Positions 1-64,000 of a stretch of DNA of 64,000 nucleotides are shown piece after piece. The position numbers were made by a program, and so were the translations under genes. The notes under the pieces were generated by a model. That model saw only the letters and a program-made list of their open reading frames with translations, had not been told where the DNA came from and made no database searches. Numbering within the stretch: position 1 is the first letter of the stretch; each line of letters begins with the position of its first letter. Origin of the DNA: Bacillota bacterium (lineage in GTDB: Bacteria > Bacillota > Clostridia > Lachnospirales > CAG-274); the NCBI GenBank assembly GCA_017460805.1, contig JAFUAF010000013.1, positions 62,001 through 126,000 of the forward strand, given 5' to 3'.

Positions 1-1
1 C

Positions 2-70
2 CTTGTTTTTGTGTTGGGGTTTTGCGCTGCCGCGGTGCTTGACAACGGCAGAATAAGATGTTATCATTAA
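2..70 (+). CDS. Possible 3' end of an upstream gene, cut by the window edge
   Basis: A 22-codon reading frame is open from the window edge to a TAA. It encodes a hydrophobic stretch (LVFVLGFCAAAVLD) followed by a short polar tail, which could be the last membrane segment of an upstream membrane protein. The other two forward frames also stop nearby, and no start is visible, so this is only a possibility. It is listed because it would otherwise leave the first 100 bases unexplained. Confidence 0.2.
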   Translation, partial: LVFVLGFCAAAVLDNGRIRCYH

Positions 71-112
71 ATAAGTATAAGTTTTTTAGGATGACAAAGA
101 GGGTGTATGGAT

Positions 113-310
113 ATGTCAAGTGATACAATAACCTTAGACCAAACATTCGGTGTCGCGGATGACGAATTATCAAAGAGATTTAATGAGGTTTTGGAACTGG
201 AAAATAAATTGAAAAGTATTAAGGGCGTGCCTGTAGCAAAGTTTGATAAGGAGTTAAAAAAGGCATATCTCGAATATCCCGACGGAAGAAGGGAGTATGT
301 CGATGCCTGA
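113..310 (+). CDS. Small acidic protein, putative antitoxin partner of a zeta-type kinase
   Basis: A 65-residue charged protein with a helical middle (residues about 15-40) and a conserved-looking end, KAYLEYPDGRREYVDA. An ATG at 107 is also in frame, but the AGAGGG site at 98-103 is spaced correctly only for the ATG at 113. It overlaps the start of the following kinase fragment by 8 bases (ATG at 303, stop at 308-310), a translationally coupled layout typical of toxin-antitoxin pairs. Small proteins with this type of C-terminus often precede zeta-toxin-family P-loop kinases in gut Firmicutes; that is from memory of such gene pairs. The partner is broken here, so this would be an orphan antitoxin. 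Function is inferred from context only. Confidence 0.5.
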   Translation: MSSDTITLDQTFGVADDELSKRFNEVLELENKLKSIKGVPVAKFDKELKKAYLEYPDGRREYVDA

Positions 311-474
311 TATAAAGTTGCCCGAAATACTTGTTTTTGCAGGCCCGAATGGTTCGGGAAAGTCTACGGTCACTAAAGCTTTAAATTTAGACGGAATATT
401 TTTATTGGGAAAACGAATTTTGGGATAAGGACAAAATTATAAGCATTACAAAACAGATAGGAGAATTCAAATGA
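303..474 (+). pseudogene. Broken zeta-toxin-like P-loop kinase (N-terminus only, deleted and frameshifted)
   Basis: Translation from the ATG at 303 gives 41 residues with a Walker A motif (VFAGPNGSGKST, residues 11-22) in the context usual for zeta-type UDP-sugar kinases, then TAA at 426-428. Full family members have about 190-250 residues. A second frame overlaps from about 403 and runs YWENEFWDKDKIISITKQ to a TGA at 472-474, so it looks like the C-terminal end of some protein joined out of frame. I read this as an internal deletion that fused the first 35 codons to a short tail. The catalytic Asp, Arg and Lys residues beyond the P-loop are missing, so no activity is expected. The TGA overlaps the dapB ATG. 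Confidence 0.65.
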
Positions 475-1232
475 CAAAGATAATTATGCACGGATGTAAC
501 GGCAAAATGGGCAAGGTTATTTGCGATTTGGTAAAGAATGATGCTTCGGCGGAGATAGCTGCGGGCATTGACATTATGCCCTGCAATGCGCCGTTTCCGA
601 CTTATACAAATATAAACGACTGCGACACGGCGGCAGATGTGCTTATTGATTTTTCAACGGCAAAGGCTGTGCCTGCGGTCATAGAATATGCGGTTGCAAA
701 AAAACTTCCCGTGGTTATATGCACAACGGGTCTTTCGGACGAAACGCTTAAAATGATGGACGATGCTTCAAAGGTCATTCCCGTTTTTAAATCGGCGAAT
801 ATGAGTGTCGGTATCAATCTTATAGCAAGTCTTTTAAAGAAATATTCTCAGGTTTTATACGAGAACGGTTTTGATATCGAGATAGTGGAGCGTCATCACA
901 ATCAGAAGATAGATGCGCCCAGCGGTACTGCACTTATGCTTGCCGATGCTGTAAACGAGGGTGTCGAGGACGAGCTTGAATATGTATACGACCGTTCACA
1001 GGTGCGTGAAAAGCGTACACACAAGCAGCTTGGACTTTCGGCTGTGCGCGGCGGTACTATCGTAGGCGACCACGAAGTTATTTTTGCGGGCAAGGATGAA
1101 GTGATAGAATTTACTCACTCGGCTTACAGCAAGGAAGTATTTGCGGTCGGTGCAGTAAAGGCGGCAAAATTTATCGCGGGCAAGCCTGCGGGAAAATATG
1201 ATATGCAGAATGTAATGGAGGAAATACAATGA
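471..1232 (+). CDS. dapB: 4-hydroxy-tetrahydrodipicolinate reductase
   Basis: DapB reduces 4-hydroxy-tetrahydrodipicolinate with NAD(P)H in the diaminopimelate/lysine pathway, in the cytoplasm; the product feeds peptidoglycan cross-links. The 253-residue length is normal. The N-terminal Rossmann motif is GCNGKMG (residues 8-14). The signature ERHHNQKIDAPSGT (140-153) carries the catalytic His and Lys, and RGGTIVGDHEV and the FTHSA segment complete the substrate domain. The start is the ATG at 471 with GGAG eight bases upstream (461-464). It overlaps ychF by 4 bases (ATGA), so the two are co-transcribed. No dapA is visible next to it, although the gene upstream lies outside the window. Confidence 0.97.
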   Translation: MTKIIMHGCNGKMGKVICDLVKNDASAEIAAGIDIMPCNAPFPTYTNINDCDTAADVLIDFSTAKAVPAVIEYAVAKKLPVVICTTGLSDETLKMMDDASKVIPVFKSANMSVGINLIASLLKKYSQVLYENGFDIEIVERHHNQKIDAPSGTALMLADAVNEGVEDELEYVYDRSQVREKRTHKQLGLSAVRGGTIVGDHEVIFAGKDEVIEFTHSAYSKEVFAVGAVKAAKFIAGKPAGKYDMQNVMEEIQ

Positions 1233-2326
1233 AACTTGGTATTGTAGGTTTGCCGAACGTAGGCAAAAGCACACTTTTTAATTCGCTTGCAGGCGGCGGA
1301 GCGGAGTCCGCGAATTATCCCTTTTGTACTATCGACCCCAATGTCGGCATAGTACCCGTACCCGACAAGCGCCTTGACGTGCTTGGCAAGATGTACGAAA
1401 CACAGAAGATAACACCCGCCGTTATAGAATTTGTGGATATTGCGGGTCTTGTAAAGGGTGCAAGCAAGGGCGAGGGTCTCGGCAACAAGTTCCTCTCCCA
1501 TATCCGTGAGGTGGATGCTATCGTACACGTTGTGCGCTGCTTTGAGGACACAAATGTAGTACACGTTGATGCAAATGTCGATCCTATCCGTGATATAGAA
1601 ACGATAAATTTAGAACTTATCTTTGCCGATATGGAAGTGCTGGAGCGCCGTATCGCAAAAACACAAAAGCAGGCTGTAAATGACAAGTCGCTTGCAAAGG
1701 AACTTGAAATTTTAAAGAAGATATATGCAGTGCTTGAACAGGGAAAATGCGCTTCGACAATAGAGTTTACCGACCCTGACGAGGAAGCCTTTGTTCAGAG
1801 CCTTACGCTTTTGACATACAAGAAAGTCCTTTTTGCGGCAAATGTCGGCGAAGAGGATCTTGCAGACGACGGCAAGAGCAATCCTTATGTGCAGAAAGTG
1901 CGTGAACTTGCGGCAGAGCAGGGCAGCGGCGTATTTGTTGTCTGCGCAAAGATTGAGGAAGAGATAGCGGAACTTGAAGAGGATGAAAAGCTTGAATTTT
2001 TGAAAGATTTAGGCTGTGAGAGCGGCGGTCTTGACAGACTTATAACCGCAAGCTATGATTTATTGGGTCTTATAAGCTATCTTACCGCGGGCGTTACCGA
2101 AGTGCGCGCATGGACTATCACAAAGGGCACAAAGGCACCCCAAGCAGCGGGCAAGATACACAGCGATTTTGAACGCGGTTTTATCCGTGCGGAAGTTGTT
2201 ACCTATGATGACCTTACACGCCTTGGCAGCATCGCGGCCGCTAAAGAAGCGGGCGTTTACCGCAGCGAGGGCAAGGACTATGTTGTTAAGGACGGGGATG
2301 TTATCCTGTTCAGATTTAATGTGTAA
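1229..2326 (+). CDS. ychF: Redox-regulated ribosome-binding ATPase YchF (Obg-like)
   Basis: YchF is a conserved P-loop protein of the Obg family that prefers ATP over GTP, binds ribosomes and is linked to stress responses. The 365-residue length is standard. The P-loop is GLPNVGKST (residues 7-15), then the switch region with [10 protein letters not shown] and the G3 motif [10 protein letters not shown], a central coiled-coil arm (about residues 125-200) and a C-terminal TGS domain ([17 protein letters not shown]). It starts inside the end of dapB and is followed 5 bases later by the YbaK-like gene, forming a three-gene rightward operon. Confidence 0.97.
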
Positions 2327-2331
2327 AAATT

Positions 2332-2796
2332 ATGGCTATAGAAAAAGTAAAAGCATATTTCAGAAATTATGATATGGAAGACAAGGTGCTGGAGTTTGAT
2401 GTGTCCAGCGCAACGGTGGAGCTTGCGGCGCAGGCGCTTGGCTGTGAGCCCTGCCGTATTGCAAAAAGTCTGACATTTACGTTTGGCGAGTCGCCGATAA
2501 TGATAGTTGCGGCGGGTGATGCCAAGATAGACAACGCAAAGTATAAGGCAAAATTCGGAGCAAAGGCGAAAATGCTGAAGTATGACGAGGTAGAACCGCT
2601 TATCGGCCATGGTGTCGGCGGTGTTTGCCCCTTTGGCATAAACGAGGGTGTGAAAGTATACCTTGACGAGTCGCTAAAACGCTTTGAGACCGTTTTCCCC
2701 GCCTGCGGAAGCAGCAACAGCGCAATAGAGCTGACTATACCGCAGCTTGAAAAATATTCGGGTTTTAGCGAATGGGTGGACGTAACAAAATTATAA
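2332..2796 (+). CDS. YbaK/EbsC-family aminoacyl-tRNA deacylase
   Basis: A 154-residue protein of the YbaK/ProX fold, which hydrolyses mischarged tRNAs (often Cys-tRNA-Pro or related) in trans. Visible family features are an N-terminal helix, the SSATVELAAQALG segment, the invariant Lys in IAKSLTF, the IVAAGDAKID strand, and VGGVCPFG (about residues 95-102), which matches the G-G-x-x-P-F/G pocket of this family. The start lies 5 bases after ychF with no strong Shine-Dalgarno site, so translation is probably coupled. It is the last gene of the operon before a shared terminator. The exact tRNA substrate cannot be read from sequence. Confidence 0.88.
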   Translation: MAIEKVKAYFRNYDMEDKVLEFDVSSATVELAAQALGCEPCRIAKSLTFTFGESPIMIVAAGDAKIDNAKYKAKFGAKAKMLKYDEVEPLIGHGVGGVCPFGINEGVKVYLDESLKRFETVFPACGSSNSAIELTIPQLEKYSGFSEWVDVTKL

Positions 2797-2801
2797 AACA
2801 A

Positions 2802-2831
2802 AAAAGACCGGGTTGCTTAATCCGGTCTTTT
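2802..2831. terminator. Bidirectional intrinsic terminator between convergent operons
   Basis: A perfect 10-bp inverted repeat (AAAAGACCGG, 2802-2811; CCGGTCTTTT, 2822-2831) surrounds a 10-base loop. A-tracts on the left arm and T-tracts on the right let it work on both strands. It ends the dapB-ychF-ybaK operon and the long leftward operon; its right arm contains the stop codon of the leftward xre gene. Confidence 0.9.
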
Positions 2832-3221
2832 ATCATCTGCGGAGTACTTTGCTTCAAGACCTTTGGTGTAGGTCTTTAATCCGCTTATAACATTTATCAC
2901 GAGATCTGCCTGTTCGTCCGAAAGATTTTTGCATATGTGCAGAAGTTTGTTTATTTTCAGACTGGGTTCGCTAAGACCTGCGGCCTGTCGTCTGTTTGGC
3001 TTGCCGACTATTTCGTCAATGCTGATGCCTAAAATATCGGCCAGCTTTGCATAGTTTTCGATAGTTGTGCCGCGAAGGCCGTTTTCTATGCTTATAATAC
3101 TGCGCTCCGAAAGGCCGACAAGTGCCGCAAGTTCTTCTGTTGTAATATCGTTGATCAATCTTGCTTCTTTTATATTTTTGCCTATCGTGGGCAGCAGATT
3201 AAATTTATCGCTGTAAGTCAA
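2817..3221 (-). CDS. XRE-family helix-turn-helix regulator
   Basis: 134 residues. An N-terminal Cro/CI-type HTH spans residues about 13-68: IGKNIKEARL, TTEELAALVGLSERSIISIENG and the wall helix NYAKLADILGISIDEIVG. The rest (LLHICKNLSDEQADLVINVISGLK) is a helical tail of a kind used for dimerisation. The start is a TTG at 3221 behind AGGTG. Only 19 bases separate it from purE upstream on the same strand, so it is the last gene of the purK-purE transcript. Its target is unknown. Confidence 0.85.
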   Translation of the reverse strand: MTYSDKFNLLPTIGKNIKEARLINDITTEELAALVGLSERSIISIENGLRGTTIENYAKLADILGISIDEIVGKPNRRQAAGLSEPSLKINKLLHICKNLSDEQADLVINVISGLKTYTKGLEAKYSADDKRPD

Positions 3222-3240
3222 TTTTCACACCTGCCTTTTA

Positions 3241-3756
3241 TCATTCTTTTTCCGCAAGGTATTCGGCATAACCGATACTGCTTAATTTTTCGGCTTTTTC
3301 CTCAACTTCCTGCTTCATTGAAAGACGAAAATCGGATATTTTTTTCGCAAGTTCGGTATCAAAAGCCGCAAGCATCTGTACTGCAAGCAAGCCTGCATTT
3401 TTGCCTGCGTTTATAGCGACTGTCGCAACAGGTATGCCCGCGGGCATCTGTACTATGGAATAAAGCGAGTCAACACCGCTCAATGCGCGTGTTTTTATGG
3501 GTACGCCTATAACGGGAAGGGTTGTTATAGCGGCTGTCATACCCGGCAGATGTGCCGCACCGCCTGCACCAGCGATTATCACTTTTAAGCCGCGGTTTGC
3601 CGCTGCTTCTGCGTATTCATACATTGCCTTTGGTGTACGGTGTGCGGAAATAACGCTTATCTCATATTCAACGCCGAATTGTTCCATTACTTTGGCTGCG
3701 TCCTGCATTACGGGAAGATCGGAATCGCTGCCCATAATTATACCTACTTTAACCAT
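3241..3756 (-). CDS. purE: N5-carboxyaminoimidazole ribonucleotide mutase (class I PurE)
   Basis: PurE converts N5-CAIR to CAIR in purine synthesis, using the product of PurK. The 171 residues include [13 protein letters not shown] with the catalytic Asp, [13 protein letters not shown] with the catalytic His, [11 protein letters not shown], and the PVIGVPI strand, all typical of class I. The ATG at 3756 is preferred over the in-frame ATG at 3765 because AAGGAGG directly abuts the latter and is 9 bases before the former. The 5' end overlaps purK by 8 bases. Pairing with PurK confirms the two-step class I route. Confidence 0.97.
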
Positions 3757-4915
3757 TGGTATCATCCTCCTTGATTGTTATTTTGCCGAATGCTTCTTCC
3801 GCCCTTTCAAGCGCAAGCTTCGGTGTGTCTGCCGTTAACGTGATATGCCCCATTTTGCGCTTGGGCTTGGTCTGTGATTTGCCGTAAATGTGCACAAATG
3901 CACCCGGTACGGAAAGTGCTTCGTAAAGACCGTAGACCCTGGCTTTGCCGCTGCCTTCGCCCAGAAGATTGACCATGACCGAGGGACGTATAAGTGAGGT
4001 GTCGCCGAGCGGCAGACCCGTTATCGCACGGATATGGTTTTCAAACTGGCTCGTTATGCAGCCCTCTATGGTGTAGTGTCCCGAATTGTGAGGGCGGGGA
4101 GCAATTTCGTTTATCAGAACATCATTGTCTTTTGTTATAAACATCTCGACACAAAACATCCCTATGCCCGAAAAAACTTCCATGACTTTTTTTGCACATT
4201 CCGTTGCCTTTTTTGCGGCAGTGTCGGGGATATCTGCGGGGACTATGGTCTCGTGAAGAATACTGTCCTTGTGGATATTGTTGCCGACGGGGTAGATAAC
4301 GACTTGTCCGTTAAGACCGCGGCAGGCAAGGATAGAAGTCTCCATTTTAAAATCGACCATGCGCTCCGCCATAAGGGGCAGAGTGCCGCCGCCAAGCTCG
4401 TTATATCTTTCTGCGGTCTCGTCTTTGCTGTGCACAACGGCGTTTCCCTTGCCGTCATAACCGCCCGTACAGGCTTTCAGCATATAGGGATAGCCGTATT
4501 TTTCGCCCGCTTTATACATATCGTCCATGCAGTTTATACCCATAAAATCGGGTACGGGCAAAGAGTGTTCAAGCAGGGTCTCTTTTTGTGTAAGCTTGTT
4601 TTGTATTACTTTAAGGCTTTTTGCGGTGGGATAAATCTTATATCCCTCGTTTTCAAGCTGTAAAAGTATTTCCGTATTGATATGTTCAAATTCGTAAGTT
4701 ATAAGGTCGCATTTATCGGCAAGCTGTTTTATTGCGGCCTTGTCCTCAAAGCCCGCAACTATGTGCTCATCCGTTACGGAGTGGGCGGGACAGTCGGGTG
4801 TCGGGTCAAGAATGATAAGATAAAAACCTATCTTTTTGGCTTCGAGAGCCATCATCTGACCAAGCTGACCGCCGCCTATAATGCCGATTCGCTTGCTTAA
4901 ATAGTTGGTTTCCAT
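3749..4915 (-). CDS. purK: N5-carboxyaminoimidazole ribonucleotide synthetase
   Basis: PurK is an ATP-grasp enzyme that carboxylates AIR with bicarbonate and ATP. The 388-residue length is normal. The N-terminal Rossmann-like motif is [12 protein letters not shown] (residues 11-22). The ATP-grasp core includes [12 protein letters not shown], the acidic metal-binding segment [29 protein letters not shown], and a C-terminal barrel. The ATG directly follows the TAA of the upstream methyltransferase/reductase gene (TAAATG), with an AAAGG site before it. It overlaps purE, so the pair is translationally coupled. Confidence 0.97.
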
Positions 4916-6670
4916 TTACATTTGCCTTTCGTTTTTAATTGCGTTTATGATATCTGTTATATATTCATACCTGTTGAACGGTGCTATAAAGTAAAAACCG
5001 TCCACATAAGGTCTTATCCTTTTGGCTATGTCAAGGGCTATCTCCATGCCGACAGCCTGACCTTCTTCACGCGACATATCGGGTGAAAAACGGTCGATAT
5101 ATTTGTCGGGGATATTGATGCCCGCCATTTCGTTGTTGATAAAAAGCGCGTTTTTATAGTTGACAAGCGGCATTATACCGCCTAATATCTTAAAATCACG
5201 CTCTTTTGGAAGTGTGGACAAAAACTCGACAGTCTCGTCCTCAAAAATGGGCTGGGTAAGGAAGAATTTAGCTCCCTGCTCATGCTTTTTTAAAAGACGC
5301 GAATACTCCGACTGCTTGTTTTTTACGTTGAAATTGACAGCACCGCCGCAGTATACAGGCTCTTCGGGGAAAAGCTCGGTATTCATTTCGTTTATCATTG
5401 AAATAAGGCTGTAGGACTGCATATTGAATACGCTTTTTACAACGCCCCTTTCCTCGCCGGGAACGGGGTCGCCCGTCACAACAAGGAAGTTCCTTATATT
5501 TTCGATATAAGCGCCGAGAACAGACGAACGCAGAGCAATGGCATTTCTGTCGCGGCAGCAGAGGTGGGGCAGAACTTCCATGCCCGTTTCGCGTTTGATT
5601 TTTGAGGAAATTATAACACTGTCAGCGCGCGGTTTGCCCATAGGAGAGTCCGCAATAGTGACTATGTCAACACCTGCTTCTTTAAGTGTTTTTGCGCCCG
5701 AGACCAGCCTGTCAACATTTGTTTTGAACGGCGGATCGAGTTCTACTGCATACAAAAAGTCGTCGCCGTCGATCTTTTTGTGAAAATCGTTTTTCAATAG
5801 TGATGAACTTTCTTCGGGTTTTTCCATATCTAATTGTACAGCATAAATGGTCTCCCCGTCAATATTTTCTTTTAAAAGTTTTATATGTTCGGGTGTGGTG
5901 CCGCAGCAGCCGCCTATTATACCCGCACCGAAATTCTTGAATCCCGAAACGATATCCGCATAGTAAACGGGGTTCATCACATATTCGACCTTGCCGTTTA
6001 TCAGCTCGGGGTAGCCTGCATTTGGCAGTGCTGTCAGCGGCTTCAAAGACCATATGGGGATATTTGATAAAATATTCTCCATGTGCTTGGGACCTATGCC
6101 GCAGTTGAAACCCGCAGCGTCGATATTTTTGTTTACGGCGCATTGGTGCAGGATACGCGTCGCACTTATAAATGCCGAGGTCATGCCAATATCGTTAAGA
6201 GCAAACTGTGTGATGATATATGAAGACGGGTCGCACTGTTTAATGTGTTCGATAGCGGGCAGTATTTTTTCAAGGCTGTCAAAGGTCTCAAAAATAAAGA
6301 TATTTCCGCCAAGACCCAAAAACACATCGGCCAGTTTTATGTATTCTTCGCTGTCGGCGGCGTTGGGGCCTATGCTGCACGCAATAAAAACATCCTTGCC
6401 TTCCGCCGCTTTTTTTGCGTTGTTCCATGCGGATGTGACAAGCCTTTTTACCGTGTCGAATTCACATTCAAGCGTTGTTGTGTTGGCATTGAATGTGTTG
6501 GTGCGGATAAGCTTTGCGCCGCTTTCTATATACTGCTTGTGTATTTCCGATATTATATCGGTCTCGTCAAGCTCGCTGAAGGGCAGGGGGGCTTTGCATA
6601 TTTTGTGATAATATGTACCCATAGCGCCGTCTGTCAGCAGGATATGCTCTTCTATATATTCCCTTATCAT
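4916..6670 (-). CDS. yitJ: Bifunctional homocysteine S-methyltransferase / methylenetetrahydrofolate reductase (YitJ-type)
   Basis: A 584-residue fusion. Residues 1 to about 285 form the homocysteine methyltransferase barrel (LTDGAMGTYYH near the start, FNCGIGP and GGCCGTTPEH supplying the three zinc-binding cysteines). Residues about 300-584 form the MetF-like flavin barrel (AVELDPPFKTN, LLPHLCCRDRN, NFLVVTGDP, FFLTQPIFE). The N-terminal domain remakes methionine; the C-terminal domain makes 5-methyl-THF. No cobalamin-binding domain is present in this protein. It sits in a leftward operon with purK/purE downstream, which groups one-carbon metabolism with purine synthesis. B. subtilis YitJ has the same architecture. 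Confidence 0.95.
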   Translation of the reverse strand: MIREYIEEHILLTDGAMGTYYHKICKAPLPFSELDETDIISEIHKQYIESGAKLIRTNTFNANTTTLECEFDTVKRLVTSAWNNAKKAAEGKDVFIACSIGPNAADSEEYIKLADVFLGLGGNIFIFETFDSLEKILPAIEHIKQCDPSSYIITQFALNDIGMTSAFISATRILHQCAVNKNIDAAGFNCGIGPKHMENILSNIPIWSLKPLTALPNAGYPELINGKVEYVMNPVYYADIVSGFKNFGAGIIGGCCGTTPEHIKLLKENIDGETIYAVQLDMEKPEESSSLLKNDFHKKIDGDDFLYAVELDPPFKTNVDRLVSGAKTLKEAGVDIVTIADSPMGKPRADSVIISSKIKRETGMEVLPHLCCRDRNAIALRSSVLGAYIENIRNFLVVTGDPVPGEERGVVKSVFNMQSYSLISMINEMNTELFPEEPVYCGGAVNFNVKNKQSEYSRLLKKHEQGAKFFLTQPIFEDETVEFLSTLPKERDFKILGGIMPLVNYKNALFINNEMAGINIPDKYIDRFSPDMSREEGQAVGMEIALDIAKRIRPYVDGFYFIAPFNRYEYITDIINAIKNERQM

Positions 6671-6711
6671 TTTTCTCTCCGTTAAAGTTTTTTCTGTTTT
6701 TCGGTGTTTTA

Positions 6712-7182
6712 TTAAAGTATTTCTTCAAGACCGTATTTCTGCACTCTGAGTCCGCATTTTTCATAGAAGTGTATGGCGGAGTCATTGCCGTTCCAAACAT
6801 TGAGTGTCAGATTGTAACAGCCGTTTTCGCGGGCAAAGTTTTTGGCAAATTCATAAAGTGCTTTGCCGATATGTGTGCCCCTCTGCGTTTCGTCAACGCA
6901 CAGATCGTCAATGTAAAAAGTGGTGATATCGGGGAAATTGTTGTCCTCTTTATGGCTTTGAAAAATGCCGAAGCAGTAGCCAGCCACCTTGTTTTCATTG
7001 TCTGCCGCCACAAATACGGGTCTGTTTTTGTCATCCAGAACAGATAAAAGTTCGTCCTTTGTGTATTTGGTCCTGTTTTTTATAAAAAGATCGGGACGGG
7101 CTGCGTTATGTACGTTGTTTACCTGGACAAGCAGGCTTAAAATGCCGTCCGCATCATCTTTTTCTGCGGGTCTGATATTCAT
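6712..7182 (-). CDS. GNAT-family N-acetyltransferase
   Basis: 156 residues with the GNAT fold. Strand-helix MNIRPAEKDDADGILSLL opens the domain, IDDLCVDETQRGTHIGKALYEFA contains the acetyl-CoA pyrophosphate-binding R/Q-x-x-G-x-G/A motif, and LTLNVWNGNDSAIHFYEKCGL is the usual C-terminal motif B. It probably acetylates a small molecule or a protein N-terminus; the substrate cannot be read. The start ATG has a perfect AAGGAG site that lies inside the end of yfhO, with which it overlaps by 4 bases, so it is co-translated with that gene. Confidence 0.92.
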   Translation of the reverse strand: MNIRPAEKDDADGILSLLVQVNNVHNAARPDLFIKNRTKYTKDELLSVLDDKNRPVFVAADNENKVAGYCFGIFQSHKEDNNFPDITTFYIDDLCVDETQRGTHIGKALYEFAKNFARENGCYNLTLNVWNGNDSAIHFYEKCGLRVQKYGLEEIL

Positions 7183-9821
7183 ATTACTCTCCTTTTTTTG
7201 TCAAAGACAAGCAAAACTGCCGACAATACCGCAAATACGGCCGAAACGGCAAGGCTTTTGTAAAACCAGGGGCTTACATATCTTATTTCTATATCATGTC
7301 TGCCCGACGGAACATCAAAGCCCAGAAAAGCATCGGCTATCCTTATCTTTTCGGCTTCGCTGCCGTCTATGTATACATGAAATCCCTCGTCATAGGAAAG
7401 AGAGGAGAAAATAAGCTTTTCCTCGTCATAATCGGAAACGGCGGTAATTATATTGTCGTCCGAAAGACGTATATCGTTTAAAGCCGCATCATTTGCCCGC
7501 TTTGACAGGTCGTCAAATTCCTCGCTGCGAAGTCTCAGCAAAAGAGGATAGTTCATATCGAGCGGTGCGGAAGCCTGCAAAATAAGATTGATATTGTCGC
7601 CTTTTTTGTAAGGACCGATATCGGTGTTGAAAACGGTATCGGTCTCGATATTTTTGTCAAAATCTATGGCATAGGTGTTGGCCGCATATAAAAACGGTTT
7701 GTCGCTGTTATTGTATATTCTTTGGTCGATAAGGTATTCGCCGTCTTTTTCGACCTTGAAGTCAAAACCCTCGTAACCGCCGCCCTCATTGGGCATCACG
7801 CCGATACGTATGCTGCCGCCGTCTTTTTGTACCGAAGCATTGAGCGGCTTATCGTCTTTGAGCATTTCCTCGTCATAGAGTTTGTAGTCCGTGCCGAACA
7901 TATCATTTAAAAATGTTGCCTGATTTTTGTAAGCGCCCGAGATGTTTTCCACCTTGTCATAAAAACGCGTATTGCTTGTAAGGGCTTCTTCGTTTACTGC
8001 GAACATAAGCGGGAAAACATGGGTGTTTTCATACAAGGCGGAGTTTTCGTTTTCAAAGACAAGTTTGTAGTTGTCGGAAGCAAGGCGCTGGGATGTCGTA
8101 AGACCGCCTTTTGCATAGAACTCCCTGCCAAGACCGTCTTTTACCTTGCAGGCTTTGTTCGTCGCCATTACATATTTTATATTGAAAAGACTTTCGGTTA
8201 CGATACTATTGTAGTAGTTGTTTACAATACGGTAGTCGTAAGGACACCATATACCAAGCTGTGACATTACCGACAGACTTTTCTGGTTTGTCTGTGACGA
8301 AAATGTTTCAAGTGCGTTGTAGCCTATGCCGAGTGCGGCAACGATGTCATCATTTGTGACATCGGTCATGCGGTAAAATCCGTCATCGTTTATATTGGCG
8401 ATAACTTCATTTGCGGCATTAAGGTGGTCGGGAAAGTCATTTCTTTGATACCAGTTGTTGTGACTGCGGAACATCAGCATGCCGACCGAAGAAAGAATAA
8501 AGATCTCTGTACCGAGCAATACTGCCGTAAGCCGCTTTTTTTGCTTTGAAAACGCAAAAGCATATACGGCGGCAATAAGGATATCCCAGATAATGTTGAA
8601 AAACAGTCCGTCTGAAATGCCTTTGAATGTAGCAAGTGCAATTATAAAAATAATTGTGACAAAGGCGGCAAGAACAGCCTTTTTTTGCGGCTTTCTGCCC
8701 GATTTGAAAAATTTGGCCGCTATTACCGTAAGCAAAAAGGCAACAGTGTATATAAATCTGCCGTAAAAGCCCGTAGGCTCGCGGAAGATATGCCACATAA
8801 GATATAATGGCCTTATAATAAAGCTTATCAGCATAAAACAAAGCAGTGCCGCAAAGGCGATGCGTTCTTTTTTGTCCGCCTCTTTGTCCGCAAAGTACAA
8901 AACCGCTATAAACAGAAGTGCAATGCCCATATAGCCGTTAAGCCCGCTTATGGAAAGTGTCTGCGTAAAGCCCGTAAAAAACAGGGCAAGGTCGCGGGGA
9001 TCGTATTTAAAAATGACCTGCGCAAAATCGGGTATAAAAGTATCGCTGTAGCCCGACGAGATATTGGCAAAGGCGGGCAGTATGATAAACGAGCACATAC
9101 CTATTGCACATATTGCCGCAGCCGCACACAGAAACAGACTTTTAAGCAATTTTTTCATATCGGGTCTTTCAGCCCTTGAAGCCGTGTAAAAAACAAACCA
9201 GCAGGCCGCAAACAGACCCGTTATAAATGAAAGATAGTAGTTTGTCAGCACACAGAAAAAGTATGAAATAAACAGCAGTTTTATCTTTTGCCTGTCCGCC
9301 GCTTTTTCTATGCCGAGCAGAACTATGGGCAGAAGGGCCGTGTTTTCCATCCACATGGTATTTATGACCGTGTGCAGATTGTACTCGCAAAAAGCGTACA
9401 TCAGCGCAAGCAGTATATTCATTGCGCCTGAAAGTGCTGTGAGTCTGCTTTGCTTTAAATAGACAGAAGCACAGCAGGCTATCATGCCGAATTTCAATAT
9501 GGTGATAACAAGGTAAACTTCCTGATAGTTTGTCTTGTCAAAAAACAAAAACAGAATATTGAACGGGCTGAACAGCAGGTAAGCGGCAAAGGCATAAAGG
9601 TTTGTGCCAAGACCGCCGCTGTAGGTCACAAAAATACTCCGGCCGCCTTTTATCCTGTCAAAAAGCGCCGCCGTAAGGTTAAGAAACTGCATACGCATAT
9701 CCGAGCAGGCAGCGGTATATGTGCCGAAAGGATAGACATGAGCAATGGCAAAGGCGAGCGTTATAACAACGACAGCCGCAAAAAACGAAATAAAATATTC
9801 GGATTTAAAAAATTTAGACAT
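7179..9821 (-). CDS. YfhO-family polytopic membrane protein (GT-C-like, cell-envelope glycosylation)
   Basis: 880 residues. The first about 450 residues hold a dozen hydrophobic segments starting with FISFFAAVVVITLAFAIAHVYPFG. A long extracytoplasmic C-terminal domain (about 470-850) follows, then one last membrane helix (SLAVSAVFAVLSAVLLVF). YfhO proteins resemble GT-C glycosyltransferases; in Bacillus and Listeria members are tied to glycosylation of lipoteichoic acid or other envelope polymers. The early acidic motif in the first loop (TAACSDMRMQF) fits a GT-C active site. An ATG at 9821 with AAGGTG eight bases upstream is preferred over a GTG at 9830. It lies directly after proC. Confidence 0.88.
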   Translation of the reverse strand: MSKFFKSEYFISFFAAVVVITLAFAIAHVYPFGTYTAACSDMRMQFLNLTAALFDRIKGGRSIFVTYSGGLGTNLYAFAAYLLFSPFNILFLFFDKTNYQEVYLVITILKFGMIACCASVYLKQSRLTALSGAMNILLALMYAFCEYNLHTVINTMWMENTALLPIVLLGIEKAADRQKIKLLFISYFFCVLTNYYLSFITGLFAACWFVFYTASRAERPDMKKLLKSLFLCAAAAICAIGMCSFIILPAFANISSGYSDTFIPDFAQVIFKYDPRDLALFFTGFTQTLSISGLNGYMGIALLFIAVLYFADKEADKKERIAFAALLCFMLISFIIRPLYLMWHIFREPTGFYGRFIYTVAFLLTVIAAKFFKSGRKPQKKAVLAAFVTIIFIIALATFKGISDGLFFNIIWDILIAAVYAFAFSKQKKRLTAVLLGTEIFILSSVGMLMFRSHNNWYQRNDFPDHLNAANEVIANINDDGFYRMTDVTNDDIVAALGIGYNALETFSSQTNQKSLSVMSQLGIWCPYDYRIVNNYYNSIVTESLFNIKYVMATNKACKVKDGLGREFYAKGGLTTSQRLASDNYKLVFENENSALYENTHVFPLMFAVNEEALTSNTRFYDKVENISGAYKNQATFLNDMFGTDYKLYDEEMLKDDKPLNASVQKDGGSIRIGVMPNEGGGYEGFDFKVEKDGEYLIDQRIYNNSDKPFLYAANTYAIDFDKNIETDTVFNTDIGPYKKGDNINLILQASAPLDMNYPLLLRLRSEEFDDLSKRANDAALNDIRLSDDNIITAVSDYDEEKLIFSSLSYDEGFHVYIDGSEAEKIRIADAFLGFDVPSGRHDIEIRYVSPWFYKSLAVSAVFAVLSAVLLVFDKKRRVI

Positions 9822-9831
9822 CTTCCGCACC

Positions 9832-10638
9832 TTATTTCTTGTTTAAAAGTGCGTCTTTTATAACGCTGTTTTCCACGGCCTTGACTACGCCCGCCGTAAA
9901 TTTGTATTCGTCAAGCGTGCATACGCCCTCGATAGTGGTGCCGCCGGGGGAACAAACCTTGTCGGTGAGTTCCGCAGGGTGCAGACCGCTTTTTTTATAC
10001 ATTGCGGAACTGCCCATTACAGCCTGTGCCGCAATGTCAAGAGCCTGCTGCTTGTTCATGCCGAGTTTTAAAGCACCTTTTGCAAGGGCATCTATAAACA
10101 TATAGACATAGGCGGGCGAACAGCCTGCAATAGCCGTAAATACCGCAAATTTATCCTCGGGAACTTCGTAAGCCGTGCCTATGGCGTTAAGATAATTTTT
10201 AACTATGTCAAGATGCTCGCTCGATGCGTTTGAATTGCCGCAGTATGCCGTTGCACTCATTAAAATTTCCGCGTTGATATTTGGCATTATGCGTATAAGT
10301 GAGGGTTTGAAACCAAGCATATCCTGTATGGACTGCATACTCATGCCTGCCGCCATAGATACGACAAGCGGTTTGTGCATTTCAAGCTTGTCCTTTATCT
10401 GTTCAAGCAGAGCGGGGAAGCCTGCGGGCTTAATGCCAAGAAAAACGATATCGCTGTTTTCTATCAGCTCGTCATAGCTGTCACAGCTTACAACGCCGAG
10501 TTCTTCCGCCTGTTTGTCCTGCAATGACCTGTTGTTTCTTATTATATAGATGTTTTGTGCCTTTTCGGCGCCCGATGCTATTATTCCTTTGAATATTGCG
10601 CCTGCCATATTGCCTGCGCCGATAAATCCCAGTTTCAT
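9832..10638 (-). CDS. proC: Pyrroline-5-carboxylate reductase
   Basis: ProC makes proline by reducing pyrroline-5-carboxylate with NAD(P)H. The 268-residue length is standard. The Rossmann motif is GFIGAGNMAGAIFKG (residues 4-18); SMAAGMSMQSIQ and RIMPNINA form the middle of the fold; the dimerisation domain contains the family signature SPGGTTIEGV near the C-terminus. A GGAGAA ribosome site precedes the ATG. It is the third gene of the nadC-nadA-proC transcript. No proA or proB is nearby. Confidence 0.97.
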   Translation of the reverse strand: MKLGFIGAGNMAGAIFKGIIASGAEKAQNIYIIRNNRSLQDKQAEELGVVSCDSYDELIENSDIVFLGIKPAGFPALLEQIKDKLEMHKPLVVSMAAGMSMQSIQDMLGFKPSLIRIMPNINAEILMSATAYCGNSNASSEHLDIVKNYLNAIGTAYEVPEDKFAVFTAIAGCSPAYVYMFIDALAKGALKLGMNKQQALDIAAQAVMGSSAMYKKSGLHPAELTDKVCSPGGTTIEGVCTLDEYKFTAGVVKAVENSVIKDALLNKK

Positions 10639-10651
10639 ATTGTTCTCCTTT

Positions 10652-11698
10652 TCAGCTTAATGAAAGCATTGTGTTAAGTGATTTTATAGAATTTTCCGCC
10701 GTTTCCCTGTCAACGACTATCTGCTTTGAAAAATCGCCTTTGAGTATGCCCTCTAAGGTATCGAGCAGATTTGCGGTGTTTGTTTTGTTCATGTTTTTGC
10801 AGATGCTGTGCGGGTCGAGCAGATAGACCGACTTGTCGGGGTTTTCTCTTTTAATGCGCTCGACAAGGTTGCTTTCCGTGCCGACTACCCATTTAGAACC
10901 GCTTTCGCCTGCTTTTACGGCCTTTATAAGATATTCCGTAGAACCGCTGCCGTCGGATATTTTCACTATCTCGTGGCGGCACTCGGGATGAACGATGACC
11001 TTTGCATCGGGAACTGCCGCTCTTGCCTTTTCAACGTGGTCGGTCGTAATATCATTGTGCAGACAGCAGAAACCGTCCCACAGTATCATTTTTACATCCT
11101 CTTTCGGACATGAATATTCAAGCGACTGTTTGTGTGGGTCATAAAGCGCCATGTGCTCAACGGGTATGCCAAGCTCAACAGCCGTGTTTCTGCCTAAATT
11201 CTGGTCGGGCAGGAAAAGCACTCTGTCTTTATAGCCAAGACCCCACGAAAGGACTTTCTTTGCATTGCCCGAAGTGACGGTAGTGCCGTCATGCAGACCT
11301 ACAAAGGCCTTGACCTCGGCTTTTGAATTGATATAGGTAATGGGAACTATGCTCTCGCCGAATTCCTTTGTGATGATATCCCAGCATATTTCCGCCTGCG
11401 CTCTGTCTGCCATATCAGCCATGGGGCAGCCTGCGTCAAGGGCGGGAAGCAGTACTTTCTGCCAATCTTCGGTAAGGATGTCCGCAGTTTCCGCCATAAA
11501 ATGCACGCCGCAGAATACGATATATTTTGCACGTTTGTTCTTTTCGGCTATCTGCGCAAGTTTGAGCGAGTCGCCTACCGCATCCGCAAACTGAATTATC
11601 TCGTCACGCTGATAGTGGTGCGCAAGGATAAGCATATCCTCACCAAGCTGTTTTTTTATCTCAAATATTCTTTTTGTATTTTCTTCTGTAGTTGTCAT
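10652..11698 (-). CDS. nadA: Quinolinate synthase A
   Basis: NadA condenses iminoaspartate with dihydroxyacetone phosphate to quinolinate, using one [4Fe-4S] cluster held by three cysteines. The 348-residue protein has the three-fold pseudo-symmetric layout: LILAHHYQRDEI and FCGVHFMAETAD (first Cys), the SWGLGYKDRVLFLPDQNLGRN region, CCLHNDITTDHVEKAR, VIVHPECRHEIVKISD (second Cys) and the C-terminal DPHSICKNMNKTN (third Cys). It overlaps nadC by 4 bases. nadB, which normally supplies iminoaspartate, is not in this operon. Confidence 0.96.
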   Translation of the reverse strand: MTTTEENTKRIFEIKKQLGEDMLILAHHYQRDEIIQFADAVGDSLKLAQIAEKNKRAKYIVFCGVHFMAETADILTEDWQKVLLPALDAGCPMADMADRAQAEICWDIITKEFGESIVPITYINSKAEVKAFVGLHDGTTVTSGNAKKVLSWGLGYKDRVLFLPDQNLGRNTAVELGIPVEHMALYDPHKQSLEYSCPKEDVKMILWDGFCCLHNDITTDHVEKARAAVPDAKVIVHPECRHEIVKISDGSGSTEYLIKAVKAGESGSKWVVGTESNLVERIKRENPDKSVYLLDPHSICKNMNKTNTANLLDTLEGILKGDFSKQIVVDRETAENSIKSLNTMLSLS

Positions 11699-12540
11699 GG
11701 CTTTATTCCCTCCGTACTGTTGAAACTGATGTCGAGCGGTTTTGCACCGTTTGTTATACTGCCCGACGAGATATAGTTCACGCCGCAGCCTTTGAATGTG
11801 TTTATGCTCTCCAATGTGATGCCGCCCGAAGCCTCGGTTATGATGTGCTTTGGCACAAGGGTCACAAGGTGCTTTATCTCATTTGGCGTGCGGTTGTCGA
11901 ACATAATTACATCGGCACCCGCTTTTACTGCCTGTTTTACCTGTTCTTCGGTCTCGGTCTCGACTTCTATCTTGACCATGTGGCCGAGTTTGCCGCGCAC
12001 AAGAGCAACAGCCTTTTCTATGCCGCCCGCAAACGCTATATGGTTGTCCTTTAACATAACACCGTCATACAGCGCAAAGCGGTGATTAAATGCGCCTCCG
12101 CAGGTGACTGCATATTTCTCGAACATACGAAGCCCGGGGTGTGTCTTGCGGGTGTCGACTATGCGGATAGTGGGGTCGTCAAGTGCATCGACCATTCTGC
12201 GTGCGGCTGTTGCTATGCCGCTCATAAGCTGCATAAGGTTTAAAATTATCCTCTCGCAGGTAAGAAGAACATAAACAGGCCCTTCGACTCTCGCAATGTC
12301 TTCGCCTTTTTGCACCCTGTCGCCGTCATGCTTGTAAAGCGTTACCTTTACTTTGTCGGTGTAAAGGGAGTAGGTGAGTGCGATAAGCTCCGTACCCGAT
12401 ATTATGCCGTCATCCTTTGCAAGAAAAACGCCCGTGCCCTGCAATTCGTGTCCGAAAACAAGGTCGGTGGATAAATCGCCCGTGCCTACGTCCTCTTTTA
12501 AGTAGGAAAGTATCATTTCTTTAGCCATTAGTGTGTTCAT
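11695..12540 (-). CDS. nadC: Nicotinate-nucleotide pyrophosphorylase (carboxylating)
   Basis: NadC converts quinolinate and PRPP to nicotinate mononucleotide. The 281-residue protein shows EDVGTGDLSTD, the ERIILNLMQLMSGIAT helix, DTRKTHPGLRMFEKYAVTCGGAFNHR (substrate-binding Arg, Lys and His), MLKDNHI, the KIEVETETEEQVKQA strand and IMFDNRTPNEI. The ATG at 12540 is chosen because AGGAG lies 9 bases upstream; the longer frame starting at 12567 has no ribosome site. It is the first gene of a leftward run that extends to 2817. Confidence 0.96.
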   Translation of the reverse strand: MNTLMAKEMILSYLKEDVGTGDLSTDLVFGHELQGTGVFLAKDDGIISGTELIALTYSLYTDKVKVTLYKHDGDRVQKGEDIARVEGPVYVLLTCERIILNLMQLMSGIATAARRMVDALDDPTIRIVDTRKTHPGLRMFEKYAVTCGGAFNHRFALYDGVMLKDNHIAFAGGIEKAVALVRGKLGHMVKIEVETETEEQVKQAVKAGADVIMFDNRTPNEIKHLVTLVPKHIITEASGGITLESINTFKGCGVNYISSGSITNGAKPLDISFNSTEGIKP

Positions 12541-12575
12541 AATTATTTCTCCTTGTGTAAAAAACACTTTTTTTT

Positions 12576-12604
12576 ATTTTATCACAAAACTACATATTTT
12601 GCAA
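12576..12604 (-). promoter_or_regulatory. Promoter of the nadC operon
   Basis: On the minus strand, TTGCAA (12604-12599) and TAAAAT (12581-12576) are 17 bases apart, close to the vegetative consensus. Between the -10 box and the nadC start, a GTGT-A5-ACAC palindrome (12555-12567) could bind a repressor, for example a niacin-responsive one, but no known operator consensus is matched with confidence. Confidence 0.7.
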
Positions 12605-12666
12605 TTATTTTTGAAATGGCTTTTTTTATTTGATTTTGCTGCAAATTATCATTTGCGGAAGATTTC

Positions 12667-12838
12667 AAATTCCAATAAATAGTTACTTATAAATAGTGGC
12701 GCGCAAGCGCGTTGCGGGAAGTCGCGCAGGAATCGCATCGCAGCTTTGCGGCTCAGCTCCCAGTCTACGGTCATTACCCCGCGTAGGGGCTGCGCTCCAA
12801 CACACTTTTGCAAAAGCAAAAGTGTGTTAAATCCCGAT
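12667..12838 (+). repeat. Dispersed palindromic repeat, copy A
   Basis: About 170 bases, beginning AAATTCCAATAAATAG and ending in a perfect hairpin, AACACACTTTTGC-AAAA-GCAAAAGTGTGTT. Internal blocks shared with copies B, C and D are GTGGCGCGCAAGCGCGTTG, an AATCGCATCGC block, AGCTCCCAGTC and GCTCCA. The copy lies between the divergent nadC and pfp promoters, upstream of both genes. No protein is encoded. The rest of the 12541-13007 gap holds only the two promoters. Confidence 0.88.
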
Positions 12839-12944
12839 TTTTCGACTACCCTCTGTTTTGTGCAATATTTTTATTTGTTCCTTAATTATAAAACGACTTT
12901 TGTTAAAAAACCTTAAAAGAAATTTACAAATTTTAGATTTACTA

Positions 12945-12973
12945 TTGAATTGTGTATAAAAAAGTGTTATACT
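12945..12973 (+). promoter_or_regulatory. Promoter of pfp
   Basis: TTGAAT (12945-12950), a 17-base spacer and TATACT (12968-12973) give a near-consensus promoter. A strong AAAGGGG ribosome site sits at 12992-12998, 9 bases before the pfp ATG. The leader is only about 30 bases, so no attenuator is expected. Confidence 0.8.
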
Positions 12974-13007
12974 ATAAGCAAATTAACCACGAAAGGGGTA
13001 GATAAAA

Positions 13008-14234
13008 ATGAAATTAGGTAATGTTATCGTAGGTCAGTCGGGCGGCCCGACATCGGTAATAAATTCAAGCCTTGCAGGTGTATTCAAGACAGCGAAGCAG
13101 CTTGGCGCACCTGTTGTATACGGCATGAGAAACGGTATCGAAGGTCTTTTGGAAGAAAGATACATTGATATGAGCGAATATATAAAGGGTGATCTGGAAG
13201 TCGAGCTTTTAAAGAGAACTCCTTCCGCATATCTCGGCTCCTGCCGTTTTAAACTGCCCACTTATGAAAAGAGCCCCGAAACTTACGATAAAATAATCGA
13301 GATATTAAGAAAACTTGATGTCAAGCATTTCTTCTATATCGGCGGCAACGACTCTATGGACACCATCAAGCAGTTAAGCGAGTATGCCAAGGTAAAGAAC
13401 ATCACAGACATCACTTTTATGGGCGTTCCCAAGACTATTGACAACGATCTTGCAGTCACAGACCATACACCCGGTTACGGTTCGGCCGCAAAGTACATCG
13501 GTGCAACAGTCAAGGAAATAATCCAGGATGCTTATGTTCAGCCCATAAACATTGTTACCGTTATCGAGATAATGGGTCGTAATGCAGGCTGGCTTGCAGC
13601 TGCTTCCGCACTTGCAAAGGGCGATGACTGCCCCGGTGCAGACCTTATCTATCTTCCCGAAACAACTTTTGATATCCCCAAATTCGTTCAGAAAGTTAAG
13701 GATATCCAAAAAGATAAAAAACAGGTCGTTGTCTGTGTATCCGAGGGTATCAAGACAGCAGACGGCAAGTATGTCTGCGAGAGTGCGGCTTCAAATGCAA
13801 TGGTAGACAGCTTTGGACACAAGATGCTCGGCGGTACGGCAAGCACGTTGGCTAACCTGCTTTCGGGCGAGCTTGGCTGCAAGACAAGACCTATCGAGTT
13901 CAGCACCATCCAGAGATGTGCAAGCCATATCGGTTCTCTTACAGACGTTACCGAGGCTTTCCTTATCGGCGCTGTTGCAGTCAAGGCTGCGGCAGAGGGC
14001 GAAACAGGCAAGGTCGGCGTATTTGAACGTGTTTCCAATAAGCCTTACCTTGTTGGCACAAGTATCTATGATGTAAACGCTATCGCCAACGTAGAAAAGA
14101 CCGTTCCCAAGGAATGGATCATCGAGGACGGCACGGCACTTTCTCAGGAAGCTATCGACTATATGAGTCCCCTTATCCAGGGCGAGGTTTATCCTTACAT
14201 GGTCAACGGTCTTCCGAAACATATCAGATTATAA
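13008..14234 (+). CDS. pfp: Pyrophosphate-dependent 6-phosphofructokinase
   Basis: Phosphorylates fructose 6-phosphate, probably with PPi rather than ATP. The 408-residue protein opens with NVIVGQSGGPTSVINSSL, has GGNDSMDT (Asp where ATP enzymes have Gly) and the PKTIDND motif, whose Lys in place of Gly marks PPi dependence. EIMGRNAGWLAA and a ...GGTASTLANLLSGELG... segment follow. PPi-PFK makes glycolysis reversible and saves ATP, as is common in anaerobic Clostridia. It is monocistronic, with its own promoter and terminator. Confidence 0.94.
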   Translation: MKLGNVIVGQSGGPTSVINSSLAGVFKTAKQLGAPVVYGMRNGIEGLLEERYIDMSEYIKGDLEVELLKRTPSAYLGSCRFKLPTYEKSPETYDKIIEILRKLDVKHFFYIGGNDSMDTIKQLSEYAKVKNITDITFMGVPKTIDNDLAVTDHTPGYGSAAKYIGATVKEIIQDAYVQPINIVTVIEIMGRNAGWLAAASALAKGDDCPGADLIYLPETTFDIPKFVQKVKDIQKDKKQVVVCVSEGIKTADGKYVCESAASNAMVDSFGHKMLGGTASTLANLLSGELGCKTRPIEFSTIQRCASHIGSLTDVTEAFLIGAVAVKAAAEGETGKVGVFERVSNKPYLVGTSIYDVNAIANVEKTVPKEWIIEDGTALSQEAIDYMSPLIQGEVYPYMVNGLPKHIRL

Positions 14235-14240
14235 TCCCAA

Positions 14241-14275
14241 AGGGCTGTTTCACTTTCGTGGCTCAGCCCTGTTTT
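14241..14275 (+). terminator. Intrinsic terminator of pfp
   Basis: AGGGCTG (14241-14247) pairs with CAGCCCT (14264-14270) around a 16-base loop and is followed by GTTTTTG. It lies 6 bases after the pfp stop. Confidence 0.82.
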
Positions 14276-14304
14276 TGTGTGGATTCATTTTTTTGGAGGA
14301 AAGT

Positions 14305-14787
14305 ATGGTATCAAAAGATATAAAAACACCTATGACCGCAGGTGTGGTTTTGGCGGCAATATCAACTGCTTTGGGCTTTATTTGTGTTGCTTTGCAAAAA
14401 AATATGATATTTGCTCAAATGCGGCATACCGATATTGATAAAGTGATAATTCCGCCTGTTATAGCGGAGCAGATAATTATGCTGTTTTTTTATGCCTTGG
14501 TTTTGTATATAATGCTCGAATACAAAGGCAATTCAAGAAGAACGGCAAGTGTTGTGATATTGGTTGTTTATGCGGTATTCAGAATTGCCGCGCCGTATTT
14601 ACATATTATCTCAAATCTCTATTATTCACGGCAGGGAAGCGCGGTCATGGGCGCAGCCGCCCTGCTTGAATCAAATATCGGTATGCTGGCAGCTCCGTTT
14701 ACGACTGTTTCGGCCATGCTGGTCTTAATTGCGATAGGTCGCTACGGAATAAGCAGTCAGAACACGGACTTTTCCGATCAAATATAA
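14305..14787 (+). CDS. Four-helix membrane protein of unknown function
   Basis: 160 residues. The ATG at 14305 follows TTGGAGG by 6 bases; an upstream in-frame start at 14275 has no ribosome site. Four hydrophobic segments are visible: residues about 8-30 (AGVVLAAISTALGFICVAL), 53-75 (QIIMLFFYALVLYIML), 83-105 (SVVILVVYAVFRIAAPYL) and 125-150 (APFTTVSAMLVLIAIGRYG). No catalytic motif is seen. It lies alone between the pfp terminator and a convergent toxin-antitoxin module. I do not recognise a family. Confidence 0.75.
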   Translation: MVSKDIKTPMTAGVVLAAISTALGFICVALQKNMIFAQMRHTDIDKVIIPPVIAEQIIMLFFYALVLYIMLEYKGNSRRTASVVILVVYAVFRIAAPYLHIISNLYYSRQGSAVMGAAALLESNIGMLAAPFTTVSAMLVLIAIGRYGISSQNTDFSDQI

Positions 14788-14788
14788 A

Positions 14789-14817
14789 AAAAGCAGGGGT
14801 TTTGTGCCTCTGCTTTT
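14789..14817. terminator. Bidirectional terminator between the membrane protein gene and the relE-like gene
   Basis: AAAAGCAGGGG (14789-14799) pairs with CCTCTGCTTTT (14807-14817) through one G-U pair, with a short loop, an A-tract before and T-rich sequence after. The right arm reaches the stop codon of the leftward relE-like gene. Confidence 0.8.
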
Positions 14818-15082
14818 ATTTGTATATATCACGTCTGTGTCCTATTTCAAGAACGAGTATCGTTATCTCGTTATCGTCTATTTGTGCAAGAATACGATAA
14901 TTGCCGACGCGATAGCGCCATTGTCCGCTTAAATTTGCTGTCAGTGCTTTACCGTGACGGCGTGGGTCTTCGCAGTTTTCGAGATTTTTTCTTATCCAGG
15001 CAAGAATAAGCTTTGATGTGCTTTTGTCAAGCTTGAGCAGATTGTTTCTTGCTCTTTCCGTAAATTTAACCGTGTATCTCAT
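14816..15082 (-). CDS. RelE/ParE-family toxin
   Basis: 88 residues with the RelE/ParE fold: the opening strand YTVKFTERARNNLLKLDKS, two helices, then the core LSGQWRYRVGNYRILAQIDDNEITILVLEIGHRRDIY. The R-x-R-V-G-x-Y-R-I-L segment and the terminal GHRRDIY motif are family hallmarks. Members cleave mRNA at the ribosome or inhibit gyrase; the short form with this ending is usually RelE-like. The gene overlaps the antitoxin gene by 17 bases and is downstream of it, the classical order. Confidence 0.93.
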   Translation of the reverse strand: MRYTVKFTERARNNLLKLDKSTSKLILAWIRKNLENCEDPRRHGKALTANLSGQWRYRVGNYRILAQIDDNEITILVLEIGHRRDIYK

Positions 15083-15293
15083 TTATTTCCCTTTCCATTT
15101 CTTCCAAAGAATAGGTCACGGGGTCATTTTGATACTCCGCCAAAGCTTCTTCGTAAGCTTTCAGATCAAATTCGTCCTCAATACGTTCAAGCATTGCCTT
15201 TCTTATGGCTTCGGAGACCGTCATTCCGTTTAATTCCGCGTAAGCTTTTATCAGTTTTGAATCATTGTCGTCCAGTCTTATTGATATAGTCAT
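15066..15293 (-). CDS. RelB/RHH-type antitoxin
   Basis: 75 residues beginning MTISIRLDDNDSKLIKAYAELNGMTVSEAIRKAMLERIEDE, a ribbon-helix-helix DNA-binding domain (strand residues 2-7 with alternating polar residues, helices 10-22 and 26-42). The acidic C-terminus (DPVTYSLEEMEREINE) would wrap the toxin. The ATG at 15293 with GAGGGG upstream is chosen; a longer frame from 15365 runs back through the promoter and is not plausible. The antitoxin probably represses its own promoter together with the toxin. Confidence 0.92.
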   Translation of the reverse strand: MTISIRLDDNDSKLIKAYAELNGMTVSEAIRKAMLERIEDEFDLKAYEEALAEYQNDPVTYSLEEMEREINEIHG

Positions 15294-15309
15294 AAAAATC
15301 GCCCCTCTC

Positions 15310-15346
15310 TGTAATACATTGTAATACAGAAAACAAATCATGTCAA
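15310..15346 (-). promoter_or_regulatory. Promoter and direct-repeat operator of the toxin-antitoxin operon
   Basis: On the minus strand, TTGACA (15346-15341) and TACAAT (15323-15318) are 17 bases apart. Two 10-base direct repeats, TGTAATACAT and TGTAATACAG (15310-15319, 15320-15329), cover the -10 box, one helical turn apart. This is a good fit for cooperative binding of a ribbon-helix-helix antitoxin and so for autorepression. Confidence 0.75.
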
Positions 15347-15358
15347 TATAAAATCTTC

Positions 15359-15408
15359 TTGACATATATAGACATTCGATATATAATCATATATATAGAT
15401 AATCTATA
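15359..15408 (+). promoter_or_regulatory. Consensus promoter and palindromic operator of the padR operon
   Basis: TTGACA (15359-15364) and TATAAT (15382-15387) match consensus exactly with a 17-base spacer. A perfect 15-base palindrome, TATAGAT-A-ATCTATA (15394-15408), lies at the expected transcription start, so a bound dimer would block initiation. PadR proteins commonly bind such AT-rich dyads in front of their own gene. The promoter is back to back with that of the toxin-antitoxin operon. Confidence 0.82.
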
Positions 15409-15426
15409 CATACGGGAGGAATATAT

Positions 15427-15744
15427 ATGCCGAATAAAAATTTAATGGCGGGCAGTGCATCAATGATGGTGCTGGGGCTTATCTACCGCGAGGATATGTA
15501 CGGATATCAGATAACGGAGGAACTTAAAAAGCGCTCGGACGAGACATTTAACATAAAGGCGGGCACACTTTACCCGATCTTACATTCGCTTGAAAAGAGC
15601 GGGTATGTTACATCCTACGAAAAGGTTTTCAGCGGAAAACTGCGCAAATATTATTCCATAACGGATGAGGGCGCGAAAGAGTATGACAGGCAGAAAAGCG
15701 AGTGGACGGATTTTTTTAAAGCCGTTTCAAAGGTGCTGAACTGA
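15427..15744 (+). CDS. PadR-family transcriptional repressor
   Basis: 105 residues with a winged HTH: LGLIYREDMYGYQITEELKKRSDETFNIKAGTLYPILHSLEKSGYV (residues about 17-62) followed by the wing GKLRKYYSITDEGAKEYD and a short dimerisation helix. This is the short PadR-s2 type. The ATG follows CGGGAGGA. It heads an operon with a HAAS-domain membrane protein and an S41 protease; PadR-HAAS pairs are common in Firmicutes and respond to envelope stress or drugs, though the signal here is unknown. Confidence 0.95.
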   Translation: MPNKNLMAGSASMMVLGLIYREDMYGYQITEELKKRSDETFNIKAGTLYPILHSLEKSGYVTSYEKVFSGKLRKYYSITDEGAKEYDRQKSEWTDFFKAVSKVLN

Positions 15745-15756
15745 CGGGGTGTTTGT

Positions 15757-16746
15757 ATGAAAGGTTATGATACGATAAACCGTTACTGCGGCAGGCTTGA
15801 AAACAGCCTGAAAGATCTGGGAAACAAAGACGAGATAGTGGAGGAGATAAGACAGCATTTGCAGGAACAGGCGGAAAGCCTTGTAAAAGAGGGTTGTCTG
15901 CCCGAAGCTGCGGAACTTATTGCTATAGAGGAAATGGGGTCGGTGACTTTGCTTTCAAGGGAAATGAAAAAATACGGCGAGAAGATACCGCATGAAAGCG
16001 AAAAAGTGATAGATACCGTAAGTGATTTTCGGCTTAAAACACAGCTTGAATACAGCGGTTGGAATACTGCCCTCAACAATATCGGCAAAGTCAGATTCAG
16101 AGAGCTTTTTTACAGGCTTTTTATCCTGTTTTACACTATAATTATGTGGAATTTTGTTAATTTTATCGGCTACGGCGCAGGTGTGAACGACAAACCGTTT
16201 ATAAAGGTGTCGGGTATCGCCTGTATTATGGCTGTGACTGTGTTTTCGCTTTGTTTAAGCAGTCTTGACAGATATCTGCCCTTTTTGTGCAGGCGAAACA
16301 TCATCATTTTCTTTGCTGTTTTGGCAGCATCGGTGCTGCTTTATCCGCTGTTTGAACTGTTTTTGCTGCGCTGGGGCTTTTATGTCACAGACGGATTATT
16401 CAGAGATGCGGTGGCAAACCCTATTCTATATTATACGCTGAAACTTGCGGTCACTTTTGCCGTTGTTGCAAAATCGTCATATTCAAAAAAATATTCAAGG
16501 ATGGATTTGATTCTTTTAGCTGTGCCTGCATTTCTGCCGCTGATAGGACTTGCGCTGAACGGAACGGGGCTTATAGTGCTGTTTTTCATCATACTCGCTT
16601 ATGCCGCGGCGGCAAGTGTTTATACAACGCTTTACAGCAGAAATAAGGTCGTGATAAGGCTGGGCATACTGACTTTCTGCCTTATAGGGCTTGCGGAAAT
16701 CGCGGCTGTGTTTGAGGCAAGTTTAATACAGTTATTTTGGAAATAG
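15757..16746 (+). CDS. HAAS-domain polytopic membrane protein (PadR partner)
   Basis: 329 residues. Residues 1 to about 80 form a soluble helical HAAS/permease-prefix domain (INRYCGRLENSLKDLG, EEIRQHLQEQAESLV, AAELIAIEEMGSVTLLSREM). About seven hydrophobic segments follow between residues 115 and 329, for example LFILFYTIIMWNFVNFIG and LIVLFFIILAYAAAASVYT. Such proteins sit next to PadR regulators and are thought to transmit envelope signals; the mechanism is not established. It starts 12 bases after padR. Confidence 0.85.
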   Translation: MKGYDTINRYCGRLENSLKDLGNKDEIVEEIRQHLQEQAESLVKEGCLPEAAELIAIEEMGSVTLLSREMKKYGEKIPHESEKVIDTVSDFRLKTQLEYSGWNTALNNIGKVRFRELFYRLFILFYTIIMWNFVNFIGYGAGVNDKPFIKVSGIACIMAVTVFSLCLSSLDRYLPFLCRRNIIIFFAVLAASVLLYPLFELFLLRWGFYVTDGLFRDAVANPILYYTLKLAVTFAVVAKSSYSKKYSRMDLILLAVPAFLPLIGLALNGTGLIVLFFIILAYAAAASVYTTLYSRNKVVIRLGILTFCLIGLAEIAAVFEASLIQLFWK

Positions 16747-16757
16747 GAGAATGTATC

Positions 16758-18107
16758 ATGAAAAGAATAATTGCGGGGATATTGGCGGTGCTTGTGCTTG
16801 TCGGCTGCGGCGGTCGGGCAGAGGAAACGCCGAATAAAACAATAAATGAAACGGCGGAGAGTACAAACATTTACGCAGAGGATGCACAGCAGCTTGTTTA
16901 CGCCGTTCACGCGGCACATCCCGTGTTTGTACTGGACAAGGTAACGCCGAAGTATGAGGCTGCCGAGGCGGAGTTTCTGGAAAATGCGCCCAATGCTGAG
17001 GACAAGGACGAATTTGCATTGATGGTGCGTAAGTACATGGTATCTTTGGATGATGAGCATACTCAGCCTTGGGCTGACGGCGCGGAATCTCTTGAAAATT
17101 TGACGAGATGCAAGCTTGATCTGCTGTGCAGTTACGAAAACGGCAAACTGTATATCCGAAATGAGGACGGCACAAGCAGTGAAAGTTATATCACTGCGAT
17201 ACAGGGTGTTGACATAGAGCATATATTTGAGACCGTGGAAGAGTATTACCCGTTTGAAAACAGCGAATCAAAGGCATTTTATTACAGAAACGCCCCTATG
17301 TACAGCGGTGTGCTTAAATTATGCGGCTGTGATCTTGAAATTGAAAGCGAAGAAGCCGAGGTTGTTTGCAATGACAAGACTTTGACGGTAAAATTTATTG
17401 ATTACGGGGTGCAGGAGTCGGAGGATGATGTCAAGCACGATACGGCGGATGTAAGGCTTGTGGGCGATATTTTGTACATAGACGTAAACTCTTTTAGGGA
17501 AAAAGACGATAAATACGCCGAAACGCTTGCACGGATACAGGATCATGCGCAAAACGGCGTGAAAAAAGTTATCCTGGATCTGCGCGGCAACGGCGGAGGA
17601 TATCCATGGATAGTGGCGGAAACGATGAGGGCTTTCGGTACAAATCTGCCTGTTGGCGAGAGCATAAACCGTCACAGCACGGATGAATGGGAAACCTGCA
17701 AAAAAGACCTGAAAACAGCGTCACAGGATATGACATTTACCGAAAATGCGGGTTCTTTGAATTCCGCCAGGGTCAATCCCGATATTGATCTGGCAGTCCT
17801 TTGTGATGTAAACAGCATGAGTGCATCCGTTATTATCTGTGCGGGCGTGCAGGACGGAAAGTTAGGTACTGTGATAGGCAGAAGTCCGCATAATTCGCCG
17901 TCGTTTTATGCGGGTGTTTTATACTATACCCTGCCCGAAACGGGGATAAAAGTGCAGATATCGGGTTCGTATATAATGCGTGCGGATAAGGTTGCGCCGC
18001 AGGATGTGTTTGTACCCGATATTGTGACCGAACCCGGAGAAAACTCATTGAAATATACCATAGAACAGTATTATAACGAAACTTTCAACGAAAATGACTG
18101 GGAGTAA
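16758..18107 (+). CDS. S41-family (C-terminal processing) peptidase, lipoprotein
   Basis: 449 residues. A lipoprotein signal MKRIIAGILAVLVLVGCGG places the mature Cys near residue 17, so the protein is anchored outside the membrane. The N-terminal half is helical; the C-terminal half has the S41 core: VILDLRGNGGGYP (about residue 265) and SMSASVIICAGVQD, where the Ser of SASV is the likely nucleophile, then PSFYAGVLYYTLPETG and KVAPQDVFVPDIV. No PDZ domain is evident, as in many small S41 proteins. The ATG at 16758 follows AGGAG; the earlier in-frame start at 16737 lies inside the upstream gene. It is the third gene of the padR operon and has a terminator just downstream. Confidence 0.9.
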   Translation: MKRIIAGILAVLVLVGCGGRAEETPNKTINETAESTNIYAEDAQQLVYAVHAAHPVFVLDKVTPKYEAAEAEFLENAPNAEDKDEFALMVRKYMVSLDDEHTQPWADGAESLENLTRCKLDLLCSYENGKLYIRNEDGTSSESYITAIQGVDIEHIFETVEEYYPFENSESKAFYYRNAPMYSGVLKLCGCDLEIESEEAEVVCNDKTLTVKFIDYGVQESEDDVKHDTADVRLVGDILYIDVNSFREKDDKYAETLARIQDHAQNGVKKVILDLRGNGGGYPWIVAETMRAFGTNLPVGESINRHSTDEWETCKKDLKTASQDMTFTENAGSLNSARVNPDIDLAVLCDVNSMSASVIICAGVQDGKLGTVIGRSPHNSPSFYAGVLYYTLPETGIKVQISGSYIMRADKVAPQDVFVPDIVTEPGENSLKYTIEQYYNETFNENDWE

Positions 18108-18113
18108 AAACGG

Positions 18114-18143
18114 GGACTGTCGTGTTTTGCGGCAGTCCTTTTT
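18114..18143 (+). terminator. Intrinsic terminator of the padR-HAAS-S41 operon
   Basis: GGACTGTCG (18114-18122) pairs with CGGCAGTCC (18130-18138) with one G-U pair around TGTTTTG, followed by five Ts. It lies 7 bases after the protease stop. Confidence 0.88.
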
Positions 18144-18150
18144 GCGGTAA

Positions 18151-18434
18151 ATTGGAATTTGACGGGGAGTTAATGACAAGGATAGCGGACTTCTACACGA
18201 AGTCCGCAAACCCTTCCACCGCAAGCGGTCCCCCTACCCTAAAAGGGCAGGCAAGGACGACAGCCCGTTCTTTCAATAGCTGCGACGGGAGTTTCTTGGC
18301 TCCCCTCGTTAGGGGAGCTGTCAGCCGCCATTTTATTGGCTTTTAACACAAAACTACAACGGCTGACTGAGGGGTTTGAGGGCTTCGGATAGAAGCCCTC
18401 TGTCTTTGCCAATAACACCACGTCAAATTCCAAT
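18151..18434. mobile_element. MITE-like non-coding element with 14-bp terminal inverted repeats
   Basis: About 284 bases between perfect inverted ends ATTGGAATTTGACG (18151-18164) and CGTCAAATTCCAAT (18421-18434). Inside are stacked short hairpins such as GCGGACTTC/GAAGTCCGC, CTCCCCTCGTTAGGGGAG and AGGGCTTC/GAAGCCCT, plus the motif GCTGTCAGCCG...CGGCTGACTGAGGGG. I recall that motif as a common intergenic repeat in gut Firmicutes. No transposase and no convincing reading frame are present. Its right end runs directly into repeat copy B. Confidence 0.65.
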
Positions 18435-18575
18435 AAGTAGTTACTTATAAACAGTGGCGCGCAAGCGCGTTGTAGTGGTCGCACGGGAATCGTATCGCGC
18501 TTCGCGCTCAACTCCCAGTCCCGTGCTCCAACACACTTTTGCTTTTACAAAAGCAAAAGTGTGTTAAATTCCAAT
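18424..18575 (+). repeat. Dispersed palindromic repeat, copy B
   Basis: About 150 bases with the same block order as copy A: AAATTCCAATAAGTAG, GTGGCGCGCAAGCGCGTTG, an AATCGTATCGC block, CTCCCAGTC and a terminal hairpin AACACACTTTTGCTTTT...AAAAGCAAAAGTGTGTT. AAATTCCAAT occurs at both ends and also forms the right inverted repeat of the neighbouring MITE-like element, so the two overlap by about 10 bases. The rest of the gap up to 18725 carries only the next promoter. Confidence 0.88.
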
Positions 18576-18657
18576 TTGTCTCCGTCCTTTTTATGTTTTT
18601 AACAAAATTTAAAGCATATTTTAAAAACATTTGTAAATTTCTTCAATAAACTACGGC

Positions 18658-18686
18658 TTGAAAAATCTATTGATTTATGTTAAAAT
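18658..18686 (+). promoter_or_regulatory. Promoter of the aminotransferase gene
   Basis: TTGAAA (18658-18663), a 17-base spacer and TAAAAT (18681-18686). A GGGGTGG ribosome site lies at 18714-18720, just before the ATG at 18726. Confidence 0.75.
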
Positions 18687-18725
18687 AAAACCGATAATGT
18701 CGAATTTATAAATGGGGTGGTAAAA

Positions 18726-19919
18726 ATGAAATTATCGAAAATTGCACAGACGGTATGTCCATCGCCGACTTTAAGCATGGCGGCGCGTGTGGCGGCAATG
18801 CGCGAAAAGGGTATTGACATAATAGATTTCAGTGCGGGAGAGCCTGATTTTGACACGCCCGAGTGTGTGAAAGAAGCGGCAAAGGCAGCACTTGACGAAA
18901 ATTTTACACACTATACAGCCTATGCGGGCATAACCGAATTAAGACAGGCCTTTGCGGACGATCTGAAACAGTACGGCCTTGAATATACCTACGAAAACAT
19001 CGTTGTTTCAAACGGCAGCAAGCACGCACTCAAAAATGCGTTTGCGGCTATCCTTGACCCCAAGGACGAGGTCATCGTGCCCGCTCCGTACTGGAACAGC
19101 TATATAGATATAATAAAAATGTGCTATGGTACGCCCGTTGTCATTAAAACCAAAATGTCAAACGGTTTCCGCGTAACGATTGACGAGCTGAAAGCCGCAC
19201 TTACCAAGCACACAAAGGCTGTGCTTATCAACAGCCCCAATAATCCCACGGGCATGGTATATTCCCGCGAGGAGCTTGAAGAAATAGGCAAATTTGCGGT
19301 CGAAAACGACCTTTATATAATTTCGGACGAGATATACAGCAGACTTATCTACAGTAAAAAACTTCTGCATTGCAGTATCGCCTCAATAAGCGAGGAAATA
19401 AAGGAAAGGACGATAGTGATCGGCGGTCTTTCCAAAAGCTATGCCATGACGGGCTGGCGCGTGGGCTTTACGGCTTCAAACAAGGCGCTTGCCGATGCCA
19501 TTGCAAATATCCAGTCCAACAGTACTTCAAATGTCAATTCCATTGCGCAGAAAGCGGCTGTTGCGGCGCTTAAAAACGCAAAAGAGGACGCAGATGCCAT
19601 GCTTAAACAGTTTGAGCACAGGCGCGACTATATCGCACAGCGTATCTCGGATATCCCGTTTTTGAGCAATCTTTTGCCAAAGGGCGCATTCTATCTCTTT
19701 GTTGACGTGTCAAAACTGCTTGGAGAGAGCGTCGGCGAATACAAGATAGAGACCGCTGCGGATGCTGCGGATGTACTGCTTGAAAAGTATAATGTGGCGG
19801 TCGTGCCGTCCGATGCTTTCGGCTTTGAAAATCATATCCGCATCTCCTTTGCGACAAGTATGCGTGATGTGGTAGAGGGCGTGAACCGCATAGAGCGCTT
19901 TGTAAAAGAAAATTTTTAA
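18726..19919 (+). CDS. Class I pyridoxal-phosphate aminotransferase (aspartate type)
   Basis: 397 residues of the aspartate aminotransferase I-gamma type. SAGEPDFDTPE (near residue 35) binds substrate, SNGSKHALKNAF binds cofactor phosphate, NSPNNPTGMVYS and ISDEIYSRLIY carry the conserved Asn, Asp and Tyr, GGLSKSYAMTGWRVGF holds the Schiff-base Lys, and IRISFATS the C-terminal Arg. It probably interconverts aspartate and oxaloacetate; prephenate or other substrates cannot be excluded. The ATG at 18726 is preferred over the GTG at 18717, which lies within the ribosome-binding site. It is transcribed from its own promoter and may continue into the next gene 25 bases away. Confidence 0.92.
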   Translation: MKLSKIAQTVCPSPTLSMAARVAAMREKGIDIIDFSAGEPDFDTPECVKEAAKAALDENFTHYTAYAGITELRQAFADDLKQYGLEYTYENIVVSNGSKHALKNAFAAILDPKDEVIVPAPYWNSYIDIIKMCYGTPVVIKTKMSNGFRVTIDELKAALTKHTKAVLINSPNNPTGMVYSREELEEIGKFAVENDLYIISDEIYSRLIYSKKLLHCSIASISEEIKERTIVIGGLSKSYAMTGWRVGFTASNKALADAIANIQSNSTSNVNSIAQKAAVAALKNAKEDADAMLKQFEHRRDYIAQRISDIPFLSNLLPKGAFYLFVDVSKLLGESVGEYKIETAADAADVLLEKYNVAVVPSDAFGFENHIRISFATSMRDVVEGVNRIERFVKENF

Positions 19920-19944
19920 TAAATTTTTAAAATGAGTTTATGAT

Positions 19945-21123
19945 ATGAAGAAAATATTTTTATTGTCTTTGCTTTGCCTGATGTTTGCGGGCTGTTCTTC
20001 GGCTGAAAAGCAGTCTTTAAAAGAAGATGTCACGAAAACGACCGCTGTCGAAACGACTGTTGCCGAAACTGTTACGGAGACCACTACGGAAAGTGTCGTG
20101 ACGAAGGATGAAATATCTGCACAAATTGAGGGCATGAGTCTATACGAAAAAGTAGGGCAGATGTTTATTATCGACCTTGCCGATATGGATGAAAATTTTG
20201 TTGTCCATGCACAAGACGGAGATCTTGACATTAAGGAAAACAATGTCGGCGGTTTTATTCTTCTTGCAAAGGATATAAACGGGGTCGAGGGAACGAAGCA
20301 GCTTACGGCAAAGTTAAGGGAAATAAGCAGAATAGCGCCTTTTATCGGCATAGACGAGGAGGGCGGAGTCGTCAGCAGAGTGGGCGATTCGGGTGCCGTG
20401 GCGGATTATTATATCCCGTCTGCGCGGTCTATGGCGAATAACGGCACGGTCGAAGAAAACTATACAAAGATAGCGAAAACGCTTACCGCAATGGGCTTCA
20501 ACCTTGATTTTGCGCCCGATGCGGATGTCGATACCAACCCCGACAATCCGATAATAGGCGACAGGGCGTTTTCAAACGATGCAAAAACGGCGGGGGAGAA
20601 TGCCGTAATTGCAATGAACGCTTTGAGAGAAAACGGCGTGATACCCGTTATAAAGCACTTCCCCGGGCATGGCGATACGGACACCGATACACATACGGGT
20701 ACGGCGATAGTGCCGCATGACAGGGAGCGGCTTGACAGCGTGGAACTTGTGCCTTTTAGATTGGCGATCGAGAATAATGCGCCGATGATAATGGTTGCGC
20801 ACGTAAAAACACCCGCTATAAGCAATAATGATATGCCCGCTTCCGTAAATCACGATATAATTACGGGGCTTTTGCGTGAAGAACTGGGCTTTGACGGCGT
20901 AATTATAACCGATGCCATGAATATGGGCGCTGTGACGCAGTACGGAAAGTCACAGAGCATAGAGAACGCCGTAAAAGCGGGGGCGGACATAATTCTTATG
21001 CCGACCGATATAAAAAATGCTTTCGATACCGTCATCGGACTGACCGAAAGCGGCGAAATTACAGAGGAAAGAATAGACGAGTCCGTCTATAGGATATTAA
21101 AATTAAAGGAGAATTTAAAATGA
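19945..21123 (+). CDS. Glycoside hydrolase family 3 lipoprotein (NagZ-like beta-N-acetylhexosaminidase)
   Basis: 392 residues. A lipoprotein signal MKKIFLLSLLCLMFAGCSS is followed by a Thr/Glu-rich linker (residues about 30-52) and a GH3 N-terminal barrel. Family motifs: GGFILLAKDING, GIDEEGGVVSRV, LDFAPDADVDTNP, and KHFPGHGDTDTDTHTG, whose H-G-D/T-D loop provides the catalytic His-Asp pair of NagZ-type enzymes; GVIITDAMNMGA supplies the nucleophile Asp. It would release N-acetylglucosamine from muropeptides outside the cell. It lacks the second GH3 domain. It overlaps the LRR gene by 4 bases. Confidence 0.92.
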   Translation: MKKIFLLSLLCLMFAGCSSAEKQSLKEDVTKTTAVETTVAETVTETTTESVVTKDEISAQIEGMSLYEKVGQMFIIDLADMDENFVVHAQDGDLDIKENNVGGFILLAKDINGVEGTKQLTAKLREISRIAPFIGIDEEGGVVSRVGDSGAVADYYIPSARSMANNGTVEENYTKIAKTLTAMGFNLDFAPDADVDTNPDNPIIGDRAFSNDAKTAGENAVIAMNALRENGVIPVIKHFPGHGDTDTDTHTGTAIVPHDRERLDSVELVPFRLAIENNAPMIMVAHVKTPAISNNDMPASVNHDIITGLLREELGFDGVIITDAMNMGAVTQYGKSQSIENAVKAGADIILMPTDIKNAFDTVIGLTESGEITEERIDESVYRILKLKENLK

Positions 21124-23906
21124 AAAGATTTGTACCCGTTCTGGCGGCTGTGCTTTTGTTTGCGGCGGCCGATAAAATGCCGTTTAAGGCTTTGGAGGTA
21201 AGTGCGGCCGAATATGTGCTTGCCGATACCGACGGAGCATATCTGACCTATACCGTAAAGTCGGACAATACAGCGGAGATAACCAAATATACGGGTGCCG
21301 AAACTGTAGTAAACATTCCGTCGGAAATTGACGGGCATACCGTTACTTCTGTTGCACAAAAAGCGTTTTATCGCTGCACAGCTTCGGCGGTGTTTTTACC
21401 CGACACGGTCACATCGATAGGACAGTCGGCATTTGCCTACAGCAGTTCGCTTAGTTATGTAAAGCTGCCGCAGGGGCTTACGACCATACCCGGATACATA
21501 TTCTCGGGCTGTGATGCAATGGACGGCATAGATATTCCGTCAAGTGTTATTATTATAGACGGCAATGCGTTTTCAAATATGGACGGTATTGAGGAGATAA
21601 CCATACCCGACAGCGTTGTTGTTATGCGCAGCGGCGTATTTCAGGGCAGCAACGGATTAAAGACCGTAAATATCGGGAAAGGCGTGCTTAATCTGGACGA
21701 GGGTGCGCTGAATCTTTGTTATGCGGAAAAAATAAACGTGTCGGAAAAAAATATGAAATTTACTTCGATAGACGGCATAGTTTACAACAAGGAAAAAACA
21801 CAGATAATATGCTGTCCCAAGGGATACAAGGGCAGTGTTGTCATACCGTCGGGCGTGACAAGCATACCGCAAAAGGCCTTTGACAGCTGCACGGGCATAA
21901 CGGATGTAACACTTCCCGAGGGCGTGACGGAGATCTGCGGCAGCGCATTTTCGACCTGTACCCATATGACTTCCATCAACTTCCCCTCGACCGTTAAGAC
22001 CATAGGCGATGAGGCTTTTGACGGCTGTACAAGACTTGAAGAACTGAATTTGAACGAGGGGCTTGAAAGTATAGGGAAAAGGGCTTTTTACAGATGTAAA
22101 GCGCTTACGTCCGTAACCATACCCGAAAACACACTTCAGATAGGCGAAAGGGCATTTGGCTGGTGTGAGGGACTTGTTGAAATAAAGCTGCCGAGCGGTC
22201 TGAAAACCATTAGCCCCGCTTTGTTTGACAACTGCCGCGCACTTAAAAGTGCCGATATCCCAAGCGGCGTTACCTCGATAGGAAAATCCGCTTTCAACTC
22301 CTGCTATGCTCTTGAAAGCATAACCATACCAAAGGGTGTTACAAGCATTGAAGAAGGCACTTTCAGAAGCTGCAATGCGCTTGAAAAAGTTTATATCCCC
22401 GGAAATGTGGTAAATATTGGGGATTACTCTTTCTACGGCTGCTGGGCTTTAAAGAACATTGAGTTCGGCTATGGTGTGGAGACTGTCGGTTATATGGCAT
22501 TTGCATCCGCACCGATAGAAAGAATAGAACTTGCCGATACCATAACGACAGTCGGCAACAACGCATTTTTCAACTGCTCCAATGTGAAGCATGTTTACAT
22601 AGGCAGAGATACGGAAGTATTTGACAGCTATTTGTTTGACAGCTATTTGCTTGAAACTATCTATGTTTCGAAAGATAATGCGCTTTATTCTTCCGAGGAC
22701 GGTATTCTTTACAACAAGGACAAAACACAGCTTATCAGATGCCCGCAGGCAAAAACGGGGGATGTGAAGATATGTGAAAGTGTCGCAGATATCATGGATT
22801 CGGCCTTTGCAAAATGCCTGAAACTGACAGATATCACTTTGCCCGACAATGTAAAGACACTGGGGGCTTCGGCTTTCAACGGCTGCAAGTCGCTTGCAAA
22901 AATAGGGCTTGATAACGCTCTGGAGACCGTGGGCGAATATGCTTTTGCCAATACAGCATTAACAAATGCGGTTCTTCCCGACAGTGTGACAAGTCTCGGA
23001 AACAGTGCGTTCTATAACTGCACCGCACTTGAAAGCGCAGTACTTCCCGCAGGACTTGAGACCATTCCCGAAAGCTGTTTTGGAAGCTGCCGTGCGCTCA
23101 AAGATATAAAATTGAATGACGGCATAAAGGATATAGGCAATTATGCGTTCCAATACTGCACGTCACTTACAAAGATAAATTTGCCCGACAGTGTGGAAAC
23201 ACTCGGAAACAGCGCTTTTGCATACGACACCGATATAAACGAAATAAAACTGTCCGCAAACCTGAAAAGCATGGGTTCGCATGTGTTCAGAAATACGGAT
23301 ATAACGGAGATAGAGATACCCTCGGGTGTGGAGGTAATACCCGCGAGCGCATTCTATGACTGCGACATATTGGAATCGGTCGTGCTCAACAACGGCTTAA
23401 AGACCATATCGGGCAGCGCATTTTACGGCTGCCGCAAGCTGACCGATATAACATTTCCGAAAACTCTGGAAACTTTGGACAGCGGTGCTTTTTCAAGCTG
23501 CAGCAGCCTTGAAACGATAGTGTGCAATGCGCCCTCTCTGACTATACCGCTGAATGTGTTTAACTACTGCTCAAATATAAAAGAGGTCTATTTTACCGCC
23601 GCGGCACCCGAAATGAAAGCGGGCAGCAAATACGACTATGACCTCGGCGAAAACAGGCCGTACTATGCCTTTGATGATAGCAGGGATAAAGTTTGCGTTT
23701 ACTATACAAAAACTGCATCGGGCTTTACTTCGCCGCAGTGGTGCGGTTATCCGTGCTATCCCGCCGAAAGCAGACTTTCCGAGTACAGTGCGGAAAAACT
23801 TTTAAGGTATATAAGCGGCATAGACAGCGCAAAACCATTTGAAGATACAGATATCGACAATAATGGCAAAACTGATATTACAGATGCTATTGCAATTTTT
23901 AAATAA
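21120..23906 (+). CDS. Secreted BspA-like leucine-rich-repeat protein with a C-terminal half dockerin
   Basis: 928 residues. An N-terminal signal (MKRFVPVLAAVLLFAAADK) is followed by about 30 TpLRR/BspA repeats of 22-24 residues with the pattern I-P-x-x-V-x-x-I-G-x-x-A-F-x-x-C-x-x-L, interrupted by two SIDGIVYNK/SEDGILYNK loops. BspA-type repeats mediate adhesion or protein binding on the surface. The last 20 residues (DTDIDNNGKTDITDAIAI) match one calcium-binding loop of a type I dockerin. The segment before it (YSAEKLLRYISGI) matches the helix of a first dockerin repeat whose calcium loop is missing. So the tail is a degenerate dockerin. It is co-translated with the GH3 lipoprotein. Confidence 0.88.
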   Translation: MKRFVPVLAAVLLFAAADKMPFKALEVSAAEYVLADTDGAYLTYTVKSDNTAEITKYTGAETVVNIPSEIDGHTVTSVAQKAFYRCTASAVFLPDTVTSIGQSAFAYSSSLSYVKLPQGLTTIPGYIFSGCDAMDGIDIPSSVIIIDGNAFSNMDGIEEITIPDSVVVMRSGVFQGSNGLKTVNIGKGVLNLDEGALNLCYAEKINVSEKNMKFTSIDGIVYNKEKTQIICCPKGYKGSVVIPSGVTSIPQKAFDSCTGITDVTLPEGVTEICGSAFSTCTHMTSINFPSTVKTIGDEAFDGCTRLEELNLNEGLESIGKRAFYRCKALTSVTIPENTLQIGERAFGWCEGLVEIKLPSGLKTISPALFDNCRALKSADIPSGVTSIGKSAFNSCYALESITIPKGVTSIEEGTFRSCNALEKVYIPGNVVNIGDYSFYGCWALKNIEFGYGVETVGYMAFASAPIERIELADTITTVGNNAFFNCSNVKHVYIGRDTEVFDSYLFDSYLLETIYVSKDNALYSSEDGILYNKDKTQLIRCPQAKTGDVKICESVADIMDSAFAKCLKLTDITLPDNVKTLGASAFNGCKSLAKIGLDNALETVGEYAFANTALTNAVLPDSVTSLGNSAFYNCTALESAVLPAGLETIPESCFGSCRALKDIKLNDGIKDIGNYAFQYCTSLTKINLPDSVETLGNSAFAYDTDINEIKLSANLKSMGSHVFRNTDITEIEIPSGVEVIPASAFYDCDILESVVLNNGLKTISGSAFYGCRKLTDITFPKTLETLDSGAFSSCSSLETIVCNAPSLTIPLNVFNYCSNIKEVYFTAAAPEMKAGSKYDYDLGENRPYYAFDDSRDKVCVYYTKTASGFTSPQWCGYPCYPAESRLSEYSAEKLLRYISGIDSAKPFEDTDIDNNGKTDITDAIAIFK

Positions 23907-23918
23907 ATATGCTATAAT
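23890..23918 (+). promoter_or_regulatory. Promoter of the SGNH esterase gene
   Basis: TTGCAA (23890-23895) and TATAAT (23913-23918) are 17 bases apart; the -35 box lies in the last codons of the LRR gene. TTGGAGG precedes the ATG at 23954. The gene can therefore be transcribed independently of the upstream pair. Confidence 0.72.
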
Positions 23919-23953
23919 CATAAATTATCAAAGAAATTTTGGAGGTTTTACCA

Positions 23954-25216
23954 ATGAAAAAATTTATTGCAGCATTAATTACAAGTGCTATGGCAGTTTC
24001 GGCTCTTTGCGTTCCCGCTATGGCAGACACACCCGATGTTTTTATTGCGGGTGACTCTACAGCCTGCGAATACGGCTTTGACGAAAACTATGCTCTTCCC
24101 CGTGCGGGCTGGGGTATGTACTTCGGCAAGTATGTACCGGGCGTGAATGTGGTTGACTATGCACTTTCGGGCAGAAGCTCAAAAAGCTTTACAACAGAGG
24201 ACAACTACTACAAGCTTATGCGTGATGTGGGCGAGGGCGACTATGTTATTATCCAGTTCGGTCACAACGATGCCAAAAATTCAAGCGACGAGGACAAGGA
24301 ACTTCGCTACACAGACCCCAAGGGCGACAAGGATACAGAGGGCAGCTTTAAAAACAGCCTTTATGTAAACTATATCAAGCCTGTACAGGAAAAGGGCGCA
24401 ACACCTATCCTTTTAACACCTATCTCCAGAAGAAATTTTGAGGATACGGGCAAGGTAAAGGACTCTCACGGCCTTTATGACGACGCTGTAAGAGAACTTG
24501 CCGAAGAACTCGGCATTACTTGTGTCGATATGACAAAGATAACGGAAGACCTTTACAACGGTGTCGGCGAGGACGGCTCTATGTACTATCACGCTATTTA
24601 CAACAACCGCGAAAAGGGTAAAAACGGTATCGACAATACACATCTTAACCATTGGGGCGGCGAGAGGATAGCTTACATAACAGCTCAGAATCTTGCCAAG
24701 GCAGGTGTGTTTACTCTTGCGGGTGAATTTGACGACAGACCCGTTACAAGAGGCAGCTTTACACAGTCACTTGTACGTGTTCTTCAGCTTACAGACGAGA
24801 ATGCAAAGGAGAATTTCTCCGATGTTGACAAGTCTGCTCCTTATGCGGATGCGGTAGCCGTTGCAAAGGCTTACGGCATTGTACTTGGCGATGATAAGGC
24901 TGTATTTGACGGTGAAAGAACTGTTACATCCGCCGAAATGCTGCTTATGCTTGAAAGAGGTTTAAGAGCCTGCGGTGCGGAAATGCCCGAAAACACAGGC
25001 GCAACCATGGACGAGCACGTTCAGAGCGCTGTTAATAACCTTAAATCTATCGGCATGGACGAAAGTGTTAAGGTAAACCTTTCATCCAAGGACTGCTATG
25101 CTATCCTTACCGATGCTTTTAACGAAGTGACGGAACTTCAGAGTTTACAGGCCGAAAAGGAACAGTCTCTTGACGAGATAGAAGCAACCGAAAATGTAGT
25201 GCTTGACAAGAAATAA
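23954..25216 (+). CDS. SGNH hydrolase (rhamnogalacturonan acetylesterase-like) with S-layer homology repeats
   Basis: 420 residues. A signal peptide (MKKFIAALITSAMAVSALCVPAMA) leads to an SGNH domain: FIAGDSTACEYG (block I, nucleophile Ser), GRSSKSF (block II Gly), IIQFGHNDAKN (block III Asn) and DNTHLNHWGGERIA (block V Asp/His). The GDST start and this spacing are typical of CE12 esterases that deacetylate pectic rhamnogalacturonan. Residues about 255-385 contain SLH-like repeats (VTRGSFTQSLVRVLQL, FSDVDKSAPYADAVAVAKAYGIVLGDD, VTSAEMLLMLERGLRA), which would attach the enzyme to the cell wall. The substrate is inferred from family only. The start is set by the GGAGG site; a longer in-frame start at 23939 overlaps that site. 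Confidence 0.88.
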   Translation: MKKFIAALITSAMAVSALCVPAMADTPDVFIAGDSTACEYGFDENYALPRAGWGMYFGKYVPGVNVVDYALSGRSSKSFTTEDNYYKLMRDVGEGDYVIIQFGHNDAKNSSDEDKELRYTDPKGDKDTEGSFKNSLYVNYIKPVQEKGATPILLTPISRRNFEDTGKVKDSHGLYDDAVRELAEELGITCVDMTKITEDLYNGVGEDGSMYYHAIYNNREKGKNGIDNTHLNHWGGERIAYITAQNLAKAGVFTLAGEFDDRPVTRGSFTQSLVRVLQLTDENAKENFSDVDKSAPYADAVAVAKAYGIVLGDDKAVFDGERTVTSAEMLLMLERGLRACGAEMPENTGATMDEHVQSAVNNLKSIGMDESVKVNLSSKDCYAILTDAFNEVTELQSLQAEKEQSLDEIEATENVVLDKK

Positions 25217-25231
25217 TTATTTCAGACAGGG

Positions 25232-25257
25232 CTGCCGTATTTTACGGCAGTCTTTTT
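25232..25257 (+). terminator. Intrinsic terminator after the SGNH esterase gene
   Basis: CTGCCGT (25232-25238) pairs with ACGGCAG (25244-25250) around ATTTT and is followed by TCTTTTTTT. It lies 15 bases after the stop codon. Confidence 0.88.
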
Positions 25258-25279
25258 TTGAATAAAAAGAATTCCGACA

Positions 25280-25513
25280 AGGACAAACAAAAACTGTAAA
25301 AAGGGGCAAACAAATGGCAAACAAAATCCGCAAAAAGGGGCAAACAAAAGACAAACGGGAAACAGCATAAACAAAGGTTTTGCGGGATTGCATTTTTTCA
25401 AAAGGGCAAACAAAGGACAAACAATATTTTCAACAAAGGACAAATAAAAGGCAAACGAAGGGCAAACAAAAGGCAAACGAACGGCAAACAAAGGGCAAAC
25501 AAAGGGCAAACAT
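25280..25513. repeat. Purine-rich tandem repeat array (GGRCAAAC units)
   Basis: About 14 copies of an octamer GGRCAAAC (variants GGGCAAAC, GGACAAAC, TGGCAAAC, GGACAAAT) are separated by short A-rich spacers. In the last 90 bases the period is about 10-11 bases. A second simple repeat (ATAAGAA units) follows to about 25575. All strand asymmetry is purine on the plus strand. Apparent reading frames here (Lys/Gln-rich forward, Phe/Cys/Leu-rich reverse) are products of the repeat. The array fills the gap between the esterase terminator and the ecfA promoter. Confidence 0.85.
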
Positions 25514-25649
25514 AATAAGAATGATAAGAATATATAAGAATTTAAAGAAAGATAAGAAAGATAAGAATAGTTTATTTTAAGTGAGCTCTGTCTGCATATA
25601 TTTTTATGTCCCGAAAGACGGACAAAAGTTATATTGGTGTATATTTATC

Positions 25650-25678
25650 TTGAAAAATTTGATGATTTGTGGTATAAT
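25650..25678 (+). promoter_or_regulatory. Promoter of the ecfA-ecfT-truA operon
   Basis: TTGAAA (25650-25655), a 17-base spacer and TATAAT (25673-25678), with an extended -10 TGG directly before TATAAT. Transcription should start near 25685, leaving a leader of about 118 bases before ecfA. Confidence 0.82.
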
Positions 25679-25696
25679 ATAAGTGGGTAAAAAGTT

Positions 25697-25765
25697 AAAT
25701 AAGCCTGCTTTTAAACCTCGACCCTGTTCAATGACTTAAAAACGGAGTTTTGGCGGGGCTTATTT
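25697..25765 (+). promoter_or_regulatory. Structured 5' leader of the ecfA operon
   Basis: A perfect 9-bp closing stem, AAATAAGCC (25697-25705) with GGCTTATTT (25757-25765), encloses 51 bases that contain CCTCGACCCTG and ACGGAG and begins about 12 bases into the predicted transcript. There is no T-run after the right arm, so it is not a simple terminator. It does not match a riboswitch consensus that I know. A regulatory role in ECF transporter expression is an inference. Confidence 0.45.
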
Positions 25766-25802
25766 CTTGAAAAATAATAGATTTTTTGGTGGTGTAAAAT
25801 AA

Positions 25803-27557
25803 ATGGATTTCGTGAAGAGCGATAATCTTGTATATGACTACAAAACCTACAACGAGCAGTCAGAGATAGTGACAAACAGAGCCGTTGACGGGTTGGATAT
25901 AGTTATACCCAAGGGACAGTTTATAGCGGTGCTTGGGCATAACGGTTCGGGAAAAAGCACTTTTGCCAAGCACATTAATGCGCTTTTGCTGCCGACGGAC
26001 GGCAAAATAACGGTCAACGGGCTTGACACAAGTGACGAAAAAAATATATGGGATATAAGACAAAGTGCGGGTATGGTCTTCCAGAACCCCGACAATCAGA
26101 TAATAGCGACGATAGTTGAAGAGGAGATAGCTTTCGGCCCCGAAAATCTCGGCGTTCCCTCGGACGAGATAAAAAAGCGGGTGGAAGACTCACTTCTTAA
26201 CGTCAACATGGCGGAATACAGGAATTCCTCGCCAATGGCGCTTTCGGGCGGTCAGAAGCAGAGGATAGCCATTGCGGGCGTGCTTGCCATGCACCCCGAC
26301 TGTATCGTATTGGACGAGCCTACGGCAATGCTTGACCCGATAGGACGCAGACAGGTCATAAATACCCTTTTGGAGCTGAACAAGCAGGGTATAACCATAA
26401 TTTTGATAACTCACTACATGGAAGAGGCGTGTCTTGCGGACAGAGTGGCTGTTTTTGACAAAGGCAAACTGGTGCTTGACGGTACGCCCAAGGAGATATT
26501 CAGACAGGTGGAGCGCGTCAAAGAACTGCACCTTGATGTGCCGCAGGTAACGGAACTTGCGCACTTGCTGCGGGAAAAGGGCATACCTCTTCCCGATGAT
26601 ATCCTTACGATCGAGGAAATGACGGCGGAGCTTGAAAAGGCGGGCATTAAAAAGACGGACATCAAGCCCGAAAAAGAGGACGGGTATACCATTCCCGAAA
26701 CACTTATCGAGACCGAAAACTTGACCCATATTTACGGCAAGGACACGGTTTTTGAAAGTGTTGCGCTTAAAAATGTGAGCATAAAGATAGGCAAGGGCGA
26801 ACTGATAGGTCTTATAGGGCATACGGGTTCGGGCAAAAGCACGCTTATACAGCATCTTAATGCGCTTGCAAAGCCCGATGAGGGACGTGTGCTGCTCGGC
26901 GGTTTTGATATAAACAGCGACAAGACAAAGCTTAAAGAGGTCAGACAGCGTGTGGGGCTTGTTTTCCAGTACCCCGAGCATCAGCTGTTTGAAACGACGG
27001 TTTTTAAGGACGTTGCGTTCGGTCCCAAAAATCTCGGTCTTGATGACGACGAGATAAAAAAACGTGTAAAGGCCTCGCTTGAAGCCGTCGGCATGAGTGA
27101 GGAATATTACGAAAAATCGCCTTTTGAGCTTTCGGGCGGTCAGAAAAGACGTGTGGCGATAGCAGGTGTGCTTGCCATGAAGCCCGAAGTTCTCGTACTT
27201 GATGAGCCGACGGCGGGACTTGACCCCTACAGCCGCGACGAGATTTTGGGCAATGTAAAGAAATTCCATGACGATCTGGGCATAACCGTTATTCTTGTAA
27301 GCCACTCCATGGAGGATATTTCCCAGATCGCCGACAGGATACTGGTCATGAACAAGGGCAGCGTGGAATTTTTTAACACGCCGAGAAAGGTCTTTAGCCA
27401 TGTCAAAAGGCTGACGGAAATAGGACTTAATGCGCCGCAGATATCCCTTTTGATGGATATGCTCAACGACAAGGGCGCAGGTCTGCCCCGTGATATTTTT
27501 GATACAAATACCGCTTGTGAGGTACTGTATCGCTCATTGACGGGGGTGGAAAAATGA
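25803..27557 (+). CDS. Fused EcfA1-EcfA2 energy-coupling ATPase of an ECF transporter
   Basis: 584 residues containing two complete ABC ATPase domains, where most Firmicutes encode EcfA1 and EcfA2 (about 280 residues each) as separate genes. Domain 1 (about 5-275): Walker [11 protein letters not shown]-loop [11 protein letters not shown], signature ALSGGQKQR, Walker [14 protein letters not shown], His switch ITHY. Domain 2 (about 300-575): [46 protein letters not shown]. Both domains end with the helical groove (V-P-Q-V/I, DIL/DIF) that binds EcfT coupling helices. The module energises vitamin or cofactor uptake with interchangeable S components, none of which is encoded here. Start: ATG at 25803 after a GGTGG site. 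Confidence 0.95.
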
Positions 27558-28357
27558 ATATAACGATAGGACAGTATTATCCGACAAATTCGCTTATACA
27601 TAAGCTTGACCCAAGAATAAAAATTATGGGTACGTTTTTATACATAGCGGCGGTGTTCATTGCAAAGGGCTTTGCGGGCTATCTGCTTTGCACTTTGTTT
27701 CTGGCATTTGTCGTTAAGCTTTCAAAAGTACCCGTTAAAATGCTTTTGGGCGGTCTTAAACCGATACTTGTCATAATAGTTTTTACAATGGCGCTCAATA
27801 TCTTCTTTACGGGCGGCAAGGACGTTTTGTGGCAGTACGGCATACTCAAAATAAGCGTTCAGGGCATTTTGCTTGCGGTCAAAATGACGGTAAGGCTCAT
27901 ACTCATTGTTATGGGTTCGTCGGTCCTGACGCTTTCCACAACGCCCATCCAGCTGACGGTCGGTATGGAATACCTTTTAAAGCCGTATAAGAAAATAGGT
28001 GTTCCCGCGCATGAAATAGCGATGATGACTTCTATTGCTCTGCGTTTTATCCCGACTTTGATAGAGGAGCTGGACAAGATACGCAAGGCGCAGACGGCAA
28101 GAGGTGCGGACTTTGATACGGGCGGACTGATAGAGAGGGCAAAAAGCCTTATCCCGCTGCTTGTGCCGCTTTTTGTGTCGGCTTTCAGACGTGCGGACGA
28201 ACTTGCAATGGCTATGGAAGCACGCTGCTACCGCGGCGATGTGAACCGCACAAGAATGAATGAGCTTGTGATGCAGAAAAATGACTATCTTGCGCTTTTT
28301 GCTTTGCTTGTGTTTGTGTTTGCCGTGCTGATATTACGGCTTGTATGGGGGATATGA
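27554..28357 (+). CDS. ecfT: ECF transporter transmembrane subunit EcfT
   Basis: 267 residues with about five membrane helices. It shows the N-terminal motif [20 protein letters not shown] and the cytoplasmic coupling helices with the Ala-Arg-Gly motif ([13 protein letters not shown] and [10 protein letters not shown]) that dock into the EcfA grooves. It overlaps ecfA by 4 bases. With the fused ATPase it forms the shared energising module for S components encoded elsewhere. Confidence 0.95.
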
Positions 28358-28358
28358 G

Positions 28359-29105
28359 ATGAATGTATTGCTTATAGTCGCCTATGACGGCACAAACTAC
28401 CACGGCTGGCAGCGCCAGAGCGGACAGATGACCGTGCAGCAAAGGCTTGAAGAGGCTTTGTCCGAACTTTATAAAAAAAGTATTGTCGTAAGGGGTTCGT
28501 CACGCACGGACACGGGTGTTCACTGCAAAGGCCAGGGCGCACTTTACACCGTGGAACAGGCCATCCCCGCAGAAAGGCTGCCTTATGCGGTAAATGCCTT
28601 TTTGCCCGATGATATAGTCGTAAATGCGGCTTATATCGTGGGGGATGATTTTCATCCGCAGTACAGCGTGATAGACAAGACTTACGAATATAAAATACAA
28701 AATGCCGATTTCCGCGACCCTATGCTCAATAACTATACGGATTTTATCCACTGTGAGCTGAATATAGAAAATATGCAAAAGGCGTGTGAATATTTTATCG
28801 GCGAACATGATTTCAAAGCATTCTGCGCAAGCGGAAGCGATGCAAAAACGACGATTCGCACGATATACGAATTGTCCGTGAAAAAAGAGGGCAGCATAAT
28901 TTCTATCCGCGTAAGGGGAAACGGATTTTTATACAATATGGTGCGCATAATCGCGGGCACTCTGGTCTATGTGGGGCTTGGCAAGATCGCGCCGTATGAG
29001 ATAAAAGACATAATAGAGAGCCGTGACAGGGCAAGGGCGGGCAAGACCCTTGTGCCGAACGGCCTGACATTATTGGAGGTCAACTATGAAAAAATTGGTC
29101 GATGA
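28359..29105 (+). CDS. truA: tRNA pseudouridine(38-40) synthase TruA
   Basis: TruA isomerises uridines 38-40 in the anticodon stem. The 248 residues include AYDGTNYHGWQRQ, the catalytic GSSRTDTGVHCKGQ (Asp of R-T-D-x-G-V), the DDFHPQYSVIDKTYEY strand and GNGFLYNMVRIIAGTLVYVGLGK at the C-terminus. The ATG at 28359 is used; a frame from 28341 lies within ecfT. The ecfA-ecfT-truA order is widely conserved in Firmicutes, usually inside the ribosomal-protein region, which is not seen here. Confidence 0.96.
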   Translation: MNVLLIVAYDGTNYHGWQRQSGQMTVQQRLEEALSELYKKSIVVRGSSRTDTGVHCKGQGALYTVEQAIPAERLPYAVNAFLPDDIVVNAAYIVGDDFHPQYSVIDKTYEYKIQNADFRDPMLNNYTDFIHCELNIENMQKACEYFIGEHDFKAFCASGSDAKTTIRTIYELSVKKEGSIISIRVRGNGFLYNMVRIIAGTLVYVGLGKIAPYEIKDIIESRDRARAGKTLVPNGLTLLEVNYEKIGR

Positions 29106-30186
29106 CAACGAACTTAACGATAATAAGGTGGAGCGCTCGTATACGGGGCTTATCGTGGGCGTGATACTGCTTGTTATCGTGCTTATAGGCTGTATCAAGC
29201 TTTATTCGGGCGTGAAGAATTTTACTTCGCTTACAGTAAGCAGCGCGGCAAGAAAGCACAAGGAACAGACGGAAGTTTCGCTTACCGTGGAACAGGGCTC
29301 GTCCGTAAGGGATATCGCGGCTCTTCTGCACAATGCCGATATTATCGACAGCGAAGCGCAGTTTATGTATCTGTGCAAGCGTGAGGGCAGGGGCGCAAGT
29401 TTCCAGCCGGGTACATACACTTTCAACAACTACATGGATTTCAATGATATCTGCGATACGCTTGAAAGCGGTTATGTAAAGCAGGAATATGTGGATATAA
29501 CCATACGCGAGGGTATGTGGGCAAAAGAAATTGCCGCCTACCTTGAAGAACAGGGACTTTGTACGGCGGACGAATTTATGGAAGCCGTTAATTCCCGTGA
29601 CTACAACTACGATTTTGTGCAGCAGATACCCGACAGAGAAACTCTGCTTGAGGGCTATCTCTTCCCCGATACCTACAACATTACGGTCGGTACGGATGCA
29701 AAGGGCATTGTGGAGCGTATGCTTGCAAGATTTGACGAGATATTCAGCGCAGAACTTCGTGCAGAGGCTTCAATGCGCGGCAAGACGATAGACGATATAG
29801 TTATCGAGGCATCGGTCATCGAGGCGGAAGTGCGCTATCCCGAGGAACGCGCGACAGTTGCTTCCGTTATAGAAAACAGAATTGCACAGGGCATGAAACT
29901 GCAAATGGATGCAACTGTTTTATATGCGCTTGGCGAAAGAAAAGAACGTGTGCTTTACGAAGACCTCGAAGTTCAGGACGGCCATAACACCTACTATGTG
30001 ACGGGTCTTCCGAGCGGCCCTGTGGGCAACCCCGGTGCTGCCTGTATAGAAGCTGCCGTTTCGCCCGCAGATACAAATTATCTGTACTATGTTCTCAAAG
30101 ACGTAAACTCGGGCGAGCATTACTTTACCGCGGATTATAACGACTTTACAAACGCTGCAAATAATTACAGAAGTCAGCTGGATTGA
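29086..30186 (+). CDS. mltG: Endolytic murein transglycosylase MltG (YceG-like)
   Basis: 366 residues. A short cytoplasmic start is followed by one membrane helix (residues about 22-45, YTGLIVGVILLVIVLIGCIKLY), a LysM-like domain (VEQGSSVRDIAALLHNADII) and the YceG catalytic domain with LLEGYLFPDTYNI and the catalytic Glu in EASVIEAEVRYPEERATVASVIENR, then LQMDATVLYALGE and TGLPSGPVGNPG. It cleaves nascent glycan strands at the membrane. A GGAGG site sits in the end of truA, which it overlaps by 20 bases. mltG followed by trmR and trhP matches the B. subtilis yrrL-yrrM-yrrN/O order. Confidence 0.95.
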   Translation: MKKLVDDNELNDNKVERSYTGLIVGVILLVIVLIGCIKLYSGVKNFTSLTVSSAARKHKEQTEVSLTVEQGSSVRDIAALLHNADIIDSEAQFMYLCKREGRGASFQPGTYTFNNYMDFNDICDTLESGYVKQEYVDITIREGMWAKEIAAYLEEQGLCTADEFMEAVNSRDYNYDFVQQIPDRETLLEGYLFPDTYNITVGTDAKGIVERMLARFDEIFSAELRAEASMRGKTIDDIVIEASVIEAEVRYPEERATVASVIENRIAQGMKLQMDATVLYALGERKERVLYEDLEVQDGHNTYYVTGLPSGPVGNPGAACIEAAVSPADTNYLYYVLKDVNSGEHYFTADYNDFTNAANNYRSQLD

Positions 30187-30207
30187 GAATGTTGGTATAA
30201 AATGCTG

Positions 30208-30236
30208 TTGAAAATGATGTTGCCCCGATGTATAAT
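30208..30236 (+). promoter_or_regulatory. Promoter downstream of mltG
   Basis: TTGAAA (30208-30213), a 17-base spacer and TATAAT (30231-30236). It would transcribe the small gene at 30276 and probably the NSS transporter behind it. Confidence 0.7.
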
Positions 30237-30275
30237 TTACTTAAATGAACGCAATGGTTTTTTGAAAGGATAAAA

Positions 30276-30542
30276 ATGCTTATTGGAAAACTTACAGATG
30301 ATGACAGATTTAAGGTAGATTATTACAGAGAACACAGAAAGGAGCGGATGAGTATGTGTGATTGGTTAGACAAGGTGGAAAACAGGAGCATTGCAGAGGG
30401 TGAAAAAAGACGTGCGATAGCAACAGCCAACAGTATGTTTGACGATGGATTTACAGTTGAACAAGTTGTTAAATATACTAAATTATCCGTTGCCGAAGCG
30501 ACAGAGATATTAACGAACAGAAAAGCGGTACAGCCCGTATAA
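30276..30542 (+). CDS. C-terminal remnant of an Rpn/PD-(D/E)XK transposase-family protein
   Basis: 88 residues with GAAAGG upstream. The second half (SIAEGEKRRAIATANSMFDDGFTVEQVVKYTKLSVAEATEIL) matches the tail of Rpn-type recombination-promoting nucleases: an A/E-E-G-x linker helix followed by a small M-x-x-x-G-x-x-x-E-x-I-x-x-x-T-G/K-L-S-x-E-E-I helical motif. The nuclease domain (about 200 residues) is absent. It is either a remnant of a decayed element or a short stand-alone gene using the promoter at 30208. It interrupts the mltG-trmR block. Confidence 0.5.
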   Translation: MLIGKLTDDDRFKVDYYREHRKERMSMCDWLDKVENRSIAEGEKRRAIATANSMFDDGFTVEQVVKYTKLSVAEATEILTNRKAVQPV

Positions 30543-30609
30543 TTTTAATTTACGCTCAACTTTGCGGAAAGCTGTAAATGATTTTTACCGCATAGAGAGG
30601 AAAAAGGTA

Positions 30610-31968
30610 ATGGAAAATAGAGAGAACTTCGGCTCGCGGCTTGGGTTTATACTGGTAAGTGCGGGCTGTGCGATAGGTATAGGAAATGTATGGAAATTCC
30701 CGTTTATAGCGGGACAATGCGGCGGTTCGGTATTTGTGCTGTTTTATCTGCTGTTTCTTGTGCTTATTGGTCTGCCCATAATGACAATGGAGCTTGCGGT
30801 TGGCCGTGCGACCCGTCAGAGCGCCGTCAAAAGCTACAAAATGCTTGAAAAAAACGGGCAGAAATGGCATATCCACGGTTGGATATGTGTTATAGGCAAT
30901 TATCTGCTTATGATGTATTATACAACGGTGGCGGGCTGGATGCTTGCATATTTCTTTGACTTTGCGGCAGGCAAATTCAGTGCATCAGAAAAAATAGATA
31001 CATCAGCCGCATTTGACCTTATGCTTGCTTCACCGGGTAAAATGGCATTTTATATGGCGATAACCGTTATACTTGGTTTTGCGGTGCTGAGCTTTGGCGT
31101 ACAAAAGGGTCTTGAACGTATAAATAAAATTATGATGAGCGGTCTTTTGCTGCTTATAATTGTGCTTGCATTCAACAGCTTCACACTTAGAAATGTTGGC
31201 GAGGGCTTGAGATTTTATTTGCTGCCCGACTTGGACAAAGTAAAGGAAGTCGGTATCGGAAATGTTATCGTACAAGCAATGAATCAGGCGTTTTTTACGC
31301 TTAGCATCGGTATTGCTGCGATCGAGATATTCGGCAGCTATATGTCGAATGAATACACCCTGTTGGGAGAGGCTGCCAAGATATGTGCGCTCGATACTTT
31401 TGTGGCGCTTATATCGGGATTTATCATTTTTCCCGCCTGCTTCAGCTTTGGTGTAGAGCCCGGTCAGGGTCCGTCGCTCATTTTTGTTACCTTGCCGAAA
31501 GTTTTTGCAAATATGTACGGCGGCAGAGTATGGGGCGCACTTTTCTTTTTGTTTATGACGTTTGCAAGCTTTTCCACAGTCACGGCGGTGTTTGAAAACC
31601 TTGTGGCGGCATGGATAGACAATTTGGGCATGAGCCGTAAAAAAGCGGTCGTGATAAATCTTGTTTTGATGCTTGTTTTAAGTATGCCCTGTGTGCTTGG
31701 TTATAATGTATGGAGCCATATACATCCCATAGGCGATAAAAATATTCTCGATGCGGAGGATTTTATCGTCAGTAATTTACTGCTTCCGATTGGCGGTCTG
31801 ATATATTTGGTGTTCTGCACATCAAGGTTTGGCTGGGGTTTTAAAAACTATATTGCGGAAGCAAACAAAGGCAAAGGCATCAAATTAAACGAAAAACTGA
31901 AGCCTTACTTTAATTATGTGATGCCTGTGCTTATAATCATTATTTTTATAAGAGGTCTGATCCGATAA
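30610..31968 (+). CDS. Sodium-dependent transporter of the NSS (neurotransmitter:sodium symporter) family
   Basis: 452 residues, about 11-12 membrane helices. The first helix carries the LeuT-type sodium and substrate site: GFILVSAGCAIGIGNVWKFPFIAGQCGG, broken at G-I-G-N-V-W-K-F-P. Other family landmarks are LIGLPIMTMELAVGR (helix 2), FFTLSIGIAAIEIFGSYM (helix 6) and FASFSTVTAVFENLVAAWID (helix 8). Bacterial members take up amino acids with sodium. The ATG at 30610 follows AGAGAGGAAAAAGG; an earlier frame start at 30562 has no site. The gene separates mltG from trmR. Confidence 0.94.
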   Translation: MENRENFGSRLGFILVSAGCAIGIGNVWKFPFIAGQCGGSVFVLFYLLFLVLIGLPIMTMELAVGRATRQSAVKSYKMLEKNGQKWHIHGWICVIGNYLLMMYYTTVAGWMLAYFFDFAAGKFSASEKIDTSAAFDLMLASPGKMAFYMAITVILGFAVLSFGVQKGLERINKIMMSGLLLLIIVLAFNSFTLRNVGEGLRFYLLPDLDKVKEVGIGNVIVQAMNQAFFTLSIGIAAIEIFGSYMSNEYTLLGEAAKICALDTFVALISGFIIFPACFSFGVEPGQGPSLIFVTLPKVFANMYGGRVWGALFFLFMTFASFSTVTAVFENLVAAWIDNLGMSRKKAVVINLVLMLVLSMPCVLGYNVWSHIHPIGDKNILDAEDFIVSNLLLPIGGLIYLVFCTSRFGWGFKNYIAEANKGKGIKLNEKLKPYFNYVMPVLIIIIFIRGLIR

Positions 31969-31977
31969 GGAGATATT

Positions 31978-32652
31978 ATGAGTCTGATACCCGAATATTT
32001 AAGTGAATATATAGACGAGATACAGCCGTACTGCGGCGGTAAACTGGGCGAATTGCAGCAGCAGGCCTATGAAGAGGGACTGCCGATAATCCATAATGAT
32101 GTGGCGCGTCTGCTTGCTGTTTTGCTTGAAATGACAAAACCAAAGTATATACTTGAAATAGGCATGGCTGTCGGTTTTTCGGCAAGCTTTATGTGCGGCT
32201 ATCTTCAAGAGGGCGGACACCTGACCACCATTGACCGCTATCCCATAATGATAGAAGCCGCAAAGGAAAACTTCAAGCGCATGGGCGTTGAGGACAAGGT
32301 CACAATGAAGATAGGCCATGCGGAAGAAGTGCTTGCGGAAATGGACGGCACCTTTGATTTTATATTTATGGATGCCGCAAAGGGCAAATATATCGAATTT
32401 CTGCCGCATTGTTTAAGAATGTTAAGACCGGGCGGCATAATAGTTGCCGACGATGTTTTGCAGGACGGCAGAGTGGCGCAGAAGTATGAGGAGATACCGC
32501 GCCGCCAGCGCACCATACACAAGCGTATGAACGAATTTCTCGAAACCATAAGCAACTCACCCGAACTTACATCTTCTATCCTTACGATAGGCGACGGTGT
32601 GGCGATAATCAGAAAAAAAGAAGTTATGGATAAGGAAGATACAAATGAGTAA
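31978..32652 (+). CDS. trmR: tRNA 5-hydroxyuridine methyltransferase (O-methyltransferase family 3)
   Basis: 224 residues with a class I methyltransferase fold: ILEIGMAVGFSASFM (SAM-binding motif I), LTTIDRYPIMIEAAKENF (acidic residue that binds ribose), FDFIFMDAAKGKYIEFL (metal-binding D/K segment of the COMT-like family) and GGIIVADDVLQDG. B. subtilis TrmR (YrrM) methylates 5-hydroxyuridine 34 of tRNA to 5-methoxyuridine. The direct overlap (8 bases) with the U32 protein TrhP, which makes the hydroxyuridine, and the nearby mltG support that role here. Confidence 0.88.
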   Translation: MSLIPEYLSEYIDEIQPYCGGKLGELQQQAYEEGLPIIHNDVARLLAVLLEMTKPKYILEIGMAVGFSASFMCGYLQEGGHLTTIDRYPIMIEAAKENFKRMGVEDKVTMKIGHAEEVLAEMDGTFDFIFMDAAKGKYIEFLPHCLRMLRPGGIIVADDVLQDGRVAQKYEEIPRRQRTIHKRMNEFLETISNSPELTSSILTIGDGVAIIRKKEVMDKEDTNE

Positions 32653-33886
32653 AAAAATAGAACTGCTTGCACCCGCAGGCGACCTTGAAAAGCTGAAAAT
32701 TGCGGTGCTTTACGGCGCGGATGCCGTATACCTCGGCGGTACGAGTTTCGGACTGCGCGCAAAAGCCAAAAATTTTGATGAAGAGCAGATGAAAGAGGGT
32801 GTGGAGTTTGCGCACGCTCACGGTGCAAAGGTCTATGTGACCTGCAATATATTCGCACACAACGAGGATTTTGCGGAACTTCCCGCCTATGCAAAATTTC
32901 TTAAAGAGATAAATGTTGATGCCGTGCTGGTTGCTGACCCGGGTGTTTTCTCTGTAATACGAGAAACGGTGCCCGACCTTGATATCCATATCAGCACACA
33001 GGCAAACAACACCAATTATCATACCGCCCTTTTCTGGCAGAAACTGGGCGCAAAACGCATTGTAATGGCGCGCGAGCTTTCGGCGAGGGAGATAAAGGGC
33101 ATACACGACAATATCCCCGAAGACCTTGAAATAGAGAGTTTTGTACACGGCGCAATGTGTATCAGCTATTCGGGACGCTGCCTTTTAAGCAACTATCTGA
33201 CAGGCCGTGATGCAAACAAGGGCGCTTGTTCGCACCCCTGCCGCTGGGAATATTTTGTGACCGAAAAGACCCGTCCGAATGAGTATATGCCCATTGTTGA
33301 GGACGAACGCGGTACTTTTATTTTCAACAGCAAGGACCTTTGCATGATAGAATTTATACCTCAGCTTGTTGAAGCGGGTATCTACAGCTTTAAAATAGAG
33401 GGACGAATAAAGACTTCCTACTATGTGGGAACGGTAGTAAACGCTTACAGACAGGCGATAGACGACTATCTTAACGACCCGTTACTGTATGAGCAGAGGA
33501 AGCCGTATTATTTGGAACAGGTCTCAAAGGCAAGCTACCGCGGTTTTACAACGGGCTTTTATTTTGGCAAACCCTCCGACAAGGAGCAGATATACACGAC
33601 ATCAAGCTATATCCGCACCTACGATTTTGTGGGCATGGTGCTTGATTATGACAAAGAAAAGGGATTGGCTCTTATTGAGCAGCGCAATAAATTTGTAAAA
33701 GGCGACGAGATAGAATTTATGCGTCACAACGGTGAGTTTTTTAAATTCAATGTTGAAGAGATGTATGACGAGGCCATGCAGCCTGTGACACAAGCTCCGC
33801 ATCCGCAGCAGAAACTGTGGGTGCGCGTGCCGCAGTCTGTGGAAGCCTTTGATATGATGCGCAGGGAGGCAGCGGAAAATGCTTAA
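32645..33886 (+). CDS. U32-family tRNA hydroxylation protein (TrhP-like)
   Basis: 413 residues of the U32 'peptidase' family. ELLAPAGDLEKLKIAVLYGADAVYLGG opens the barrel; SFVHGAMCISYSGRCLLSNYLTGRDANKGACSHPCRW contains the four conserved cysteines of the iron-sulfur site; FNSKDLCMIEFIPQL and SFKIEGRIKTSYYVG follow. B. subtilis YrrN/YrrO (TrhP) and E. coli homologues are needed for 5-hydroxyuridine in tRNA. Only one copy is present here, not the P1/P2 pair of B. subtilis. It overlaps trmR by 8 bases and the subtilisin gene by 8 bases. Confidence 0.92.
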   Translation: MSKKIELLAPAGDLEKLKIAVLYGADAVYLGGTSFGLRAKAKNFDEEQMKEGVEFAHAHGAKVYVTCNIFAHNEDFAELPAYAKFLKEINVDAVLVADPGVFSVIRETVPDLDIHISTQANNTNYHTALFWQKLGAKRIVMARELSAREIKGIHDNIPEDLEIESFVHGAMCISYSGRCLLSNYLTGRDANKGACSHPCRWEYFVTEKTRPNEYMPIVEDERGTFIFNSKDLCMIEFIPQLVEAGIYSFKIEGRIKTSYYVGTVVNAYRQAIDDYLNDPLLYEQRKPYYLEQVSKASYRGFTTGFYFGKPSDKEQIYTTSSYIRTYDFVGMVLDYDKEKGLALIEQRNKFVKGDEIEFMRHNGEFFKFNVEEMYDEAMQPVTQAPHPQQKLWVRVPQSVEAFDMMRREAAENA

Positions 33887-35273
33887 AAAAATTCTGCCCT
33901 TACTTGCCGTTTTGTGCATGAGTGTAACGGCATACGCGGGCGAGGGCGATTATATCGTAAAAATGAAAGACGGGCTTGTGAGAACGATGTCGGCGGACGA
34001 TGATACACAAGCGCTTGGCGAAAATATGTATGTGACCGATAAGCAAAAAGCCGAAAGTTTGCTTGAAAGCGGTCTTGCGGAGCTTATCGAGCCCGATATG
34101 CCCGTTGAGGTATGCGCCGACAGTGCAGAGACGCCGAACGATACCTACTACAGCCGACAGGTCTATTTTGACAAAATGAAGATACCCGTTCTACAGCAGA
34201 AATACGACGGAAAAGTGCGTATAGCGGTAATTGATTCGGGTGTAAACAGAGACCATCCCGACCTTAAAGATGCAAATATAGAAACGGGCTATAATTTTGT
34301 TGACAATAACTACGATACGGGCGATCATTTGTCGAAAAACGGCACGGCGGTCATGAACGGCCACGGCACAAAGGTGGCTGCCGTACTTGCGGCAACGCCG
34401 AATAACGGCATAGGTATCGCGGGTATAGTGCCAAATGCGACGATAGTGCCGCTTGTTACGGTAACGGACGACGGCGGCTATACTTCGGATGTAATAGAGT
34501 GCATAAATGCGGCGGCAAATCAATATGACTGCAAGCTTATGAATTTAAGTGTAGGCGTATCAAACAGCGCAAATTTGCAGCTTGCCTGCAACAAAGCTGC
34601 GGAAAAGGGCATTATCATAATTTGTGCAGCGGGGAATGAGGGCAATACAAGTGCGGCACAGACCGTTCTTTATCCCGCAGGCTACGAATCGACCATTTCC
34701 GTGGGTGCGGTTTTGTCAAATTTCAATCTGGCAAGCTACAGCCGAAAGTGCGAAAATATAGATACGGCAGCGGTATTCAATTCCATGTATCTGCCAAACA
34801 GCATAAACAGCTATGACTATACGCAGGGCACATCCTTTGCGGCTCCCGTTGTTACGGGCATAGCGGCACTTCTTGCAAGCGGACATCCGGATTATCATGT
34901 GGAAAGCATACGCGATATAATAAAGGGCGCTTCGGTGGATGTTCTGGATACGGGCAAAGACTATGCGGGCTATGGTGTTTTGATGTGTGACGAGATAGAA
35001 AAGATGATAAACTACAAAATGCCTGTTTTTATCTCGCCTTATCTTGACGGATCAAGTACGAATGTCAAGCTCTATTCAAAGCTTTGTCCGAAAAGTGTGC
35101 TGATAAAGGCAAGATACAAGGATAATGTGCTGACGGGTATTGAGACCGAAGATATAGTTTTCGGCGAAGATAATCTGTTTTGCACTTCCGCAGACCGCGA
35201 ATCCGGAGAAACATTCAAATTTTTTGTCTGGGACAGTCTTGCGGGGCAAAAAAATTATTCCGAACCAAGATAA
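33879..35273 (+). CDS. Secreted S8 (subtilisin-like) serine protease
   Basis: 464 residues. Signal peptide MLKKILPLLAVLCMSVTAYAGEG, then a propeptide (about 24-85, YIVKMKDGLVRTM...) and the S8 domain with the full triad: IAVIDSGVNRDHPDL (Asp), NGHGTKVAAVLAA (His) and GTSFAAPVVTGIAALLASGHP (Ser), and the oxyanion Asn in ICAAGNEGNTS. The last about 110 residues form a beta-rich tail of unknown function. The start is supported by GGAGGCAGCGGAAAATG at the end of the upstream gene. It may mature neighbouring surface proteins, but this is only positional inference. Confidence 0.93.
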   Translation: MLKKILPLLAVLCMSVTAYAGEGDYIVKMKDGLVRTMSADDDTQALGENMYVTDKQKAESLLESGLAELIEPDMPVEVCADSAETPNDTYYSRQVYFDKMKIPVLQQKYDGKVRIAVIDSGVNRDHPDLKDANIETGYNFVDNNYDTGDHLSKNGTAVMNGHGTKVAAVLAATPNNGIGIAGIVPNATIVPLVTVTDDGGYTSDVIECINAAANQYDCKLMNLSVGVSNSANLQLACNKAAEKGIIIICAAGNEGNTSAAQTVLYPAGYESTISVGAVLSNFNLASYSRKCENIDTAAVFNSMYLPNSINSYDYTQGTSFAAPVVTGIAALLASGHPDYHVESIRDIIKGASVDVLDTGKDYAGYGVLMCDEIEKMINYKMPVFISPYLDGSSTNVKLYSKLCPKSVLIKARYKDNVLTGIETEDIVFGEDNLFCTSADRESGETFKFFVWDSLAGQKNYSEPR

Positions 35274-35292
35274 AGGAAATTTATAAAAATAG

Positions 35293-35321
35293 TTGATTTA
35301 TTTATAAAATAGTATTAAAAT
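35293..35321 (+). promoter_or_regulatory. Promoter of the cohesin-SLH gene
   Basis: TTGATT (35293-35298), a 17-base spacer and TAAAAT (35316-35321). AAGGAGG at 35348-35354 sets the ATG at 35365; an in-frame TTG at 35359 is too close to it. Confidence 0.7.
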
Positions 35322-35364
35322 AATTATATAAAATCAAAATTTAAACAAAGGAGGAATTTTGTTT

Positions 35365-36705
35365 ATGAAAAAAATAATGGCATTGGCACTTGCGCTCGGA
35401 CTGTTTTCGGCAGTCAATGTATATGCGGGCTCGACACAGCTGAATGTGTCCGTTCCTGCGGGTATACAGCAGGGCGATACATTTGATGTAGATATCGAGG
35501 TCGTTTCCAATACGGGCTTTACAAGTTTTGACGGTCTTGTTGAATATGACCCGTCTGTTTTGAAGCTTGTAGGCGCAGGCGATACGGACGGCAGACTGAC
35601 ATATCCGCTCAGTGACGGACAGGAAAACTTTTTTATCACAAATTCTCTTATCGAAAATATGGTAAATATGGTTCCGTCCGAGTCGGACTCTTTCTATGAC
35701 GGCAGAGCAAACGGCAAGGATACCGCTTCGGCAATAGGTGCCGTAAAGCTTGCAAACTATGTTAGCACAGCCGATGAGAAAAATCAGCTTCTTACCGTTT
35801 CGGGCACGGGCGAGCTTGCTTCGCTTAAATTTCAGGCTATAGGCAGCGGCAGTACAAAGGTAGAAGTCAAGAATACTCTTTTCTCGACTGTAAATCCTTC
35901 CGACAGATGGCACTCCGATGCAGCTGTTGATTTTACGATCAAATCGGTTTCCAAGGAAAGTACGACAGAAGTTACCACAGCTAAAAGATCAAGCGGCGGT
36001 GGCGGCGGCGGAAGCAGCTCTTCATCTGCAAGCAGCACCAGAAAGGAAACTACTACTTCTGCGGCTTCCGAGAGCGAAGAAGATACAACAGCCGTAACAG
36101 AGGATGCAACAGAGGCTACAACAGAGGAAGTTGTTTCTGCTGATATCCCCGCAGTAAAGGTAAGTTTCGGCGACCTTTCAAGCGTTTCGTGGGCTGTTCC
36201 TTATATCGAGGATCTTGCGGGCAAGGGTGTTGTAAACGGCTATGCAGACGGCACATTCAAGCCTAATGACAATGTAAAGAGATGTGATTTTGTTGTTATG
36301 CTTGCAAGAGCACTTGAGCTCCCCGCAGGTACGGACAATTTCAGCGATGTAAAGGCTGATGCTTATTATGCCGATGCAGTTTCCGCAGCTAAGGCAGCGG
36401 GCATTGTAAACGGCAACGGCGACGGCACTTTCACACCAAACAGCCTTATTACACGTCAGGATATGATGGTAATGGCTAAGGGCGCACTTAAATATGCAGG
36501 TGTTGAGGTCTCGGCAGATGAAAGCGCACTTGCTCAGTTCAGTGACAGCGCGGAAATAAGCGCCTATGCTAAGGACGCTGTTTCTTCTATGGTATCCGCA
36601 GGTATCGTAAACGGCACAGGCGGTAAAGTAGAGCCTAAGAGCAATACAACACGCGCACAGGCTGCTGTTATTATCAGCAAGATCTGTGAAAACGCAAATA
36701 AATAA
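35365..36705 (+). CDS. Cohesin-domain protein anchored by S-layer homology repeats
   Basis: 446 residues. Signal peptide MKKIMALALALGLFSAVNVYAG. Residues about 22-190 form a cohesin-like beta sandwich: STQLNVSVPAGIQQGDTFDVDIEV, FTSFDGLVEYDPSVLKLVGAG, then GELASLKFQAIGSGSTKVEV. A flexible linker (about 192-258) has a Gly run, Ser runs and Thr/Glu repeats. Three SLH modules close the protein (VSWAVPYIEDLAGKGVVNGY, DAYYADAVSAAKAAGIVNG, ISAYAKDAVSSMVSAGIVNG). The layout cohesin-linker-SLH equals that of cellulosome anchoring proteins such as OlpA-type proteins: it would display a dockerin-bearing partner on the cell wall. The dockerin partner is not certain. Confidence 0.88.
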   Translation: MKKIMALALALGLFSAVNVYAGSTQLNVSVPAGIQQGDTFDVDIEVVSNTGFTSFDGLVEYDPSVLKLVGAGDTDGRLTYPLSDGQENFFITNSLIENMVNMVPSESDSFYDGRANGKDTASAIGAVKLANYVSTADEKNQLLTVSGTGELASLKFQAIGSGSTKVEVKNTLFSTVNPSDRWHSDAAVDFTIKSVSKESTTEVTTAKRSSGGGGGGSSSSSASSTRKETTTSAASESEEDTTAVTEDATEATTEEVVSADIPAVKVSFGDLSSVSWAVPYIEDLAGKGVVNGYADGTFKPNDNVKRCDFVVMLARALELPAGTDNFSDVKADAYYADAVSAAKAAGIVNGNGDGTFTPNSLITRQDMMVMAKGALKYAGVEVSADESALAQFSDSAEISAYAKDAVSSMVSAGIVNGTGGKVEPKSNTTRAQAAVIISKICENANK

Positions 36706-36712
36706 AATATAC

Positions 36713-36757
36713 AAAAAATGGGATGCCGCACTTATATGGTGCTTCATCCCATTTTTT
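36713..36757 (+). terminator. Intrinsic terminator of the cohesin-SLH gene
   Basis: A 13-bp perfect stem, AAAAAATGGGATG (36713-36725) with CATCCCATTTTTT (36745-36757), and an inner GCAC/GTGC pair. It may work in both directions. Confidence 0.9.
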
Positions 36758-36763
36758 ATGATG

Positions 36764-36904
36764 TTAACACACTTTTGCTTTTGCAAAAGTGTGTTGGAGC
36801 GCAGGACTGGGAGCTGAGCCGCGAAGCGGCGATGCGATTCCTGCGCGACCCCTATAACGCGCTTGCGCGCCACTATTTATAAGTAACTTTAATAGTTGCT
36901 GGCA
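36764..36904 (-). repeat. Dispersed palindromic repeat, copy C (inverted)
   Basis: Read on the minus strand, it begins TGCCAGCAACTATTAAAG and keeps all blocks of copy A (GTGGCGCGCAAGCGCG, CGCAGGAATCGCATCGC, AGCTCCCAGTCC, GCTCCA) and the terminal AACACACTTTTGC hairpin. It is head to head with copy D, 21 bases away. Confidence 0.88.
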
Positions 36905-36925
36905 AAAGGATATAAGTCCGCCCCA

Positions 36926-37081
36926 TGCCAATAACTATAAAAAGTTACCTAATCACAAGTGGCTCGCAAGCGCGTTGCGGGAAGTCGTTCGGTCATTACC
37001 CCGCGCAGGGGCGCCTACGGCGCGCAGCTCCCGGTCCCGTGCTCCAGCGACGGTTTGCTTTAGCAAATCGTCGCTAAATTA
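36926..37081 (+). repeat. Dispersed palindromic repeat, copy D (diverged)
   Basis: It begins TGCCAATAACTATAAAAAG and keeps CTCGCAAGCGCGTTGCGGGAAGTCG, AGCTCCCGGTCC and GCTCCA. The terminal hairpin has a different sequence, AGCGACGgTTTGC with GCAAAtCGTCGCT, but the same stem length and position. After it, 37082-37325 is AT-rich with a TGCC-GATATT-GGCA dyad near 37173-37186 and no gene. Confidence 0.8.
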
Positions 37082-37325
37082 TCATTTATGTGATTATAAC
37101 AACGAATGCCGCTTAAATCGGGTGTTACAAGTCAATAAAAACTATAAATACACCAATTTTACGCCATTTTGCCGATATTGGCATAAGAACTTATAACAAG
37201 AATTGAGCGGTAGCTGTATGTATTTTTAAATTTTAAAACATAATTAAATAGGCCACAATATTTTTAAATTACAAATATAGTCAATTAAAATTTTGTAAGT
37301 GATTTTTTTAGTGTAAGTAAATCAT

Positions 37326-38410
37326 TTATTTGTTTATTGTAGTTATCATTTTTTTGATAGTACTGTTTGTTTTGTAAGGGATAAAGTTTCCCTTATTATC
37401 CAAAAAATACAATTTATTTGTATTTAATTTTTCATTTGTTCGTAATTTAATAAGAGCATTGGGCTCCAGTAATTCTCTTACATCATTCCATTCGTTATGA
37501 AGTTGTTCTAAATAATTCATTCCTTTTTTTGTGAACGCAAAAGCAATAAGTGTTAAATCTATGGTTTCACTGTCATAGTAAACTCTATCAAAATAGATAC
37601 ATAGTTCAATTATTTTATTATACTCAATAATATAATCAACTTCATTGCTATAATTAGTTTCCAAATATAACGCCAATACAAAAAAATATATACTATTCGT
37701 GTACTTGCAGGTGGATGATTGTAAGATGTCAGATTTATATTTGACATATAAATATATTCATTGCGCGCTTCTTGAAATTTCAAGAATAAATAATATAGCG
37801 AAAAGCTCATTATAATTAATTCTATTTTTTCAATATAAACTTCATATTTACATTCCTTAATTAAATATAATAAGGAACGTACAGCACAAAAGTCAGCATC
37901 AAGTTCTAAAATTTGATTAAAGTGATTTTCTTATGCTTTCCCGTTTGCGAGGTGTTCTGTTATTGATTTTCCTTGGGAATAATAGGTATCACAATGTCCA
38001 TTTAATATGTGATAATTTTCATGAAGTACCACAAACAAAAGAATATAATCTATTATTTTTTCTATATGTTTTTTTATATTTATTTTTTTTCCATAAAAAT
38101 ATTTTCTAATGTCTTTGTTGATCAAATAGCTTTCCAATTCTATATTTAATCCCAAAAACAGTTCTGAAGACAATGCAATTGCATACTCTCCATCTAAATA
38201 CTTTGCAGCAAATGCGTTGATTTCTTTTGATTCAAATGCATAAATATTGCATTTAACCAAATTTTTCCCTGTTGAATAATGAATTTGACTAATAGTACTA
38301 CTCAAAAATGCCAACTTATTGTTTATGTATACATTATCATTATTAATATTATCAAGTTTTTTATAGCATGTGTAACCATTTATGCTGACACTATTTACAG
38401 TTTTTTTCAA
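37326..38410 (-). pseudogene. Broken zinc metallopeptidase (HExxH ... ELDAD), one nonsense codon and one frameshift
   Basis: Read from a TTG at 38410 (GGAGG 10 bases upstream), the first 159 codons end in HENYHILNGH (residues 130-139), a zinc-binding HExxH motif, and then a TAA (37931-37933). The same frame continues with LELDADFCAVRSL, the third-ligand motif expected about 40 residues after HExxH, and HPPASTR, up to a run of seven A/T bases at 37680-37686. Adding one base there joins it to the last 116 codons. Restored, the gene has 362 codons. The architecture recalls gluzincin-like peptidases of accessory DNA, including the Lit-type (U49) phage-exclusion peptidases, but I cannot fix the family. 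The region is very AT-rich, unlike both flanks, which points to transfer. Confidence 0.75.
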
Positions 38411-39402
<992 letters not shown>

Positions 39403-39610
39403 TAAAAGATGTACAATTTTTCCGATAAATTATACAATTTCATCGACTGAAAAATTAACAATCTTTTCTTATATTGTACTACTGCTTTTGTTGAATTGTC
39501 AATATAAAAAAGTCATTTTGTCGAATAATTATGCGTAAAATAAGCACTTTCAAAATGTATACTAAATCAACGAGATTGACATTTAACTATACTGTAAAGG
39601 AGTTTTGAAT

Positions 39611-39730
39611 ATGGCTATTTTTAAGTGCAAAATGTGCGGCGGAGATTTGAACATACAGCAGGGTATGACCGTTTGCCCTTATAGTATAATAAAGACAAAG
39701 AGCAAAGCCCTGTTAAGCAGAGGGTTTTGA
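39611..39730 (+). pseudogene. Truncated zinc-ribbon protein
   Basis: 39 codons starting MAIFKCKMCGGDLNIQQGMTVC. The first C-x-x-C knuckle is present, but the second (normally C-E-Y-C-G-T-K-Q) is lost; instead the sequence runs into PYSIIKTKSKALL and stops. Zinc-ribbon proteins with this start are common cargo of clostridial conjugative elements. AAAGGAG is 9 bases before the ATG. The remaining gap 39403-40134 holds hairpins (ACGAC...GTCGT near 39815; ATCCC-GCACCGGTG-GGAT near 39972-39989), a terminator and the leader of the next gene. Confidence 0.55.
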
Positions 39731-39894
39731 GGCTTATCTTATTATTTTATAATTCTTTTTCCACCCTAAAAATGATAAGAAAAAACGCCCTAAAAACATC
39801 GATGTTATATAAACGACAAAAAACAGTTGTCGTATTTTTAGGAAAGTATCGCGATATACTCCGCAGTAAAAATTGAATATTGTAACCTTTTTTT

Positions 39895-39927
39895 AGCGTA
39901 GGCTTTTAACAGGTCTGCGCTTTTTTT
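39895..39927 (+). terminator. Intrinsic terminator upstream of the element's first operon
   Basis: AGCGTAG (39895-39901) pairs with CTGCGCT (39915-39921) with one G-U pair, followed by six to seven Ts. It separates the remnant genes from the transfer operon. Confidence 0.7.
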
Positions 39928-40134
39928 AGTGAGAGAAAGTGGCTGAAAAATCATGCTTTAAACAAATAAGTGAAATCCCGCACCGGTGGGATAACGAATA
40001 TAATCAGAGCTAAAACATACTGCGGAGCATATATTGAAAAGTTTTTTTAAAATATTTTTTCGGCGGGAAGTTACCTTTCTGCCGTTTATATATACCAACA
40101 TATCATAACACAATTACACAGGAGGATAAAATCT

Positions 40135-40749
40135 ATGGCAATAATCAGAATTAAAAAATACTCGGACAATATATCTTTAGGCGACACAGATTTAACAAAT
40201 ACCACTCTCAGCCTGAAAGCAGTCGGCTTACTGATGGTCATGTTATCAATGCCCAAAAAGTCTTCGTTTACTATATCGGGGCTTGCTTATACCGTAAAAG
40301 ACAGCGTTTCATCGGTAAAGAAATGTATCAACGAACTTATAAATGCGGGATATATTTTACGAACACAGAAACGCGCGGCAGACGGCAAATTCCGTGAGTG
40401 CGATTATTATGTCTATGAATTTCCGATGTATGCAAAGAGAGAACCCAAAGTGCTTAGCTTGGTAGATTTTTTTGATATGGTGGAAGCAAACAACAAGCCT
40501 AAAACGGCTGTTTCTGCCGTTGCGGAGTATCCGCACGAAAAAATCACAGAAAATATTTCTTTTGCTGAAAAACAGCCTGCGGAGTCTGTTGGAAAAATAA
40601 ATAAAGAAAAATTTGATGAACTTTGCATCAAGGTAAATGCACTTTCCGATACACTTTCCCGCTTCATGGATACGCAGTGTGACCTGAACGACATACTGCT
40701 TGACCAGATGGAGGGGCTTATGGATATGACCTGCGGGCGCGAAAGCTGA
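40135..40749 (+). CDS. Replication-initiator-like helix-turn-helix protein of the conjugative element
   Basis: 204 residues. Residues about 20-95 form a winged HTH with the pattern LSLKAVGLLMVMLSMPKKSSFTISGLAYTVKDSVSSVKKCINELINAGYILR, as in RepA-N-terminal and DnaD-like proteins that open many clostridial ICE and plasmid operons. The wing (DGKFRECDYYVYE) follows. The C-terminal part (about 150-204) is a predicted coiled helix. It probably acts in element replication or control. AGGAGG lies 10 bases before the ATG. Confidence 0.75.
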   Translation: MAIIRIKKYSDNISLGDTDLTNTTLSLKAVGLLMVMLSMPKKSSFTISGLAYTVKDSVSSVKKCINELINAGYILRTQKRAADGKFRECDYYVYEFPMYAKREPKVLSLVDFFDMVEANNKPKTAVSAVAEYPHEKITENISFAEKQPAESVGKINKEKFDELCIKVNALSDTLSRFMDTQCDLNDILLDQMEGLMDMTCGRES

Positions 40750-40763
40750 AATGAGTGCTGAGT

Positions 40764-41258
40764 ATGTTTGACATCAACGATCTAATGACACCGAAAGTAA
40801 GGACACGGTTTGACAAACTGACACAAATCAGAAGTCAAGCCGTTTTTTTATTGCAGCTGCTTGACTACACACTCTATTTTCCCGATGAAGCCGATGAGAT
40901 AACAAGGTATTGCAAAGATTGCTGCAATGAGATATATGATACGGGTAAATTTTTAAAATTAAAATCGTACAGCGAGTTTATAAAAAACTATGCCTCGCGG
41001 GTACATGATATAGATATGGTAAAAAACCTCATTAATGAGCTGTGTTCGGGCATCTTGGACGAAATGGACAACCTTGATGAAATAATCGATAAGGCACAAA
41101 GCGTTTTTGAGCCTGTGCAGTCCATTGATGGTTATGAGTTTTCTGTGCCAATGCCCGAAAGTGAGGTGAGTAAGAAGAAAAAAACATTGGCTGACATAAT
41201 GAAATATAAGGAGTTTGTGGCTCCTCAGAGATCTAAAAAGGAGAAAAAGAAAGAATGA
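40764..41258 (+). CDS. Helical protein of unknown function in the ICE
   Basis: 164 residues, rich in Asp, Glu and Lys, with long predicted helices (KLTQIRSQAVFLLQLLDYTLY, DMVKNLINELCSGILDEMDNLDEIID) and a basic C-terminus (RSKKEKKKE). No signal peptide, no membrane segment and no known motif. The ATG at 40764 is taken; a GTG at 40755 is in frame, and neither has a strong ribosome site, so translation is probably coupled to the preceding gene, which ends 14 bases upstream. I do not recognise a family. Confidence 0.6.
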   Translation: MFDINDLMTPKVRTRFDKLTQIRSQAVFLLQLLDYTLYFPDEADEITRYCKDCCNEIYDTGKFLKLKSYSEFIKNYASRVHDIDMVKNLINELCSGILDEMDNLDEIIDKAQSVFEPVQSIDGYEFSVPMPESEVSKKKKTLADIMKYKEFVAPQRSKKEKKKE

Positions 41259-41333
41259 CAGTTATGAAAATAAGGGTGAGATCACCTACAAACTGTTGAT
41301 ACGGAAAACATTTTTAGTTTAGGAGGGACTTAA

Positions 41334-41795
41334 ATGCTTGAAGAACAGGGGCGCGGACTACTAAAACACGGCGCATCAAAGTTTTTCGGCTGGATGTTTT
41401 CTGTTCTGAAAAAATCTTATACACATTTAAGGGACAAGTCAAATCATAACAAAGAGGAATCGGGCAAGAAAAGCGTTAAAGACCTTGTTCGCAAGGGGCG
41501 CGACTTGGAATTGACCGAATATATACAGGAAAAAAACAAGCTGAAAGATATATGCAAGCAGCTTAATAAGCAAGGTATAGCCTTTGCGGTAAAAAAGGAC
41601 AAAGACGGAGTTTATCAGGTCTTATATCAGCGCAAGGATGCAACATTGGTAAATGAAGCCATAGAAAAATCCTATATGAAGGAGTTGAAGCCAAAAAGGT
41701 CGCTGAAAGAAGTCCTTAACCGTAATAAACAGCTTGTTTCCAATCACAAGGACATTTCCGAACCTCTCAAACACAGGGAGGTAAATGCGCGATGA
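41334..41795 (+). CDS. PcfB-family (DUF3801) conjugation protein
   Basis: 153 residues. Basic N-terminal helix region, then KDLVRKGRDLELTEYIQEKNKLKDICKQLNKQGIAFAVKKDKDGVYQVLYQRKDATLV, a fold typical of DUF3801/PcfB, which occurs immediately before VirD4-type coupling proteins in Tn1549-like and pCF10-like systems. It is thought to assist relaxosome processing. AGGAGG precedes the ATG. It overlaps virD4 by 4 bases. Confidence 0.82.
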   Translation: MLEEQGRGLLKHGASKFFGWMFSVLKKSYTHLRDKSNHNKEESGKKSVKDLVRKGRDLELTEYIQEKNKLKDICKQLNKQGIAFAVKKDKDGVYQVLYQRKDATLVNEAIEKSYMKELKPKRSLKEVLNRNKQLVSNHKDISEPLKHREVNAR

Positions 41796-43633
41796 AAACA
41801 AAAATTGCTTTTATGCTGATTTGCGGTGTGCTTGTCTTTGCTATCGGCAATAACTGCGCTTATAACTATATGCACTCACAAGCAACCGATATAGGCGGCA
41901 AGTTGGAAGCAGTGTCTGCGGGGCTTGAACGCATAGACAAAGAATTTTACATATTTGATTTAAAATCACTCGGAGCAGGCAGTTTATGCCTGTTTTTTTA
42001 TTCCCTCGGCTGCATATATGCTATCTTTTGCAAAAGGAATACAATGCCCGGCAGGGAACACGGTTCAGCCGAATGGGGAACGGCGGGTGATATAGCCAAA
42101 TATAAGGATAAGAAATTTGATAACAACATGCTTCTTACCGCTACCGAATGGATGAGCCTGAACACAAGGCAGACGATGCGTAATAACAATATTCTTGTTA
42201 TAGGCGGTTCGGGTTCGGGTAAAACGCGATTTTTCCTTAAACCTAATTTGCTGCAAATGCACTGTTCCTATGTTATAACAGACCCTAAAGGCACTGTTTT
42301 GAACGAGGTCGGCAAGGTGCTGGCTGATGCGGGCTATAAAATCAAAGTGTTCAATACTGTGGATTTCAGTAAAAGTATGCACTACAATCCGTTTTCTTTT
42401 ATAAAGACGGAAGCGGATATAAAGGTTTTTGTGGATATATTGATAACTTCCACAAAAGAAAAAGGCGAAAAAAGCTCAGACCCGTTTTGGGAAAATGCCG
42501 AGCGACTTCTGTATATGGCTCTTATAGGCTATATAATCTACGAACTTCCCGAAGAGGAACATAACTTTGCTTCACTCTTGGGGCTTATAAACGCCATGGA
42601 AGTCCGCGAGGATGACGAGAGTTTTATGAACGCCGTTGATTATGCCTTTGAGGAGATCGAGTTGGGTACAAGAGCATTTTGCGAAAAGCGAAAGCTGCCT
42701 TTTGACGAGAAAAAGGCAATAGAACCAAATCCCGAACACTTTGCTCTGCTGCAATACAAAAAATATAAGATGTCCGCCGCAAAAACGGCAAAATCCATTC
42801 TTATAAGCTGCGGAGTGCGTCTTTCAGCTTTTGACATAAAGGAAGTAAGGGATATGACCATGTATGACGAAATGGAGTTGAGTACGTTGGGGGACGAAAA
42901 AACTATCCTATTTATCGTCATAGATGACAAAGTAAGCACTTTTAACTTCCTTGCTAACTTTATGTACAGCCAATTATTCAAAGAACTGTGTGATAAAGCA
43001 GATAACCACTACGGCGGCAGGTTGCCCGTACATGTGCGCTGTATGCTTGATGAGTTTGCAAATATCGGACAGATACCGAACTTCGAGAAGATCATCTCTA
43101 TTATACGCTCAAGGGAAATTTCTGTCAATGTTATTGTGCAAAATATGGCGCAAATTGAGGCTTTATATGACAAACAAGCAGGTACATTGGCCGGAAACTG
43201 CGATACAACTCTTTTCTTGGGAAGTGGTGAAAATCAGACCATGAAAACCATATCGGAACGTGTCGGAAAAGCTACTATCGACCATAGAAGCAGCAGTACA
43301 ACAAAGGGACAGCAAGGCTCTTTTTCGCTTCAAAATCAGATTTTGGGGCGCGAGCTTATAACTCCCGATGAGGTCGGAAGGCTCGATAACAATGAGTGCT
43401 TACTGTTTATAAGGGGTCTGAGACCCTTTAAATCAAAAAAATATGATTTGACCAAACATCCACATTACCGAAAAACGGGGGATTACAACAAAGATAACCT
43501 GTTTGACATTGTAAAATACAATGCCGAACATAAAAACGAAAGGTCGGCTGCGGAGGATATAGATATAGAAAAATATATGCTTGATGACAATGACCTTGAA
43601 ATATTGGAAAACAATTTACAACAAGTGGGATAA
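41792..43633 (+). CDS. VirD4-like type IV coupling protein
   Basis: 613 residues. Two N-terminal membrane helices (residues about 5-25 and 55-80) anchor the ATPase. Walker A VIGGSGSGKTRFF lies near residue 140, the YVITDPKGTVLNEV segment follows, and Walker B is RCMLDEFANIGQIPNFE near 415; NMAQIEALYDKQAGTLAGNCDTTLFLGSGE is the conserved sensor region. It delivers the relaxase-DNA complex to the transfer channel. It is the second gene of the transfer operon, behind PcfB. Confidence 0.95.
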   Translation: MKTKIAFMLICGVLVFAIGNNCAYNYMHSQATDIGGKLEAVSAGLERIDKEFYIFDLKSLGAGSLCLFFYSLGCIYAIFCKRNTMPGREHGSAEWGTAGDIAKYKDKKFDNNMLLTATEWMSLNTRQTMRNNNILVIGGSGSGKTRFFLKPNLLQMHCSYVITDPKGTVLNEVGKVLADAGYKIKVFNTVDFSKSMHYNPFSFIKTEADIKVFVDILITSTKEKGEKSSDPFWENAERLLYMALIGYIIYELPEEEHNFASLLGLINAMEVREDDESFMNAVDYAFEEIELGTRAFCEKRKLPFDEKKAIEPNPEHFALLQYKKYKMSAAKTAKSILISCGVRLSAFDIKEVRDMTMYDEMELSTLGDEKTILFIVIDDKVSTFNFLANFMYSQLFKELCDKADNHYGGRLPVHVRCMLDEFANIGQIPNFEKIISIIRSREISVNVIVQNMAQIEALYDKQAGTLAGNCDTTLFLGSGENQTMKTISERVGKATIDHRSSSTTKGQQGSFSLQNQILGRELITPDEVGRLDNNECLLFIRGLRPFKSKKYDLTKHPHYRKTGDYNKDNLFDIVKYNAEHKNERSAAEDIDIEKYMLDDNDLEILENNLQQVG

Positions 43634-43663
43634 CTGTCGGAAAAGGGGGATTTTTCGGCAGTT
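43632..43663 (+). promoter_or_regulatory. Hairpin between the virD4 and Maff2 genes
   Basis: AACTGTCGGAAA (43632-43643) pairs with TTTTCGGCAGTT (43652-43663) over 12 positions if G-U pairs are allowed, with a short G-rich loop. It includes the virD4 stop. The T-run of a terminator is missing, so partial attenuation or protection of the downstream pilin-like mRNA is more likely. Confidence 0.5.
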
Positions 43664-43714
43664 TCTACATATAAAAACAAAGATATTATTAAAAAATTCA
43701 GGAGGACAAAATTT

Positions 43715-44068
43715 ATGAGAGAAAACATGTTAAGCGTAAGAAAGAACAAGGAAGCAGCAAGAAAGACAGCAGCAGAAAAGGCAATAAGAATCGTGGCAAG
43801 TACAGCGGTGCTTATGTGTACGGCATTTGCGGTAAATGTATTTGCAGCAGGTGGCGGCGATGCCATTACAACGGCAAAGAACCTGTTAAGCAAGGCGGCA
43901 ACCGCCGGAGGTGGATTATGGGCGGTCTGGGGACTTGTTACACTCGGTATGAGTATCAAAGATTCCAACGGCCCAGGTATCGGTAATGCAATATGGCAAA
44001 TATTGGGAGGCGCTATTATAATTGCCGCCGGTGCGGCAATAGGTGCTCTTGACTTAACAATGGCTTAA
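43715..44068 (+). CDS. Maff2-family small membrane protein, VirB2-pilin-like
   Basis: 117 residues. A basic N-terminus and long signal-like segment (IRIVASTAVLMCTAFAVNVFA, cleavage likely before AGGG) precede two hydrophobic helices (AATAGGGLWAVWGLVTLGMSI and IWQILGGAIIIAAGAAIGAL). This two-helix layout and the position before the VirB6-like gene match Maff2, a probable counterpart of the VirB2/TrbC pilin. CAGGAGG precedes the ATG by 10 bases. Confidence 0.85.
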   Translation: MRENMLSVRKNKEAARKTAAEKAIRIVASTAVLMCTAFAVNVFAAGGGDAITTAKNLLSKAATAGGGLWAVWGLVTLGMSIKDSNGPGIGNAIWQILGGAIIIAAGAAIGALDLTMA

Positions 44069-44113
44069 TAAGCTAAGTGAGGTACATTTCACACCTTAAA
44101 ACAGGTGTAAGAT

Positions 44114-44199
44114 TTGGCAGATAATTGAACCGGCAATAATAATTCAGGTTTCCATTATCTGCCAACAAATTTATGGCGGTTGGCAAAATGTTGACCGCC
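44114..44199 (+). promoter_or_regulatory. Stacked hairpins downstream of the pilin-like gene
   Basis: A perfect 12-bp stem, TTGGCAGATAAT (44114-44125) with ATTATCTGCCAA (44154-44165), encloses a loop with inner TGAA/TTCA and AACC/GGTT pairs. A second stem, GGCGGT (44175-44180) with ACCGCC (44194-44199), follows. The region lies between the pilin-like and VirB6-like genes and encodes no protein. Confidence 0.6.
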
Positions 44200-44220
44200 T
44201 GTTATGAAAGGAGAACGCAA

Positions 44221-45063
44221 ATGAGTTTTATAGAAGTTATGATCTCGGACTTATGCAATCTCTCCCTTGAAAACGGCTTTTCGACAAGCCTGACACAAAC
44301 GCTGGCACAGTACAACAGCGGCACAAACACCACTATTGTGGGCTTGATGAAAGGAACTGTATTTGCAGTGGGCGCATCATTGCTTACGTTATTTATGCTG
44401 CTTGAGCTTGTAGCCATGATAAACAGAGCAAACGGCAGTGAAACAGGCTTGAACAGTATCAAGTTACCCGCACACATACTTATAAAGTTTGGTGTGTTTG
44501 CCATTGTATTTTGTCATATACCCGCACTGCTAAACGGTATAGAAGCAACGGCGGCATCAATAGGCAGCGGCATTATAGCCGATTACAACTTTGGTGTAGG
44601 CATAGATGAAACACAGATAGCATCTTTAGCTTCTGCAATAGACAGCCTCGGCTTTTTCAACAAGATATTTACCTATATCGTGATTTTTGTCTGCTGGCTG
44701 TTTGTTCACTTTGTAGAGGGCATTTTGAGTATAACTGTGGTATTCAGAGCCTTTGAATTATGGCTTATGCTGCTTTTGTCACCAATACCGCTTGCAACAT
44801 TGGCTTCACAGGATTTTAGGCAGACAGCTATAAATTTCCTTAAAAGTTTTACGGCGGTTTGTTTGCAGGGTACGGCTATTGTTGCTTGTTTTCTCATATA
44901 TCAGGCACTTATGGGAAGTTTTGTAACTACTTATGACAGCAGCATGGATACAAGCACATTCGTAAACTCGTTTTTACTGCAAAATATCATATATACAGCA
45001 GTTTTGGCAGTGTCGGTGTTCAGCAGCGGGAGGATAGTTAAGCAGATCATGGGTGCTATGTAA
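44221..45063 (+). CDS. VirB6/TrbL-like channel protein
   Basis: 280 residues, about six membrane helices: GLMKGTVFAVGASLLTLFMLLELVA, HILIKFGVFAIVFCHIPALL, IFTYIVIFVCWLFVHFVEGILSIT, ELWLMLLLSPIPLATLA, TAVCLQGTAIVACFLIYQALM and a C-terminal helix. It is the inner-membrane channel component of the mating apparatus. The ATG at 44221 follows GAAAGGAG; the longer frame from 44173 begins inside the intergenic hairpins. Confidence 0.85.
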   Translation: MSFIEVMISDLCNLSLENGFSTSLTQTLAQYNSGTNTTIVGLMKGTVFAVGASLLTLFMLLELVAMINRANGSETGLNSIKLPAHILIKFGVFAIVFCHIPALLNGIEATAASIGSGIIADYNFGVGIDETQIASLASAIDSLGFFNKIFTYIVIFVCWLFVHFVEGILSITVVFRAFELWLMLLLSPIPLATLASQDFRQTAINFLKSFTAVCLQGTAIVACFLIYQALMGSFVTTYDSSMDTSTFVNSFLLQNIIYTAVLAVSVFSSGRIVKQIMGAM

Positions 45064-45078
45064 TATCATCTAATTCAA

Positions 45079-45192
45079 AAAGAAAAATATATCAATGTGC
45101 CGCAGGCAAAAATTTTAGCGTTTGTAGCCGTATGAGGACTTTGGTCCGAATAGGCGTAGCGTTAAGAAATTTTTAATGATATATTTTTCTTT
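45079..45192. ncRNA. Rod-like nested hairpin element (possible structured RNA)
   Basis: 114 bases fold back on themselves. Outer stem: 16 perfect pairs, 45079-45094 with 45177-45192. Second stem: AAAAATTT (45108-45115) with AAATTTTT (45167-45174). Apical hairpin: GCC-g-TAT-GA-GGAC-TTTG-GTCC-GA-ATA-GGC (45127-45155), where the facing GA steps would form a tandem sheared G-A motif. No T-run follows and no gene fits. It lies between the VirB6-like and PrgI genes. It could be an RNA regulator, a processing signal or a small mobile repeat. Confidence 0.55.
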
Positions 45193-45241
45193 ACCTCTGA
45201 ATGATATTACACGCATACACAAAAAAGTGAGGTGAGAGAAA

Positions 45242-45820
45242 ATGTCGATAGAAGTACGAGTGCCCGAAGAGATAAAGGACTACAAAGAAAGCATTATAGC
45301 GGGATTGTCGATACGACAGCTTGCTTGCGGGGCAGTTGCTTTTAGCTGCGGAGTGCCTACGTTTCTTATTTTAAGAAATATAAATATGGATCTTGCCACT
45401 TACGCAACAATGGCTGCGGTAGTACCTGCGTTTTGTATCGGGTTTATCAAGAAAGGCGGATATACCTTTGAAAAATATTTGAAAATCAAGTTAAAAGCTG
45501 TTTTGGGAGTAAACAAAAGGAAGTATCAAACAATAGGCACTTCCCCTCCCATCGAGGTTGAGGAATACAGAGCCTATTATCAGGAGCTAGCCGCAGAGCA
45601 AACTAAACAGGAGGAACAGCAGAAAGGGGGACATAAGATTGTTCGTACCAAAGGAGAACGAAATACAAAGAAAGTACAAAGAAAAAAACAGAGAGAGTAT
45701 GAGATTGCTGAAATCTCAAAAAAAGGCTATAAAAGAGCGCGAAAAGCAGCGTATAAGGCAATTAAGAAGTCAACAGGCGTTGATAGAAAAGAAAAATTTA
45801 AAAAAGAAGAAAAAAGCTAA
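45242..45820 (+). CDS. PrgI-family (VirB3-like) membrane protein
   Basis: 192 residues. The opening MSIEVRVPEEIKDYKESIIAGLSIRQLACGA, two membrane helices (residues about 22-42 and 50-70) and the KYLKIKLKAVLGVNKRKYQT segment match PrgI, the VirB3-like partner of the VirB4 ATPase. The family proper ends near residue 130; the remaining 60 residues are Lys/Arg-rich and coincide with the start of virB4 in another frame. GAGGTGAGAG precedes the ATG. Confidence 0.85.
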   Translation: MSIEVRVPEEIKDYKESIIAGLSIRQLACGAVAFSCGVPTFLILRNINMDLATYATMAAVVPAFCIGFIKKGGYTFEKYLKIKLKAVLGVNKRKYQTIGTSPPIEVEEYRAYYQELAAEQTKQEEQQKGGHKIVRTKGERNTKKVQRKKQREYEIAEISKKGYKRARKAAYKAIKKSTGVDRKEKFKKEEKS

Positions 45821-48188
45821 GGCAGAAGCCGCGCCGAAAACCTGTCAGGATACTCTTCATTATAAGTATATGTTTGAAAACGGTATTTGTCAGGTGGGTG
45901 ATAACTTCTTTTCCAAAACACTGAAATTCAGTGATATAAACTATCAAGTTGCACAGCGTGATGAACAGATAGATATATTCTCGCGTTACTGTGAGATATT
46001 AAACTATTTCAGCCCCGAAATAAATGTACAGATAACCGTACACAACAGGCGCATTGATATAGAAGATTTTAAGCAGAAAATGTTGTTCCCGATGCGTAAT
46101 GACGGTAAAGACGATTTAAGGGTTGAGTACAACACGATGCTTGAAAACAAGGCTTTACAGGGACAAAATTCAATCGTGAGAGAAAAATATATCACTTTCG
46201 GCATTACGGCAGAAAGCTATGATGTAGCCTATCCCGCACTGCTTCGTATAGAAACGGACTTGACGGGACAGTTTAAGGGGCTTGGGTGTGATGTAATGGC
46301 AGTTTCGGGCGCAGAAAGGCTTGAATATATCAACAGTATTCTAAATCCTAATGAGCCTATGAAGTTTGACTATAAGGAAATGGTAGGCACAGGTCTTACA
46401 ACAAAAGACTTTATTGCGCCTTACTATTTCGATTTTAAGCCGAACAGCAAGCAGACCTATTTTGAATTCGGGGACTATTTCGGTCAAGTTTTGATGATAA
46501 GAAAGTTTCCTACGGACTTATCTGATAAGCTGCTTAATGCCCTTGCTGAGATACCTTGTAATTCTACCATAAATATACACACCAATTCTATGGATAATTC
46601 ATCTGCAATAGAAATGGTTAAAACAAAGCTGGCATTTATGGAGCAGGATAAGGCTACAAGGCAGCAAAAATTATTGCAGCAGGGAACAGACCCCGAAATG
46701 ATACCGCAACATTTAAAACGACACCTTACGGAAACAAATATGCTTATTTCCGATATGCAGGAAAGAAATCAGCGATTATTTCAGGGTGCAATTATAGTCT
46801 TTACTTCGGCAAAAACACTTACCGAACTTGAAGAAAATGTTGAAAAGCTGAAAGGCAAGGCGCGAAGTTTCGGCTGCGAATTATCTCCTATCGCTTGTGA
46901 GCAGGAAGCAGGTTTAAACGCAACACTTCCGCTTGCAAAGAACGATATAGGCATAAGGCGCACACTCACAACGGCGGCACAGGCTATTTTTATTCCTTTC
47001 ACAACACAGGAACTTGCCGATGATGGCGGTATGTACTACGGCTTAAACGCTTTATCAAGAAATTTGATTTTCTTCAATAGAAAAGCGTTAAAAAATCCTG
47101 CGGGTTTTGTGTTGGGTTCACCCGGTTCGGGTAAATCTTTCGCAACAAAAAGGTGCTTGGTAGATGTAATGCTAAACTCGGAAGATGATGAAATTCTCGT
47201 TATCGACCCCGAAGCAGAGTATTTGACGCTCTTTGAAAACTTTGGCGGTGAGATAGTCAAAATTTCAAACGACACCGATACCTACTTTAATCCGCTTGAC
47301 ATCAGTGCGGAGTATTCGGGCGGCGATGATGACGAGGAAAACAGCAAAAATCCTCTGTCATTCAAAACCGAGTTTTTATTCAGCTTTTTAGATGTTATCG
47401 TTACCAAAGAAAGCGGTATAGGTCTTTCGGGTGCAGAACGTACCCTTGTTGACAGGGTGCTTACTTCTTTATATAAGGCTTATTTTAAGAAGAAAAACGC
47501 GCCTATGCCGACACTTACCGATTTTTACAAGGAACTTGAACAAGTGAAAATTCCTGAATTGCAGCAGGAGAAAGAAAATCTGTTAAAGGTTCTCGGCTTA
47601 TATACTTCGGGCAGTTTTAACCTTTTCGCACATCAAACCAATGTAAATGTAAACAACAGATTTGTTGTTTATGACATCAGGGATTTGGGCGAACAGCTTA
47701 AAACGCTTGGTATGCTTGTCATTTTGGATCAGATTTGGAACAGAGTTGTTTCTAACAGACTGATAGGCAGAACAACGTGGATAGTCATAGACGAAGCCCA
47801 TTTATTGTTCGCAAATCAGTTTTCGGCGCAGTTTTTGGTAAGCCTATGGAAGCGCGCGAGAAAATACGGTGCGATCTGTTCGGGTATAAGTCAGAACATA
47901 GGCGATTTATTGGACAGCCCGCTTGCAGGAAAGATTCTCGCCAACAGCGAGTATATCTTAATGCTTAATCAATCCCCGCAGGACAGAGTAAGGCTTTCGG
48001 AACTGCTGAATATATCGCCTACGCAGATGTCATTCGTTACAAATGCCACAGCAGGTCAGGGGCTTTTGCTTGCGGGCAATGCCATTGTACCGTTTGTTGA
48101 TAGTTTCCCGAAAGATACAAAGCTGTACAGCCTTATGACAACAAAATTGTCGGAGGTAATGGAATATGAGCAGCATAATAAAGAATAA
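45639..48188 (+). CDS. VirB4-like conjugation ATPase (TraE type)
   Basis: 849 residues. After a basic N-terminus, the VirB4 N-domain (about 65-430) and RecA-like ATPase follow: Walker A FVLGSPGSGKSFATKR near residue 490, ILVIDPEAEYLTLFENFGGE, Walker B TTWIVIDEAHLLFANQFS near 715, and SGISQNIGDLL. It powers pilus assembly and substrate transfer. The TTG at 45639 has a GGGGG site 9 bases upstream, inside prgI; an ATG at 45699 (MRLLKSQK) is an alternative. Either start overlaps prgI out of frame. It overlaps the next gene by 23 bases. Confidence 0.95.
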   Translation: MFVPKENEIQRKYKEKNRESMRLLKSQKKAIKEREKQRIRQLRSQQALIEKKNLKKKKKAKAEAAPKTCQDTLHYKYMFENGICQVGDNFFSKTLKFSDINYQVAQRDEQIDIFSRYCEILNYFSPEINVQITVHNRRIDIEDFKQKMLFPMRNDGKDDLRVEYNTMLENKALQGQNSIVREKYITFGITAESYDVAYPALLRIETDLTGQFKGLGCDVMAVSGAERLEYINSILNPNEPMKFDYKEMVGTGLTTKDFIAPYYFDFKPNSKQTYFEFGDYFGQVLMIRKFPTDLSDKLLNALAEIPCNSTINIHTNSMDNSSAIEMVKTKLAFMEQDKATRQQKLLQQGTDPEMIPQHLKRHLTETNMLISDMQERNQRLFQGAIIVFTSAKTLTELEENVEKLKGKARSFGCELSPIACEQEAGLNATLPLAKNDIGIRRTLTTAAQAIFIPFTTQELADDGGMYYGLNALSRNLIFFNRKALKNPAGFVLGSPGSGKSFATKRCLVDVMLNSEDDEILVIDPEAEYLTLFENFGGEIVKISNDTDTYFNPLDISAEYSGGDDDEENSKNPLSFKTEFLFSFLDVIVTKESGIGLSGAERTLVDRVLTSLYKAYFKKKNAPMPTLTDFYKELEQVKIPELQQEKENLLKVLGLYTSGSFNLFAHQTNVNVNNRFVVYDIRDLGEQLKTLGMLVILDQIWNRVVSNRLIGRTTWIVIDEAHLLFANQFSAQFLVSLWKRARKYGAICSGISQNIGDLLDSPLAGKILANSEYILMLNQSPQDRVRLSELLNISPTQMSFVTNATAGQGLLLAGNAIVPFVDSFPKDTKLYSLMTTKLSEVMEYEQHNKE

Positions 48189-51177
48189 CGATAACTCAAA
48201 AGCGGTAAATAAGCGGCGCGAGGATATAAACAGCGAACAGGTGGAAAACAGCCAAAGCAAGGCAGTCAAGGGCAAGAAAGATATTATCAAACAAGCCGAA
48301 GAAAAGGCTACCTACCGAGATTATTCGGGCAAGATACACTATGGAAGTTTTAGTGATAATAAATCTGTACAATCTTCCGAACCTGCAAAAAGCAGACAGT
48401 TTGAAAAGGTCAAAAAGGCTAAACAAGCCGAAAAGCGAAAGGAGCTTATCAGACCCGAAACAACAGCGGATATTGTTATGCCTGAAAATTCCGCCGATAT
48501 TGTTAAGCCCGCGGACAGCGTGGATATTGTAAAACCTCAATACTCCGCACCTGCGTATATTCCCGATAAACCTGTTGATATTGACAGCCCTGCATACAAA
48601 AAGGCATTAAAAAAACAGCTTAAACAGTATGCTGCGCGAAAAAACAGCGATAACAAGCCAAAATCACAGCTTGATGTTTCCGATATGCCGCAGGGTATTA
48701 TAAAAACGGAAACGCAAGCACCTGTTATAGAACATAGAGCGGGCATTGATGATGTTATATCAACCTCACAGGACTATGCACTATCGGCAACGGCAAGGGA
48801 TATGGTTGACGGAACTGTTACATATACAGACGGTACACAGCGTTCAAAGTTGTCTAAAATGGCGCATCAGCGGCAGTTGGAAGCAATGAAAAATCTGTAC
48901 AAAGATGACAGCAAGCCAGACACCGATAATGCCGCCTTTGAATACCGTGAAGATGAACAGCAACATTCCGAAATGCTTGTTAAAAACTCTATACCTATTA
49001 TAGAGCATAAAGAAGCGGTTGTCAAATCTTCTGCTCTACCAATAAAAAAGCAGGTTAAAGCAGAAAAGAACAAAACACAGCGTACAACAGTTGCTGCACT
49101 GGGCGCGGGCGTGATCAAAAGCAGTGTTCATTCCACACTTAAAAACAGCGATGATGAAACTTTACAGATAGCAGAGGGAACGGTAGCAGCTGCGGAAACA
49201 GCAAAGGGGATTTTAAAGCCCGAAACCGTATCCGTCAAAAAGCGTAATCGAAAAATAAGCCGCGAAAAGGCTGCGGAAGCTGCGGCGGCACTTGGCATAA
49301 AGCACGAACTGAAACAGGATATGAAAAATATTATCCTTGAAAAAGGAGACCAATCGGGCGAACTGCTGAAAGTCGGCGGTAAATCCGTTATCAAGGCTAT
49401 AAGGGAGGATATAGCCGAAAAAGGTAACGAGGATTTAGCCTTTAAAGCCGTTGATGATGTCATAAAGACAGGTGAAACGGCAGTTGCGGCAAAAGATGTT
49501 ATCGTTGCAGGACGAAACGGTATAGGTGATATTGTAAACACAGGAAAATCTACTGTTAAGGCTATAAGAAATGCACCGCAAAATGTTAAGTCTGCGGTGC
49601 AAAAGGTTCAGGACACCAAAAGGCGTTATGATGCTTTTAAGCGGTTACAGACAAAGCAAAAAATGGCTCTTATAAAAAGCAAGGCTGCAAACAAGGCCAA
49701 GAAAGTCGCAGATGAAGCCATCAAGTCTGTTCGGTCTGCTGCAATTAAGGTCTTGGCACTTTTACTTGTCAATGTTGTGCTGATAGTTGCCATCTGCGGG
49801 CTTGTGGTCGGTGCGATAGGCTCTTTCATCTGGCAGACACCGTCCGCACTCGATACAACAGCGGACATTAAATACATTTCCGAAAAGGATTGTGCCATGC
49901 AGAGCAAGTGGATGGGTAAAGGCTACACAAATGTTGCGTTGGAAAATAAAAACGACAATTCAAGCGATAGGTCTTATTCATGCATTTATGCACTTGCAGT
50001 GGATGTGACGGATGAGCCTGTTGTAAACACGGGCGAAAACTCGAAAGGTGAAACCTTAATGCCTACATACAGCGGATTTAATAAAATCTTTTATTCTTCC
50101 GATGAAATGCTTGAAGAATATCGCTGGACAACAGACGATTACCGCGCGGCACTTGCTTATATCCAGACAAAAAAAGAAAACTTAGGATGGTTCTCAACAT
50201 TTTTCGGTTTTGTAGGTGAATCACAGCTTAAAACTGCGGCGAGCGATCTGCACAAGGCAACATATAACTACGGTATTTTGCACAGGGACAAAGATGCAGA
50301 TGGAAATATAACAGAGAGTTACGAAAGCCCGATATATTCTGTATCTTACGCAAAAGATGGGGCGCACGATTATTTTTATTTTGGCAAAAAATATTCGGTC
50401 AAATATCTGATAGATAACGATATTGTACGCTTTGACAGTGATGATGACAAAAACAAAAGCATGAAAGAAAGGTTTGAATACACCTATAAATACGGCAATT
50501 TCGCTGTAGCAAACATGACTTTCCCCTTGGAGTTGGAAGATGATGAAACGATAGAAAGCCGAATATCAAAACATTTCGGGAAACAGGTAGTATTGACCTA
50601 CAAACCGCCTACACCAAATGAAAACAAAACAGTATATGGGACGGTGAGTAAAAGTACCAAATGGCATTTGGCAACAGACTTGTCGGCTGATGATGGTGAT
50701 ATAATCTATGCTCCGATTTCGGGACTATGTAAAGCTACTCAGCGTGACGGGCGCGGGTTTGAGTATGTCATATCAACAGCCTACAACGGCAGTAATTTTG
50801 ATTTCACCAAAGACGGGTATCTGATAAAAATATCCTGTTCATCGGGTTCGTTTATTGCGGCGAATACACCGACAGTTGTGCATCAAGGGGATGCACTCGG
50901 CAAAGTGGCGCATAATATTGCGGTAAATACAATAGTACCCGATAAGGATAACGACACCGATAACGAGGATATTTTGGCAGACAAGCTGTTTCCCTGCTGC
51001 ACAAGCACAGCCTACCACGAGATAGGCGGCGATGTATTTGATATTCCAGAAGCGGAACAAGACCATATACACATTGAGATGTACAAGCTGCCGTGTGATT
51101 TCAGCAGTGCGGCGGATATGGAAAAGAATATACTTGCGGCAGAGCTGTTTTTCGACTACTCGGATGAGGAAGAATGA
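48166..51177 (+). CDS. Large transfer protein with a C-terminal M23 (LytM) peptidase domain
   Basis: 1003 residues. The first 530 are soluble, basic and repetitive (two TADIVMPENSADIVKPADSVDIVKP-like repeats around 95-125, then long Ala/Lys helices). One membrane helix lies near 530-560 (VLALLLVNVVLIVAICGLVVGAIG). The outer part ends in a LytM-like domain: HLATDLSADDGDIIYAP near 833 with the first His and Asp ligands, YLIKISC, VVHQGDALGKV, and DHIHIEMYKL near 967 with the second H-x-H. It would open the wall during mating, the role played by NlpC/P60 or lysozyme-like proteins in related elements. It overlaps virB4. Confidence 0.85.
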   Translation: MSSIIKNNDNSKAVNKRREDINSEQVENSQSKAVKGKKDIIKQAEEKATYRDYSGKIHYGSFSDNKSVQSSEPAKSRQFEKVKKAKQAEKRKELIRPETTADIVMPENSADIVKPADSVDIVKPQYSAPAYIPDKPVDIDSPAYKKALKKQLKQYAARKNSDNKPKSQLDVSDMPQGIIKTETQAPVIEHRAGIDDVISTSQDYALSATARDMVDGTVTYTDGTQRSKLSKMAHQRQLEAMKNLYKDDSKPDTDNAAFEYREDEQQHSEMLVKNSIPIIEHKEAVVKSSALPIKKQVKAEKNKTQRTTVAALGAGVIKSSVHSTLKNSDDETLQIAEGTVAAAETAKGILKPETVSVKKRNRKISREKAAEAAAALGIKHELKQDMKNIILEKGDQSGELLKVGGKSVIKAIREDIAEKGNEDLAFKAVDDVIKTGETAVAAKDVIVAGRNGIGDIVNTGKSTVKAIRNAPQNVKSAVQKVQDTKRRYDAFKRLQTKQKMALIKSKAANKAKKVADEAIKSVRSAAIKVLALLLVNVVLIVAICGLVVGAIGSFIWQTPSALDTTADIKYISEKDCAMQSKWMGKGYTNVALENKNDNSSDRSYSCIYALAVDVTDEPVVNTGENSKGETLMPTYSGFNKIFYSSDEMLEEYRWTTDDYRAALAYIQTKKENLGWFSTFFGFVGESQLKTAASDLHKATYNYGILHRDKDADGNITESYESPIYSVSYAKDGAHDYFYFGKKYSVKYLIDNDIVRFDSDDDKNKSMKERFEYTYKYGNFAVANMTFPLELEDDETIESRISKHFGKQVVLTYKPPTPNENKTVYGTVSKSTKWHLATDLSADDGDIIYAPISGLCKATQRDGRGFEYVISTAYNGSNFDFTKDGYLIKISCSSGSFIAANTPTVVHQGDALGKVAHNIAVNTIVPDKDNDTDNEDILADKLFPCCTSTAYHEIGGDVFDIPEAEQDHIHIEMYKLPCDFSSAADMEKNILAAELFFDYSDEEE

Positions 51178-51196
51178 AAGGAGATGTTATTAAAAA

Positions 51197-51466
51197 ATGA
51201 ATGAATCAAAAAAACAAAAGACTATCGGGCGGGTCTTGAACTTTGAAAAAAGGATAAATGCGACAAAAGACAGGCTTGATAGTCTTGAAGATCAGAAGAA
51301 AAAACTTGTTGCTTTCAGTGTTTATGATGAAATGGAGACCAATGGTTTAACATTATCGGATTTTTTTGATATGGTTGACAAGCGGGAAAAAGGCAGTAAA
51401 AACAAGCCTATTGAAAAAACGGACGAAAAAATAATAACAACATTTAACGGAGGAAAACAGGAATGA
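51197..51466 (+). CDS. DUF4315-like small coiled-coil protein
   Basis: 89 residues. A heptad-like helix FEKRINATKDRLDSLEDQKKKLVAFSVYDEME and a short acidic-to-basic tail resemble DUF4315 proteins, which stand at this place (after the wall-hydrolase gene, before a secreted protein) in Tn1549-like elements. Role unknown. AAAGGAG precedes the ATG by 12 bases, and the end overlaps the next gene by 4 bases. Confidence 0.7.
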   Translation: MNESKKQKTIGRVLNFEKRINATKDRLDSLEDQKKKLVAFSVYDEMETNGLTLSDFFDMVDKREKGSKNKPIEKTDEKIITTFNGGKQE

Positions 51467-52143
51467 GAAAAATAATTATAACCTGCCTTATGGCTACAAT
51501 GATATTTGTCGGTAATATTTATGCCGCCGATACACCACTGACCGATAAGATAGATAAAGCGGTCACAAACCATGATGAATACATAGATTTAAGCAATGAG
51601 CAGCTTACCTCGGAGGAACTTGTAAACATAATGACAGCGTATTTCGGTTTGTATCCGAGCGCGGGTCTTATAAGCTGCGGGTTCAAGGCTTATGACGATG
51701 ATGAAAACGGGCTTTATGATGTTATTGTGCCAGAATACAGGTACTCGGAACAAATGAGCCGTATTATAAACAGACAGAATGACCGCGCGGAAAATAAGAT
51801 AATATCACAGGCGGCAGGTCTTGTACCGGAAGAACAGGTTAAATTTGTATATGCCTACTTCTGTAAAAAGTTTGTATATGACAATGAACTGAATTACGAT
51901 TTGAAGCACTTGTACACCGAAAACAGCGGCACTTGTGCATCTTTCTCTGTTGCATTCAAAAATATAATGGATAAACTTGATATACCATGCAAAATTATTA
52001 TATCGGAAGATATGACACACGAATGGAATCAGGTGTTTATCAATAACGAATGGCGCGATATTGACATAACCGAAGGCATCAGACTTTACGGTACGGGATA
52101 TGTGGGCGCATACTGGCGCGCATACCTTACAGGCGAAAATTAA
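51463..52143 (+). CDS. Secreted transglutaminase-like protein
   Basis: 226 residues. Signal peptide MRKIIITCLMATMIFVGNIYAA. The C-terminal half has the transglutaminase-like triad: SGTCASFSVAFKNIMDKL (Cys), MTHEWNQVFINNEW (His) and RDIDITEG (Asp), in the normal order and spacing. Such domains act as proteases or cross-linkers; in a transfer operon a role in wall or surface remodelling is possible but unproven. It is the last gene before a terminator. Confidence 0.82.
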   Translation: MRKIIITCLMATMIFVGNIYAADTPLTDKIDKAVTNHDEYIDLSNEQLTSEELVNIMTAYFGLYPSAGLISCGFKAYDDDENGLYDVIVPEYRYSEQMSRIINRQNDRAENKIISQAAGLVPEEQVKFVYAYFCKKFVYDNELNYDLKHLYTENSGTCASFSVAFKNIMDKLDIPCKIIISEDMTHEWNQVFINNEWRDIDITEGIRLYGTGYVGAYWRAYLTGEN

Positions 52144-52158
52144 ATACAACACGTTACG

Positions 52159-52190
52159 GAGCCGAGTTTCTATAATTCGGCTCTTTTTTT
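52159..52190 (+). terminator. Intrinsic terminator ending the transfer operon
   Basis: GAGCCGA (52159-52165) pairs with TCGGCTC (52177-52183), followed by seven Ts (52184-52190). It separates the mating-apparatus genes from the following cargo and processing genes. Confidence 0.88.
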
Positions 52191-52207
52191 ATTGAAAGGA
52201 AACAAAT

Positions 52208-53023
52208 ATGGATAAAGAAAAAATCGCTATCGAAAGATTAAAAACTGCGGCGGAAATGTCGGAAAGCTGCTATAACAAGCCCCTTATGCTTACATATAGT
52301 GGCGGCAAGGATTCGGAAGTGATGACCGAACTTGCGTTAAGAAGCGGGATCAATTTTGAATTATCTCACCATCATACAACAGTTGATGCACCGCAGACAG
52401 TATATCATATCAGAAAGGTTTTTAAGGAACTTGAAGCAAAAGGGATAAAGTGTACTATAGACTATCCCGAAAAAACAATGTGGGAACTTATTGTACACAA
52501 ATGTATTCCTCCGACCCGTAAAATCAGGTGGTGCTGTGCTGCCCTGAAAGAATCGAAGGGTAATCATCGTATGGTGGCAACAGGTGTTCGTTGGGATGAA
52601 AGTGTCAAGCGCAAGAAAACGCGCGGCATATATGAAGATATGCACAGCAACAAAGAAAAGAAAATCGTTTTAATGAATGATAACGATGATAGGCGCAAGT
52701 TGTTTGAGCGTTGTCAGATTCAGGCTAAAACGATAGTAAATCCCCTTATTGACTTTACAAATGATGAAATATGGGACTTTTATAATAATGAGTGTAAATA
52801 CAGGAATCCATTATACGATATGGGTTTCAAGCGTGTTGGATGTATCGGCTGCCCGATGGCAAGCAAAACGCGTCTTATGGAATTTGAACTCTTTCCCCAA
52901 TATAAAGAAATGTACATCCGCGCATTTGACAGAATGCTTGAACACCGCAAGGAAAAAGGTCTTGAAACAAGGCTTGAATGGAAAACGGGACAGGATGTGT
53001 TCGATTGGTGGGTAAACGGATAA
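52208..53023 (+). CDS. PAPS-reductase-family (adenine nucleotide alpha-hydrolase) protein
   Basis: 271 residues. The PP-loop TYSGGKDSEVMTELA (about 30-44) binds an adenine nucleotide. RWCCAALKESKG (about 102-113) and RVGCIGCPMASK (about 208-219) hold four cysteines that probably bind an iron-sulfur cluster. TGVRWDESVKRKKTRG and NDEIWDFYNNECKYRNPLYDMGFKRVGC are typical of the mobile-element clade close to DndC and IbrA rather than of assimilatory CysH. It may modify DNA or another substrate with sulfur; no dnd partners are visible. It begins its own unit after the terminator. Confidence 0.85.
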   Translation: MDKEKIAIERLKTAAEMSESCYNKPLMLTYSGGKDSEVMTELALRSGINFELSHHHTTVDAPQTVYHIRKVFKELEAKGIKCTIDYPEKTMWELIVHKCIPPTRKIRWCCAALKESKGNHRMVATGVRWDESVKRKKTRGIYEDMHSNKEKKIVLMNDNDDRRKLFERCQIQAKTIVNPLIDFTNDEIWDFYNNECKYRNPLYDMGFKRVGCIGCPMASKTRLMEFELFPQYKEMYIRAFDRMLEHRKEKGLETRLEWKTGQDVFDWWVNG

Positions 53024-53041
53024 AAGAAAGGTGGAAAATAT

Positions 53042-54781
53042 ATGACTCAACATAAGTTAGTAATTGCAGAAAAACCGTCTGTTGCGCAGACAATAGCAAA
53101 AGCTATCGGTGCAAGCAACAGAAATGACGGTTATATAGAGGGCAACGGTTATATCGTATCTTGGTGTGTGGGACATCTTGTATCGGCAGCGCCGCCCGAA
53201 AGCTACGATGAAAAATATAAGAAATGGGATAACCTGCCCATTGTTCCTACGGTATGGAAATACGAGGTCTTACCCGCAACCAAAAAGCAGTTTGGTATTC
53301 TTAAAAAGCTGATGAACAGCAGCAAGGTCGATACCGTAATATGCGCTACGGATGCAGGACGCGAGGGCGAATTGATATTCAGACATGTATATAACGAAGC
53401 GGGCTGTAAGAAGCCGATAGAACGCCTTTGGGTCTCATCACTTGAAGATGAAGCCATAAAAAAGGGCTTCGGCAATTTAAAATCGGGTATGGAATACAAT
53501 AACCTTTATCAATCGGCTTTATGCAGGGAACGCGCCGATTGGCTCGTGGGAATCAACGCGACAAGGCATTTTACAGTGAAAAATGGAAACAACAGTGTCA
53601 TCAGCATAGGTCGCGTACAGACTCCTACTCTTGCACTTATCGTTGAACGCGACAGCGAGATAAAGAATTTCAAGAAAGGCTATTATTATACAGTTGAGAT
53701 AAACTGCGGGCTTTTCAAGGCTGTCAGCCGCAAGTTTGATGTCAAGGACTTGGCGGAAGCAGTAAAAAACAACTGTAAAACAGCTAAAGTCAAGGAAATA
53801 CGCAAGGAAACGAAGGCAGTTGTTTCGCCTAAACTCTATGATCTTACATCATTACAGCGCGATGCGAACCGTATGTTCGGTTTTACTGCACAGCAGACAC
53901 TTGATATTCTGCAAAAGCTGTATGAAACAAAACTTGTTACCTACCCGCGCACAGACAGCAGATATTTAACGGAAGATATGGGAAATACCGCGCTTTCTGT
54001 TATAAATGCCATAACTGCGGCAACGGATTTTGAAATATCGGGCGAACCGAATGTAAAGCGCATTATGAATAATGCGTGCGTAAGCGATCACCATGCCATT
54101 ATACCTACCGTAAACATAAAAACAGCGGATTTATCGGCACTTGATGAAAATTCAAACAAACTCCTGCACCTTATAGGTGCAAGGCTATTGGCGGCAACAG
54201 CACCAAAGCACGAATATGAGGTAACAACGGTAACTTTATCTGCAACAGGCTGTGATTTTACCGCAACGGGCAAGGTCATAAAAAACGGAGGTTTTAAAGA
54301 TGTTGAAATGCAGCTTTTAACAATTACCAAAAGCAAGCCCGCTGATAACGAGGAAAAAGAAACAGTATTGCCGCATATCTCGGAAGATATGGAATATCCC
54401 ATAGTCCCTGCCGTTATCGAACACGAAACAACACCGCCAAAACATTATTCCGAAGATACGCTGCTTTCTGCTATGGAAAATGCGGGCAGCAGTGATTTTG
54501 TAGAAAACTGCTATGAACGTAAGGGGCTCGGCACACCTGCAACAAGAGCAAGTATCATTGAAACGCTGATAAAGCGCGGATATGTTGAACGTAAGGGAAA
54601 ACAGCTTATTTCAACGGATAAGGGTGCAAAAGTTATTTTTTCCGTACCCGAAATCCTGCGCTCCGCAAAAATGACAGCGGAATGGGAAAATGAACTTTCG
54701 CAGATAGCAAAAGGCAAGGCGGACAGTAAGGCATTTATGCACCATATCGAAAACTTTGTAAGAACAATTTTGACGGTATAA
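53042..54781 (+). CDS. topB: DNA topoisomerase III
   Basis: 579 residues, type IA topoisomerase. The TOPRIM domain (LVIAEKPSVAQTIAKAIGA, ATDAGREGELIFRHVY) is followed by the DNA-gate region and the active site TYPRTDSRYL (catalytic Tyr near residue 301). GLGTPATRASIIETLIKRGYVERKGK closes the core. The zinc-ribbon tail of chromosomal TopB is missing, as usual in conjugative-element TopB. It probably resolves DNA during transfer replication. GAAAGGTGG precedes the ATG. Confidence 0.96.
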   Translation: MTQHKLVIAEKPSVAQTIAKAIGASNRNDGYIEGNGYIVSWCVGHLVSAAPPESYDEKYKKWDNLPIVPTVWKYEVLPATKKQFGILKKLMNSSKVDTVICATDAGREGELIFRHVYNEAGCKKPIERLWVSSLEDEAIKKGFGNLKSGMEYNNLYQSALCRERADWLVGINATRHFTVKNGNNSVISIGRVQTPTLALIVERDSEIKNFKKGYYYTVEINCGLFKAVSRKFDVKDLAEAVKNNCKTAKVKEIRKETKAVVSPKLYDLTSLQRDANRMFGFTAQQTLDILQKLYETKLVTYPRTDSRYLTEDMGNTALSVINAITAATDFEISGEPNVKRIMNNACVSDHHAIIPTVNIKTADLSALDENSNKLLHLIGARLLAATAPKHEYEVTTVTLSATGCDFTATGKVIKNGGFKDVEMQLLTITKSKPADNEEKETVLPHISEDMEYPIVPAVIEHETTPPKHYSEDTLLSAMENAGSSDFVENCYERKGLGTPATRASIIETLIKRGYVERKGKQLISTDKGAKVIFSVPEILRSAKMTAEWENELSQIAKGKADSKAFMHHIENFVRTILTV

Positions 54782-54783
54782 AT

Positions 54784-55317
54784 ATGGAGCGTATTATGAT
54801 AGACAGCAGAAAAATTTTATATAGCAAGGGGGCAAATGATGAATGTATTACTTTGGATTATGCAGTTGAGCCCATATTAAAATATATTCCGAAAAACTAT
54901 GTTGTATGGTGTCCGTTTGATACATCGGAAAGCGAGTTTGTAAAGCAAATACAAGCTAACGGGAATAAGGTGATTCGCTCTCATATATCGGAAGGCAAAG
55001 ATTTTTTTCGTTATAACCCCGATGAACATTGGGATTGCATTGTCAGTAATCCGCCGTTTACGGATAAGCGGAAAATATTTGAACGCGCATTATCTTTCGG
55101 AAAACCTTTTGCACTTATTATGAGCAATACATGGCTGAATGATTCCGCACCAAAACAGCTTTTTATGGAGAAAGATCTACAACTGCTTATGTTCGATAGG
55201 CGTATGAGATTCAAAAATAACGAGGTTATAAACAATAAAATAACTTTCAGCAGCAGTTATTTTTGTTATAACTTTCTCCCTAAACAAATAATAATGGAAA
55301 CGCTAAATATAAAGTAA
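54784..55317 (+). CDS. Adenine-specific DNA methyltransferase-like protein
   Basis: 177 residues. The motif WDCIVSNPPFTDKRKIFERAL (near residue 80) carries the N-P-P-F catalytic tetrapeptide of N6-adenine methyltransferases; YVVWCPFDTSESEFVKQI and GKDFFRYNP stand in the place of the SAM pocket, and ALIMSNTWLND is motif VI-like. No glycine-rich motif I is seen, so SAM binding is unusual or weak. The second ATG at 54796 (GGAG upstream) may be the real start. Small proteins of this kind follow topB in related elements and could protect the transferred strand. Confidence 0.7.
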   Translation: MERIMIDSRKILYSKGANDECITLDYAVEPILKYIPKNYVVWCPFDTSESEFVKQIQANGNKVIRSHISEGKDFFRYNPDEHWDCIVSNPPFTDKRKIFERALSFGKPFALIMSNTWLNDSAPKQLFMEKDLQLLMFDRRMRFKNNEVINNKITFSSSYFCYNFLPKQIIMETLNIK

Positions 55318-55347
55318 ATATACTGAAAAGTATTGAAGGAGTGAAAA

Positions 55348-56463
55348 ATGAACGACCAAAAGAAAATCGATGAAATGTATACCCGACAGGCGCAGCTTGA
55401 AGCTGCATATCAGGCTGAGATGCAGAGCATAATAGAAGCTGATATTACACCTGTTATCGAGGAAGATATAGAGTTTGACGAAGTTATAGATATGACAAAA
55501 CAGCGTGAGCGCGAAACGGAAGAACTTGAAAACAGCCGTAAAAAAGCGCAAGAAATAAGCGATGAACTTATTGCGGCGCAGAAACATACCGACATTACGG
55601 AAATAAATAACGATATAGTGGATATGGTTGAAAAATCAGATCTGGCTGAAATGTTCCCTAATGAAGTTATGGACTACTCGAAAGGTACGGATACAATGCT
55701 TATGCTTTTTGACCTTGCAGACAGGGAGAAAAACGCTGAAGCGCAGAATATCTTGGGTGTTTGCTATTTTTCGGGTACAAATGTAATGATGGATTTACAG
55801 AAATCTATGGAATACTTTCACGATGCTGCCGAACAGGGACATTCGGGTGCAATGCGTAATCTTGCAATAGTTATGGAATCGGCACCGAACCCCGATAAAA
55901 ATGAGATAATATCGCTATATGAAAAAGCAGCAGATAAAAATGATGCCTATGCAATAAATAATCTTGCTGTTATGTACCTGACAGGCGATGGCGTTAAGAA
56001 AGACCCCAAACGCGCGGCAAAACTTTTTGAAAGAGCCGCAAAACTTGGGGATGACTATGCTATGGTAAATTTGGCATACTGCTATTCTATCGGAAACGGT
56101 ATCAAATACAGTGAGAAAGAAGCCTTTAAGCTGTACGAAAAAGCTGCGGAAAAAGGCAACATTGAAGGCTTGCGAAATGCTGCTGAGTGTTTGCTTGCGG
56201 GAAAGGGTACAAAACAAAATCTGGAAGCAGCATTAAGTTATTTCTCAAAAGCAGCACAGCTTGGCGATATAAAATCGCAGGAGCGTGTTGAAGAACTTTC
56301 GGGCAAGCTGTCGGGTATAAAACATGATGAAGTTGTCGCAGGTGCGCCCGAAAAGAAAAAATCGTTATCCGAGGTTTTACAGATGGGTAAGCAAGCGGCA
56401 GAAAACAGCAAAAATCCCGATGTACCCGAAAAGACCATGCCTAAAACGAAAGGAGATAGATAA
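55348..56463 (+). CDS. Sel1-repeat protein
   Basis: 371 residues. An acidic coiled-coil N-terminus (about 1-90) is followed by about five Sel1-like repeats of 36 residues (AQNILGVCYFSG..., AMRNLAIVMES..., AINNLAVMYLTGDGVKKDPKRAAKLFERAAKLGDDYAMVNLAYCYSIGNGI..., GLRNAAECLLAGKGTKQNLEAALSYFSKAAQLGD). The C-terminus is disordered. Sel1 repeats build alpha-solenoids for protein binding. No signal peptide. AAGGAG precedes the ATG. Confidence 0.88.
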   Translation: MNDQKKIDEMYTRQAQLEAAYQAEMQSIIEADITPVIEEDIEFDEVIDMTKQRERETEELENSRKKAQEISDELIAAQKHTDITEINNDIVDMVEKSDLAEMFPNEVMDYSKGTDTMLMLFDLADREKNAEAQNILGVCYFSGTNVMMDLQKSMEYFHDAAEQGHSGAMRNLAIVMESAPNPDKNEIISLYEKAADKNDAYAINNLAVMYLTGDGVKKDPKRAAKLFERAAKLGDDYAMVNLAYCYSIGNGIKYSEKEAFKLYEKAAEKGNIEGLRNAAECLLAGKGTKQNLEAALSYFSKAAQLGDIKSQERVEELSGKLSGIKHDEVVAGAPEKKKSLSEVLQMGKQAAENSKNPDVPEKTMPKTKGDR

Positions 56464-56465
56464 TA

Positions 56466-56852
56466 ATGCCAAAAATTAAAAACGCCTTTCACAGTATATT
56501 CAAAAAAGACGATACAAAAACGGATAAGCCGACATTTCCCGTTATAGAACAAAAGGTATATGAGGCTCTTAAAGAAGCGCATCAGCCCGAAAAAGCTATT
56601 ATCAACTACATACTTACACAGGCGGCAAACAATGATATTATTTTTGCCACAAAAAATTCATGCAGCTATATCAGTTTTGTAAACGAAGAAATATCCAACT
56701 TTCTAAAGGACTGGTTTGTTATCGCTACCGCACATAATAACAGGAAAATGAGCGAAACAATGTATAAAGACCTTTTAAATACGATGATAGAAAAGTATTC
56801 GTTTACGGAACAAGCCGATGAAGCGGAAGAAACTGCGGCAGAGGATAGTTAA
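56466..56852 (+). CDS. Small cytoplasmic ICE protein of unknown function
   Basis: 128 residues, starting 2 bases after the Sel1 gene. Predicted helical with one central strand region (NDIIFATKNSCSYISFVNEEI) and an acidic tail (EQADEAEETAAEDS). No known motif. Its stop codon shares bases with the stop of the convergent ribbon-helix-helix gene (the 4-base TTAA is used by both). I do not recognise the family. Confidence 0.65.
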   Translation: MPKIKNAFHSIFKKDDTKTDKPTFPVIEQKVYEALKEAHQPEKAIINYILTQAANNDIIFATKNSCSYISFVNEEISNFLKDWFVIATAHNNRKMSETMYKDLLNTMIEKYSFTEQADEAEETAAEDS

Positions 56853-57061
56853 GCCTTTTCTTTATCCCTCGCCAGTGTTTCTTTAACGGCGCGGAGCATA
56901 AAAGCATTGACACTTTCGCCCGTTGCTTTGGTATGCTCTACTATCTGCGCTTTTAAACCGCTTTCTTTGGTACAGCGCATCTCAATACGATCAAGATGTG
57001 TTTTAACAAATTTTGTTACTGCCCTGCTGTGGGCTTCGGGAGAATATGTATGTGATGCCAT
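56849..57061 (-). CDS. Arc-like ribbon-helix-helix protein
   Basis: 70 residues. HLDRIEMRCTKESGLKAQIVEHTKATGESVNAFMLRAVKETLARD (about 22-66) matches an Arc/MetJ-type ribbon-helix-helix: a beta strand with alternating residues and two helices. It is leftward, against all neighbours. The stretch 57062-57235 upstream of it also holds the promoter of the giant gene, so it may regulate that gene. AAGGAAAGG precedes the ATG, and TATAAT on the minus strand at 57099-57094 is a possible -10 box. Confidence 0.82.
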   Translation of the reverse strand: MASHTYSPEAHSRAVTKFVKTHLDRIEMRCTKESGLKAQIVEHTKATGESVNAFMLRAVKETLARDKEKA

Positions 57062-57152
57062 AATAGACCTTTCCTTTCATATAAGATAGGTACATTATAA
57101 CATTTATCGGAACAGAAAACTATAAAAATTTTTATAAATTGTAAAAATTATC

Positions 57153-57221
57153 TTGACTATATAATCGACATTGTAGTATAATAAAACATGGAAAAGCAAA
57201 AATTCCGGTGGGGATTTTTGC
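57153..57221 (+). promoter_or_regulatory. Promoter and leader hairpin of the giant polyvalent gene
   Basis: TTGACT (57153-57158), an 18-base spacer and TATAAT (57177-57182). In the leader, GCAAAAATTCC (57196-57206) pairs with GGATTTTTGC (57211-57221 including one G) over 11 positions with one G-U pair and a 4-base loop, ending only a few bases before GGAGG (57225-57229). The hairpin could control access to the ribosome site. Confidence 0.6.
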
Positions 57222-57235
57222 AATGGAGGAAACGA

Positions 57236-60200
57236 ATGGAAACTCAAAAAGAAAAAATCGCTCGTATAAGCAGCCTTTTAGAGAGCGAGACTTTGAAATT
57301 GACAAATTCAAAGGAATCATGGCTGAAATACTTGGAAATTGCCGCAAGATTATACAAGTACGATTTTAAGGACAGTATCATTATCGCGGCACACAAGCCG
57401 AATGCCAGTATGTGTGCAGACTTCAACCTGTGGAGCGATAAGCTGCACTATAAGATCAAGCAGGGAACAAAGGGTATACCGCTTTTAAGAGAAGTCAACG
57501 GCTATATGAAGCCCTACTATGTATATGATATTTCCGATACGGAAAGGCAGAAAAACTCAAAGATCGTAGGACTTTGGCGCATCAAGCCCGAACACAAACG
57601 CGCAGTGGAACAGCGTTTCAGCACCAACTTTGGCGCAGTAAATGATAACGCAAGCCTTGAAAGTCTTATAAATGAGCGTATTGATATGCTTCTTAATGAT
57701 AATATCGGCGCATACATTGATGAGGTAGAATATAACGCAAAAGGTTCACTGGTTGAAGAACTTGACCGCCAAAATCTTGCGATAAGATTCAGGTCTATCG
57801 TGGAGGAAAGCGTTAAAATAATGGTTTGCGAGCGTGCAGGTATCAATCGTGATATTGATGAAGAAGCCCTCAGATACATAGGTGATTTCAATACCGTTGA
57901 TGTAATTACACAGCTTGGAGCAGCAGTAAATGACACAGCAAGCACCGTACTCCGTGAGATAGAAAAGGAAGTACGCTACTGTGAAAAATATAAGAACAAT
58001 GAAAGGACAGGTGTTACAAATGAGAGAGACAGTAAAGAACGGAATGAGGATGTTTTACAGTACACAGGAACAGAAATGGCTGCCGCAGTATCTGGAAGAG
58101 AACGATCTGATGTACAAGCTGGATTTAAAGACAATGACTTATCTGCCGTTGGTGGAAACAGACCCGCAGGAGCCTTACACACTGACGATGTGGGGACAGC
58201 GCAGGCTGACATACCTCAAGGAGAACAAAAAGGGAACATATCAGAGGCTGATGATAAAGGGTCTTTGGGAACATCTCGTAGCAACGGACAAGGAAGCGAA
58301 CAGACTGGAAGATACGCTGATGCAGCAGATGTCGGAGCGCGAGGGGATAACGGAAGAACTGAAACAGCAGAATCAGATGAAATGGGTAGGACTTCGCAAC
58401 AACCTGAAACAGAGAGTACGCGAGATAGTATTGGAACAGGTGATATACGCATAAACGGAACCGATACGGCAGAGGATAAATCCCCTGCCGTTTCGTCATT
58501 TATACAGACTATCGAAATGGAAAAGTATTCCGAGCCCGATGAAAACGGCAGAGTCAAGCGTATCGGTATGGCTACACTGGGCGAGGTTTATGAGCAGCTT
58601 GAAGCACACCTCAAAGCTAACAATATGCTGCCCGATGAATATTTCGATAGAGATATGGACTTTGACCCGAATATGGAAGTCCCCGAATATGCACAGTTTG
58701 TTTGTCATCCATATTGGGGTTCAAGCGAGGGCATTTATCTTGATATAACAATGGAAACTGCCAATGGTGTTATAAATTTTGCGACAGGCAAGACCCTTGA
58801 AGATAATTACGCTGCTTTTAAACGTATGGGTGACATAGCGACGGAATGTAATATAATGCTTAACAGCAACGGCAGACGAATTGAGCGTGACGGTATTTCT
58901 ACTCCCGAATATATAAAAAATGTTATGGCTGAAAAAGCAAAACAGGCAGAACAAGCAGACAGCCTTACATTTACTTTTAGGAAAGACGGAGGTAAGCATT
59001 TTACCGAAAGCAAAATTTTAAGGGATTTCGTCACCGAAAACTTTACGGATAAGCCTGTTTCCTTTGCACTTGTAAATGCAGTTATCGGCTATCTTGACGA
59101 AAAGCAGCATATTGAGCGCGAAGATAAGAGCTTAAATGTAGGTTGGTATAATAAGACCGATATTTATCTTTCGGGTACAGTTGACGGGAAGGCTTTTGAA
59201 TACGAGGATAGGTTTGATATTGGTGATGGTATAGGCGGAAACGGCAGAAATATCATTGAACATATCAAAGCCATTGCCGAATCGGTTATCTCAAAATATA
59301 ATGTGGATGATCCGGATTATAAAGAAGCCCAGGACTATATCAATATTTTCCTACCATACTTTGAAAAATGTGCTGTAATGACAGCCGAGGAGCAAAAAAT
59401 ATTTGATGATTTTAAGGCTGCATATCCCATAAGAAGCGCGGATAAACACCTTGAAACGCAGGAAGAAACGCAAAATAATAAGGCTTTTGTTGAGACCTTA
59501 AAAAATGCCGATGATAATATAGCCGATTATACGGAATATAAGATTTATCAACTTAAAAACGACCCCGAATTACACGGGTTGCGTTTTGAAGCGTACAAAA
59601 ATCTTGATGATACCTCCGACCCTGATATAAATAACTATGACCTTGTTTATGAAGGCAAGATAGTAAACCTGCCCGGCTTTAATGTTGAAGATAAGCTGAA
59701 TATGATATATGAGCAGTTTAACCTTGACCATCCCGATGATTTTACCGGACATTCGCTTTCTATGAGTGATGTTATAACATTTAACGACGGCACAAAGGAA
59801 ACAGCGCATTACGTTGACCGTTTTGGTTTTGCGGATGTTACTGAAATATTCATAGACCGAAATATTGAATTAAGTAATATAGTAGATCGCTTCTTTTCCG
59901 ATAAAGGCTCTGTAGTTGAAAGCAACAGCGGCGAATGGAAAATTGCTAATGGCGGGTACGACCTTGTTGCGGAAATATACCATAATAATATACCTGTCTG
60001 CGGAATCATAAATGCTGTCGGCGGGTACGAAGTCGATGATTATCAAAACAATCCCGATGTGGTGCAAACGATTATAAATGTACTGAAAAGCAAAAATATT
60101 GAGGTTATAGAAAATAATACCATTGATAATACACTTTCTGTAAACGAGGAACTGCCGAAGCCCGCACAGGCACAGGAAGAAAATAAGAATATAATCGGCA

Positions 60201-63200
60201 ATACACCTTACCGCTCTATTGTTGATAAGACATACAGAACGATGCCTAAAGAACGCGCAGAGCTTGTTGCCAAGCGTTTTGATAATGAACTTATAGATTA
60301 CAGCGGCAAAATAAATGATAACGGTTCTGTAACACTTACATTCAGCAAAGCTGACCTTGACGAGTGTAACAAGATAATAAATGATGTTGCCGCCCAGCAG
60401 GTGGTTGAAGAACACCGCGCCAAAACAAGAGAATTATACAAGCCTATCGGAAATGTTGACCTTGATAACCTTGAAGCTATTATGTTTGATGTTGTTCAGG
60501 GCTATATTGATGATAATAACCTTGATGTAAAGATCAATGACTTAACACTATACGGTTCGCGCAGCAGGGGCATTGAGAACGAAAACTCGGATATTGATAT
60601 AGTTATAGAGTATGACGGTACAATGCGCGAGGATGCACTTTTCAACATTTTCAACGGAGAAGATTATCATTTTGCGGGCATAAAAGTTGATTTTAACCCC
60701 ATACATGAAGAAGAAAGCGGCACACTTGAAGAATATCTGCCCCGCGTGAATAAATATTTGGATGAGCAGATAAAAGAAGCGGCAAAAAACGAAAAGTCCG
60801 TTGAAAAATCGAATAAGAGCGATATTATCGGCAATACCGTTTTTAAGTATATTCCCAAAAAGCACTATGAGAAATTCGATAAGGATTTAGGCATTGCAAT
60901 TTCGGAAGCCTTTAAGGAAAACGGCATAAAGCATAGCGGTAAGATCAACGGCGATACCGTAACGCTGACTATGAGCAAAAATGACCTTGATAAATGCAGC
61001 GAAATAATTGCACAGGTCAAAGCAACATTTGAAGCACCAACTGTTGAAGAACAAACTTTAGAACAGCCCTATATCATTTCGGAAACGGTAAAAGCCAATA
61101 TGCCCGATCCCGATATGTCAATAGAGGACAGGAACAACTTCGGTTACACCTATGAAGCAATGCTGCCCCTCACGGAAGAAGCCGCTGTTGATATATGGGA
61201 AAACAAAAATCTTCCTGTATATCTTCTCTATGATGATAACACGGAAAGTATGGCGGAGTCAATAGAAGATATTGAAAATCATAACGGGATATTTGGCATT
61301 GAAGCACCGGATTGGGAAAGATATATTACATCGCCCGAATATAGGCAAATGCAGACAGCCGCGGAAGTTGCGGCACAGCCCGTTACCGATGAAGAACATA
61401 TCAAGGGAATACCAAAAAGCATTGTCATAAAAGCACTTGTACATGGTTCGAACTTTGCCAATGGTAAATTCCGCTTGGAAGAACTGTATAAGTCAGAAAA
61501 AGATACAAAAACGCGCATTTCGGCTTTAAAGAAAGAATATGGTATAGGCGGTTACGGCGGGCCTGCCGAAAATATCGGAGATATTAAAGGCATGGATCAC
61601 GATGGAAAGGGCTTGTCAATCCGGTGGATAGGTGAAAGCGGCGAACTTAAAGGTCTTTTGAAATGGAATGATGTTGATAAGGTTTTAAAAGAGCTTATTG
61701 CAAATGACATTTATATCACCGGTGCTGAGCGCAAAAGATATGAGCGCGAGATGTTTGTAAAGGCACAGATAGACCTTATGAGTGAAGGTGATGTTATAAG
61801 TGTGAACGGCGAAAACTTCACCTTTGTTAAAAAGGATGATGGGTATAGGATTGAGGTTGTACCCGAAAATCCCGAATCCGATTTTTGCTATAACACCACT
61901 TTAGATAAAAACACCTATTACATAGACAACTTCCGCCTTGAAAGAAACGATTTTCAGATAAATGCCGCGGGCAAAGAAGAAAAAACGATTTCCGAACCCG
62001 CCCCACAGACAAAAGCCGATGATAAAATATATCGTTTCTATCACGGACGCGAGGTTGGCGAACTCAAAATGATGTTTCAGCCTAACCCACACGATTTTAC
62101 AACAGTATATTTCAATGCAGATACAGTAAGGCTTGCGGCGCGTATTGCAACCGAAAACGGGGAAACAGATAAAAACCTGTTCTTTAAAATGATAGAGAGT
62201 TACGGCAACCGTGACAGAGTAAGTGATGATACACTTTTCTATATGACAGCAAAAAACGAGTTTGACAATAACATAGCACTTATGGAAGGACTGTCCGAAG
62301 AAAATATGAGGACGGTCTTAAATTTTGCCCAAACGGGCAAGCTGGAACTTCCAAATGCTGTGCATGAAGCAAAAGAAGCTGTCGAGCCTATTATTGAAGA
62401 ACAGGCAGAAATGCAAGTTATCGAACAACCTACTGTTGAAAAGAAAGAAAAATCTGTTGATAAACCTAAAAAGTTTCCCAATACCATTGCACACAGGAAC
62501 TTTGTCAACCTCCAAAAACTCTATCCCGAAATATTCAGCGGTGAACATTCAGCCGAAAAATACAAAGGCATGGGTGGTATGGAAGATTTCTCAATAGAAT
62601 TAAACGGCAGCGAACTTACCCTGATGCACACTTTTGTACAAAACGGCGATCTGATGTATGACCCGCGTATTGATTATAAGATAGACTTTGATAATCAAAC
62701 CTTGCAGGCTATAAATTACGAAATGTCTTCTCTCGGTCTTTATCAGGAATATTCCGATAACAGCAAGGGACAACGAGATTGCAACAGCTTTACTGCCACT
62801 TGGATAAAAAATCTTGAAGACCAGAAAGATGACAGATATTTGGCTTGGGCAGTTGAGCAGTTTGAGTATAACGGCGAGGAATACGGTTTATCGGTATACT
62901 ATGACGAAAACGGCAAGATAACCGAAATGCGCGGTGATGATGAAACTATTGAAGCATACAAAGCGGCAAAAGGTATTGTTGAACAGGAACCCACATTTCC
63001 CGAAGATGAAAAGATAATACATTTTTACAGGTACGGCGATTTTTATGAAGCCTTTGGCGCGGATGCCTTAACAGCGGCAGAGATATTAGAACTTAATATT
63101 GTAAAGCGTAAAGGCGAAGATATGGTCGGTATTCCTGCGTTTGCACTTGACAAGTACAAGGAAAGGCTTGCGGAAAAAGGCTATAATGCCGATGTTACAG

Positions 63201-64000
63201 AAACTACACGCGAGAGGCATCTTGCCGCTCCCGAATATAAGGTCGATTTCAGTGAGTGGAAAGTCTCAACAAATCCCGTGGGCGATGAAATGATGTACTG
63301 TGTATATCGTGATATAGATAAAAACCACACCGATTATGCAGGTAACAGGCAAAATGCCATGACCTTTGTTTATGATAAGGAACTTTGCAGCCATATAGCC
63401 GAAATACTGAATAATGAGGGTATAACGGATATTGAAACTGCAACAAAAAGGGCAGCCGAATTAGCCGATACCGTAAGCAAGGTTGGTGGTAAATCTTTCG
63501 GAGAGGTATTTAAGGCATTGGAAGCCCACCAAATAATTTTTATCAAAGATGAGCCAAAAACACCGTCTTATATTAAGGATGCGCGCGATTTTGATATAAA
63601 AAATCAGCGTATAGTATGGGGTGATGACGGATTTCAGCTTCGCGGCGATACGAACAAGGGCAATGATATGTACCTTAATAAGCTCGGAACTTCCGTTAAA
63701 AACGTGATGTTCTACATAAGTGCAAGTAAATTGGAAATAGACCGTATCGAACCCGAAAAAATCAAGGCACACGATTTGAAAATCGGTGATGTTGTAAAGC
63801 TGCCGCCTGTTACTATGATCTCAACAAGGGGCGGCGAAAAAACATTCCCATCGGAATACGGTGTTGTTGAAAATATTGACGATAGGATGATACACTTTCA
63901 AACCTATAAAGATGCCGAACTCACAAACACCGTAGGAAAACATGCAGTAACATTTGACAGCCTTGACAGGGACAGTTTTGAATACATCGGAATAAAAAAC
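57236..64000 (+). CDS. Giant polyvalent conjugative-element protein (3' end outside the window)
   Basis: An open frame of 2255 codons runs to the window edge without a stop. Domains: ArdC-like N-terminus (about 10-110; WLKYLEIAARLYKYDFKDSIIIAAHKPNA), Gly/Asp/Gln-rich linker (about 250-415), a mixed domain (415-760), YodL-like domain (about 763-870; DYTEYKIYQLKNDPELHG, HYVDRFGFADV), nucleotidyltransferase domain (about 1100-1180; YGSRSRG and SDIDIVI), DUF3849-like (about 1282-1370), a KKEYGIGGYGG domain (about 1400-1500), several large polyvalent domains, and a MutS-domain-I-like stretch (about 1926-1984; HFYRYGDFYEAFGADALTAAEIL). Such proteins travel with DNA in phages and ICEs and carry anti-restriction and other functions. 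The start is the ATG with GGAGG; an in-frame ATG at 57188 sits at the predicted transcription start and is less likely. Confidence 0.88.
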   Translation, partial: METQKEKIARISSLLESETLKLTNSKESWLKYLEIAARLYKYDFKDSIIIAAHKPNASMCADFNLWSDKLHYKIKQGTKGIPLLREVNGYMKPYYVYDISDTERQKNSKIVGLWRIKPEHKRAVEQRFSTNFGAVNDNASLESLINERIDMLLNDNIGAYIDEVEYNAKGSLVEELDRQNLAIRFRSIVEESVKIMVCERAGINRDIDEEALRYIGDFNTVDVITQLGAAVNDTASTVLREIEKEVRYCEKYKNNERTGVTNERDSKERNEDVLQYTGTEMAAAVSGRERSDVQAGFKDNDLSAVGGNRPAGALHTDDVGTAQADIPQGEQKGNISEADDKGSLGTSRSNGQGSEQTGRYADAADVGARGDNGRTETAESDEMGRTSQQPETESTRDSIGTGDIRINGTDTAEDKSPAVSSFIQTIEMEKYSEPDENGRVKRIGMATLGEVYEQLEAHLKANNMLPDEYFDRDMDFDPNMEVPEYAQFVCHPYWGSSEGIYLDITMETANGVINFATGKTLEDNYAAFKRMGDIATECNIMLNSNGRRIERDGISTPEYIKNVMAEKAKQAEQADSLTFTFRKDGGKHFTESKILRDFVTENFTDKPVSFALVNAVIGYLDEKQHIEREDKSLNVGWYNKTDIYLSGTVDGKAFEYEDRFDIGDGIGGNGRNIIEHIKAIAESVISKYNVDDPDYKEAQDYINIFLPYFEKCAVMTAEEQKIFDDFKAAYPIRSADKHLETQEETQNNKAFVETLKNADDNIADYTEYKIYQLKNDPELHGLRFEAYKNLDDTSDPDINNYDLVYEGKIVNLPGFNVEDKLNMIYEQFNLDHPDDFTGHSLSMSDVITFNDGTKETAHYVDRFGFADVTEIFIDRNIELSNIVDRFFSDKGSVVESNSGEWKIANGGYDLVAEIYHNNIPVCGIINAVGGYEVDDYQNNPDVVQTIINVLKSKNIEVIENNTIDNTLSVNEELPKPAQAQEENKNIIGNTPYRSIVDKTYRTMPKERAELVAKRFDNELIDYSGKINDNGSVTLTFSKADLDECNKIINDVAAQQVVEEHRAKTRELYKPIGNVDLDNLEAIMFDVVQGYIDDNNLDVKINDLTLYGSRSRGIENENSDIDIVIEYDGTMREDALFNIFNGEDYHFAGIKVDFNPIHEEESGTLEEYLPRVNKYLDEQIKEAAKNEKSVEKSNKSDIIGNTVFKYIPKKHYEKFDKDLGIAISEAFKENGIKHSGKINGDTVTLTMSKNDLDKCSEIIAQVKATFEAPTVEEQTLEQPYIISETVKANMPDPDMSIEDRNNFGYTYEAMLPLTEEAAVDIWENKNLPVYLLYDDNTESMAESIEDIENHNGIFGIEAPDWERYITSPEYRQMQTAAEVAAQPVTDEEHIKGIPKSIVIKALVHGSNFANGKFRLEELYKSEKDTKTRISALKKEYGIGGYGGPAENIGDIKGMDHDGKGLSIRWIGESGELKGLLKWNDVDKVLKELIANDIYITGAERKRYEREMFVKAQIDLMSEGDVISVNGENFTFVKKDDGYRIEVVPENPESDFCYNTTLDKNTYYIDNFRLERNDFQINAAGKEEKTISEPAPQTKADDKIYRFYHGREVGELKMMFQPNPHDFTTVYFNADTVRLAARIATENGETDKNLFFKMIESYGNRDRVSDDTLFYMTAKNEFDNNIALMEGLSEENMRTVLNFAQTGKLELPNAVHEAKEAVEPIIEEQAEMQVIEQPTVEKKEKSVDKPKKFPNTIAHRNFVNLQKLYPEIFSGEHSAEKYKGMGGMEDFSIELNGSELTLMHTFVQNGDLMYDPRIDYKIDFDNQTLQAINYEMSSLGLYQEYSDNSKGQRDCNSFTATWIKNLEDQKDDRYLAWAVEQFEYNGEEYGLSVYYDENGKITEMRGDDETIEAYKAAKGIVEQEPTFPEDEKIIHFYRYGDFYEAFGADALTAAEILELNIVKRKGEDMVGIPAFALDKYKERLAEKGYNADVTETTRERHLAAPEYKVDFSEWKVSTNPVGDEMMYCVYRDIDKNHTDYAGNRQNAMTFVYDKELCSHIAEILNNEGITDIETATKRAAELADTVSKVGGKSFGEVFKALEAHQIIFIKDEPKTPSYIKDARDFDIKNQRIVWGDDGFQLRGDTNKGNDMYLNKLGTSVKNVMFYISASKLEIDRIEPEKIKAHDLKIGDVVKLPPVTMISTRGGEKTFPSEYGVVENIDDRMIHFQTYKDAELTNTVGKHAVTFDSLDRDSFEYIGIKN
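58020..58454 (+). CDS. tnpV: TnpV-family protein encoded in the +1 frame inside the giant gene
   Basis: 144 residues with AAAGGA 12 bases before the ATG. The protein has a clear TnpV layout: YTLTMWGQRRLTYLKENKKGTY in the first half, LMIKGLWEHLVATDKEANRLEDTLMQQM, then GITEELKQQNQMKWVGLRNNL and a closing REIVLEQVIY. It has normal hydrophobic content, as a folded protein should. The other frame over the same bases encodes only the low-complexity linker of the giant protein. So the gene is fully nested (codons about 262-406 of the host frame). TnpV proteins are common in clostridial transposons; their role is unclear. The frame is open from a GTG at 57981, but only the ATG at 58020 has a ribosome site. 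Confidence 0.75.
   Translation: MRETVKNGMRMFYSTQEQKWLPQYLEENDLMYKLDLKTMTYLPLVETDPQEPYTLTMWGQRRLTYLKENKKGTYQRLMIKGLWEHLVATDKEANRLEDTLMQQMSEREGITEELKQQNQMKWVGLRNNLKQRVREIVLEQVIYA

Follow-up and report, generated by a model that had tools for sequence, protein, structure and literature searches.

A complete tnpV gene nested out of frame in a giant polyvalent-protein gene, an arrangement recurring in mobile elements of several classes of Bacillota

The window, that is, the whole stretch of 64,000 nucleotides analysed here (contig JAFUAF010000013.1 of a Bacillota bacterium), carries genes of a conjugative element, among them a giant gene with a predicted anti-defence role that continues beyond the window end. 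The features on which this study bears are as follows:

41792..43633, + strand: VirD4-type coupling protein of the conjugative element
45639..48188, + strand: TraG P-loop (VirB4-type) ATPase of the conjugative element
53042..54781, + strand: DNA topoisomerase gene of the conjugative element
57236..64000, + strand: giant polyvalent-protein gene, starting at ATG 57236 or at 57188 and running past the window end (ORF with YodL, LPD25, Pol-beta/NTP_transf, DUF6908 and MutS_I matches)
57260..57967, + strand: predicted ArdC-fold head domain of the giant, residues 9-244 counted from ATG 57236
57963..58454, + strand: complete open TnpV frame after the preceding stop, with alternative GTG starts at 57981 and 58011
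58001..58495, + strand: linker of the giant, residues 256-420, predicted disordered (pLDDT <50), enclosing all of tnpV
58002..58007, + strand: Shine-Dalgarno-like AAAGGA, 12 nt 5' of ATG 58020
58020..58454, + strand: nested tnpV gene, 144 aa, ATG to TAA, in the +1 frame of the giant gene (PF14198 match; start, stop and Shine-Dalgarno motif read from the sequence)
59000..59269, + strand: LPD25 domain of the giant (E 3.8e-7)
59537..59839, + strand: YodL domain of the giant (E 2.6e-27)
60530..60727, + strand: Pol-beta-type nucleotidyltransferase domain of the giant (E 4.4e-6)
63005..63241, + strand: MutS_I domain of the giant (E 3.9e-13)

The giant ORF spans 2271 codons within the window, 2255 of them from ATG 57236, and has no stop up to the window end; an earlier sequence-only reading of this DNA had noted an uninterrupted gene of 2255 codons. 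Up to the contig end the frame remains open over 2601 codons (stop to end). Many enzymatic and DNA-binding domains are combined in one polypeptide, whose N-terminal head has a predicted ArdC-N-type fold, and a T4SS-like system lies beside it, the coupling protein, the TraG P-loop ATPase, a TrbL/VirB6 protein and the topoisomerase all being in the window. Three longer giant relatives that were scanned added matches to an Eco57I-type methylase and an SNF2 helicase, some of them below the Pfam cut-off. The ArdC-type head, YodL, the Pol-beta nucleotidyltransferase, MutS_I and the T4SS neighbourhood are all shared with the polyvalent proteins of conjugative elements as presented in the main text of PMC5512222. 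In that main text the words 'TnpV' and 'overlapping' are absent, and no nested gene was seen in its passages on polyvalent proteins. Two other genes of the transfer region were recorded: a PAPS-reductase-type gene (52208-53023) directly before the topoisomerase gene, and a gene at 48166-51177 for a 1003-residue protein giving no Pfam match at E 0.001. In G000:C25 (L007), too, a giant ORF encloses a tnpV; it was open across all 4201 codons examined, and over 4744 codons in the head search described below.

Within the giant ORF (57188 to 64000), positions 57981-58454 of the same strand form a second ORF of 157 residues from a GTG. ATG 58020 is the better start of this gene and leaves 144 residues. 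The sequence-only reading had proposed a TnpV of 144-157 residues preceded by a ribosome-binding site, and both elements are there: scanned from GTG 57981, the protein matches PF14198 with 100.4 bits (E 7.2e-29, cut-off 27), covering profile positions 8-111 of 111 above the gathering cut-off, and the AAAGGA motif stands 12 nt from the ATG, a longer spacing than the 8-9 nt of most relatives. From 58020 to 58454 the giant frame contains 0 stops and the third frame 20. An AlphaFold2 model of the window TnpV had a mean pLDDT of 92.7 and a pTM of 0.62, with beta strands followed by five helices; comparison of this predicted structure with the PDB returned no convincing match. The first 600 residues of the giant were modelled as well (mean pLDDT 66.7), and residues 256-420, which separate the head from the next folded part, were predicted to be disordered. 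Since tnpV corresponds to giant residues 262-407, the overlap coincides with this predicted tether. On the minus strand, two antisense ORFs (58125-58499, 124 codons; 58216-58557, 113 codons) also lie over the overlap and were taken as putative by-products of dual coding.

Relatives were then considered. The genome of the window itself holds five tnpV genes, four of which are nested in giant ORFs, all four in the same phase; the remaining copy sits at the edge of a contig, and its giant-equivalent frame is interrupted by 6 stops. In the whole sample, 239 TnpV matches in 229 loci were reduced to 203 genes by removing duplicates and domains shorter than 280 bases. A gene was called nested when an open ORF of at least 200 codons covered it in the giant phase. 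By this definition 114 of the 203 genes are nested, 8 lie directly upstream of a giant and 81 do neither. Duplicates included, TnpV matches were nested in 77 of 84 cases in genome contigs, 32 of 74 in whole genomes, 3 of 5 in plasmids and 2 of 6 in viral contigs, and the phase was identical in every nested case from all four sources. Most loci were obtained because they carry TnpV, and the query of the genome-contig search consisted of nested TnpVs only. The hosts of the 67 deduplicated nested loci from genome contigs are Clostridia in 63 cases and Erysipelotrichia in one, 3 being without a class. Hand-picked plasmid records with a nested tnpV, from Cohnella, Anaerococcus, Virgibacillus, Streptococcus suis and Aerococcus, stretch this range to Bacilli and Tissierellia. 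The arrangement recurs, at one place and in one phase, in more than 100 relatives from several classes of Bacillota. In five loci (L075, L105, L107, L111, L159) a giant with a nested tnpV is followed by a second, free-standing tnpV, which lies beyond the giant ORF or just overlaps its end.

The absence of stops from the giant frame in 114 of 114 nested genes is circular, because nesting was itself defined by an open frame in that phase. Two checks escape this definition, a recount made free of phase and a search for giants made without TnpV. In the recount, a covering ORF of at least 300 codons on the same strand was found for 113 of the 203 tnpV genes, always in the giant phase, and for 0 of 203 in the other phase; the remaining nested case (L153) has a covering ORF of 207 codons. 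Among the 114 nested genes, 76 have covering ORFs of at least 1000 codons. For 59 genes the ORF is cut by a contig or locus end, and among the 55 seen whole, 6 are below 1000 codons. All 119 TnpV matches, counted before deduplication, that have an ArdC-like head at most 700 nt upstream are free of stops in the giant frame over the TnpV domain; one of these is the decayed L044, whose giant ORF is short.

The second check used the ArdC-like head of the giant as a TnpV-independent query and yielded 59 genome loci (L230-L288), made from the best matches only. As 18 of the 21 sequences in the query alignment came from nested giants, the nested share among these loci is not an unbiased frequency. 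In 41 of these 59 loci the giant stays open through a nested +1 frame that is at least 100 codons long and matches the TnpV profile, and with the seven hand-picked plasmid loci the count becomes 47 of 66. Among the other 19, tnpV is upstream in 6 and none was found in 5; in 4 the giant frame is closed or the +1 ORF is shorter than 100 codons, 2 are cut by the contig, and 2 (L292 and L288) lack a profile match. L288, with a partial head and no match to the TnpV profile, is probably due to chance. For L292, from S. agalactiae, the nested frame gives no TnpV profile match of its own and is 41% identical to the nested frame of Anaerococcus; a profile built from this pair matches the TnpV profile with E 5e-10. 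Near-identical S. suis proteins are named TnpV by NCBI. The sequence-only reading had suggested looking at the +1 frame in the linkers of homologous giants: TnpV was present there, and its phase never varied among the cases seen.

Non-nested genes served for comparison. The giant-equivalent frame holds on average 8.0 stops in the 81 unassociated copies and 13.4 in the 8 upstream ones, and the third frame of nested genes averages 16.8. Only one of the 81 unassociated copies, L044, has no stop in the giant-equivalent frame, and it is a decayed nested copy. When the nested TnpVs were re-encoded with the codon usage of non-nested tnpVs, a stop-free giant frame arose in 5 of 11,400 draws; the figure was 914 of 11,400 when their own codons were permuted. 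Because such draws are rarely stop-free, chance is excluded as the source of the open giant frame. One in-frame stop in the giant frame was observed in L260, where the tnpV frame is intact; in L248/L044 both frames are broken and the copy is apparently decayed.

To see which frame selection acts on, divergence was calculated by codon position over 349 pairs, retained from 400 tried among 1151 candidates, pairs that share sequences and are not independent. At giant codon positions 1, 2 and 3 the values were.348,.243 and.572 in the head and.393,.254 and.204 in the overlap; in 348 of these 349 pairs the wobble moves to the third position of TnpV inside the overlap. Individual relatives were also compared with the window. 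Against L003, a close relative, TnpV codons differ by 32 synonymous and 9 other changes and giant codons by 2 and 37; 135 of 144 residues are identical in TnpV and 106 of 143 in the giant frame. The corresponding changes are 21 and 12 (TnpV) and 2 and 33 (giant) against L013, and 36 and 33 (TnpV) and 4 and 71 (giant) against L011. These substitution patterns, obtained along the lines of the comparison of rates by frame that the sequence-only reading had proposed, indicate that the TnpV frame is under purifying selection. Since homologues carry TnpV in the +1 frame of their linkers and this frame is the one that appears conserved, neither linkers closed in the +1 frame nor purifying selection confined to the giant frame, the two outcomes that would have refuted a nested gene, applies here.

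The giant reading also leaves a trace. At 50-60% TnpV identity, fourfold-site divergence is 0.48 in nested pairs, still high, versus 0.63 in unassociated ones, and giant-frame identity is 0.353 in nested pairs, slightly above the 0.294 of unassociated ones. In the 80-90% bin there is no difference in giant-frame identity between nested and unassociated pairs (0.704 for both). From the high fourfold divergence and this equality it follows that the amino acids of the giant frame are only loosely constrained. The wobble base of tnpV codons coincides with position 1 of the giant codons. It is G in 48% of cases in nested versus 28% in unassociated genes and T in 9% versus 24%; at wobble sites where no stop could arise, G still makes up 41% versus 28% and T 13% versus 26%. 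The codon bias of nested tnpVs follows the giant frame beyond stop avoidance. Both frames of this same-strand pair are open and shaped by selection, the giant one with loose constraint on its amino acids. The giant-frame reading of nested tnpVs is hydrophilic and rich in Gly, Glu, Asp and Arg (mean hydropathy -1.43). The linker of the giant is very probably a by-product of the nested tnpV; the conserved nested gene suggested by the sequence-only reading is supported, over a wider range than had been claimed.

One could suppose the reverse, namely that the +1 frame is a shadow of a linker selected in the giant frame alone and that PF14198 consists in part of such shadows. Beyond the shared DNA itself nothing was found in support of this, and it runs against the existence of 81 TnpVs away from giants, whose giant-equivalent frame is broken by 8.0 stops on average, against a substitution pattern that tracks the TnpV frame, and against the presence of a Shine-Dalgarno signal. 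We give it a negligible probability.

This signal was quantified at the best of the candidate starts. A Shine-Dalgarno match of at least 6 nt, mostly 8-9 nt from the ATG, precedes 85 of the 114 nested tnpVs; the other 29 have a match of just 4-5 nt. Counted per codon, matches of at least 6 nt occur at 98 of 394 in-frame ATGs versus about 0.6% of 1227 nearby out-of-frame ATGs. Free-standing tnpVs have such a match in 41 of 81 cases. These counts bear on the possibility that the TnpV frame is reached by ribosomal frameshifting from the giant, giving a fusion of the ArdC head with TnpV that ends at the tnpV stop, with no initiation of its own. The constant +1 phase fits such a mechanism, as does the fact that in many loci the TnpV frame is open upstream of the best start (median 19 codons, more than 50 in 9 of 114). 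Yet a Shine-Dalgarno motif with an ATG is frequent at nested tnpVs, the free-standing genes carry it too (41 of 81), and in 30 of the 114 the TnpV frame opens at most 10 codons before the start with the best motif, at most 5 in 12 of these, a short stretch that leaves little room for a frameshift. Frameshifting is therefore quite improbable. Separate initiation is the preferred reading: TnpV would be translated from its own internal Shine-Dalgarno motif and ATG, and translation in the giant frame would yield, from the same bases, a linker that is predicted to be disordered.

Taken together, a complete tnpV lies wholly inside the giant polyvalent-protein gene in its +1 frame, in a place and phase conserved across mobile elements of Bacillota, and we consider it very likely that it is translated separately from an internal ribosome-binding site, while the same bases would encode a predicted disordered linker in the giant frame.

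Nesting with a giant is common and not universal. In another lineage, comprising eight loci (L033, L034, L038, L039, L170-L172 and L180), tnpV directly precedes an ArdC-headed giant; in two of them (L034 and L038), genes that by eye resemble the Sel1 and small-protein genes of the window precede tnpV in turn. Together with the 5 head-found loci without tnpV, these upstream genes imply that nesting is not obligatory. TnpV is not confined to giants, since of the 203 genes 81 have none (among which L044 is a decayed nested copy) and 8 lie upstream of one. In the tree, nested tnpVs are strongly clustered without forming one clade: 10 changes were counted, at least 7 of them forced by the starred branches, versus a mean of 52.6 after shuffling. 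Several entries or exits have accordingly occurred.

The sequence-only reading had described tnpV as overprinted inside the giant gene. This polarity is probably reversed: because TnpV is better conserved and occurs alone, tnpV would probably be the older frame and the linker of the giant a later reading. In the history that we propose, an old and free-standing tnpV would first have been a neighbour of an ArdC-headed giant, whose frame would then have read through tnpV, enclosing it and joining the ArdC-like head to the rest of the giant.

A different relationship between the two products has to be weighed here. TnpV may be a translated passenger, functionally unlinked to the giant, with mobile tnpVs having entered a tolerant linker several times and both readings persisting by selection on TnpV itself and selection against truncation of the giant. 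The scatter of nested copies in the tree agrees with this, and so does the occurrence of tnpV alone, some free-standing copies adjoining HTH, serine recombinase or relaxase genes. What it accounts for less well is that place and phase are the same in very divergent giants and TnpVs, that tnpV is found just upstream of ArdC-headed giants as well, and that 41 of the 59 best head-found genome loci keep an intact nested frame with a TnpV profile match. We regard a mere passenger as possible, though doubtful. The repeated pairing with ArdC-headed giants suggests that TnpV may be a partner of the giant at the DNA of the element. TnpV could work with it on incoming or excising element DNA, which would be a reason for the two to stay together, and nesting would keep them made and inherited together.

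For bacteria, claims of long genes nested on the same strand seldom find acceptance. Among the closest known systems is comS inside srfA of Bacillus subtilis, comS being much shorter than tnpV and not known to belong to a widely spread protein family. Another nested gene of a mobile element is ardD inside tniA of Tn5053, which encodes a 147-residue protein with demonstrated anti-restriction activity (PMC3533173). Unlike tnpV, which is on the same strand as its host gene and recurs in many elements, ardD is described as antisense to tniA (PMC3533173). The TnpVs of the mobilizable transposons Tn4451 and Tn6104 belong to the same Pfam family, PF14198, and are borne by mobile elements as here (PMC3158075). 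There, tnpV is presented as an ordinary gene of the element (PMC3158075), whereas the window has it enclosed, out of frame, in a giant gene. Homology with lambda Xis led to the postulate that the tnpV of Tn4451 has a role in excision (PMC3158075).

Some existing annotations display one of the two frames. The RefSeq record NZ_OY725736.1 gives TnpV together with a giant whose start, although in the right frame, is set about 3 kb too far downstream; at a second place in this record, and in that of Cohnella, a TnpV entry stands without the giant. The S. suis, Virgibacillus and Anaerococcus records list the giant and leave TnpV unlisted, the plasmid gene tables being incomplete, so that a gene missing from them may still be present in the original record. 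The loci with TnpV in the gene table and a giant late-started or unlisted despite its open ORF are L077 (NZ_OY725736.1, 4175-10363), L291 and L289. For S. suis, cargo inserted in the snf2 gene is said to carry a 'TnpV transposase gene' (PMC9815147). As an S. suis giant (L293) can hold a nested tnpV, some of the genes so described in PMC9815147 may be the nested gene itself. Surveys relying on annotated genes can miss one of the pair.

Because TnpV is a protein family in its own right, the natural sample is large, the ribosome-binding signal is strong and free-standing copies serve as controls, dual coding becomes measurable here rather than a matter of argument. A broader interpretation, which we judge evenly balanced between right and wrong, is that of an ancient dual-coded module of Bacillota conjugative elements, whose linker would have been born by reading through a pre-existing tnpV and in which a small dedicated partner would be locked to a giant anti-defence protein in one message, one place and one phase, from Lachnospiraceae to streptococci and bacilli. 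If this is true, few long same-strand nested gene pairs known in bacteria would be as widely conserved, and the pair would have been missed because annotation shows only one frame of the two. The TnpV family gains a candidate partner in the ArdC-headed giant.
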